A DNA stretch of 33,621 bases from positions 1 through 33,621 of the forward strand of contig JAJDDX010000492.1 in the NCBI GenBank assembly GCA_029260055.1. Reading direction: 5' to 3'. This DNA comes from Phycisphaerae bacterium. GTDB taxonomy: Bacteria; Planctomycetota; Phycisphaerae; UBA1845. Below are positions 1 to 33,621 of this stretch, one piece after another (the stretch's first letter is position 1; each line of letters opens with the position of its first letter). The position numbers were made by a program, and so were the translations under genes. The notes under the pieces were generated by a model that saw only the letters and a program-made list of their open reading frames with translations, had not been told where the DNA came from and did not search any database.

Positions 1-13
1 AGCTACACTGGCG

Positions 14-252
14 GGTCCCGGCGCGCCGGGACCAGTGGCACCCAACGCGCACCGATCGGCACACGTCATCCTGGGTGGCGTGGGCAAACTCGTTTGCCCG
101 TGAGACTCTGCGACGACCGATACGCCGACAGTTGCACGCTAGCACGGACAAGCTACTGCTTGTCCGTGGCACCCTTATACGAATGCCCGACGCATGGACG
201 CTCGTCGCGAAGCCATGTCGGGCGGAGCCCTACGCTCCAGCCTGTGGCACCC
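14..252. repeat. Tandem hairpin array with GTGGCACCC tags
   Basis: The stretch downstream of leuS is packed with hairpins. A perfect 20-bp palindrome lies at 14-33. GGGCAAAC/GTTTGCCC pairs at 82-89 and 92-99. An 11-bp perfect stem lies at 143-153 and 158-168 (CACGGACAAGC, loop TACT). GCCCGAC pairs at 185-191 and 217-223, extended inwards by ATGG/CCAT. GGC-GGAGC/GCTCC-a-GCC lies at 221-242. The nonamer GTGGCACCC follows or overlaps three of these hairpins, at 35-43, 166-174 and 244-252. No convincing gene lies here. A hairpin with a fixed short tag at its foot is the layout of REP elements moved by RAYT transposases, but no such gene is in the window, so that identity is inferred. Confidence 0.7.
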
Positions 253-270
253 GTATCCGGGGCCGCAGGC

Positions 271-3200
271 TTAGGTGGCGACGATGTTGACGAGCCGCCC
301 CTTGACGACGATCACCTTACGGATCGTCTTGCCTTCCACAGCGCTGGCTACCTTAGCGTCCGCCATGGCGGCCGCCTTGATCGCCTCTTCGTCGGCGTCG
401 GCTGGTACCGTCACTCGTCCCTTGATCTTGCCGCAGACCTGGACGGCTACCTCGACCTCCGCGTCCTCCGTGAGCTTGGCATCGAAGGTAGGCCAGGGCT
501 CATACGTCAGCGTGTCTTCATGCCCGAGCCGCCGCCAAAGCTCCTCAGCCAGGTGCGGCGTGAAAGGAGCCAGCAGCAGCACGAACGGCTCAATGACGGC
601 CTTGGGCCGCTTGTCGAGCGGGGTCATCGCGTTGACGAAATCGAAGATGCCCGCGATGGCGGTGTTGAGCTTGATCTGTTCGAGCTCTTCCGTCACGCGC
701 CTGGTCGTCTTGTGGAGCACGCGCAGTGTCGACTCGTCCGGCGCGTCCTCGGTCAGCGTCTCCGACAGCTCGCCCGTATACTCGTCGATGACCAGGCGCC
801 AGATGCGATGGCAGAGCCGATTCAAACCGGGCACGTCACGCGTGTTCCACGGCTTATCCGACTCGAGCGGCCCCATGTACATTTCGTAGAGCCTGAACGT
901 ATCCGCTCCATGCTCGGCGATGATCTCGTCCGGGTTCACGACATTCTTGAGCGCCTTGCTCATCTTCGCGATGACGCGGACAACCGGTTCACCCGTCTCC
1001 TTGAGCGCATACGTCTCGTCGCCCTTGTCCTCGACGAGGGCGGGGCCGACGGTCAGGCCGCGGGCGTTGCGATAGGCGAAGCTCTGGATCATCCCCTGGT
1101 TGAAGAGTTTCTTGAACGGCTCGCGCGTGGAGACGTGGCCGAGATCGAAGAGCACCTTGTGCCAGAACCTCGCATAGAGCAGGTGCAACACCGCGTGCTC
1201 GGCGCCGCCGACGTAAAGGTCGATCGGCATCCAATACTTCTCGGCCTCGGCGTCGCAGAAGTGCTCGGTGTTGGTCGGGTCGATGAATCGCAGGTAGTAC
1301 CAGCACGAACCGGCCCACTGCGGCATCGTGTTGACATCCCGACGATAGCTCTTGCCGTCGCGCGTGACGGCCGTCCACTCCTTCGCTCGCCCCAACGGCG
1401 GCTCGGGGAGTGAATCGCTGTCCTCATCCGACGGCGTCGGCTTGAAGTCGGCCATCTCCGGCAGCTCGACCGGAAGTTCGTCTTCCGGAATCGCGATAGT
1501 GTCGCCGTCTTCATCGTGCAAGACGGGGAACGGCTCGCCCCAATAGCGCTGCCGGCTGAAGAGCCAGTCGCGAAGCTTGTAGTTGACCGCCGCGCGCCCG
1601 ACGCCGTTGGTTTCGAGCCATTCGGTGATCTTCGCCTTGGCTTCATGGGTCGGCAGCCCGTTAAACGCGCACACGCCGCCGGGCACGTCGATCTCCGCGC
1701 CGTCGGTCGGCGAGTTGATCGCCACGCCCTCGCCGGTGAACGCGTCGCCCCATGACCTCGGATGGCGACCGAAGTGGGCGGCGAGCTTGTCCGGGCCGAC
1801 GATCTCGCGCAACACCGCCACGGTCTTGTCGCCAAGATCGGCAGCTTGTTCACGCCGCTCGGCGATGGCGTCCGTCAGATCGGGGAACTCCCGCGCGATG
1901 TCGTCGAATCCGGCCTTGGCCGCACTGTCCAGCTCGCCAGCCATGACCGCGACCCGCTCGACGATCCACTCCGCCGTCGGCTCGACGACCGCCACAATGG
2001 GAATGTCGAACGTGCAGGCGAACTCGAAGTCGCGCGTGTCGCCGCCGGGCACAGCCATGATCGCGCCCGTGCCATAGCCCAACAGGACATAGTCGGCGAT
2101 CCAGATCGGCACGCGGTCGCCGCTGACTGGATTGAGCGCATAGCCACCGGTGAAGACACCCGTCTTTTCCTTGCTCTCGGCTGTGCGATCCATGTCGGAG
2201 CGGTGCGCAGCCACCTCGATATACGCATCGACCGCCTTGCGCTGCTCGGGCGTGGTCACTTCCGCCACCAGCGGATGCTCCGGCGCGAGGACCATATAAG
2301 TCGCGCCGAACAGCGTGTCCGGGCGAGTCGTGTAGACCTTGATGGCGTCAGGGAAGTTCTCGTACGAGAGCTTGTCGGGCACCTCCGTGCCGGCAACGAG
2401 CGACTTCCATCGACCACCTTCGACCGTCCACTTATCAGCCAGCGGAAAGACCACCTCCGCCCCGGTGCTCTTGCCGACCCAGTTGCGCTGCATGAGCTTG
2501 ATCGGCTCGGGCCAATCCAAATCCGCTAGATCCTCCAGCAGACGATCGGCGTACTTCGTGATGCGCAGCATCCACTGACGCAACGGGCGACGGTATACCT
2601 TATGCCCGCCCCGCTCACTCCGCCCGTCAGCGTCGACCTCCTCGTTAGCCAGCACGGTGCCGAGCGCGGGGCACCAGTTGACGGGTATCTCGTCCATGAA
2701 CGCCAAACGGTGCGCGTCAAGTACGCCTCGCCGCTCGGCAGCCGACAAATCCGCCCATTCCCGCCGACCTTCCGCGCCTGCCTCGCGCACGATCCCATTG
2801 GCCGGCGAAACGCCCCACTCCCCTGAGTCGAACTGAGCCACGAGCTCACTGATCGGCCGGGCTCGACCGCGGCCGGTTCCGCTATCCTGTCCGGGCTCAG
2901 AGCCGCACTCGTCGTACCAGCTCTCGAACATCAGAGCGAACATCCACTGCGTGAACTTGTAGTACGACGCATCGCAGGTCGCGACCTCGCGGCTCCAGTC
3001 GTAGCTGAAGCCGAACATCTTGAGCTGCCGCCGGTACATCTCGATGTTCTTCTTGGTCGTCACATCCGGGTGGACGTTCGTTTCGACGGCATACTGCTCA
3101 GCCGGGAGGCCAAAGGCGTCGAACCCCATCGGGTGCAGCACATTGAAGCCGCACATCCGTTTGTAGCGAGCTATGATGTCCGTCGCGCAGTAGCCGACCG

Positions 3201-3402
3201 GATGACCCACGTGAAGCCCCGCCCCACTCGGGTAGGGGAACATGTCGAGGATGTAGTACTTCGGCTTGGACGTGTCGGCGCCGGGCTCACCCGGATTCAG
3301 CGATCGGAAGGTCTGGTGCTCGCCCCAGAAAGCCTGCCAGGCGCTCTCGATCGCCGCGAAGTCGTACCGGCCGATCTTCTCTCTGTCGGTTGTCTTGGCC
3401 AT
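271..3402 (-). CDS. leuS: Leucyl-tRNA synthetase
   Basis: Class I aminoacyl-tRNA synthetase that charges tRNA-Leu with leucine in the cytoplasm; about 1043 residues. The ATP-binding HIGH motif appears as HVGH at about residues 64-67 after PYPSGAGL. The second signature is KMSKA at about 813-817 (canonical KMSKS). The editing domain and C-terminal anticodon-binding region are present. A segment around residues 170-240 (ARPISELVAQF ... WADLSAAERRGVLDAHR), before VNWCPALGTVLANEEV, resembles the longer LeuRS form seen in actinobacteria. The frame is open further upstream to 3516, but ATG 3402 is chosen because the protein then begins MAKTTDREKIGRYDF and because a promoter at 3465-3493 would place the transcript start inside the longer frame. 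No clear SD is seen. It runs alone, divergent from the zinc-ribbon gene. Confidence 0.97.
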   Translation of the reverse strand: MAKTTDREKIGRYDFAAIESAWQAFWGEHQTFRSLNPGEPGADTSKPKYYILDMFPYPSGAGLHVGHPVGYCATDIIARYKRMCGFNVLHPMGFDAFGLPAEQYAVETNVHPDVTTKKNIEMYRRQLKMFGFSYDWSREVATCDASYYKFTQWMFALMFESWYDECGSEPGQDSGTGRGRARPISELVAQFDSGEWGVSPANGIVREAGAEGRREWADLSAAERRGVLDAHRLAFMDEIPVNWCPALGTVLANEEVDADGRSERGGHKVYRRPLRQWMLRITKYADRLLEDLADLDWPEPIKLMQRNWVGKSTGAEVVFPLADKWTVEGGRWKSLVAGTEVPDKLSYENFPDAIKVYTTRPDTLFGATYMVLAPEHPLVAEVTTPEQRKAVDAYIEVAAHRSDMDRTAESKEKTGVFTGGYALNPVSGDRVPIWIADYVLLGYGTGAIMAVPGGDTRDFEFACTFDIPIVAVVEPTAEWIVERVAVMAGELDSAAKAGFDDIAREFPDLTDAIAERREQAADLGDKTVAVLREIVGPDKLAAHFGRHPRSWGDAFTGEGVAINSPTDGAEIDVPGGVCAFNGLPTHEAKAKITEWLETNGVGRAAVNYKLRDWLFSRQRYWGEPFPVLHDEDGDTIAIPEDELPVELPEMADFKPTPSDEDSDSLPEPPLGRAKEWTAVTRDGKSYRRDVNTMPQWAGSCWYYLRFIDPTNTEHFCDAEAEKYWMPIDLYVGGAEHAVLHLLYARFWHKVLFDLGHVSTREPFKKLFNQGMIQSFAYRNARGLTVGPALVEDKGDETYALKETGEPVVRVIAKMSKALKNVVNPDEIIAEHGADTFRLYEMYMGPLESDKPWNTRDVPGLNRLCHRIWRLVIDEYTGELSETLTEDAPDESTLRVLHKTTRRVTEELEQIKLNTAIAGIFDFVNAMTPLDKRPKAVIEPFVLLLAPFTPHLAEELWRRLGHEDTLTYEPWPTFDAKLTEDAEVEVAVQVCGKIKGRVTVPADADEEAIKAAAMADAKVASAVEGKTIRKVIVVKGRLVNIVAT

Positions 3403-3464
3403 TTGATGGTATCGCCACAGCTCGTTGACTTGCGGCCCCACCGCCGCGAGGGTCGAAACGAGCC

Positions 3465-3493
3465 AGTTTATCCCGCCGACAGGCCTTCCGCAA
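3465..3493 (-). promoter_or_regulatory. Probable sigma70 promoter of leuS
   Basis: Read on the minus strand: -35 TTGCGG (3488-3493), 17-nt spacer, -10 TAAACT (3465-3470). The predicted start near 3458 gives a leader of about 55 nt and supports ATG 3402 as the leuS start. Confidence 0.5.
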
Positions 3494-3527
3494 ACGATCA
3501 AACGGCTTAATGGCACGTCGACCGTGG

Positions 3528-3556
3528 TTGTCCCGACACCGCAGCGCCCCTAGAAT
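3528..3556 (+). promoter_or_regulatory. Probable promoter of the zinc-ribbon gene
   Basis: -35 TTGTCC (3528-3533), 17-nt spacer, -10 TAGAAT (3551-3556). An SD-like GAGGAG lies between this and the GTG start at 3584. It is divergent from, and close to, the leuS promoter. Confidence 0.55.
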
Positions 3557-3583
3557 TCCACGGGATTTGAGGAGTCTTAGCGC

Positions 3584-4513
3584 GTGGATAAACCCGAAGC
3601 GTCAACCGCACCAGAGCAGCCCGTGAATGCCGATCCGGAGGGCGAACTGCCGCCGGGCGACCACCCGCTGGAGATCGCCGCCCGCCGCGGGATTGGCCCG
3701 CTAAGCCCCCAGGCCGACGAGGTCTGGCACGGCAATGCCAAGCCCTGTGTCTCGTGTGGCCTGTTGGTCCTCCGCGATCAACGGGAGTGCGACCAATGCG
3801 GTCAGGACCTCGGCGAGGACATGCTCACGAAGATGCGGGCCCACGCCGGTCCCTGGTATGTCCTCGAGCATCTCCACCCGTTCCCCGGCGTATCTCTTGA
3901 ACGCATAATCCGCCAGATTCGCCGTGGACTGCTCACCGAAAGCTCGATCATCCGCGGACCGGCCACGGATTTCCAGTGGCGCTTCGCCGGCGAAACGCCC
4001 GGCCTCTGCCGCTACTTCGGTAAGTGCTGGAGTTGCCACCGCCCGGTTACGGGTGGCGACACCTACTGCCCCGGATGCCTGGTCTACCTCGCATTCGACA
4101 CGCCGGAGCCCGCACCGAGCCCGTCGCTCCAGGCGACCGACGCCGGAGCCGACGGGGCGGATGCCGACGAACCCTGGCTTAAGCCGCCCCAGGAGCTCAA
4201 GGAACTCTCCGCCGCACTAGGGCACGCCCCGGACGTGCGACGCGAAGCCGTTTGGGACGACCCACCGCGCATCGGCCCGATCCGCGCCACCTGGGCGGCA
4301 GTGATCATCCTCGCACTCGTCATCGTCGCGCTGATGTGGATCACGAAGGTGCGCACGCAGGACGCCAGCCCGCCGCGACCTGTCACTACCGTGACGACCC
4401 CGGCCAACCCTGCACCGTCGCCCGTACCACCGCCGGAGGAAGACCCGGTTCCCCAGCTCGAAGCTGCGCCCCCGGCAGCGGCACCGTCCGAATCGCCTGA
4501 CACCGCTGGGTAG
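3584..4513 (+). CDS. Zinc-ribbon / GYF_2-like membrane protein
   Basis: 309 residues from a GTG start preceded by GGAG. Two treble-clef-like cysteine pairs are visible: CVSC (55-58) with CDQC (69-72), and CWSC (148-151) with CPGC (162-165). Between them, residues about 88-146 (GPWYVLEH ... LTESSIIRGPATDFQWRFA) resemble the GYF_2 domain common in planctomycete proteins. An acidic linker follows, then one transmembrane helix at about 236-254 (AAVIILALVIVALMWI) and a Pro/Ala-rich tail. With no signal peptide, the zinc-ribbon half is probably cytoplasmic and the Pro-rich tail outside. The family suggests protein-protein interaction; the specific role is unknown. Its end is 8 nt from the end of the convergent hydrolase gene. 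Confidence 0.85.
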   Translation: MDKPEASTAPEQPVNADPEGELPPGDHPLEIAARRGIGPLSPQADEVWHGNAKPCVSCGLLVLRDQRECDQCGQDLGEDMLTKMRAHAGPWYVLEHLHPFPGVSLERIIRQIRRGLLTESSIIRGPATDFQWRFAGETPGLCRYFGKCWSCHRPVTGGDTYCPGCLVYLAFDTPEPAPSPSLQATDAGADGADADEPWLKPPQELKELSAALGHAPDVRREAVWDDPPRIGPIRATWAAVIILALVIVALMWITKVRTQDASPPRPVTTVTTPANPAPSPVPPPEEDPVPQLEAAPPAAAPSESPDTAG

Positions 4514-4521
4514 TGAAACGG

Positions 4522-5400
4522 CTACATCGGAGGGGATTCGGCAACCGTCATATGCCGCGACAACCAGGTCCCCAGAGCAACGAAGAAGTCGTCGCGCGCC
4601 GCTTTCTCCAGCCACGGATAATGACCGCACCGCTCCCACTCGCGGTATTCCAACTGCGGGAGGTGCGGCACCAGGCTCGCACGGATCAGCCGACCCGGGT
4701 GTGGATCCGCCGCGCCATGCATCATGATCACGGGTACGCTGATCGTACCGAAGGCAGACGGGTAGACACCCTCGGCCTGCAAGCGAAGCATGTCCTGCCA
4801 GGTCTCTTCGTGGGCCCGGGCATCGCAGCGCTCGAGTTCGTCCGTGGCTGAGATCAACTCGTATGAGTCGATCCTCTGGAACAGCCGCCCCATAGCGCGA
4901 AGGCGTTCATCGGGATCGGAAGGCTCCGCCGCGAGCCGCTCAAGCCGACGAGCCCTGGTCTCGGTCATTCGCTCTTTTCGTATCGCGTCCATTCGCTGAC
5001 GCGCAGCCGCATCAAAGGTGCCGCATCCGATGAGCACGAGGCACGCGACGTCCGCCGGATGGGCGGCTGCGTAGGCCAGCGCCAGCATCGCTCCCCAGGA
5101 ATGCCCCACGACAGCCGGCGGTCGCGTCGTGCAATACCCCGCAACCACCTCGTGCAGATCGGCTACATGCCCGGCGACCGTCAGCGGTTCGCCGCCACTG
5201 CCGCGCTGAAAAGGCTCGAAGACATGGAACGACTCTGCCAGCCCGCGGGCCACCGGTGCCACGTAACCCGCAGCGCCGGGCCCGCCATGCAACAGCACCA
5301 CGTCCGGACCGCCCGTGCCATACTCACGAACTTTGATTGGCATTCCATCCACCGCGGCGTCGTTAGCCACACCTCGAACAATGCTCGGCCCCGACGCCAT
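4522..5400 (-). CDS. Alpha/beta hydrolase (proline iminopeptidase-like)
   Basis: About 292 residues. The fold is recognisable from the oxyanion-loop motif HGGPG, the nucleophile elbow GHSWG (Ser at about 101), the acid strand MHGAADPHP (Asp at about 232) and the catalytic His in CGHYPWLE (about 260). HGGPG plus GHSWGA is typical of the proline iminopeptidase/epoxide hydrolase-like branch, so a peptidase or esterase acting on small substrates is likely; substrate unknown. The frame stays open to 5706, but that would overlap the divergent secreted enzyme gene. ATG 5400 is chosen, with ATG 5343 (MPIKVREYG) as the alternative. Neither start has a good SD. Confidence 0.85.
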   Translation of the reverse strand: MASGPSIVRGVANDAAVDGMPIKVREYGTGGPDVVLLHGGPGAAGYVAPVARGLAESFHVFEPFQRGSGGEPLTVAGHVADLHEVVAGYCTTRPPAVVGHSWGAMLALAYAAAHPADVACLVLIGCGTFDAAARQRMDAIRKERMTETRARRLERLAAEPSDPDERLRAMGRLFQRIDSYELISATDELERCDARAHEETWQDMLRLQAEGVYPSAFGTISVPVIMMHGAADPHPGRLIRASLVPHLPQLEYREWERCGHYPWLEKAARDDFFVALGTWLSRHMTVAESPPM

Positions 5401-5512
5401 ACCGCTCGGTCGACGCGCCCCGCCGGATTCGTCTAAGATACTTCTCGGCTCCGCAGGCGTACACAGGGCACGCTCCGGGCCGCAAAGGCCGCCAACGACG
5501 TGAGGGCAATCC

Positions 5513-7894
5513 TTGAAAGCCACGAAATACTGCACCGCGCTTTTCGTCACAGTCTTATCGTTGCAGCAGGCGCTGGCTGCGAATCCCCCTGTGGCAAGCG
5601 CCGAACTGCCCGCGACGGTCGTGCCCAGGCCGAGTTCGGAAGACCGCGCCGCGGCAGCCGGCTGGCGCGGTGGAGGCAACTGGCTCGACCAACACCACGA
5701 CATCAATCGGATCGGCGAGTCCTACGCCGTCGACCTCGCCTTTCTCGGTGACTCGATCACACAAGGCTGGGGCGGCCCCGGGCGTCGTGTCGGGGCGCCG
5801 GCCGCCGCCGTACTGGACCGCTTCTTCGGCCATCTCAACGTCGCCAACTTCGGCATCAGCGGCGACCGCACACAGCACATATTGTGGCGCATCGATCACG
5901 GCAACTTCGATGCGATCGATCCGAAGTACGTCGTCCTGTTGATCGGCACCAACAACCTCACGCACGACTCGGCTGACGACATCGCCACCGGCATCGAAGC
6001 GATCCTCGATCGTCTCGCCAACAACGCGCCCCGAACGACCGCCCTCCTGTGCTCAGTCGTGCGCGGCGCTGACCCGAACGACCCGTTGCGAAAGAAGGCC
6101 GACCGCCTGAACGAACTGATCCGCCCGCTCGCCCGGCGCGCGAACGTCCGCTTCGTTGATCTGGCTGAGCTGTTCCTCCTGCCTGACGGTCGCGCTAACC
6201 CGGAACTCATACGCGGCGACTTCGTTCATTTCAAGGAGGCAGGGTATCGCACCTGGGCCGAAGCCCTCCGACCGCATCTAAAGGAGCTACTCGACATCGA
6301 GCCGCGCGTACCGGTCGTCCCCGTGCCGGCCCGAATGCTGCTGGGCGAGGGCGAGTTCACGCTGACGCACGAGACGCGGATTCTGTGTAACCAGTCCTCC
6401 GACGAGGCGGCCGCGACACGCCTCGGCGACGCAATTCACCGTGCCACCGGTCATCGCCTGACCTGCCGCGCCCGAAAAGACAACGACCCGCCCCAAGGCG
6501 CCATCCTCTTGAGCACACGCACCGGCAGCTCCGACCTCGGTGCCGAAGGCTATTCACTTGACGTCACGACGACCTTCATCGTGCTTCGCGGCGCTCAGCC
6601 GGCCGGGCTGTTCTACGCTACGCAAACACTGCTGCAATTGCTGCCGCCGGAGGTCTATTCGAAATCGACCGCAACCGGCCGACCGCTCGCGTGGAACATC
6701 CCGTGCATCTCCATCGTAGACAAGCCGCGATTCGCATGGCGCGGTCTGATGCTCGACGCGTCACGCCACTTCCAGTCGGTCGAGTACGTCAAGAGGTACC
6801 TCGACCTGATGGCCTTGCACAAGCTCAACGTCTTCCACTGGCACCTTGTCGACGGACACGGCTGGCGAGTCGAGATCAAGAAATACCCAAACCTCACCGA
6901 AGTCGGCGCATGGCGTAACCAACCCGGCTACCCGAAGGCGGGTGAAACCGGCCGCTACGGCGGGTTCTATTCGCAGGATGAAATCCGTGAGGTCGTCGAC
7001 TACGCACGCGCGCGGCACATCACGATCGTGCCGGAGATCGAAATGCCCGGGCACTCATGGGCGGCGATCGCAGCCTATCCGCACCTCTCCTGCACCAAGC
7101 AGCCACAGGAAGTCGCCTACTTCTTCGACTATCCCTGCAAGGAGCAGAAGTTCCCCGCCATGGAAGGCAGCGACGTGTTCTGCGCCGGATCGGATGCTAC
7201 CTACACCTTCCTCGAAGACGTGCTGACAGAGGTCCTCGCTTTGTTCCCGAGCGAATTCATCCACATCGGCGGGGATGAAGTAGACAAGAAGTGGTGGAAA
7301 GCCTGCGAAACCTGCCAGGCGCGCATGAGAAGCGAAGGGCTCGCGAACGAACATGAACTTCAAAGCCATTTCATCAAACGAATCGAACGCTTCCTGGCGG
7401 CACGCGGGCGACGCCTGATCGGCTGGGATGAAATACTCGAAGGCGGCTTGGCGCCGAACGCCACCGTCATGAGTTGGCGCGGCACGCAAGGTGGCATCGC
7501 GGCCGCTCGCCAGGGCCACGATGTCGTCATGAGCCCCAACAAGGCCCTATACTTCGACCACTTCCAATCCACCGCACCGAGCCACCCATCCGCCTGGCCC
7601 GGGTTGAACAGCCTGCGCACGGTCTACGATTACGAGCCTGTGCCGGCGGAACTGAGTGGTGAGCAGGCCACCCACGTGCTCGGCGCCCAGGCGAACGTGT
7701 GGACCTGTTTCACCCACACCGACGCCCTGCTCGACATGATGACCTACCCGCGAGCCTGCGCCCTGGCCGAGATCACATGGTCACCGCGCGAGTCGCGCGA
7801 CTGGTCGGACTTCAGTCGACGCATGAAGACGCACAAACGCCGCCTCGATGCCATCGGCGTGAACTACTATCGCGGCACGCCGGTGATCCCATAG
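5513..7894 (+). CDS. Secreted SGNH/GDSL esterase fused to GH20 beta-N-acetylhexosaminidase
   Basis: 793 residues from a TTG start with GAGGG 6 nt upstream and a signal peptide (about 1-23, ending ALAA). Residues about 70-262 form an SGNH hydrolase of the platelet-activating-factor acetylhydrolase type: FLGDSITQGW (Ser81), the Gly block at about 114-118 (GISGD), GTNN (Asn147) and DFVHF (Asp236/His239). Residues about 270-400 match the GH20 N-terminal domain. The catalytic barrel follows: WRGLMLDASRHF, NVFHWHLVDG, HIGGDEVD with the Asp-Glu pair 588-589, and the C-terminal NVWT and AEITWSP motifs. GH20 enzymes remove terminal GlcNAc/GalNAc by substrate-assisted catalysis. The esterase may remove O-acetyl groups that block this. 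The enzyme is predicted to be exported and to act on chitin, mucin or peptidoglycan-type glycans; the exact substrate is unproven. Confidence 0.93.
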   Translation: MKATKYCTALFVTVLSLQQALAANPPVASAELPATVVPRPSSEDRAAAAGWRGGGNWLDQHHDINRIGESYAVDLAFLGDSITQGWGGPGRRVGAPAAAVLDRFFGHLNVANFGISGDRTQHILWRIDHGNFDAIDPKYVVLLIGTNNLTHDSADDIATGIEAILDRLANNAPRTTALLCSVVRGADPNDPLRKKADRLNELIRPLARRANVRFVDLAELFLLPDGRANPELIRGDFVHFKEAGYRTWAEALRPHLKELLDIEPRVPVVPVPARMLLGEGEFTLTHETRILCNQSSDEAAATRLGDAIHRATGHRLTCRARKDNDPPQGAILLSTRTGSSDLGAEGYSLDVTTTFIVLRGAQPAGLFYATQTLLQLLPPEVYSKSTATGRPLAWNIPCISIVDKPRFAWRGLMLDASRHFQSVEYVKRYLDLMALHKLNVFHWHLVDGHGWRVEIKKYPNLTEVGAWRNQPGYPKAGETGRYGGFYSQDEIREVVDYARARHITIVPEIEMPGHSWAAIAAYPHLSCTKQPQEVAYFFDYPCKEQKFPAMEGSDVFCAGSDATYTFLEDVLTEVLALFPSEFIHIGGDEVDKKWWKACETCQARMRSEGLANEHELQSHFIKRIERFLAARGRRLIGWDEILEGGLAPNATVMSWRGTQGGIAAARQGHDVVMSPNKALYFDHFQSTAPSHPSAWPGLNSLRTVYDYEPVPAELSGEQATHVLGAQANVWTCFTHTDALLDMMTYPRACALAEITWSPRESRDWSDFSRRMKTHKRRLDAIGVNYYRGTPVIP

Positions 7895-8064
7895 CCCGAA
7901 CCGGTCGATGATCAGGATGACCTGCCGGCAGGCGATGCATGATGAACCGCGGCTTGCCCGGCCTGTCGCTGAAACGTATAGTCACCTGATCGGACGATCA
8001 TTCGATCGCCCAAACAGGCCGGCGCCCGCACCGATGGCCTTCCAATATCGGGCGCACGATTCAC

Positions 8065-9177
8065 ATGGTAGACAGCAGACTTCGGCGGCACATCGCCCGT
8101 GAGGCTGCGAAACTGATGTACGAACGCGTGGAGTCGGAGTACTTCACCGCCAAGCGCAAGGCGGCCGCCCGCTTCGGCGTAAACACCAGACATCAGCTAT
8201 CGCACCTTCCCTCCAACCGCGAAATCCGAGACGAAATCCAGATCCTCGCGCGGCTCCTCGAAGGCGAGCAGCGAGACGTGAATCTGAAAGACATGCGGCT
8301 CGCTGCGCTACGCATCATGCGAATGCTCGATGCGTTTGAGCCGCGGCTGATCGGAAGCGTGCTGACCGGGCATGTGCGGAGCGGCTCCGACATCGACATT
8401 CACGTCTTCAGCCACTCGGCCGGCGCCATCTCCGACGTGCTCGATCGGTGCGGCCTATCCCACACGGTCGAGCACAAGCAGGTCATCAAACACGGCGAGC
8501 AACGCCTCTTCACGCACATTCACATCCGCGACCGCTTCGACTTCGAACTCACCATGTATCCGCGCGACAAGCTCGCCTATCGATTCAAGAGCTCGATTAC
8601 CGGGAAATCGATCGACCGGGCGTCCGTGGCAGCGCTGACGACCCTCATTGAACGTGAGTACCCCGACGCGGATATCGACGCCGACGTACCGACCGAGGTC
8701 GATCGGTTCCTGCTGTGGGCCGCGTTGCTCACGCCGCTCGAAGAGATCAAGCAGGACCCGCGATGGCATCCCGAAGGCGACGCGCTGTTCCACTCGCTAC
8801 AGGCGTTCGAGCTTGCGCGGGCCGAACATGCGTATGACCAGGAGATGATGACCGCCGCTCTACTTCACGACGTGGGAAAAGCGATCGACGCGTACGACCA
8901 CGTGGCAGCCGGTCTCGAAGCGCTCGAAGGCACGCTGACCGATCGCGAGGAGTTCCTGATCGCCCACCACATGGACGTCATCACCGAGCCCGGCAAGCGA
9001 AAGCTCCGGCGCAAACTCGATTCATCAGAGTCATCAGAATCCGCTAGATCACGCGAGTGGTTCGAGGACCTCATGGCCCTGCGCGACATCGACAACCGCG
9101 CCCGGCAACCCGGCGCCGCGGTCTGCACACTCGACGAGGCGATCGACTTTCTGCGTGAGATGGAGAGTGCGTGGTAG
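8065..9177 (+). CDS. Nucleotidyltransferase-HD domain protein
   Basis: 370 residues, cytoplasmic. An N-terminal helical region is followed by a pol-beta-type nucleotidyltransferase core: GSVLTGHVRSGSDIDIHVF (97-115, with Asp109 and Asp111), and a probable third acidic residue in FDFELT (159-161). Residues about 235-345 form an HD domain: FHSLQAFELAR (His243), ALLHDVGKA (His268-Asp269), HH (301-302) and RDIDNR (Asp343). This pairing occurs in CCA-adding enzymes and GlnD, but the usual RNA-binding or ACT domains are missing, so neither assignment fits. It could modify a small RNA, protein or nucleotide; function unknown. ATG 8065 has no SD. The gene is not clearly in an operon. Confidence 0.85.
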   Translation: MVDSRLRRHIAREAAKLMYERVESEYFTAKRKAAARFGVNTRHQLSHLPSNREIRDEIQILARLLEGEQRDVNLKDMRLAALRIMRMLDAFEPRLIGSVLTGHVRSGSDIDIHVFSHSAGAISDVLDRCGLSHTVEHKQVIKHGEQRLFTHIHIRDRFDFELTMYPRDKLAYRFKSSITGKSIDRASVAALTTLIEREYPDADIDADVPTEVDRFLLWAALLTPLEEIKQDPRWHPEGDALFHSLQAFELARAEHAYDQEMMTAALLHDVGKAIDAYDHVAAGLEALEGTLTDREEFLIAHHMDVITEPGKRKLRRKLDSSESSESARSREWFEDLMALRDIDNRARQPGAAVCTLDEAIDFLREMESAW

Positions 9178-9219
9178 GCTTGCTGGTCGCTCACTCTGGT
9201 GGATTAGGATCGTTGATGC

Positions 9220-9239
9220 GTAGCGCGTTGTTGCGCTAC
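9220..9239. other. Hairpin between convergent genes
   Basis: GTAGCGC (9220-9226) and GCGCTAC (9233-9239) form a perfect 7-bp stem with loop GTTGTT. It sits between two converging genes and could slow transcription in both directions, but there is no T-tract. Confidence 0.4.
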
Positions 9240-9244
9240 TGGTG

Positions 9245-9290
9245 AGCTTCCCCCCATAGCCAAGTGGGGGCTGACGGAAGTTTGGCCTCG
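9245..9290 (+). repeat. C-rich palindromic repeat, copy A
   Basis: CCCCCA (9251-9256) pairs with TGGGGG (9265-9270). The right flank CTGACGGAAGTTTGGCC aligns with the flanks of copies B and C (10516, 12506). Intergenic. Confidence 0.6.
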
Positions 9291-9310
9291 GCACCAGCCG
9301 GCGCCGCGCG

Positions 9311-10354
9311 CTAACCGACTGGATCGGGCAGCACTTCATCGACAACCCAGCCGCCGCCGTTGCCGGGCTCTACCGTGAACCGGCGCGGAGCCGCCCCGCC
9401 GAGCGGTCGCAGCTCGAAGCACGGTGGGCCGTCAACCTCCGCATCGCCGTCGCCGCATCCGCCCAGGTCCCACTTGATCGCCGATTCGTGCCGGACGATG
9501 AGGTGCCAGGCCATGTTACAGTTCGCATCCAAGAGGTTGAACAACGTCCCCGTCACCGTATCGCCCTCGAAGTTCGGGTACTGAGAGAGCGTCAGTTGCG
9601 TGCCCGTGACTTTGTATCGATGCCGGATGAACGGGACAGGGTCCGCGTCAATCATCTCCAGCTCCTCCCCGGTGGAGAGGCGGTAGACGTACCAGACTTG
9701 TCGGCCGAGGAGGCTCTCGATCCCGCCTGCGTCCCACCTCGGCTCGGCAATGCTCAAAGCGGACACTTCATCCGCGGCTTCGTCGATGACGACCTCGCGG
9801 ACTGTGGATCGGCGCGACGGGTAAGAATATATGCGCGGTGCCCACGTGCGTCGCGTTCGGCTGAGCACTTCGCGACCCGCTCGGTCCAGCACGACCAGGC
9901 GGAGCCCCGGGTGTTCGGCTTCGCCGTCGTCCGAGAGGATCCCTGTCTCCGTAAAACAGACCACTACCCCATCGTTTGTGATTGCGGCCTTGTCGATGCG
10001 AACGTGATGTAGTTTCCATGCCAGCCGTCCGGCACGGTAGAGCTCGTAATGCACTTGATAAGTACCAATCTCTCCGAGGCGAACGACATCAAGACGGTAT
10101 TCTCCGGACTCGGAGGTGAAGGACCTCAGCACATCGACCGGCGCTTTTACACCAAACGTAGCTCTTTCGCCGGCGTTCTCTCGGGAGGCGCCGGTCGACG
10201 TGTGCGAGGGTGCTTGGCACGCCGTCGCGGCACATGCGATGGCGCTGCAAACCGCGAGTACGCGGCATTGCGCAGGTTTGCGTCGCGTCACGGGCGCGTG
10301 TGTGGCGTATCGCCAAATGCGCGGCTGGCGAATCAACCGAAGTGTGCATCTCAT
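9311..10354 (-). CDS. Putative lipoprotein of unknown function
   Basis: 347 residues. The start ATG 10354 is set by a strong SD (GTAGGAG, 8 nt spacing). The N-terminus is long and basic (TRRKPAQC), then a hydrophobic run (VLAVCSAIACAATAC) ends in a lipobox-like ATAC with Cys46, suggesting export and lipidation. The rest is beta-rich, with patterns such as YRLDVVRLGEIGTYQVHYELYRAG and an insertion-free C-terminus containing Cys residues. No family was recognised. GTG 10291 would give a shorter, more usual signal peptide but lacks an SD. It faces the nucleotidyltransferase-HD gene tail to tail, with a repeat copy between them. Confidence 0.65.
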   Translation of the reverse strand: MRCTLRLIRQPRIWRYATHAPVTRRKPAQCRVLAVCSAIACAATACQAPSHTSTGASRENAGERATFGVKAPVDVLRSFTSESGEYRLDVVRLGEIGTYQVHYELYRAGRLAWKLHHVRIDKAAITNDGVVVCFTETGILSDDGEAEHPGLRLVVLDRAGREVLSRTRRTWAPRIYSYPSRRSTVREVVIDEAADEVSALSIAEPRWDAGGIESLLGRQVWYVYRLSTGEELEMIDADPVPFIRHRYKVTGTQLTLSQYPNFEGDTVTGTLFNLLDANCNMAWHLIVRHESAIKWDLGGCGDGDAEVDGPPCFELRPLGGAAPRRFTVEPGNGGGWVVDEVLPDPVG

Positions 10355-10515
10355 CGCGGATTCTCCTACCCCCGATATGCCATCATACCACGCATGCCGC
10401 GCATCGCGAGTCTTGCCCGCCTATCCCTAATCGCCGCACGGTGACACATCCGGTCGATGGCGATCAATACTGGAGATTCGCGCGAACTCGGAGTGAGTGC
10501 AGCCTCCGCTTCCGG

Positions 10516-10552
10516 GGCTCCCCCCTTGCCAAGGAGGGCTTGAGGGAGGTCT
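10516..10552 (+). repeat. C-rich palindromic repeat, copy B
   Basis: CCCCCCTT (10520-10527), loop GCC, AAGGAGGG (10531-10538): 8 bp with one mismatch. The flank CTTGAGGGAGGTCTGTCC follows, matching copies A, C and E in pattern. Confidence 0.7.
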
Positions 10553-10727
10553 GTCCGAGCCGAGACACGGGAAGTGCTTAAGGCGATCGCTCCGTCCGCG
10601 TAGCGGGTGCGCGCGGCTCGGATCGTGGCGAGTTGTCGGGCTGCGCGGCTCATCCATGACGCTTCACCTTGGCCGACACACATCCGGGGCAAACCCCGCC
10701 AAGACCGCCGCGATGCTTCAGGAATGT

Positions 10728-10770
10728 CACCCGCCGGCGGCGCGTGTCGCTAGCGCGCCGCCGACGGGTG
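10728..10770. other. Long GC-rich hairpin downstream of the ABC-GNAT gene
   Basis: CACCCG + GGCGGCGCG (10728-10744, with a 2-nt internal loop) pairs with CGCGCCGCC + CGGGTG (10754-10770), giving 15 bp in total. It lies about 75 nt beyond the ABC-GNAT stop. There is no T-tract, so it may be an attenuating hairpin or a REP-like element rather than a classical terminator. Confidence 0.55.
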
Positions 10771-10846
10771 AAGCGAGGAGAGCGAGGCCGGATCAGTGGA
10801 TCTACGCATCGATCAAGAGCCTCGGTGATGTGACAAGTCCTTGGCA

Positions 10847-12379
10847 TCAGGGCTTACCCTTCTTGGTTCGAACCGCAGCCACCTTCCGCTTTCCACGGCG
10901 CTGAGCGCTCTTGGCCCGCCCGCTACTCGAGCCGGCTGACCTTTTCTCCGGGCGCTCCCACAGGTAATACACCGGGCGCGACCCGATCAGCCCTCGAAAA
11001 GTCTGCGCCAGAAACTGCGGCGATTGCCGTTTGACCCGGTGTTCTCCACCGACGGTCGTGCGCGCGTACCACCGGTAGACCACCTCGGATACGATCCGCC
11101 GGACTCGCCGACTTCGGCACACGCGCGCTGGAAAGTCGCGTGCGCTGGGGTCCACGTCGATCGCGGTTAGCGCCGCGAGCGCGCGTCGGCAAGCGGGCGA
11201 CACGTCGTACTGCCCGATCCGCCGCATCCCCCCTCGCTCAAATACGGGGTTGAACTCCCCCATCGATGCCAGGCACTCGACATAGCGCCGCCCCACCAGC
11301 GGCAGCGTGCGACGGACCAGGTGATGCCCGAGGCCGCAGCCACGCACGTCGGGGTGAATCACCAGGCGCCGCAAGATTCGCATGCTGCGGTTGAGCAGCT
11401 TCGGCTTGCCGACGAAGCGGCTGTCTGTCACCTTGTTGCGAAGCGAGAGTTCGAGCGGGCCGTGTGAGTAGACAACGATCCCGAGCGGATCCCCGCCCTT
11501 GCCGTCCCGCATGACGAACACCTTGTCGACGAAGCCGAGTTCGTCGGTCGCTCGATAGTGCATCGCGGAAAACGCGTCGTAGTCACGTTTGGTGCCGCGT
11601 TCGATGCGCAACCTTCGCCGGAAGCTGATCGGCCGGCGCGGCTGAACCTCGCGCGGCTCGACATCGCACCGTCCTGAGCCGTGCAACCGCACGATGGTGG
11701 TCGGCTGGAGGTCGTCGACGATGTCCTCGTTGCTCGACGCGACGACGACGCAGAGACCGCTTTGCAGCACCAGCTTCCGCAGGTTGTGACTGATCGCCTT
11801 GGCGGCCCGGCGGTGGAGAATCGAACAGAATTCGTCGCATAGAAGCGGTGTGACCTGCCCGCCACGAGCCTGCAGCGCCACGCCTCGCGCGAGGCGAGCC
11901 CGGAACCGTTCGCCATCGGATAGCTCTGAGAACCGCCGCACCCAGAGGCGGGCTTCACCGAGCCCGCACAGCGTCAACATCGACGCTGCCTCCGACCACG
12001 CCCCCCACGGCGCCACGGCGTCGATGATGGCCGCGTCGCGCGGGAACGCCACGCGGTCCACCCGGCACGCCCCCGCGAAGCATCGGTCGATCTCGGATAG
12101 TGCGGTCGACTTGCCGCTGCCGGACGGTCCGAGCAGCAGCACGATCTGCCCCGGACCCAGCGGAATTCGGGTCGATGGGACGATCGTGGTCGGTGCCCCG
12201 AAGAGCGACACGCCGAACTGAATGCCAACCGCAGCCGTCCGCTCCGACGGCTTGCCGAGTCGCGGCGTCCGCACGCAGGCCAGCTCGATCGGGCGCGTCA
12301 CCGCCCCGTTCGTGCCCCCGGCTGAACCCACGCGCGTCGCCGTCTCGACTCCCCCCATCGCCATCTTCCCGTTCCCCAA
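10847..12379 (-). CDS. ABC-type ATPase fused to GNAT acetyltransferase (COG2401-like)
   Basis: 510 residues from TTG 12379, or 505 from ATG 12364; both are weakly supported. The ATPase half has Walker A GPSGSGKST (84-92), signature LSDGE (153-157) and Walker B VTPLLCDEF (176-184, Asp182-Glu183). The switch-His position reads VVVASSNED (211-219), with no histidine. Residues about 256-400 form a GNAT fold with the acetyl-CoA motif RGCGLG (346-351). The C-terminus is strongly basic (SGRAKSAQRRGKRK), suggesting nucleic-acid contact. No membrane segment is present, so this is not a transporter subunit. The fusion matches the rare family 'ABC-type ATPase fused to a predicted acetyltransferase', whose function is unknown. 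A near-consensus promoter and operator-like repeat lie upstream, next to a CI/LexA-type repressor on the same strand. Confidence 0.88.
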   Translation of the reverse strand: MGNGKMAMGGVETATRVGSAGGTNGAVTRPIELACVRTPRLGKPSERTAAVGIQFGVSLFGAPTTIVPSTRIPLGPGQIVLLLGPSGSGKSTALSEIDRCFAGACRVDRVAFPRDAAIIDAVAPWGAWSEAASMLTLCGLGEARLWVRRFSELSDGERFRARLARGVALQARGGQVTPLLCDEFCSILHRRAAKAISHNLRKLVLQSGLCVVVASSNEDIVDDLQPTTIVRLHGSGRCDVEPREVQPRRPISFRRRLRIERGTKRDYDAFSAMHYRATDELGFVDKVFVMRDGKGGDPLGIVVYSHGPLELSLRNKVTDSRFVGKPKLLNRSMRILRRLVIHPDVRGCGLGHHLVRRTLPLVGRRYVECLASMGEFNPVFERGGMRRIGQYDVSPACRRALAALTAIDVDPSARDFPARVCRSRRVRRIVSEVVYRWYARTTVGGEHRVKRQSPQFLAQTFRGLIGSRPVYYLWERPEKRSAGSSSGRAKSAQRRGKRKVAAVRTKKGKP

Positions 12380-12433
12380 GGCCTCGCTACCCGGCAGCCG
12401 ATCACCCCCGACCGACCACCTAACACACCCCTA

Positions 12434-12461
12434 ACTATAGCACCCGAGCAAGCCATGTCAA
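12434..12461 (-). promoter_or_regulatory. Strong promoter of the ABC-GNAT gene
   Basis: Minus strand: perfect -35 TTGACA (12456-12461), 16-nt spacer, -10 TATAGT (12434-12439). It is one of the best promoter matches in the window. The -35 overlaps the inverted repeat at 12460-12479 by two bases, so a bound repressor would block RNA polymerase. Confidence 0.75.
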
Positions 12462-12479
12462 TAATATAGCAATATTATT
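12460..12479. promoter_or_regulatory. Operator-like inverted repeat O1
   Basis: AATAATAT-AGCA-ATATTATT is a perfect 8-bp inverted repeat in an otherwise GC-rich region, abutting the -35 box of the ABC-GNAT promoter. It contains GCAATATTA, similar to the half-site in O2 at the repressor start. Confidence 0.65.
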
Positions 12480-12505
12480 ACTGATCGGGCGGCGGAGGAG
12501 GGCTC

Positions 12506-12543
12506 GGCTTCCCCTCTTGCCAAGGGGGGACCGAGGAGGGTCT
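12506..12543 (+). repeat. C-rich palindromic repeat, copy C
   Basis: CCCCTCTT (12511-12518), loop GCC, AAGGGGGG (12522-12529) with one G-T pair, then ACCGAGGAGGGTCTGGCC. It lies between the repressor stop and the ABC-GNAT promoter. Confidence 0.7.
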
Positions 12544-12579
12544 GGCCGGGATGCCGTGAGTCACGGCGGTGCCCGCGTT

Positions 12580-13242
12580 TTAGCACTCGCGGCAGACGAG
12601 GCGGACGACGACGCCTTGGATCTGGAATTCGCGGCTGTCGTCGATCAGGAGGGGGGCCCTGCGGGGGTTGTCGCCGCGGAGGATCACCAAGCGCCGGCCG
12701 TCCCGCCACTCGACGCTGACGCGCTTCAGCGTGGGCTCGCCGTCGACCAGGCAGGCGCAGATTCGGCCCTGCACGTGCTCCGGCTCGACATCGGGGCGGT
12801 ACTGAACCAGCACGATGTCGCCCGGCTTGAGGGTGGGCTCCATGCTGTCCAGGGCGAGACGCAGGCAGAAGCAGTTCGGCGACCACTGATGCCGCAGGAC
12901 GGGGAACATCTCGAGTTGCTCCTGCGACTCAGCCGGCGGACCGGCCGGGATCGACCCGAAAAGCGGAAGCTCCCGCGTCTCCCACGGCTGCGGTGCGTCG
13001 TGCTCATCGCCGCCGCCAATGAGCACCCCCTGCGGCAGATTAAGGGCGATGGCGAGGGCATCGATCGTCGGACGCCGCGGATTGGCCTTACCCCGTTCGA
13101 TCTGCGACAGATACCCCTGATTGATACCAGCCGCCTCGGCGAGTTCGACTTGCGATTGCCGCAATTCCCGCCGCCGCCGCCGAATCCGCGCCCCGACCGA
13201 CTCCTCGGCCCGCTGCTCGACGATGGATGTATCATATTGCAT
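12580..13242 (-). CDS. CI/LexA-type repressor: XRE HTH plus S24 self-cleaving domain
   Basis: 220 residues. Residues about 17-70 form an XRE helix-turn-helix (RQSQVELAEAAGINQGYLSQ, then IERGKANPRRPTI). The C-terminal half is an S24 autopeptidase: Ala100-Gly101 in SIPAGPP is the predicted cleavage site, Ser133 in LDSMEPTLKPGD the nucleophile and Lys173 in EPTLKRV the general base. All parts needed for RecA-stimulated self-cleavage are therefore present. The short length and HTH type are closer to phage CI or HdiR-like regulators than to canonical LexA (winged HTH). The inverted repeat O2 overlaps its ATG, implying autorepression. No SD precedes the ATG. The ABC-GNAT gene downstream has its own operator-like site. 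Confidence 0.92.
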   Translation of the reverse strand: MQYDTSIVEQRAEESVGARIRRRRRELRQSQVELAEAAGINQGYLSQIERGKANPRRPTIDALAIALNLPQGVLIGGGDEHDAPQPWETRELPLFGSIPAGPPAESQEQLEMFPVLRHQWSPNCFCLRLALDSMEPTLKPGDIVLVQYRPDVEPEHVQGRICACLVDGEPTLKRVSVEWRDGRRLVILRGDNPRRAPLLIDDSREFQIQGVVVRLVCREC

Positions 13243-13250
13243 ACCAATAT
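13234..13250. promoter_or_regulatory. Operator-like inverted repeat O2 over the repressor start codon
   Basis: ATATTG-CATAC-CAATAT is a perfect 6-bp inverted repeat. It includes the repressor start codon (13240-13242) and shares the CAATAT half-site with O1. Binding here would give autoregulation. Experimental binding is untested. Confidence 0.6.
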
Positions 13251-13623
13251 TCTACGACGCGGTTGGCAATACGGCAACCGCAGCGGGACGCCGGGCACCC
13301 GGTTCGGGCTGCGGGCGCCGATTGCCGAGTCGGCCGCAACCAGCAGCTGGCCAACTTAGGGCTGGCTCGGCTGCGACACGCCAGTCATGCAGATCGTAGC
13401 GTTTGTGCCGACGCCTTCCATCGACGCAGCGGTGGCCGTCCATCCCTCGGACGTACTCTACCGGTTCATGCTTGACAGTATTATGCGTGCTACGTTTGGC
13501 GAGTCGACGCCAAGACCAGAAAAACGGGCGAATTCTTGGCCAAGGTTTTGTATAAACAGTTTTTTGGGCGTAGAATTGGTCTTGTTCGGTGTCAGCCAAG
13601 AGAAGGCGAGCAGGGTGGCGACC
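13243..13623. other. Intergenic region between divergent repressor and Fic genes
   Basis: About 380 nt, assuming the downstream Fic start is correct. The Fic frame stays open through most of it, but the translation upstream of 13624 has no family resemblance. It becomes AT-richer after about 13470, with an isolated TTGACA (13472-13477) and a TATAAA (about 13551) that do not pair at a normal spacing. No gene is called. Confidence 0.45.
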
Positions 13624-14850
13624 GTGGACATTGAAAGATTCACTGAATTTAAAACCGGAGTGCTGGAACCTGTTGTCGGCAAGGCTGGCAGGCGTGGTTG
13701 GGCCTTCGTTCCGAATCGGCTGCCCACCATGGGGCCCATGAGAGACGAACTTTGGTCAGTAGTCGCGGATGCACAACAAGCCGTCGGTAGCCTCGAGCAG
13801 GTCAAGGGAATACTCCAGGAGCCGTTCCTCCTGCTCGGCCCCCTCCAGCAGCGAGAGGCGGTGATTTCGAGCAGACTCGAAGGGACCTACACACTTCCGG
13901 AGGATCTCCTGCTTTTCGATGTTGAGCAGGAAGAGAACGACGCAGTACGAATCCCGGCGAACCAGAGAGGGAATGAAAACCTCGAAGTCTGGAATCACTA
14001 TGAGGCTTTGCGTCAAGGGCACAACTGGCTACGGAACGGCAAGCCCCTGGACAAATCGTTAATCCTGCATCTTCACAAGATTCTGATGACCGGCGTGAGG
14101 GGTAAGGACAAGAGCCCGGGAAAGTTTCGCGACTGCCAAGTCGCCGTGGGGCAGTATCCGCGCAAGTTCGTTCCACCTCCGCCAGATCGAATAGAGTCGT
14201 GCATGGATCAGCTGGAGGAGTACATAGCGAGCGATGAGACAAATGCCTTAATCAAGAGCTATGCAGTCCACTACCAGTTTGAGGCAATTCATCCGTTTCA
14301 GGACGGGAACGGTCGAGTCGGGCGCGTCTTACTTTCGCTTTGCGTGAGCAGTTGGCTTAACCTGAGCATGCCGTGGCTGTACATGAGCGAGTTCTTCGAG
14401 AGTCACAAACGCGAGTACAGCGATCGTCTGTTTGGCGTAAGCACCAATGGCGAGTGGGCTGAATGGCTTGCGTTCTGCATGCAAGGAACCATCGAGCAGT
14501 CGTTAGCCTCGATTCGTCGTTGCGAGCACTTGCGATTCCTCCGAGATCATTACTATGCGCAGGTACAAGGGCTTGGCCCGAGGCTGCGAGAAATCGTCGA
14601 CATGCTCTTCGTCAGGCCGATGATACGTACCGCCAAGGTTGCCGAACGATGCGGAGTCACCGAAGAGACCGCCCGCCAAGATATAAAGAAGATGGTCGAT
14701 CTCGGAATACTCAGCGTCCGCCCCAAGACGCGGCCTCGGTCATTCGCATGCATTGGGATAATCGACGCAGTGTATGGCGACCCGCCTGCTGACGATGCGA
14801 GTGAGCACGAGCCGCCCTCTTCGCAATCTCCCCCCGTTACTAAGGGGTAA
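13624..14850 (+). CDS. Fic-domain protein (class II, autoinhibited AMPylator type) with winged HTH
   Basis: About 408 residues from GTG 13624 (VDIERFTEF); the frame is open from 13387, so the start is uncertain. An N-terminal Fic_N region carries the inhibitory helix SSRLEG (about 82-87, matching S/TxxxEG). The Fic core holds HPFQDGNGRVGR (about 223-234) with the catalytic His. A C-terminal winged helix (TAKVAERCGVTEETARQDI) follows. Fic proteins usually transfer AMP to target hydroxyl groups; the inhibitory helix sets class II control. Base composition is lower in GC than its neighbours (14041-14100 is 50%), consistent with transfer. The last residues (SPPVTKG) and the stop codon are encoded by a C-rich repeat copy. 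Confidence 0.9.
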   Translation: MDIERFTEFKTGVLEPVVGKAGRRGWAFVPNRLPTMGPMRDELWSVVADAQQAVGSLEQVKGILQEPFLLLGPLQQREAVISSRLEGTYTLPEDLLLFDVEQEENDAVRIPANQRGNENLEVWNHYEALRQGHNWLRNGKPLDKSLILHLHKILMTGVRGKDKSPGKFRDCQVAVGQYPRKFVPPPPDRIESCMDQLEEYIASDETNALIKSYAVHYQFEAIHPFQDGNGRVGRVLLSLCVSSWLNLSMPWLYMSEFFESHKREYSDRLFGVSTNGEWAEWLAFCMQGTIEQSLASIRRCEHLRFLRDHYYAQVQGLGPRLREIVDMLFVRPMIRTAKVAERCGVTEETARQDIKKMVDLGILSVRPKTRPRSFACIGIIDAVYGDPPADDASEHEPPSSQSPPVTKG

Positions 14851-14852
14851 GG
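14827..14852. repeat. C-rich palindromic repeat, degenerate copy D
   Basis: CCCC-g-TTA / TAA-GGGG around 14832-14847. It resembles the stem of copies A-C and E, but the flanks do not match. It overlaps the 3' end of the Fic gene and provides its TAA. Confidence 0.4.
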
Positions 14853-14886
14853 CTCTTCGCTCGCACCATCCCGCCACCCTCGGAAC

Positions 14887-14923
14887 AAAAAAAGCGGGCG
14901 CGGTCGTATTGCAGACCGCGCCC
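14887..14923 (-). terminator. Intrinsic terminator of prpBC
   Basis: A perfect 10-bp stem, GGGCGCGGTC (14896-14905) / GACCGCGCCC (14914-14923), is followed on the minus strand by GC and seven T (plus-strand A run 14887-14893). It lies about 40 nt past the prpC stop. Read on the plus strand it may weakly stop Fic transcription too. Confidence 0.88.
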
Positions 14924-14965
14924 GGGGCGTTTCTTGACCTATGCGTTCGCCTACCGACTGTCCAA

Positions 14966-16072
14966 TTACGGCACCGGACGCTCGGTCGGGCCGACGTAGT
15001 TGCTCAGCGGGCGATAGATCCGGTTGTCCTGCGACTGCTCGATGTAATGAGCACACCAGCCGGTAATCCGACTACACACGAACAGCGGCGTATACAGATC
15101 CAGCGGCAGGTCCATCAGGTAATAGGTCAGCCCGCACGGGTAATCCACGTTCGGGTAGATGGGCCGCTCTTTGTTGACGATCGGGTCTTTGATCGCGTCG
15201 TAGATCGCGATCTCGTTCATGCGGCCCTTCTGCTCGGCCAGCTTCCGCATCTCCCGTTCGAGGATGTGAGCACGATGGTCACCGTTCTTGTAGACGCGGT
15301 GGCCAAAGCCCATGACCTTTTCCTTCTTGGCGAGCGCGTTGTTGACCCACGCGCTGGCCTCCTCGGGCGTCTTGAACCGCGAGAGCAGTTCCATCGCCCG
15401 CTCGTTGGCGCCGCCGTGCAGCGGACCCTTGAGCGCCCCGATCGCTCCGGTGATCGCGGAGACCATGTCCGACGTGGTCGAGCAGATCACCCGCGTGGTA
15501 AACGTACTGGCGTTGAACTCGTGCTCGGCGTAGAGCACCAAAGTCAAATCGAGCAACCGCACCGAGGTCTCGTCCGGGTCGACACCGTGGCACATATAGA
15601 GCGTCTGGGCCGCGTGCGACAGGCCCGGCATGGGCGACATCGGCTCCTTGCCGTTGAGCAGCCGGAACCGCGCACCCACCACGTCCGACGTAACCGCGAT
15701 CAGCCAGACGGCCCGCTTCTTGAAGTCATCGACGCTGGTGCCCTTGATCGGATCGAAGTGTCCGGCCATCGACACACCGGTGCGCAACACGTCCATCATC
15801 GGCACGTCAGCCGGCATGGCGCGGATCGCCTCGATCACCGGCTTGGGCAAACCGTGGAAGCCGTCGAGCGTCTTGCGGAATTCGGTCAACTCCGCCTTGT
15901 TCGGCAATTCACCGTAGAGCAGCAGATGCGCGACCTCCTCGAAGCAGACCTTCTCGGCAAGATCGGCGATTGTATATCCGCGATAAAGCAGCTTGCCTTG
16001 ATCAACGCAACAGATGTCAGTGTTGCCTGCCACGATGCCTTCCAGGCCGGGCTTTGCGAGTTCGGGGCTCAT
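14966..16072 (-). CDS. prpC: Citrate synthase family, probably 2-methylcitrate synthase
   Basis: 368 residues. ATG 16072 is preceded by AGGAG at a good distance; the frame is open a little further upstream. Citrate synthase signatures are complete: the first catalytic His in LHGGANERA, the second in MGFGHRVYK, and the Asp in DLYTPLFVCSRITGW. The short length (no N-terminal extension) and the partner prpB 19 nt upstream point to condensation of propionyl-CoA with oxaloacetate rather than to the main TCA enzyme, though such enzymes often accept acetyl-CoA too. The operon ends at an intrinsic terminator. No prpD (methylcitrate dehydratase) lies nearby; an aconitase or a distant prpD would be needed. 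Confidence 0.9.
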   Translation of the reverse strand: MSPELAKPGLEGIVAGNTDICCVDQGKLLYRGYTIADLAEKVCFEEVAHLLLYGELPNKAELTEFRKTLDGFHGLPKPVIEAIRAMPADVPMMDVLRTGVSMAGHFDPIKGTSVDDFKKRAVWLIAVTSDVVGARFRLLNGKEPMSPMPGLSHAAQTLYMCHGVDPDETSVRLLDLTLVLYAEHEFNASTFTTRVICSTTSDMVSAITGAIGALKGPLHGGANERAMELLSRFKTPEEASAWVNNALAKKEKVMGFGHRVYKNGDHRAHILEREMRKLAEQKGRMNEIAIYDAIKDPIVNKERPIYPNVDYPCGLTYYLMDLPLDLYTPLFVCSRITGWCAHYIEQSQDNRIYRPLSNYVGPTERPVP

Positions 16073-16091
16073 AGCTTGTCTCCTGAGCAAC

Positions 16092-16961
16092 CTACTTGGT
16101 GTTAGGAACCTGCATGTCGTAATCGAGCAACTCATATAGCTCGGCGCGAGTCTGCATCTCCTCCACGAGGGACTTCTGACTGCGCTCCGCCTTGATCGTC
16201 TGAAGTGCCGTCTGCGCCGCCTTCATGAGATAACGCTGTAGCGTGACGGGATAGATCACGATGTTGTAGCCCATCTCGGCGAACTCGTCGGCCGTCAGAT
16301 AGGGCGTCTTGCCGAACTCGGTCATGTTCGCCAGCAACACCGTGTCTACGTCCTTGGCAAACCGCGCGATCTCCTCGCGCGTCTTCAGCGCCTCCGGGAA
16401 GATCCCGTCCGCGCCGGCCTCGAGGTACATCCGGGCCCGCCGCACGGCTTCATCGTAGCTTTCGACCCCGCGCGCATCCGTGCGGGCCAGCAGCAGAAAG
16501 TCCGAGCTGCTCTTAGCAGCAGCAGCAGCCGCGATCTTCTCGCAGAACTCCTCCGCCGGCATGAGCGTCTTGCCTTCGAGATGGCCGCAGCGTTTCGGGA
16601 ACTCCTGATCCTCGACGTGAATACCGCAGACGCCGGCCGCCTCGAACAGGCGAACCGTCCGTGCGATATTGTGCGGCCCCTCACCGAAGCCGGTGTCCGC
16701 GTCCATGATGAATGGGATCGAGGTCGCGCTCGCGACGTGCGCCGCATGGTCCCGGGCTTCCGTGAGCGTCATCATACCCACGTCCGGGACGCCGCCGACC
16801 GAATTCGCCAACACCGCGCCGGACAGGTAGAGCGCGTCAAAACCCTCGCGCTGAATCAGACGCGCGGTCAGCGCGTTGATCGCCCCGGGCATCATGACGA
16901 TGCCTTCGTCGAGCAATTCGCGAAGTCGGGCACAGCGCTGAGCCGGTAAGACCATCCCCAT
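16092..16961 (-). CDS. prpB: 2-methylisocitrate lyase
   Basis: About 289 residues, isocitrate lyase/PEP mutase superfamily. Signatures: PGAINALTARL, MDADTGFGEG (metal-binding Asp residues), HVEDQEFPKRCGHLEGK with the catalytic Cys in KRCGH, and LARTDAR. It cleaves 2-methylisocitrate into pyruvate and succinate in propionate breakdown. KRCGH and the lack of isocitrate-lyase insertions favour PrpB over AceA. The frame begins at GTG 16982; ATG 16961 has AGGA a few bases upstream and ATG 16955 is also possible. First gene of the prpBC pair, with an inverted repeat just upstream. Confidence 0.88.
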   Translation of the reverse strand: MGMVLPAQRCARLRELLDEGIVMMPGAINALTARLIQREGFDALYLSGAVLANSVGGVPDVGMMTLTEARDHAAHVASATSIPFIMDADTGFGEGPHNIARTVRLFEAAGVCGIHVEDQEFPKRCGHLEGKTLMPAEEFCEKIAAAAAAKSSSDFLLLARTDARGVESYDEAVRRARMYLEAGADGIFPEALKTREEIARFAKDVDTVLLANMTEFGKTPYLTADEFAEMGYNIVIYPVTLQRYLMKAAQTALQTIKAERSQKSLVEEMQTRAELYELLDYDMQVPNTK

Positions 16962-16982
16962 CGATCCTGAAAGGACATTCAC

Positions 16983-16998
16983 CTGTTCGCACGAACAG
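16983..16998. promoter_or_regulatory. Operator-like inverted repeat upstream of prpB
   Basis: CTGTTC-GCAC-GAACAG is a perfect 6-bp inverted repeat. On the minus strand a weak -10 GATAGT (17003-17008) precedes it, which would put the repeat at the transcription start, a common operator position. A small stem CCCGCA/TGCGGG (17011-17031) lies beyond. The regulator is unknown. Confidence 0.45.
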
Positions 16999-17046
16999 TG
17001 GCACTATCTTCCCGCAAAGAAGCGGTGCGGGCAAGCCGGGCCGAAC

Positions 17047-17724
17047 CTACTCGCTGGGCGGCGATTCGAAGCCGTCGGGAAGCGACACATAAGCTGCGTA
17101 ACGAGTCTGCTGAAACCGCGGTGGGTTGGACGGCTCACCGCTGATGATCGCACCTACGGTACGAAACAGGATTCCCAAATCCAACAAGAAACGGCAACGC
17201 CGTACGTACGCGATGTCGAACAGAATCCGTTGATCCCACGATATCGCCGTATTGCCGTGAACCTGGGCCAATCCCGTGATCCCGGGCCGCACCGCCAAAC
17301 GCTGCCTACGGAACTCGTCGTAGGCCTCCACCTGGTCCGGAAGAGTGGGACGCGGGCCTACGAGCGACATCTCGCCTTTCAGCACGTTCAGGAGCTGTGG
17401 GAGTTCGTCGATCTTCGTCCGCCGCAGCACGCGACCCAGACCGGTGATCTCGGCATGATCGAGCGGCACCAACTCCTTCGGATCGGGCGTGCGGCCGCCG
17501 CGCATCGTGCGGAACTTGAACAGCCGAAAGCGAGCGCCGTTTCGCCCGCTCCGCTCCTGTGTGAAGAAGACCGGGCCCGCACTGGTGAGCTTGATCCCGA
17601 CCGCCACGAAGAGCAGCAACGGGGATAGCACGAGTAGAAGGGCCACCGCCGCAAGCACGTCGGCCCCCCGCTTTAGGCCGCGGGCCCAAAGCGTGGCAGA
17701 CGTGCTCGCCGAAGCGTCACTCAT
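17047..17724 (-). CDS. Polyprenyl-phosphate sugar-1-phosphate transferase (bacterial sugar transferase)
   Basis: 225 residues, short monotopic phosphoglycosyltransferase (PglC/WcaJ C-terminal type). A single membrane-inserted helix at about 23-45 follows KRGAD. The family block IDELPQLLNVLKGEMSLVGP holds the catalytic Asp106-Glu107 pair, and VRPGITGLAQVHG is also conserved. It attaches the first sugar phosphate to undecaprenyl phosphate at the inner membrane, starting exopolysaccharide or O-antigen repeat synthesis. Sugar specificity cannot be read from the sequence. It lies 48 nt after the HEAT gene on the same strand and probably shares its transcript. No other polysaccharide genes are adjacent. 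Confidence 0.93.
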   Translation of the reverse strand: MSDASASTSATLWARGLKRGADVLAAVALLLVLSPLLLFVAVGIKLTSAGPVFFTQERSGRNGARFRLFKFRTMRGGRTPDPKELVPLDHAEITGLGRVLRRTKIDELPQLLNVLKGEMSLVGPRPTLPDQVEAYDEFRRQRLAVRPGITGLAQVHGNTAISWDQRILFDIAYVRRCRFLLDLGILFRTVGAIISGEPSNPPRFQQTRYAAYVSLPDGFESPPSE

Positions 17725-17772
17725 GAATGGTTCCGACCGAAGCCGAGACGGCGAAGATCACTCGCCGGAGTT

Positions 17773-20037
17773 CTAGCCGCCGTAATAACTGCGGATGATC
17801 TCGCTGGCCTTGTTCGTCGCGAGGTTCAACGCACCGAGCGCCTCGGAAGCCGCCGTCCGGATCGCCAGATCGGGCTCATCCCGTGCGGTGTCCACAAGCT
17901 GGCCGAGCCGCCGGTCATCCAGCAGGTTCCCGGCCTTCTTTGCCGACTCCGCCAACGAGTTCAGCACCGAGATTCTCAGGGCATCCGAGCTGCCGCCGTC
18001 GAGCCCTACGTCTGCGATGGCCTGCTGCGCATTCGACGTACCGGCCAGCGCCAGCACAGCCGCCGCTTTGGTGCGAAGCTCCTCGTGGCTTGACGCCAAG
18101 GCCGCAATCAACGCCGGCTCAGCCGCGCCGAAGTCAAAGACGGTCCGACCGTCCACCGCGATGCCCCGGAGTGCCTCGGTCGACTGTAGCGCCAAGGATA
18201 GAGCCAAGTCCGCGTCGATGGTGGTTCGGCCTCCCTGTCGGTGCAGGCGATCGAGGGCCGCTTCGAGAGCCGCGGCATCACCGCCGGCATCAATGGCATC
18301 GGCGTTGGCGTCCGCCTTAGCGATGTTCTCAGCCATCGCTGAATGGGTGGGTTTCGTGAGAATGACGACGGGCGTCTTGGCGAACCCGAATTCGGAACGT
18401 AGCTGCGCCATCGCGCTGGCAAGCGGAGGCTCCGAGACATCGGTCGCAATGAACACGCCGGAGAGGTTCGCGAACTCTGATCGGACGCGCTCGATGCCAC
18501 GGTAGAAGGTGGCCTCTCCGATGACCGTCCGCCCACCGCTTCGCAGGTCGCCCATCACGCGGTTGAGGTTGTCCGCATCGGCATCGACGACCAGGATCTC
18601 TTCGCTGCCGGTCAGCGTCAGTGCTTCGGCCAGAAGCGGCACCACATACTGCGAATCCGCGAACGCCGTCTTGGGCAGCGCTGTGCCGAGTGCCAAAGCC
18701 GCCCTGATGCGCACCACGAGGTCGGGAAAACGTAAGGCCTGGACCAGCGGCTGCTTGTAATCCTGCGTGCCGATCAGCGACGACTCGCCGGCTGTAATCC
18801 GCAAGGCTTCGATCGCTCCCAACGCCACAACCGCGTCGTTGTCTTTGACGGCCCGTTCGAGCACGAGGTGAGCGTAACGCGGACCCGCCGCCTGAGTGAA
18901 GTACAACGCTCGAGGAAAGACCGCCGGCCGCGTCGCGTCCGCTCCGCCGGCCTCCGAGGCATCACCACTCTCGATGTTCATGCCCAGACGCGACTCACGC
19001 CGCGTATTCGCCGCAAGCCACAGCGCAATGGCGGGCGTATGGTCGCTTTGGAGTAGCAGAGCCTCCTCGCAGCAGCGCATCGCCATCACGGCTCCGAAGA
19101 TCCGCTCCGGCACGACCGTCGCCACAACCGTCCGCGTACTATCATCCCAATACCAGACATTGGCCTCGGGAAGACGGGGATCGGCCCTGACCGACGACGC
19201 CTCGTCGTAGTAGTTTTCCGCCAAACCGAAGAAGAGGTCCGCCGGCGTACCGGGCACGGGCCTTCCGGCGATCTCCTCGATCCGCTGGATGGCACGGACA
19301 GCCGCCGCCTTGGATTCCTGCGGCATGGCCGGCGACGATGTCAGTTTCCGGAGGTAGGGAATCGCTTGCGGATAACCGGTCTCGCCGAGCACGTCGACGA
19401 TGCTCTGCCGTGCGTTGTTGTCGTCGATGGCCAGTGCGGCGACCAGCGGGCCGACCGCCGGCCGACCGATCTTCGGAAGAGCATTGACGAGCCGCGGGCG
19501 GAGTGCCGCCAGGCTCGGGTCGGTCAGCGCCGCCACCAGCGGAGGCACCGCGTATTCCCCAGAGTCCGCCAAATGTCGAGTCGCAATGTGCTCTTGCTGT
19601 GGGTCACCACCGAGCAACTCGATGTTCGACCGGATTCTCTCCGAATCCTTGCGCTTTTGATGCTCCCCGAGGTCAAGTAGCTCGAGCACCCGGGTCGCCT
19701 TCTCACCGATCGTCGAGTTCTTGATGATGATCAGCAGCGTGTCGACGCTCTTCTTGTCCTTCGCTGCGACATCGACCAACTCAGCCGGGTCGAGGTCAGG
19801 GTGGGCAAGGAGCGCCTCGGCGTATGCGTCGGCCACGTTGAAGCGGCCCAACCGGGCGTAATGCAGAAAATCTTTGAAGAGTGACTCGACACTCGCACCC
19901 TCCGGTACGCCTGTACCGCCCGCGCCGCCTTCCTGAGCCGACGCGACCTGAGCCGTGGCGAAAGCCGACAACAAGCCGGCGAATACCGACAAGAAGCAGC
20001 GACGAACGCCGGGTGTGAGTAAACCGGTTGTACGCAT
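17773..20037 (-). CDS. Secreted HEAT-repeat protein with a receiver-like domain
   Basis: 754 residues. ATG 20037 is fixed by a strong SD (GGGAGG, 6 nt). A signal peptide (MRTTGLLTPGVRRCFLSVFAGLLSAFATAQVASA) is followed by a helical region and HEAT-like repeats (AVPPLVAALTDPSLAALRPR; AVGPLVAALAIDDNNARQS). More HEAT-type helices lie in the middle and at the C-terminus (EALGALNLATNKAS). Residues about 475-600 have the alternating pattern of a response-regulator receiver: ILVVDADADN, GVFIATDVSE and PVVILTK. The usual phospho-acceptor and Lys are not clearly conserved, and such a domain in an exported protein is odd. Probable scaffold in the envelope; function unknown. Confidence 0.82.
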   Translation of the reverse strand: MRTTGLLTPGVRRCFLSVFAGLLSAFATAQVASAQEGGAGGTGVPEGASVESLFKDFLHYARLGRFNVADAYAEALLAHPDLDPAELVDVAAKDKKSVDTLLIIIKNSTIGEKATRVLELLDLGEHQKRKDSERIRSNIELLGGDPQQEHIATRHLADSGEYAVPPLVAALTDPSLAALRPRLVNALPKIGRPAVGPLVAALAIDDNNARQSIVDVLGETGYPQAIPYLRKLTSSPAMPQESKAAAVRAIQRIEEIAGRPVPGTPADLFFGLAENYYDEASSVRADPRLPEANVWYWDDSTRTVVATVVPERIFGAVMAMRCCEEALLLQSDHTPAIALWLAANTRRESRLGMNIESGDASEAGGADATRPAVFPRALYFTQAAGPRYAHLVLERAVKDNDAVVALGAIEALRITAGESSLIGTQDYKQPLVQALRFPDLVVRIRAALALGTALPKTAFADSQYVVPLLAEALTLTGSEEILVVDADADNLNRVMGDLRSGGRTVIGEATFYRGIERVRSEFANLSGVFIATDVSEPPLASAMAQLRSEFGFAKTPVVILTKPTHSAMAENIAKADANADAIDAGGDAAALEAALDRLHRQGGRTTIDADLALSLALQSTEALRGIAVDGRTVFDFGAAEPALIAALASSHEELRTKAAAVLALAGTSNAQQAIADVGLDGGSSDALRISVLNSLAESAKKAGNLLDDRRLGQLVDTARDEPDLAIRTAASEALGALNLATNKASEIIRSYYGG

Positions 20038-20414
20038 CGATTCCTCCCGCGTGTGAGCGATGGAATGACCCGACAAAGCACTTTGACGGGCGCTGTTTTC
20101 GGGGCCCGCGGCGGGGACGGCCATTCGCCCCAAACGTCCTACCACGAGCAGGTCCGCCGACATTCAACATGCCCGCTCCCGACGCCGTTCGGCGCGGAGA
20201 CCCGGCACGCCACCATGGCGCTTTAGACCGTGGGCGACAGTATAGAGGAGGGTTTCCCGGCGTCAACGCGGGGCGGCCGGCGGATGCCAATGCCCGCGCA
20301 GCGGGGGGCGAGGCGGCACGCAGCCCATTCCCAAGGAAGCACCGTCCGAGGAAGCTCGACCGTGCGGCACAGGCCTCTGACCCCTGGCACCGTCCGCAAC
20401 CGGCGGGGGAAAGG
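20038..20414. other. Leader and upstream region of the HEAT gene
   Basis: No gene supported. It contains the HEAT promoter (20239-20266) and an unusually long leader of about 195 nt between the predicted start and ATG 20037. No riboswitch class is recognised in it. Confidence 0.5.
20239..20266 (-). promoter_or_regulatory. Promoter of the HEAT / sugar transferase unit
   Basis: Minus strand: -35 TTGACG (20261-20266), 16-nt spacer, -10 TATACT (20239-20244). Both hexamers are close to consensus. Confidence 0.65.
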
Positions 20415-20576
20415 TCAGATATTCTGGATGATGGCGTAGGCTCCAGCGGCCGTCACGCCGAGAAGGCCGGTCTGGACGATCTGGAGAATATCGTTGAAGG
20501 CACAACCCGCCGCCTGGAGCAGCATGGCACCGCTGGCGAGCATCATCGCCGCACGCATGTATCGACCGTTCTTCAT
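20415..20576 (-). CDS. Small lipoprotein
   Basis: 53 residues from ATG 20576, with GAGG 7 nt upstream. Basic N-terminus (MKNGRYMR), hydrophobic stretch (AAMMLASGAMLL), then a lipobox QAAGC with Cys25, and a short mature part (AFNDILQIVQTGLLGVTAAG) that is itself hydrophobic and could form a helix. Probably exported and lipid-anchored. The frame is open upstream to 20630, but the lipobox and SD fix the shorter start. Function unknown; it stands between two larger exported-protein genes. Confidence 0.6.
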   Translation of the reverse strand: MKNGRYMRAAMMLASGAMLLQAAGCAFNDILQIVQTGLLGVTAAGAYAIIQNI

Positions 20577-20707
20577 ACCGGCACCTCGCAACATGGCGTC
20601 TCTTACTTCATGCGGGGCCGCGCCGCCCACGCCGTCAGCGAGTGTACCGGTGAGGCGATCGGCGTCAATCCGGGGCCCCGACGCCCCATACTCACGTCAA
20701 AAAGTGC

Positions 20708-20735
20708 TTGTGGCCGAATATACCCCCGTTAGACT
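20708..20735 (+). promoter_or_regulatory. Possible promoter of the 20826 lipoprotein
   Basis: -35 TTGTGG (20708-20713), 16-nt spacer, -10 TAGACT (20730-20735). The hexamers are moderate matches. The predicted leader is about 85 nt. Confidence 0.4.
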
Positions 20736-20825
20736 TACGCGCGGTGCGATCCCGGGCCTGGAAGCCGGTTCCAGCGTCGGGCCGGGCGCACGACTGGGCG
20801 ATCCAATCTGTTGAAAGGACTCAGC

Positions 20826-21380
20826 ATGACCAAACGACTCATAGGAACAACGGCATTGTGCGGCCTCCTGGCGATAACGGGCTGCAGCTACCTGGGATAC
20901 ATCAACATCGTCTCGGACGACTCCTCGAGCGGCTCAAGCGGCAGTTCGTCCGGCGGTCGGGAATCCTACGTCCGGGTCTGGATCGACAACAACCCGGCCA
21001 CGATGTCCGAAGGTGACGCCAGGTGCAAGATCAACTCCGCGATCAGCCACGGACCGAAGATCAAGTACGAAATCACCGAGCCGGAGAAGATTGGCAAGAT
21101 CACCAACGTCACGATCAACATGTTCCACGAGTTCGACGGTGGATGGTCGCAGAACGTCGACTTCATCGTGATCGCGTCGGATACCAACAACCCCGACGCC
21201 CAAATGAAGCCGGGCAGGGAGTACCACCTCGGCTCGCCGGGCGACGACCTCAAGATCATGGACGGTAACGGCAACACGTTGGAGCGAATCACGCTGACGC
21301 AGGGGACGAAGTACCTCATGAACTTCGTGGTCCGGGGCGATCGCAGCGAGACCGTCAGCATCGAGTTCAGTGCGATGTAA
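20826..21380 (+). CDS. Putative lipoprotein of unknown function
   Basis: 184 residues from ATG 20826 with AAAGGA upstream (a TTG at 20811 is in frame but unlikely). Signal peptide MTKRLIGTTALCGLLAITGC with lipobox ITGC (Cys20), then a Ser/Gly-rich linker (SSSGSSGSSSGG) and a compact beta-rich domain of about 130 residues containing FDGGWSQNVDFIVIAS and KYLMNFVVRGDRSE. The linker suggests a domain held away from the membrane surface. No family recognised. It is followed by a clear intrinsic terminator, so it is transcribed alone. Confidence 0.82.
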   Translation: MTKRLIGTTALCGLLAITGCSYLGYINIVSDDSSSGSSGSSSGGRESYVRVWIDNNPATMSEGDARCKINSAISHGPKIKYEITEPEKIGKITNVTINMFHEFDGGWSQNVDFIVIASDTNNPDAQMKPGREYHLGSPGDDLKIMDGNGNTLERITLTQGTKYLMNFVVRGDRSETVSIEFSAM

Positions 21381-21431
21381 CGTGTGCCTCATGGGTCACG
21401 CCGGCGGCCCATGTCGCGTGTGTCAATGTGC

Positions 21432-21468
21432 AGCGGCGCGGCCCCTGCGGGCTGTGCCGCTTTCTTTT
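21432..21468 (+). terminator. Intrinsic terminator
   Basis: A 13-bp stem, AGCGGCGCGGCCC (21432-21444) / GGGCTGTGCCGCT (21449-21461), with two G-T pairs and loop CTGC. The stem ends in the first T of TTTCTTTT. It ends the preceding lipoprotein transcript. Confidence 0.9.
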
Positions 21469-21555
21469 GGGTAGAACAACAGGCTCGTTGCCCCTTTAGC
21501 TGCCCACTCGAGGCCGCAATGGTCACCTGGTTCGGAAGATGGCCCATTATTCGAA

Positions 21556-21585
21556 TTGGTTGCGTATCGCTAAGACCGATATAAT
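21556..21585 (+). promoter_or_regulatory. Promoter of the cation exchanger gene
   Basis: -35 TTGGTT (21556-21561), 18-nt spacer, perfect -10 TATAAT (21580-21585). Predicted start near 21592. Confidence 0.6.
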
Positions 21586-21606
21586 CCTCGCCTCGAACAG
21601 CCGATC

Positions 21607-22710
21607 GTGGCGTGCTGGACGACGGAAGGGCCGAATTTGATCAGCTCGTGGTATTTTGGCGAAGCGTTACCGACGTGGGCACTCTTCGCGGAGTTAGTGG
21701 TCGCCGGCACGGTGGTCATCCTTGCCGGCGCTCGGTTCACCCGGCTGGCCGACACCTTCGCCACTCGCCTCAACATCGGAGGCGGTTGGATCGGATTGAT
21801 CCTCCTCGCGACGGTCACCAGCCTGCCGGAAGTAGTCACGGGCGGCACCGCAACCGCGATCGGCAACTCGGGGATGGCAATGGCGGCCGTCTTCGGTAGT
21901 TGCTCCTTCAACATCACGCTGATCGTCTTGCTGAACGCACTCATGCGGAGCGGATCGGTCCTCCGTGGCGTCAGCGCCTCCCATTCGTTGACCAGTACGT
22001 TCGGCCTGCTGCTTATGGGCATCGCCATGCTGGGCGTGCTGCTCGGTGCCAAGTTCACCAATAGACCGTACGTGGCCGAGATTTGCGAAGGCGCGTGGGC
22101 ATCGGTCATCCTCGTAACGTACCTCGGCTGCATGCGACTCGTCTTCCGGTATGAACGCCGGGAACAGGAGAAGGATGGACCGAAGACTCGGGGACGGTTT
22201 GGCGCGTGGGGATATGCCCAGATCGCCGCCATGGCGATCATCATTGTCGGCGCGTCATGGTGGCTGGCACTGATCGGCGATGTGCTCAGCGTTCACCCGA
22301 TCGAGTTGATCGGACGCCCGCTCGGTGCCACGTTCGTCGGCGCCGGGTTCCTGGCGCTGGCCACTTCGCTTCCGGAAATCACGACGAGCGTCGCCGCCGT
22401 CCGGCTTGGCAACCTGGACATGGCCTTGGGGAACATCTTCGGATCGAACATGTTCAATATCTTCGTGATCCCGATGCTCAAGGCCGTTTCGCTCTTCAAC
22501 GGTGAGCGGCTTCTCATGGCTCATGCCGGTTTCGACGCCACACAGACGCTGATTACCGGACTTCTGGCGATCGTGCTCACCGCCATCGCGGTCGCAGGGC
22601 TAACGTACCAGACCAAGAAGAAGATGCTCAACCGGTTCGGCTTCGACTCGATCCTCATCGCAGCCGCCTACGTCGCGGGCATGGTCTTGATCGTGATGGA
22701 AGCCCGTTGA
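21607..22710 (+). CDS. CaCA-family sodium/calcium-type cation exchanger
   Basis: 367 residues from GTG 21607; TTG 21637 is an alternative with a better SD (AAGGG, 6 nt). About ten membrane helices in two halves. Each half has an alpha-repeat with the ion-binding motif: TSLPE at 71-75 with FGSCSFNI, and TSLPE at 253-257 with FGSNMFNI. The halves are joined by a charged cytoplasmic loop (RYERREQEKDGPKTRGR). This is the YrbG/NCX-like inner-membrane antiporter fold exchanging Ca2+ or other cations for Na+ or H+; the ion is not determined by sequence. It converges on a gene with an RCK nucleotide-binding domain, a type that often gates ion transport, but a link is only a guess. Confidence 0.93.
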   Translation: MACWTTEGPNLISSWYFGEALPTWALFAELVVAGTVVILAGARFTRLADTFATRLNIGGGWIGLILLATVTSLPEVVTGGTATAIGNSGMAMAAVFGSCSFNITLIVLLNALMRSGSVLRGVSASHSLTSTFGLLLMGIAMLGVLLGAKFTNRPYVAEICEGAWASVILVTYLGCMRLVFRYERREQEKDGPKTRGRFGAWGYAQIAAMAIIIVGASWWLALIGDVLSVHPIELIGRPLGATFVGAGFLALATSLPEITTSVAAVRLGNLDMALGNIFGSNMFNIFVIPMLKAVSLFNGERLLMAHAGFDATQTLITGLLAIVLTAIAVAGLTYQTKKKMLNRFGFDSILIAAAYVAGMVLIVMEAR

Positions 22711-22772
22711 GCGGGCGGGCACGCACGGCAGCGAGGTGAATCGGTAAGCCCGGAGCCGCGAATCCTGCATGC

Positions 22773-23312
22773 CTACCGAATGCGGCGGCTCAGGATCTCG
22801 TAGAACTGCAGCGCCACCGCTTGCTCGGCCTTGATCACTTCGTCCGCCCCGAGCTTGGACGCCTGCATGCCCTTTGATGAGTAATTCGTACGGGCGACGA
22901 TGTAGATGTCGGGACGCAGTTTCCGCACGATCGACGTAGCCTTGAGCACCGCGTCCTCATCGGGAATCGTCAAAGCGACAATCCCGGCCTCGTGCAATCC
23001 CGCACCGAGCAGGGCGGCTGGATCCGTCACGCTGCCTTCCACGATAGTCCGCCCCAATGATCGCTGGGTGGCTACCGTCTCGGGGTTGGTTTCAACAACG
23101 GTGTAGGGTACGCCGGCACGATCAAGCAAATCGCCGACACTTCTGCCAGATAACCCGAAGCCCGCAATGATGGCATGTCCCGTGAGCGGGGCGGCGTCGC
23201 CTTGGTGGGGAAGAGGCACGACGCTGAGGCGGATGCCCTCGGGCCAGTCCATCGGGGCATCGAGGCAGACTAGCCCATCACGGTAGGTCGCACGTGCCGG
23301 GTGCGGTTCCAT
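22773..23312 (-). CDS. RCK_N (TrkA-N) protein with an antitoxin-like N-terminus
   Basis: 179 residues from ATG 23312; no well-placed SD. Residues about 45-165 are an RCK/TrkA-N Rossmann domain: HAIIAGFGLSGRSVGDLL (dinucleotide loop), VVETNPE with an acidic residue ending the second strand, and the later core VALTIPDEDAVLKAT. The first about 40 residues (YRDGLVCLDAPMDWPEGIRL) resemble the small DUF104/AF2212-like antitoxin module, frequent in planctomycetes as stand-alone proteins. No RCK_C and no channel segment is present, so it should act as a soluble regulatory subunit or NAD(H) sensor. It lies 88 nt after folC on the same strand and may be co-transcribed. Confidence 0.8.
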   Translation of the reverse strand: MEPHPARATYRDGLVCLDAPMDWPEGIRLSVVPLPHQGDAAPLTGHAIIAGFGLSGRSVGDLLDRAGVPYTVVETNPETVATQRSLGRTIVEGSVTDPAALLGAGLHEAGIVALTIPDEDAVLKATSIVRKLRPDIYIVARTNYSSKGMQASKLGADEVIKAEQAVALQFYEILSRRIR

Positions 23313-23400
23313 CCTCTTTCGCGCCTTCCCTTTGCTTTGAGCGTGCAAGCCTGGCCGGAGCACCCCGCTGCCAGCCGGCCATCGGAGAGGCGGCGCGGCG

Positions 23401-24798
23401 CTAGTACACCTTCGCAGAGTACTTGCGCATCGCATCGGCAACCAGATAGAACGACCCCGTAATGCAGATCAGATCTTCGCGGGAAATCGCAGCCTCGGCA
23501 ATCCGCAGGGCTTCATCGAGGTTCTCGGCCACTTGAACCATCTTGCCCGAATACTCGCTGTAGGCGGCGGCGAGTTCCGCGGGCTCGGCGGACCGAGGCG
23601 AACCGGTGGTCGTGAAGATGATCTTGTCGGCCCCGAGCTGAAGTCGCTTCAGAATGCCCGGGATGTCCTTGTCCTTGTGGCACGCGAAGATCACGATCAT
23701 CGAGTCGTACGAGATGTTCTGGCCAATCGCCCGCATGAGTGCGTCGATGCTCGCCCCGTTGTGGGCGCCGTCCACCAGCACGCGCGGCTGTTCGTTGATC
23801 AGGTGCATGCGGCCCGGAAGCTTCACGGTCGAAAGTCCCACCATCGCCTTCTGGTCGTCGATGGCGAATCCCCGAGTCTTCAGCACATCCAGCATCGTAA
23901 GCGCCAACCCGCAGTTGGCCGCCTGGTGCTCGCCGTGAAGCGGCACGTGAAGGTGCTCAAACCGGCTGTTCGGCGTCGTCAGGCAAATCCGGGCGTGTCG
24001 ACCGACGGCTCGCGAAAACTCGAACCGATAGCTGAAGTTCACGTCTTCATCCGAGAAGCGAAGCTCCGCGCCGGCCTCTTCAGCCGATTGGCGCAGCGCC
24101 TCACGCACGTCAGGGACTTGCGGCGCGCTGACGGCCGGAATGCCCTTCTTAATGATCCCGGCCTTCTCCCGCGCAATCGCCGTGAGCGTGTTGCCGAGTT
24201 GTTCCGTGTGGTCGTAGCTGACGCTGGTGATACCCACTACGTCAGGCTGAATCACGTTCGTGGAGTCGAGTCGGCCGCCCAATCCCGTCTCCACCACGGC
24301 AATGTCGACCTCCTCGTCGGCGAAATACTGGAACGCAGCCGCAGTCAGCACCTCGAAGTAGGTCGGCTTCGGTACGCGAGCTTTGGTGGCAATTCCGGCG
24401 ACCTTAGCCACCGCCTTGGTGAAGGTCGACTCCGGAATCATCACATCGTCCACCACGATGCGCTCGCGAATGCTCAACAGATGCGGCGACGTGTAGAGGC
24501 CGACCCTCAGTCCGCAAGCGCGCAACATCGCCGACACCATCGCCGCCGTACTGCCTTTGCCCTTCGTGCCCGCGATGTGGACGGACTTGAAAGTCTTCTG
24601 CGGTTTGCCCAACGCCGTGAGCAGCCGAGTCGTCCGCGCCAACCCGAAGTTGTTCGCGTTATACTGCGAACGCGGCGCGCGCTCATAGTTCGTTAGAGAG
24701 TTTAAATAATTAACCGCAGAACGAAAAGTCCGGAAGGCAGTAGTCGGCTTCTTTGTCGTCGAACTCCGTCTTGGTTTATCGAGCGTAGCCTTAGTCAT
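23401..24798 (-). CDS. folC: Folylpolyglutamate synthase / dihydrofolate synthase
   Basis: 465 residues, Mur-ligase family, cytoplasmic. P-loop GTKGKGST (77-84), then YTSPHLLSIRERI, the omega-loop/metal region VVETGLGGRLDSTNVI, SVSYDHTEQLGNTL, and the C-terminal domain with VDGAHNGAS. It adds glutamate to dihydropteroate and/or folates using ATP. Bifunctional action is typical of the bacterial enzyme and assumed here. An N-terminal basic tail (KATLDKPRRSSTTKKP) is longer than usual. ATG 24798 has no SD; instead a promoter places the predicted transcript start almost at the ATG. Confidence 0.94.
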   Translation of the reverse strand: MTKATLDKPRRSSTTKKPTTAFRTFRSAVNYLNSLTNYERAPRSQYNANNFGLARTTRLLTALGKPQKTFKSVHIAGTKGKGSTAAMVSAMLRACGLRVGLYTSPHLLSIRERIVVDDVMIPESTFTKAVAKVAGIATKARVPKPTYFEVLTAAAFQYFADEEVDIAVVETGLGGRLDSTNVIQPDVVGITSVSYDHTEQLGNTLTAIAREKAGIIKKGIPAVSAPQVPDVREALRQSAEEAGAELRFSDEDVNFSYRFEFSRAVGRHARICLTTPNSRFEHLHVPLHGEHQAANCGLALTMLDVLKTRGFAIDDQKAMVGLSTVKLPGRMHLINEQPRVLVDGAHNGASIDALMRAIGQNISYDSMIVIFACHKDKDIPGILKRLQLGADKIIFTTTGSPRSAEPAELAAAYSEYSGKMVQVAENLDEALRIAEAAISREDLICITGSFYLVADAMRKYSAKVY

Positions 24799-24805
24799 GG
24801 GCGAG

Positions 24806-24834
24806 ATTGTACTGGGGGATTACAAATTCGTCAA
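24806..24834 (-). promoter_or_regulatory. folC promoter, leaderless type
   Basis: Minus strand: -35 TTGACG (24829-24834), 17-nt spacer, -10 TACAAT (24806-24811), then 7 nt to ATG 24798. Transcription would begin at or next to the ATG, so the mRNA would have no leader. Confidence 0.75.
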
Positions 24835-25103
24835 CGCGGAATAACCCGCACAAATCATACAAACAGCGTCCCGAAGCCATCTGGTGCAACTGGCGTAAAC
24901 CTATTCTTTACATAATCTTACATCAACTTCTGGAGCGGTCGCCAGGGCACCGCGAGCCCGCCGTGGACCGGACTTCCGTATGACAACTAGTACGGCATTC
25001 GCCGCTCGAAGGTGCGATATTCCCGTCGATTCGTGTCAACGCTTCGGTTATCGGACGTTAGCGTCACTCCCCGGCAGCCAGACTCGGCCAAAGGGCCCCT
25101 CAG

Positions 25104-25131
25104 GCGACAGAGCCGGCGCCCCCGATAGAAT
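25104..25131 (+). promoter_or_regulatory. aroB promoter, leaderless type
   Basis: -10 TAGAAT (25126-25131) ends 6 nt before ATG 25138. A partial -35 GCGACA (25104-25109) lies 16 nt upstream. GGTGA before the ATG could alternatively act as a poorly spaced SD. Confidence 0.5.
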
Positions 25132-25137
25132 GGTGAG

Positions 25138-26235
25138 ATGCACGAGCTTCAAATCGACTTCGGTGAACACGCCACCCAAGTGCGCATCGGTCCGGGGAGC
25201 CTGGCCGAGGTCGGTGATGCGCTGACGGGGACCATGGCCGGCGGTCCGAACTCGCGGGTCCTCCTCGTCACTGACGAGACGGTCGGCGAACTCTATGCCG
25301 CGCGCGTGTACGAATCGGTCCGCGAAGCCGGGTTCACCGCGGCTGAGCACCGGATCACCGCGGGCGAAGCGTCCAAGAGCATGGCCACGCTCGGCGACCT
25401 CTACGGCGCGGCCGCACAACTCGAGCTGGATCGCGGCGGCCTCATGCTCGCCCTCGGCGGCGGTGTCGTCAGCGATGTGACGGGCCTGGCGGCCGCTACC
25501 TGGATGCGGGGCGTCCGATTCGCGATCTGCCCGACCACCCTGGAAGCGGATGTGGATGCCGCCATCGGCGGAAAAACGGGGATCAACATTCCAAGCGGCA
25601 AGAACCTCGTCGGCGCGTTCCATCAGCCGGCGCTCGTACTCATCGACCCGCAGTGCCTCGCCACGCTTCCCATGCGCGACATCTCTGCCGGCATGGCGGA
25701 GTCTATCAAGCACGGCCTCTTGTCAGCGGATGACTTCCTTCCATGGCATGAGGCACACGCCGAGGCGATTCTGGCGCGCGAAAACGAGACAATGACGGAA
25801 CTCGTCGTCCGCAACGTGCGGGTCAAGGCTGGCGTCGTGGCCGCCGACGCACGAGAGCAGGCCGACCGGCGCATCATGCTCAATCTGGGGCACACGATCG
25901 GGCACGCCATCGAGACCTGCGCGGATTACGAACTCAGGCACGGGGAATGCGTGGCGTTGGGGCTGTTGGCGGCATGTCGCATCTCGCAAGCGTTGGGGCT
26001 GCTCGACCCGTCGGTCGCAAACCGCACCGAGATGCTGGTCGATCGGTTCAACCTACCCATGAAGCTGCCGCGGGCGATCGAAAGCGAGCGGATTCTTACC
26101 ACCATGCGTCTGGACAAGAAGGCTCGGGACGGACACGTCCGTTTCGTGCTCCTGGAAGGCATCGGCCGGCCCGTCGTGCGCGATGACGTGCCCGAGACGC
26201 TCGTCGGCGAGGTCTACGAATCGCTGCTGGAGTAG
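25138..26235 (+). CDS. aroB: 3-dehydroquinate synthase
   Basis: 365 residues. Second step of the shikimate pathway: converts DAHP to 3-dehydroquinate with NAD+ and a divalent metal. NAD-binding GGGVVSD (about 107-113), the block CPTTLEADVDAAIGGKTGIN (131-150; most homologs read TTLLAQVDASIGGKTG), metal ligand Glu188 in MAESIKHG, and the metal His residues in NLGHTIGHAIE. Full length for the family. It ends 10 nt from the convergent maf gene. Start at ATG 25138, with a -10 box very close upstream. Confidence 0.96.
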   Translation: MHELQIDFGEHATQVRIGPGSLAEVGDALTGTMAGGPNSRVLLVTDETVGELYAARVYESVREAGFTAAEHRITAGEASKSMATLGDLYGAAAQLELDRGGLMLALGGGVVSDVTGLAAATWMRGVRFAICPTTLEADVDAAIGGKTGINIPSGKNLVGAFHQPALVLIDPQCLATLPMRDISAGMAESIKHGLLSADDFLPWHEAHAEAILARENETMTELVVRNVRVKAGVVAADAREQADRRIMLNLGHTIGHAIETCADYELRHGECVALGLLAACRISQALGLLDPSVANRTEMLVDRFNLPMKLPRAIESERILTTMRLDKKARDGHVRFVLLEGIGRPVVRDDVPETLVGEVYESLLE

Positions 26236-26245
26236 GCCACCGGCG

Positions 26246-26869
26246 TTACTCGCGTGGGGCCGGCTCGATCCCCCAGTCGGCGAGCATCGCGCAGACCAGT
26301 TCCATCGGAAACCCGACGACGTTCGTGAAGCTGCCCTCGATGCGCTCGACGAAGGCATCGCCGTAGTCTTGGATGCCGTAGGCACCCGCCTTGCCCGCCC
26401 ATGCGCCGGTATCGAGGTAGGTCTCGACCTCTTCGTCCGTCAGTGGCCGCATGATGACGGCTGTGGTGTCGTGACGAATGAGGCGCCGTCCGGTCTTCGC
26501 ATCGAGCAGCGCGACGGCCGAGACCACATCGTGCGTCGTGCCGGCGAGTGCCTTGATGGTGTCGCCTGCGTGGTCCCGATCGGCCGGCTTGCCGAACAGG
26601 CGACTCCCAAGTGCCACGACGGTGTCTCCGCCGATGACCGTGCCGCCCTCCAGTGTGTCAGCCACGCTCTTGGCCTTGAAGTGAGCAAGCGCCTCGGCGA
26701 GTTGAGCCGGGCTGAGTCCGTCACCGAGGCATTCGGGTTCGTCGATCGGTGACACGATGACGCGCACATCGAACCCGTACTGCTGCATGAGTTCGTGGCG
26801 GCGCGGACTCGCTGATGCCAGGATCAAAGGCCCGTGCACAGGTATGTCATTCGAATCGGGTTGGATCAT
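26246..26869 (-). CDS. maf: Maf-family nucleoside triphosphate pyrophosphatase
   Basis: 207 residues. Maf signatures: LASASPRRHELM (17-28, substrate-binding SxSxRR), VSPIDE, VIGGDTVVALG (catalytic Asp) and GAYGIQDYG. It hydrolyses non-canonical or modified NTPs (such as dTTP/UTP or m7GTP) to the monophosphate and is linked to septum control in some bacteria. The subtype is not settled here. A short N-terminal extension (MIQPDSNDIPVHG) precedes the core. A TACAAT lies 8 nt before the ATG and no SD is seen. It follows the GT-C gene by 67 nt on the same strand, so it may be both read through and separately expressed. Confidence 0.93.
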   Translation of the reverse strand: MIQPDSNDIPVHGPLILASASPRRHELMQQYGFDVRVIVSPIDEPECLGDGLSPAQLAEALAHFKAKSVADTLEGGTVIGGDTVVALGSRLFGKPADRDHAGDTIKALAGTTHDVVSAVALLDAKTGRRLIRHDTTAVIMRPLTDEEVETYLDTGAWAGKAGAYGIQDYGDAFVERIEGSFTNVVGFPMELVCAMLADWGIEPAPRE

Positions 26870-26877
26870 ATGCTGTT

Positions 26878-26883
26878 ATTGTA
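26878..26883 (-). promoter_or_regulatory. maf -10 box close to the ATG
   Basis: TACAAT on the minus strand, 8 nt upstream of ATG 26869. No good -35 at 16-18 nt. Suggests a leaderless message. Confidence 0.45.
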
Positions 26884-26936
26884 GTCTCAACCGGCGGGTT
26901 TGGCGACGACAAGCCGCACCTCGCCGGCCTCGCCGA

Positions 26937-28619
26937 TCACCGCACACCAGAGTCAGTCCTCTTCAACACGATGAGCCTCGGGCTGATCTTGCCGGGTCTC
27001 GGCGCGCCTATGCTGGCAATCGTCAGCCAGGAAGGGGTCGCGCCGAGGTAACGAGCCTGGAACGTGGCGGCCGGGCGATAGCCGAGCTTTCCCTGCATCA
27101 GGTCCTTCATGCAAGCCCGCTGCTCGGCACCGAAGTCCTCGAAGTTGTAGCTTGTCAGCATGAGGTACTCCGGCTGCGGACGCTCGAACGACTCGTGCCG
27201 CATCGCGACCGGATAGGTGGCATAGCCCATTTCGACGACGCGCGGTAGATATTGTGCTTTGAGCGGCGTTCGGTCGTCCATCGGAAAGGCACCGATACTC
27301 GACGGCGGTTCGACGTTCTCGGTGAACCACGCCTCCGCCGCATAGCGCGAATCCTGCACCATATCGAGATCGACACCGACGGCGTAACCCAGCGACAGCG
27401 CACCGACCAGCACGGGCACACCGAGTCGCAGGACCGGCGGCAGTTGACGGGCACGCCACAGGTCAGCCGCCGCAACGCCGAGGAGGATGCTAATCAGGGC
27501 TAACGGCGGGAACAGAAACCGCGAGTAGACGAAGTCAATCCGAACGATGACGATCAGGTAGTAGCTTACAGCGGGCACGAGCATCATGACGGCGAGCCAC
27601 GATCGCCTTCGGATGGTGTGCCATATTGCCACCGCCATCGCGCCAAGCATGGGCCAGCCCACGGCACCGGCGGCGTAAACGACGGTCGCCCACGCAAGCA
27701 AGAGCTGATTGCCATAGCGATGCTGCTTGGCGTGAAGCGTATCCCCCGAGGCGTCCAGCCAGTACCGCATTCGGGTCAAGAACGCATCCGAATCGTGAAA
27801 AACGCCGTTCAGGTAGAGATAGGGGAGGGCGAATGCAGCCAAGCCGATCAGCCATTTTGGCCGCAAAAGGGCGATCGCAGCCTTGTGCGCCATCGGCTGA
27901 TCGACAGGCAGGCGCCGGGCCTCCGCGATCAGGAGCACTAGAGCCATGCCGGGAAAGGCGCCGGCGACGGCGTCTTTCGTGCTGATAGCCGCGGCCCCAA
28001 ACAGACCCAAAAGCAGGCAGCCGCGCCAGTGCCCGGCACGCGCGACGCGGGCGAAGAAGTAGAGACTCCAGGCAAACCAACAAACCGACGGCACGTCGAC
28101 GTTGCCGAGGTGCGCGAAGTAGACAAAGGCCGCACCGATCAACAACGTCACCGCCGACACGCCGGCGGCAATCGGGTCACCGGTCAGCAGTCGGGCTGCG
28201 CAGTACACTCCGAGCCCAGCCGCGATGGCCATCGCGACGGAGACCCCGCGTGCGATCAGGGCAAGCAGGCCGATTTTCGGCGGGTGGGGCGGCTGAAGGA
28301 TCGGCACCGGGCTCTCTGGATCGAACCGGCACTCGCCCGCTCGCTCCCAACTGCCTAGAACCGGCTCGTATGCGGCACGCAAGACGAGATAGTGAAGCGG
28401 CGGATACCGACCCTTCCACGCATCGGGCCAGCTATGGACGGCCCCGATCGTACGATTGGCGGCGATCGTGTCCTGGCTCCACGACACCATGCCGGGAAGT
28501 CCCCAACGCAGCCCCGGCAGGTACAACATGCATCCCAGCACGATGATCGCGAGGGGCCACGCTAGCCTGTTCGGGCGGGTGGTCGCAGTTTCGTGAGATG
28601 GGCCGTTGTCCGGTGTCAT
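26937..28619 (-). CDS. GT-C membrane glycosyltransferase (ArnT/PMT-like)
   Basis: 560 residues with about ten or more hydrophobic helices (LAWPLAIIVLGCMLYLPGL, IGLLALIARGVSVAMAIAAG, WLIGLAAFALPYLYL, others to about 420) and a soluble C-terminal domain of about 140 residues. The first outside loop holds WSQDTIAANRT, where GT-C enzymes place the catalytic Asp, followed by GRYPPLHYLVLRA typical of the PMT_2/ArnT superfamily. Such enzymes transfer a sugar from a polyprenyl-phosphate donor to a lipid or protein on the outer face of the inner membrane. Donor and acceptor are unknown. It starts 4 nt after the M19 gene stop, so the two are surely co-transcribed. Confidence 0.85.
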   Translation of the reverse strand: MTPDNGPSHETATTRPNRLAWPLAIIVLGCMLYLPGLRWGLPGMVSWSQDTIAANRTIGAVHSWPDAWKGRYPPLHYLVLRAAYEPVLGSWERAGECRFDPESPVPILQPPHPPKIGLLALIARGVSVAMAIAAGLGVYCAARLLTGDPIAAGVSAVTLLIGAAFVYFAHLGNVDVPSVCWFAWSLYFFARVARAGHWRGCLLLGLFGAAAISTKDAVAGAFPGMALVLLIAEARRLPVDQPMAHKAAIALLRPKWLIGLAAFALPYLYLNGVFHDSDAFLTRMRYWLDASGDTLHAKQHRYGNQLLLAWATVVYAAGAVGWPMLGAMAVAIWHTIRRRSWLAVMMLVPAVSYYLIVIVRIDFVYSRFLFPPLALISILLGVAAADLWRARQLPPVLRLGVPVLVGALSLGYAVGVDLDMVQDSRYAAEAWFTENVEPPSSIGAFPMDDRTPLKAQYLPRVVEMGYATYPVAMRHESFERPQPEYLMLTSYNFEDFGAEQRACMKDLMQGKLGYRPAATFQARYLGATPSWLTIASIGAPRPGKISPRLIVLKRTDSGVR

Positions 28620-28623
28620 CGGA

Positions 28624-29730
28624 TCAAGTGTCGTCGTGATCGTCCGCGATCCGCCGGCACTCGTCCATCACGCGCAGGACGTTCGCTCCGAGCACGGGCG
28701 TAAGATCGGCCTCGCTGAGCCCACGCCGCAACAGCTCCGCGGTGAGGTTAGGGAGTTTCGAGCAGTCCTCCATGTCCTCAGGGAGCTGCGGTACGCCGTC
28801 GAAATCCGAGCCGATGCCGACATGATCCGGTCCGACCAGACGAATCGCGTGCTCAACGTGGTCGGCCAGCACGCTAAGCGGCGTCACGTGGTCGGTCAGC
28901 GGCCCACCCTGCAGACCCGCGTCGAACCAGCGCTGCACGTCCTTCCACGGAATCTTCGGAAAGGTCGAATCGATGAAACTGGCTGCGAAGTTGATCTGGA
29001 TGACGCCGCCCGCCTCCGCGATCGCCCTCATCAGCTCGTCGCTTAGGTTTCGAAGATGCGGAGCGACGGTTCGGCACGACGAATGCGTCGCGATGACCGG
29101 CGCACTGGAGGTTTCGAGCACGTCCCGCACGGTCTGGTCGGACGAGTGGGACACATCCACCATCACGCCGAGCCGATTGAGTTCGTGGATGACCTCCTTG
29201 CCGAAGTCCGACAGTCCACCGTGGCGCGGCTCGAGCGACTTCTCGATGCCGGAGGAGTCGGCCCAATTCGTGTGGAAAGCGTGGGTCAGCGTGAGATAGG
29301 TCGCACCGAGCCGGTGAAACTCGCGCAGCACGTCGAGCGAATCGTCGATCAGATAGCCGCCTTCAATGGCCACCAGGATGGCGAATCGACCCTCGGCAGC
29401 AGCAGCGCGGATTTCGTCCGCGGTCCGCACGATCGCGAGCCGCTCCGGAAAGGCCTCGCCGAGTTCGTGAATCAGCTCGATCTGGCGTCTGGCAGCCGCC
29501 GGCCCCTCACCGAGCGAGGTAGGGCCTTTTGCCCACACGGCGAAGAACGCGGCGTCGACGCCTCCTTCCATGAGGCGCGGCAAGTCGACATGCCCGGCGT
29601 CGTGCCTGGCCGCGAAGTCCCAGTTCGGGTCGAGGAGACGTTGGGTCGTGTCGCAATGGGTGTCGATCACGAGCGTTCGCCGATGGAGGTCGCTCGCCCT
29701 TTTCAGATGGGAATCGTCCTGTGCGCTCAT
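28624..29730 (-). CDS. Membrane dipeptidase-type peptidase (M19, renal dipeptidase family)
   Basis: 368 residues from ATG 29730 (MSAQDDSHLKRA). Zinc-enzyme signatures of peptidase M19: VIDTHCDT (HxD), the bridging Glu in LVAIEGG, VDVSHSSD, IATHSSCRTVAPHLRNLSDE and GIGSDFDG. It hydrolyses dipeptides, including D-residue or dehydro forms; no signal peptide, so cytoplasmic. It could recycle peptide fragments, but the substrate is unknown. First gene of an M19-GT-C pair. TACAAT lies 7 nt before the ATG with no SD, again a leaderless layout. The frame opens earlier (29778), but that would include the -10 box. Confidence 0.93.
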   Translation of the reverse strand: MSAQDDSHLKRASDLHRRTLVIDTHCDTTQRLLDPNWDFAARHDAGHVDLPRLMEGGVDAAFFAVWAKGPTSLGEGPAAARRQIELIHELGEAFPERLAIVRTADEIRAAAAEGRFAILVAIEGGYLIDDSLDVLREFHRLGATYLTLTHAFHTNWADSSGIEKSLEPRHGGLSDFGKEVIHELNRLGVMVDVSHSSDQTVRDVLETSSAPVIATHSSCRTVAPHLRNLSDELMRAIAEAGGVIQINFAASFIDSTFPKIPWKDVQRWFDAGLQGGPLTDHVTPLSVLADHVEHAIRLVGPDHVGIGSDFDGVPQLPEDMEDCSKLPNLTAELLRRGLSEADLTPVLGANVLRVMDECRRIADDHDDT

Positions 29731-30327
29731 GCGCCGGATTGTACCAAGCTCTTCTTCGCTCGCACGCGCGGCACGCACGACCTTACGGACGGCGTTAGCG
29801 ACGCTGATACTCGGGGCGTCCGCGATTCCAATACTGCCGCGTCACCGCCTGCTCGGACCCGCGCATCAGTGTGATGAGTCGCGTACCGGCGGCGCGCCAA
29901 GATGCGAGATTGCCAGAGCGCTCGCCTATGCCGCCACACCGCGCTTTCCAGCATGCCCAAGGCGGTGCGTTGGGCGCCCGGGCGTAACGCGGCCCGCTCG
30001 TGACCGCAGCGCGGCCCCGTGTGAGGCACCGGAATCGGGCGGAACTCGCTCGTTCGGCATTTGTGGCATCGCGTTTTTCGGCTGCGATGGAGGCATGTGG
30101 ATTCCGCTTTCGCCTGTATCAGCCCTACCTTGATTATGGGACGCATGCGACGGCGTGCGAAACCGCCTCAGCCGCCCGCGCGAGCCCGATAATTTGCCAA
30201 AGGTTCGTCCGAAAACTGCTCGATACTCAGGAGGAAATAGTACGCAAGCAAATGGCAGAGGGGCTCCGCTCGTGGACGTGCGGACCGGGGGCATCCTCTG
30301 ACTTCTAGACGAAAAGGAGCTACGGTG
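29731..30327. other. Gene-poor region upstream of the lipoprotein operon
   Basis: About 600 nt. The M19 -10 box is at the left edge. Open frames here lack family resemblance, signal peptides or start signals, and none is called. The AT-richer part near 30110-30250 probably carries the lipoprotein operon promoter, but no good -35/-10 pair could be fixed. Confidence 0.5.
29738..29743 (-). promoter_or_regulatory. M19 gene -10 box close to the ATG
   Basis: TACAAT on the minus strand, 7 nt upstream of ATG 29730; -35 not convincing. Same arrangement as folC and maf. Confidence 0.5.
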
Positions 30328-30855
30328 ATGTTCGCAAGGTACCGTACAAGCATCCTCTTGTGCGGCCTGCTGGTGATAGCCACGGGCTGTAACGAGAAGA
30401 TCAAGACGACCACGCAGATGCAGCACGAGAACATGGACGAGGCCAAGGAGCTGCACGGCGCCCACCTCGATCAGATGGCCGACAACGGCATGATTCACAA
30501 CATGTCGGTGGTGGACTTCCATTTCGTGCCGCACACCGCGGAACTGAGCGGGACCGGCGTGACGCGGCTCGACCGCTTGGCTCCCTACCTCGAAACGTAC
30601 GGCGGCACCGTGCGTTACGAAACCTACCTGGGCGACGAGGCCTTGGTCGGGAAGCGAATGTTGCACGTGCGCGAGTATCTCGCGCTCGCCGGATGCGACA
30701 TGCAGCGGGTGAAGGTCGAGCGCCTGATCTCGGGCGGCCGAAAGATGGCCGCCACCGAGGCGATCGACATCAAGGAAAAAGGCACCGCCATGCCTGACGA
30801 GCAAGGTGGCGACGCCGGAGTAATGCCGACCGGCATGACGCAGACCCAGCCCTAG
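30328..30855 (+). CDS. Lipoprotein with a degenerate OmpA-like domain
   Basis: 175 residues from ATG 30328 (AGGAG 8 nt upstream; GTG 30325 is also possible). Signal peptide ending in the lipobox IATGC (Cys21). After a charged helical stretch (QMQHENMDEAKELHG), residues about 60-145 follow the OmpA C-terminal pattern: VDFHFVPHTAELSGTGVTRL, DRLAPYLETYGG, then MLHVREYLALAGCDMQRVKV. The usual Asp/Arg peptidoglycan-binding pair is not clearly present, so binding is uncertain. It begins a two-gene operon; the TPR lipoprotein follows 20 nt later. Confidence 0.8.
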   Translation: MFARYRTSILLCGLLVIATGCNEKIKTTTQMQHENMDEAKELHGAHLDQMADNGMIHNMSVVDFHFVPHTAELSGTGVTRLDRLAPYLETYGGTVRYETYLGDEALVGKRMLHVREYLALAGCDMQRVKVERLISGGRKMAATEAIDIKEKGTAMPDEQGGDAGVMPTGMTQTQP

Positions 30856-30875
30856 TCATTAGCGTGAGGTTACCC

Positions 30876-33335
30876 ATGAAACGTCATACAAAAGTCACGA
30901 TGCTGACTCTGGCTGTGGTCGCCATAGCCGGGTGTACGCAATCCGACAAAGCGGCGATTCGAGCGATGCGGTTCGACAGTCCGCATTGGAAGAAAGATGC
31001 CGGACCCGATGCCGGCGCCAGGAAGGTGGGCACGCCGCAAATCCTTCCCAAGACCCACTTGGCGGCTGCTCGCCTGCTCGAACGGCAAGGCAAGATCAGC
31101 GATGCGATCGTGCAATACCGCAAGGCCATCGTCCTGAATCACAACTATGTCGATGCGTACCACCACCTCGGCGTGCTTCTGCTGCGCGTCGGCAAGCGGG
31201 CTGAGGCGGTCGGCGTGCTCAGCCGCGCGGTCGAGTTGCATCCGGACAACGCACTGCTGCGAAACAACCTGGGCTTTGCGCTCATGCTGATGGAGAGGTG
31301 GAGCCAAGCGGAGGAGCAACTCGTCAAAGCGACGAAGCTGCGACCCTACTTCGCTCGCGCGCAGGTCAACCTGGGCATGGTCTACAGCCGGCTGGGTCGT
31401 TTCGAGGACGCTTTCGCCAGTTTCGAAACCGTGCTGCCCACGATCGATGCCCACTACAACCTGGGGTTGATGTATCGGGGACAGCGCAAGTACATCGAAG
31501 CGGCGCATGAGTTCAACGAGATTCTTGCCATCAACGCGGAGTTCGCGGCGGCTTCTGAGCAGCTTCAGCAGATCTCTCGGCACCTGCCGCCGGCGCCTGA
31601 ACCGGAAGCGGTAGCCATGGTCGATGGCGCCGACACGCCGGATGAAACGGCAGTGCGGCCCGCGCCTCGGACGCCGTCGCGCAACGGTCTGACCGTCATG
31701 CACCCGCGAACGGATGTCACGCCCGCCGCGAAAACCAACACGGTCCGCAAGCCGAAGACTAGACCCGCCGCGAACACGCCGGTGATAGCGCCGCCGGAGA
31801 TTCACTACAGTTCACCGCAGGCCGACGCGTTTCCGTGTGACGAAGAGGACGAGTTCTTCGCGGAAACGGTCGTCGACGACACGCCGATCGCCAGCGATGA
31901 GATCGACCTGATCGTCAGCGAAGCGGACGATGTCGTCCCCGTGCGAGTCGTCACGAAGAAGACCGCCAGGCCGACGGCGCCTCCGACGCGTCCGACCAAG
32001 GCGGCGAGGGTGACCACACCGCCGGAGAAGACGCCTGCGCGAACCACACCCAAGGCGCCACGGCTCGAGACCTACGAAGAGCAGATCGTGGCCGGCTATG
32101 ATCCGCAATGCAGCGAGCTGTACGACATGTTCGTCTTGTTGCCTTCCGGCGACATTGGCCCGCTACGGGGCGAAGACTTCAGTTCGCCCGCTGACCAGAT
32201 CAACGCGAGCCCGGCTGAGTTGCCGATCGCCTCCGAAGCGTACGACGACGAACCGTTCTTCGTCATCGACCCGGCCATTCCGCTGGTGGAGCAGGGAAGC
32301 GGCACAGTCGTCGCCTCGACGGCTTCACAGGCCCCTCGGCCCGGCCCGGTGGCCGTGAGCCCGCAAGCGCTCCAGCCGATGGGGCCCGACGAGCCGGTTC
32401 ATCGCGTGGCCACACGCACGCCGGCTACCGGGATGCTCCCGATCGACTGGCTGGCGAACTTCGAGGAACTCAGTCGGATGTTGCCCGATCAGTTCGGCGC
32501 AGAGCCGTGCACAGTCGACGAGCCGCTGACGCTGACCGAGGCGATGGCGCTGCTCGAGCCGACGGGCATTCTCGGTCCGCCGACGCCTTACCGGTTCGTC
32601 ATCGATCACATGGATCTGGTGTCGGAAGGTGATGTCGAGCCGATCGTCGTTGAGCCGACCAAGGCGGCCACCAAGCCGATTCGACCGCGCACGTTCCGCG
32701 ACCTGGTCTCCGATCTTCGCGACATGCACGCGGAGCTGATTACGGTCCGTAGCGAGATCGTCTGCTGGGACCGCATGGCGACGGATTATGAAGTCCCGAC
32801 CAACACGGTGAGCTTCGCCGACCCGGGTCAGGCCGTGCTGGCGAGCTACACCGATGAGGTCAGGACGATCAGGCCCATCTCGACACGGACGCAGCGCGAG
32901 GCGGTCGTCCGGACGAAGGCCGCGCCGACCAAGACCAAGCCGGAGCGTCGCCCGACGATGGCGGCGAAGGTCAAGCCGGATGAGAAGAAGACCAAGAAGA
33001 CCGACAAAGTGAAGCGCAAGCCCGCGCCGCCGGCTGATGTGCCGAAGCGACAGCCGCAGTTCCACCAGATGTCCCGCCGAGACGTCGGTGTGAACGATCT
33101 ACTGGACTTACTATCCATCACGTCAAACGAGATGGCATGCTTCCGGGCGGCTGAGTTCGAGAGCATGCCGCCGCAGTCGGTCATCAACTGGTCCGAAGCG
33201 GACTTCTCGCCCAACCGCATCGCGTCGGAGGCGGACTACGACGCGACCTCGAAGGACGACAAGACGCGGAAGCCGAAGCGGCGGCGGTTCAAGGAGAACC
33301 GGCGCAGGCGTCCGATTCCACCCACACGTCGTTAG
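30876..33335 (+). CDS. Large TPR lipoprotein with disordered acidic/basic C-terminus
   Basis: 819 residues from ATG 30876 with GAGG 6 nt upstream; GTG 30864 is in frame but less likely. Lipobox IAGC (Cys20). Residues about 55-235 form TPR units: AARLLERQGKISDAIVQYRK, AYHHLGVLLLRVGKRAEAVG, LRNNLGFALMLMERWSQAEE, AQVNLGMVYSRLGRFEDAFA and HYNLGLMYRGQRKYIEAAHE. The rest is Pro/Thr/Lys-rich linkers around acidic segments, three of which share IASxEA (PIASDEI, PIASEAYDD, RIASEADYD). It ends in a very basic tail (RRRFKENRRRRPIPPTRR). Probably a periplasmic scaffold on the membrane; partner unknown, the OmpA-like lipoprotein being the best candidate. Confidence 0.85.
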   Translation: MKRHTKVTMLTLAVVAIAGCTQSDKAAIRAMRFDSPHWKKDAGPDAGARKVGTPQILPKTHLAAARLLERQGKISDAIVQYRKAIVLNHNYVDAYHHLGVLLLRVGKRAEAVGVLSRAVELHPDNALLRNNLGFALMLMERWSQAEEQLVKATKLRPYFARAQVNLGMVYSRLGRFEDAFASFETVLPTIDAHYNLGLMYRGQRKYIEAAHEFNEILAINAEFAAASEQLQQISRHLPPAPEPEAVAMVDGADTPDETAVRPAPRTPSRNGLTVMHPRTDVTPAAKTNTVRKPKTRPAANTPVIAPPEIHYSSPQADAFPCDEEDEFFAETVVDDTPIASDEIDLIVSEADDVVPVRVVTKKTARPTAPPTRPTKAARVTTPPEKTPARTTPKAPRLETYEEQIVAGYDPQCSELYDMFVLLPSGDIGPLRGEDFSSPADQINASPAELPIASEAYDDEPFFVIDPAIPLVEQGSGTVVASTASQAPRPGPVAVSPQALQPMGPDEPVHRVATRTPATGMLPIDWLANFEELSRMLPDQFGAEPCTVDEPLTLTEAMALLEPTGILGPPTPYRFVIDHMDLVSEGDVEPIVVEPTKAATKPIRPRTFRDLVSDLRDMHAELITVRSEIVCWDRMATDYEVPTNTVSFADPGQAVLASYTDEVRTIRPISTRTQREAVVRTKAAPTKTKPERRPTMAAKVKPDEKKTKKTDKVKRKPAPPADVPKRQPQFHQMSRRDVGVNDLLDLLSITSNEMACFRAAEFESMPPQSVINWSEADFSPNRIASEADYDATSKDDKTRKPKRRRFKENRRRRPIPPTRR

Positions 33336-33383
33336 CGGCCGCACCGAAAGCCGGCGCAAAGCGACCGGCACCAAGAACTCGAC

Positions 33384-33418
33384 ACGGGCACGTTCGACGA
33401 TCGGACGTGCCCGTTTTT
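33384..33418 (+). terminator. Intrinsic terminator of the lipoprotein operon
   Basis: A perfect 10-bp stem, ACGGGCACGT (33384-33393) / ACGTGCCCGT (33405-33414), with an 11-nt loop. The stem's last T is followed by TTTT. It lies about 50 nt after the TPR gene stop. Confidence 0.93.
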
Positions 33419-33460
33419 CATGCGCAAGTCGGGCACGCAGGAGGAGGAAGGGGCGCACAG

Positions 33461-33500
33461 TGGCTCCCCTCCTTCATAAGGAGGGGCTGGGGGAGGTTCT
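33461..33500 (+). repeat. C-rich palindromic repeat, copy E
   Basis: The cleanest copy: CCCCTCCTT (33466-33474), loop CAT, AAGGAGGGG (33478-33486), a perfect 9-bp stem, followed by CTGGGGGAGGT. It lies just past the operon terminator. The sequence beyond it to the window end (33501-33621) shows no gene. Confidence 0.8.
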
Positions 33501-33621
33501 TCTCCAGGCAGCCCCCCCAATCACTCTCTACGAGCGCGGAGACTTCGGTGTACCCTCGCGACTTCGGACATGGCGTGTGCCATCTACCCGGCCAAGAAAC
33601 CAGGTCAGGGTCGGGGACAAC

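Follow-up and report, generated by a model that had tools for sequence, protein, structure and literature searches.

A putative DNA-damage-inducible ABC ATPase–acyltransferase of Phycisphaerae, predicted to be held by both LexA and a CI-type S24 repressor

The gene for a soluble ABC ATPase fused to a GNAT acetyltransferase (ABC-GNAT) in a Phycisphaerae bacterium is very probably LexA-regulated as a member of the SOS response, a CI-type S24 repressor (REP), encoded 200 bp upstream on the same strand, serving as a second lock. Our preferred reading, to which we assign a probability of roughly 0.6, is that ABC-GNAT is an SOS output held by two self-cleaving repressors and works as an ATPase-acyltransferase, most likely on a nucleic-acid base. 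In this model LexA would bind a GTTAGG-N5-GTTAGG repeat over the -10 element and start site of the ABC-GNAT gene, REP would bind ATATTG/CAATAT sites around the -35 element, and REP would repress its own gene through the same kind of site. DNA damage would activate RecA, both repressors would then be cleaved and the enzyme would be made; its ABC part would probably engage DNA using ATP, while its Mom-like GNAT domain would use acyl-CoA to acylate a target that is most likely a nucleic-acid base. Such a double lock would suit an enzyme whose expression in undamaged cells is a burden or a danger, and a doubly locked DNA-damage output, with an ABC-GNAT gene under LexA and REP, appears to be previously unreported.

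The window, that is the whole stretch of DNA analysed, is the 33,621-nt contig JAJDDX010000492.1 of a Phycisphaerae bacterium (GCA_029260055.1), and it was compared with a set of 100 related Phycisphaerae genomes; the relatives are from uncultured Phycisphaerae (Planctomycetota). All of the support is computational, drawn from comparisons of sequences, profiles and predicted structures. The features of the locus are collected in Table 1.

Table 1. Features of the ABC-GNAT/REP locus, in window coordinates.
Feature	Position	Strand	Basis or remark
ABC-ATPase–GNAT protein, 510 aa ORF from TTG	10847..12379	-	ORF, domain matches
GNAT domain, Mom-like MHYR motif and RGCGLG acetyl-CoA motif	11204..11647	-	alignment, profile, structure comparison
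Soluble ABC ATPase domain	11651..12247	-	Walker A, LSDGE, LLCDE
LexA-box-like direct repeat GTTAGG-GGTGT-GTTAGG	12419..12435	-	overlaps -10 and start site
Extended -10 TATAGT of ABC-GNAT promoter	12434..12439	-	TTGACA-N16-TATAGT
-35 TTGACA of ABC-GNAT promoter	12456..12461	-	TTGACA-N16-TATAGT
Putative REP half-site AATATTGC	12469..12476	-	upstream of ABC-GNAT -35
REP, CI-type HTH and S24 repressor, 220 aa	12580..13242	-	ORF, domain matches, cleavage residues
Putative REP operator, perfect palindrome ATATTGGTATGCAATAT	13234..13250	.	spans REP start codon and -10
Fic/SoFic-like protein	13387-14850	+	divergent from REP

The preliminary description of this DNA had placed an S24 repressor, with an Ala100-Gly101 cleavage site and a Ser133/Lys173 dyad, upstream of and on the same strand as an ABC-ATPase/GNAT fusion with a basic tail, and had made recurrence of the pair in related genomes a test of its proposal. 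The ORFs, domains and residues were confirmed, and the pair does recur. Both genes are found in 72 of the 100 genomes, ABC-GNAT alone in five, REP alone in three and neither in 20 (Fisher p=1.5e-13); one genome (G084), in which the sole ABC-GNAT match is weak and partial, was scored as lacking the gene. The three REP-only genomes are incomplete, and among genomes at least 90% complete the corresponding counts are 54, 2, 0 and 15. Family f4 has neither gene, and leaving it out gives p=3.7e-4. In 26 genomes, 18 of them in family f1, one in f2 and seven in f8, REP precedes ABC-GNAT on the same strand at less than 2 kb, as tallied from gene coordinates and counting genomes rather than independent events; the two genes lie apart in most of the remaining genomes that have both. 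The REP/ABC-GNAT pairing is not accidental.

Both genes are almost always single copy and are conserved across families, with identities of about 42-72% for ABC-GNAT and about 55-78% for REP. This conservation, which extends to the promoters, makes it highly improbable that the two genes persist by chance as leftovers of a prophage, domesticated or decaying, an origin that the phage repressor type of REP and the occurrence of ABC-GNAT proteins in phages and phage-plasmids might otherwise suggest. Phage genes were not found near the pair, whose neighbors in the window are core metabolic genes, such as those for citrate synthase and methylisocitrate lyase, and given these surroundings the ABC-GNAT locus looks chromosomal rather than prophage-borne. 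No conserved third partner was found: REP excepted, each gene near ABC-GNAT is shared by 10 or fewer of the 73 loci. The divergent Fic gene was rejected as a partner since, among the loci searched, it is present in this window only. In two genomes (loci L058, at G027:C25, and L115, at G055:C39) ABC-GNAT has the true lexA gene in its vicinity.

REP matches HTH_3/HTH_31 at residues 17-71 and Peptidase_S24 at residues 93-213 (E=1.3e-14), and its scissile Ala100-Gly101 bond and Ser133/Lys173 dyad are those of a self-cleaving S24 repressor. These residues are almost invariant in an alignment of 39 REP orthologues, where Ser133 is replaced by Cys in one row and Lys173 by Ala in one; in family f8 the scissile Ala is replaced by Asn, giving an Asn-Gly site (rows L113, L128, L132, L140, L141 and L142). 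RecA-dependent cleavage of REP upon DNA damage is predicted from this signature, and a RecA gene is present in the source genome. REP has HTH_3/HTH_31 instead of the N-terminal LexA winged HTH (PF01726), which is absent from it. We rejected the identification of REP as LexA because the source genome encodes a distinct, true LexA (PF01726) in a separate gene elsewhere (G000:C409).

Control of ABC-GNAT by DNA damage, as proposed in the preliminary description, is strongly predicted, although its clearest element is a LexA-box-like direct repeat that had been missed, and the true LexA is encoded elsewhere. The ABC-GNAT promoter, predicted to be a strong one, has the form TTGACA-N16-TATAGT. With up to two mismatches, GTTAGG-N5-GTTAGG is present in 60 of 65 ABC-GNAT promoters (38/39 in f1 and 22/26 in other families), and in nearly all f1 promoters it lies 26-27 bp past the -35 element. 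The exact repeat is found in 40 of 67 ABC-GNAT promoters, on the sense strand only, against none in 664 kb of background. Two TTNGG cores are almost invariant across 60 of these promoters, in a matrix that describes the pattern and is no test of it, the promoters having been chosen by the pattern itself.

The same repeat is seen at known SOS genes. Of 20 genomes, 12 have an exact copy ahead of lexA. In the source genome it stands upstream of lexA, imuA and a gene for a sigma-70 region 2 protein, and ruvC has a copy with one mismatch. The imuA gene of the source genome was called by sequence reading and has no Pfam match; its orthologue at the same box in another genome (G008) matches the RecA family. 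The number of exact repeats in the source genome, seven against 13 in the reversed control, is not in excess, and the support from this genome comes from the positions of the repeats. Among 30 relatives the repeat is far commoner than in the reversed control, with genes for Y-family polymerase, ImuA, LexA, ribonucleotide reductase, sigma-like proteins and ABC-GNAT downstream; some additional matches in two of the genomes (G010 and G011) have one sequence in common, as would copies of a repeat element. The box was not found at recA in the source genome. At lexA itself, in most genomes, it precedes the part that encodes the LexA DNA-binding domain by 400-570 bp, which is unusually far, and often a second box in the opposite orientation is found about 45 bp off (L149-L168).

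GTTC-N7-GTTC is the LexA box of alphaproteobacteria (PMC8565304, PMC9578287). From its likeness to that box, and its presence at lexA and other SOS genes, we take GTTAGG-N5-GTTAGG to be very probably the SOS box of this Phycisphaerae group; no earlier LexA-box model for Phycisphaerae was found in the literature searched. The ABC-GNAT promoter carries this box, which places the gene among the predicted SOS members.

A second kind of site is attributed here to REP. The exact ATATTG-N5-CAATAT occurs once in the 7.6-Mb genome, at REP's own start, and its core, ATTG-N5-CAAT, is present in 14 of 41 ABC-GNAT and 12 of 41 REP promoters of f1, compared with nine occurrences in 664 kb of background. A longer form of the operator is found at 33 places in the 100 genomes, many of them at REP or ABC-GNAT, against three in the reversed control. 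In many genomes a REP-type operator lies over the ABC-GNAT -35 element, and this includes unlinked genomes (10 of 18 promoters, with up to three mismatches), so that its presence is not merely due to gene adjacency. ATATTG half-sites are likewise enriched, be the promoters from linked genomes, unlinked genomes or other families, with P about 1e-10 or less in a binomial test that uses the average frequencies of the fetched loci and is therefore somewhat inflated for A+T-rich promoters. Direct control of ABC-GNAT by the neighboring repressor, which had been proposed for the window, is well supported across the family, although in this one promoter the operator is reduced to the distal half-site and an ATTGACA arm overlapping the -35 element. 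We rejected a large REP regulon, since the source genome has one exact operator and many of the near-exact matches in relatives are REP or ABC-GNAT promoters; the clear exception among those read is a sigma-like gene in genus g3 (G002, G032). The REP regulon is predicted to be very small.

The reduced operator in the window bears on a simpler account, in which ABC-GNAT is an ordinary LexA-regulated SOS gene and REP mainly regulates itself, with little effect on ABC-GNAT. In its favor, almost every ABC-GNAT promoter has the LexA-like box, which is exact in the window, while less than half of them have a full-length REP operator, and five genomes have ABC-GNAT without REP; the REP-type operators in unlinked genomes, the order-wide enrichment of half-sites and the tight co-occurrence of the two genes argue against it, and we consider it unlikely. 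Regulation by both repressors is our preferred reading, and the points that weigh against it are the half-site in the window, the genomes without REP, the distance of the box from lexA, its absence from recA and the Asn at the scissile position in f8.

The ABC-GNAT protein probably starts at an ATG at 12364, the listed choice, or 12358, which are likelier than the TTG at 12379; the TTG sits in a conserved CCTTGGGGA stretch that resembles a Shine-Dalgarno sequence and is doubted for this reason. The ABC part has the Walker A (GPSGSGKS), signature and Walker B motifs of an ABC ATPase; its H-loop His is replaced by Asn (SSNED) in the window protein and its close relatives, with His in other members. 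The GNAT domain follows, with its RGCGLG motif, and then the basic tail. The predicted structure is confident (pLDDT 89.8). The order of ABC and GNAT domains agrees with COG2401, on which no papers were found in the literature searched. Membership of PADLOC mad3 was rejected, as the match to the ABC part is weak. An extra C-terminal helical domain, at about residues 393-478 of the window protein and ending in YYLW, is found in the Phycisphaerae ABC-GNAT proteins; phage members are without it.

Work on jumbo phages cites an earlier prediction that acylation of a DNA base is the function of a GNAT joined with an ABC ATPase (PMC7824862). The GNAT domain of ABC-GNAT has the HY motif of the Mom family: H247-Y248 is invariant in ABC-GNAT, phage members included, as is H58-Y59 in the Mom alignment. 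Profile comparison with Mom gives 70% (E=4e-5) when phage members are included and is weak when they are left out; between single sequences the similarity is not significant. Searched alone against solved structures, the domain has Mom (8bv8) second by Z (Z 12.6), with the longest alignment (166 aligned) and a Z tied with several ordinary GNATs; against viral models Mom is also second. In three phage relatives examined, a gene for a ParB-like nuclease directly precedes the ABC-GNAT gene, and in phage Appa a Mom-like gene likewise adjoins one. The Mom-like fold and motif, this phage context and the published prediction together point to nucleic acid, DNA or RNA, as the likeliest target, with protein a possible one. 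Action on nucleic acid, as the preliminary description had it, is thus plausible, and it stands as a prediction.

The strongest alternative keeps the regulation as proposed and has the GNAT domain acetylate either tRNA or a protein, such as one bound to DNA or one that serves in replication, rather than DNA. We regard it as possible if somewhat unlikely: the domain keeps a canonical acetyl-CoA motif, which Mom is without, RimI matches that motif better than Mom as a single sequence, and ordinary GNATs tie in fold score, while the HY motif and the longest fold alignment are shared with Mom and the phage relatives adjoin ParB-like nuclease genes as the Mom-like gene of Appa does. The canonical motif, the RimI match, the ties and the weak profile match without phage members are also the points against acylation of the Mom type, which we nevertheless favor.

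The predicted regulation resembles the alphaproteobacterial LexA/SOS system in its direct repeat with an 11-bp period and in the presence of the box at lexA, imuA, Y-family polymerase and ruvC genes; it differs in the repeat unit (GTTAGG/GTTCGG/GTTTGG), in its planctomycete host and in predicted members that include the ABC-GNAT gene and a sigma-like gene. REP is similar to the non-canonical LexA of Bacteroidetes and to HdiR of Streptococcaceae, which are also host-encoded and have a CI-like HTH with S24, an Ala-Gly site and a Ser/Lys dyad. In contrast to these, REP coexists with a true LexA, has a tiny predicted regulon and appears to share a target promoter with LexA rather than replace it. 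ABC-GNAT shares its HY motif and GNAT fold with Mom of phage Mu, and its architecture with proteins of phages LE4, Jace and Pmp13; unlike them, the Phycisphaerae gene is chromosomal, is conserved order-wide and has an SOS-type promoter and no ParB neighbor, and its product has the extra C-terminal domain and a canonical acetyl-CoA motif.

These results give a concrete LexA-box model for Phycisphaerae, and they place the ABC-GNAT family, so far only a predicted DNA modifier, in the predicted DNA-damage response. They also suggest that a phage-type S24 repressor acts beside LexA on one promoter, not in its stead. In its most far-reaching form the proposal would be an AND-gate on damage, made of LexA and a CI-type S24 lock, operating across a bacterial order, with an enzyme that acylates bases in the cell's own DNA as its output; this is a tentative extension that we think rather unlikely to hold in full, and if true, such acylation would add a new arm to the response to DNA damage.

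In several Phycisphaerae (L171:1577-2584; L105:2021-3055; L106, L277, L281, L283, L286, L287, L288) the LexA-like box lies in the promoter of the gene for the sigma-70 region 2 protein, which is about 340 aa long and is a candidate SOS sigma-like factor; in genus g3 this gene has a REP operator in addition to the box. In the source genome an M16 peptidase gene (L170:1560-2840) has a near-exact box directly past a -10-like TATAAT.
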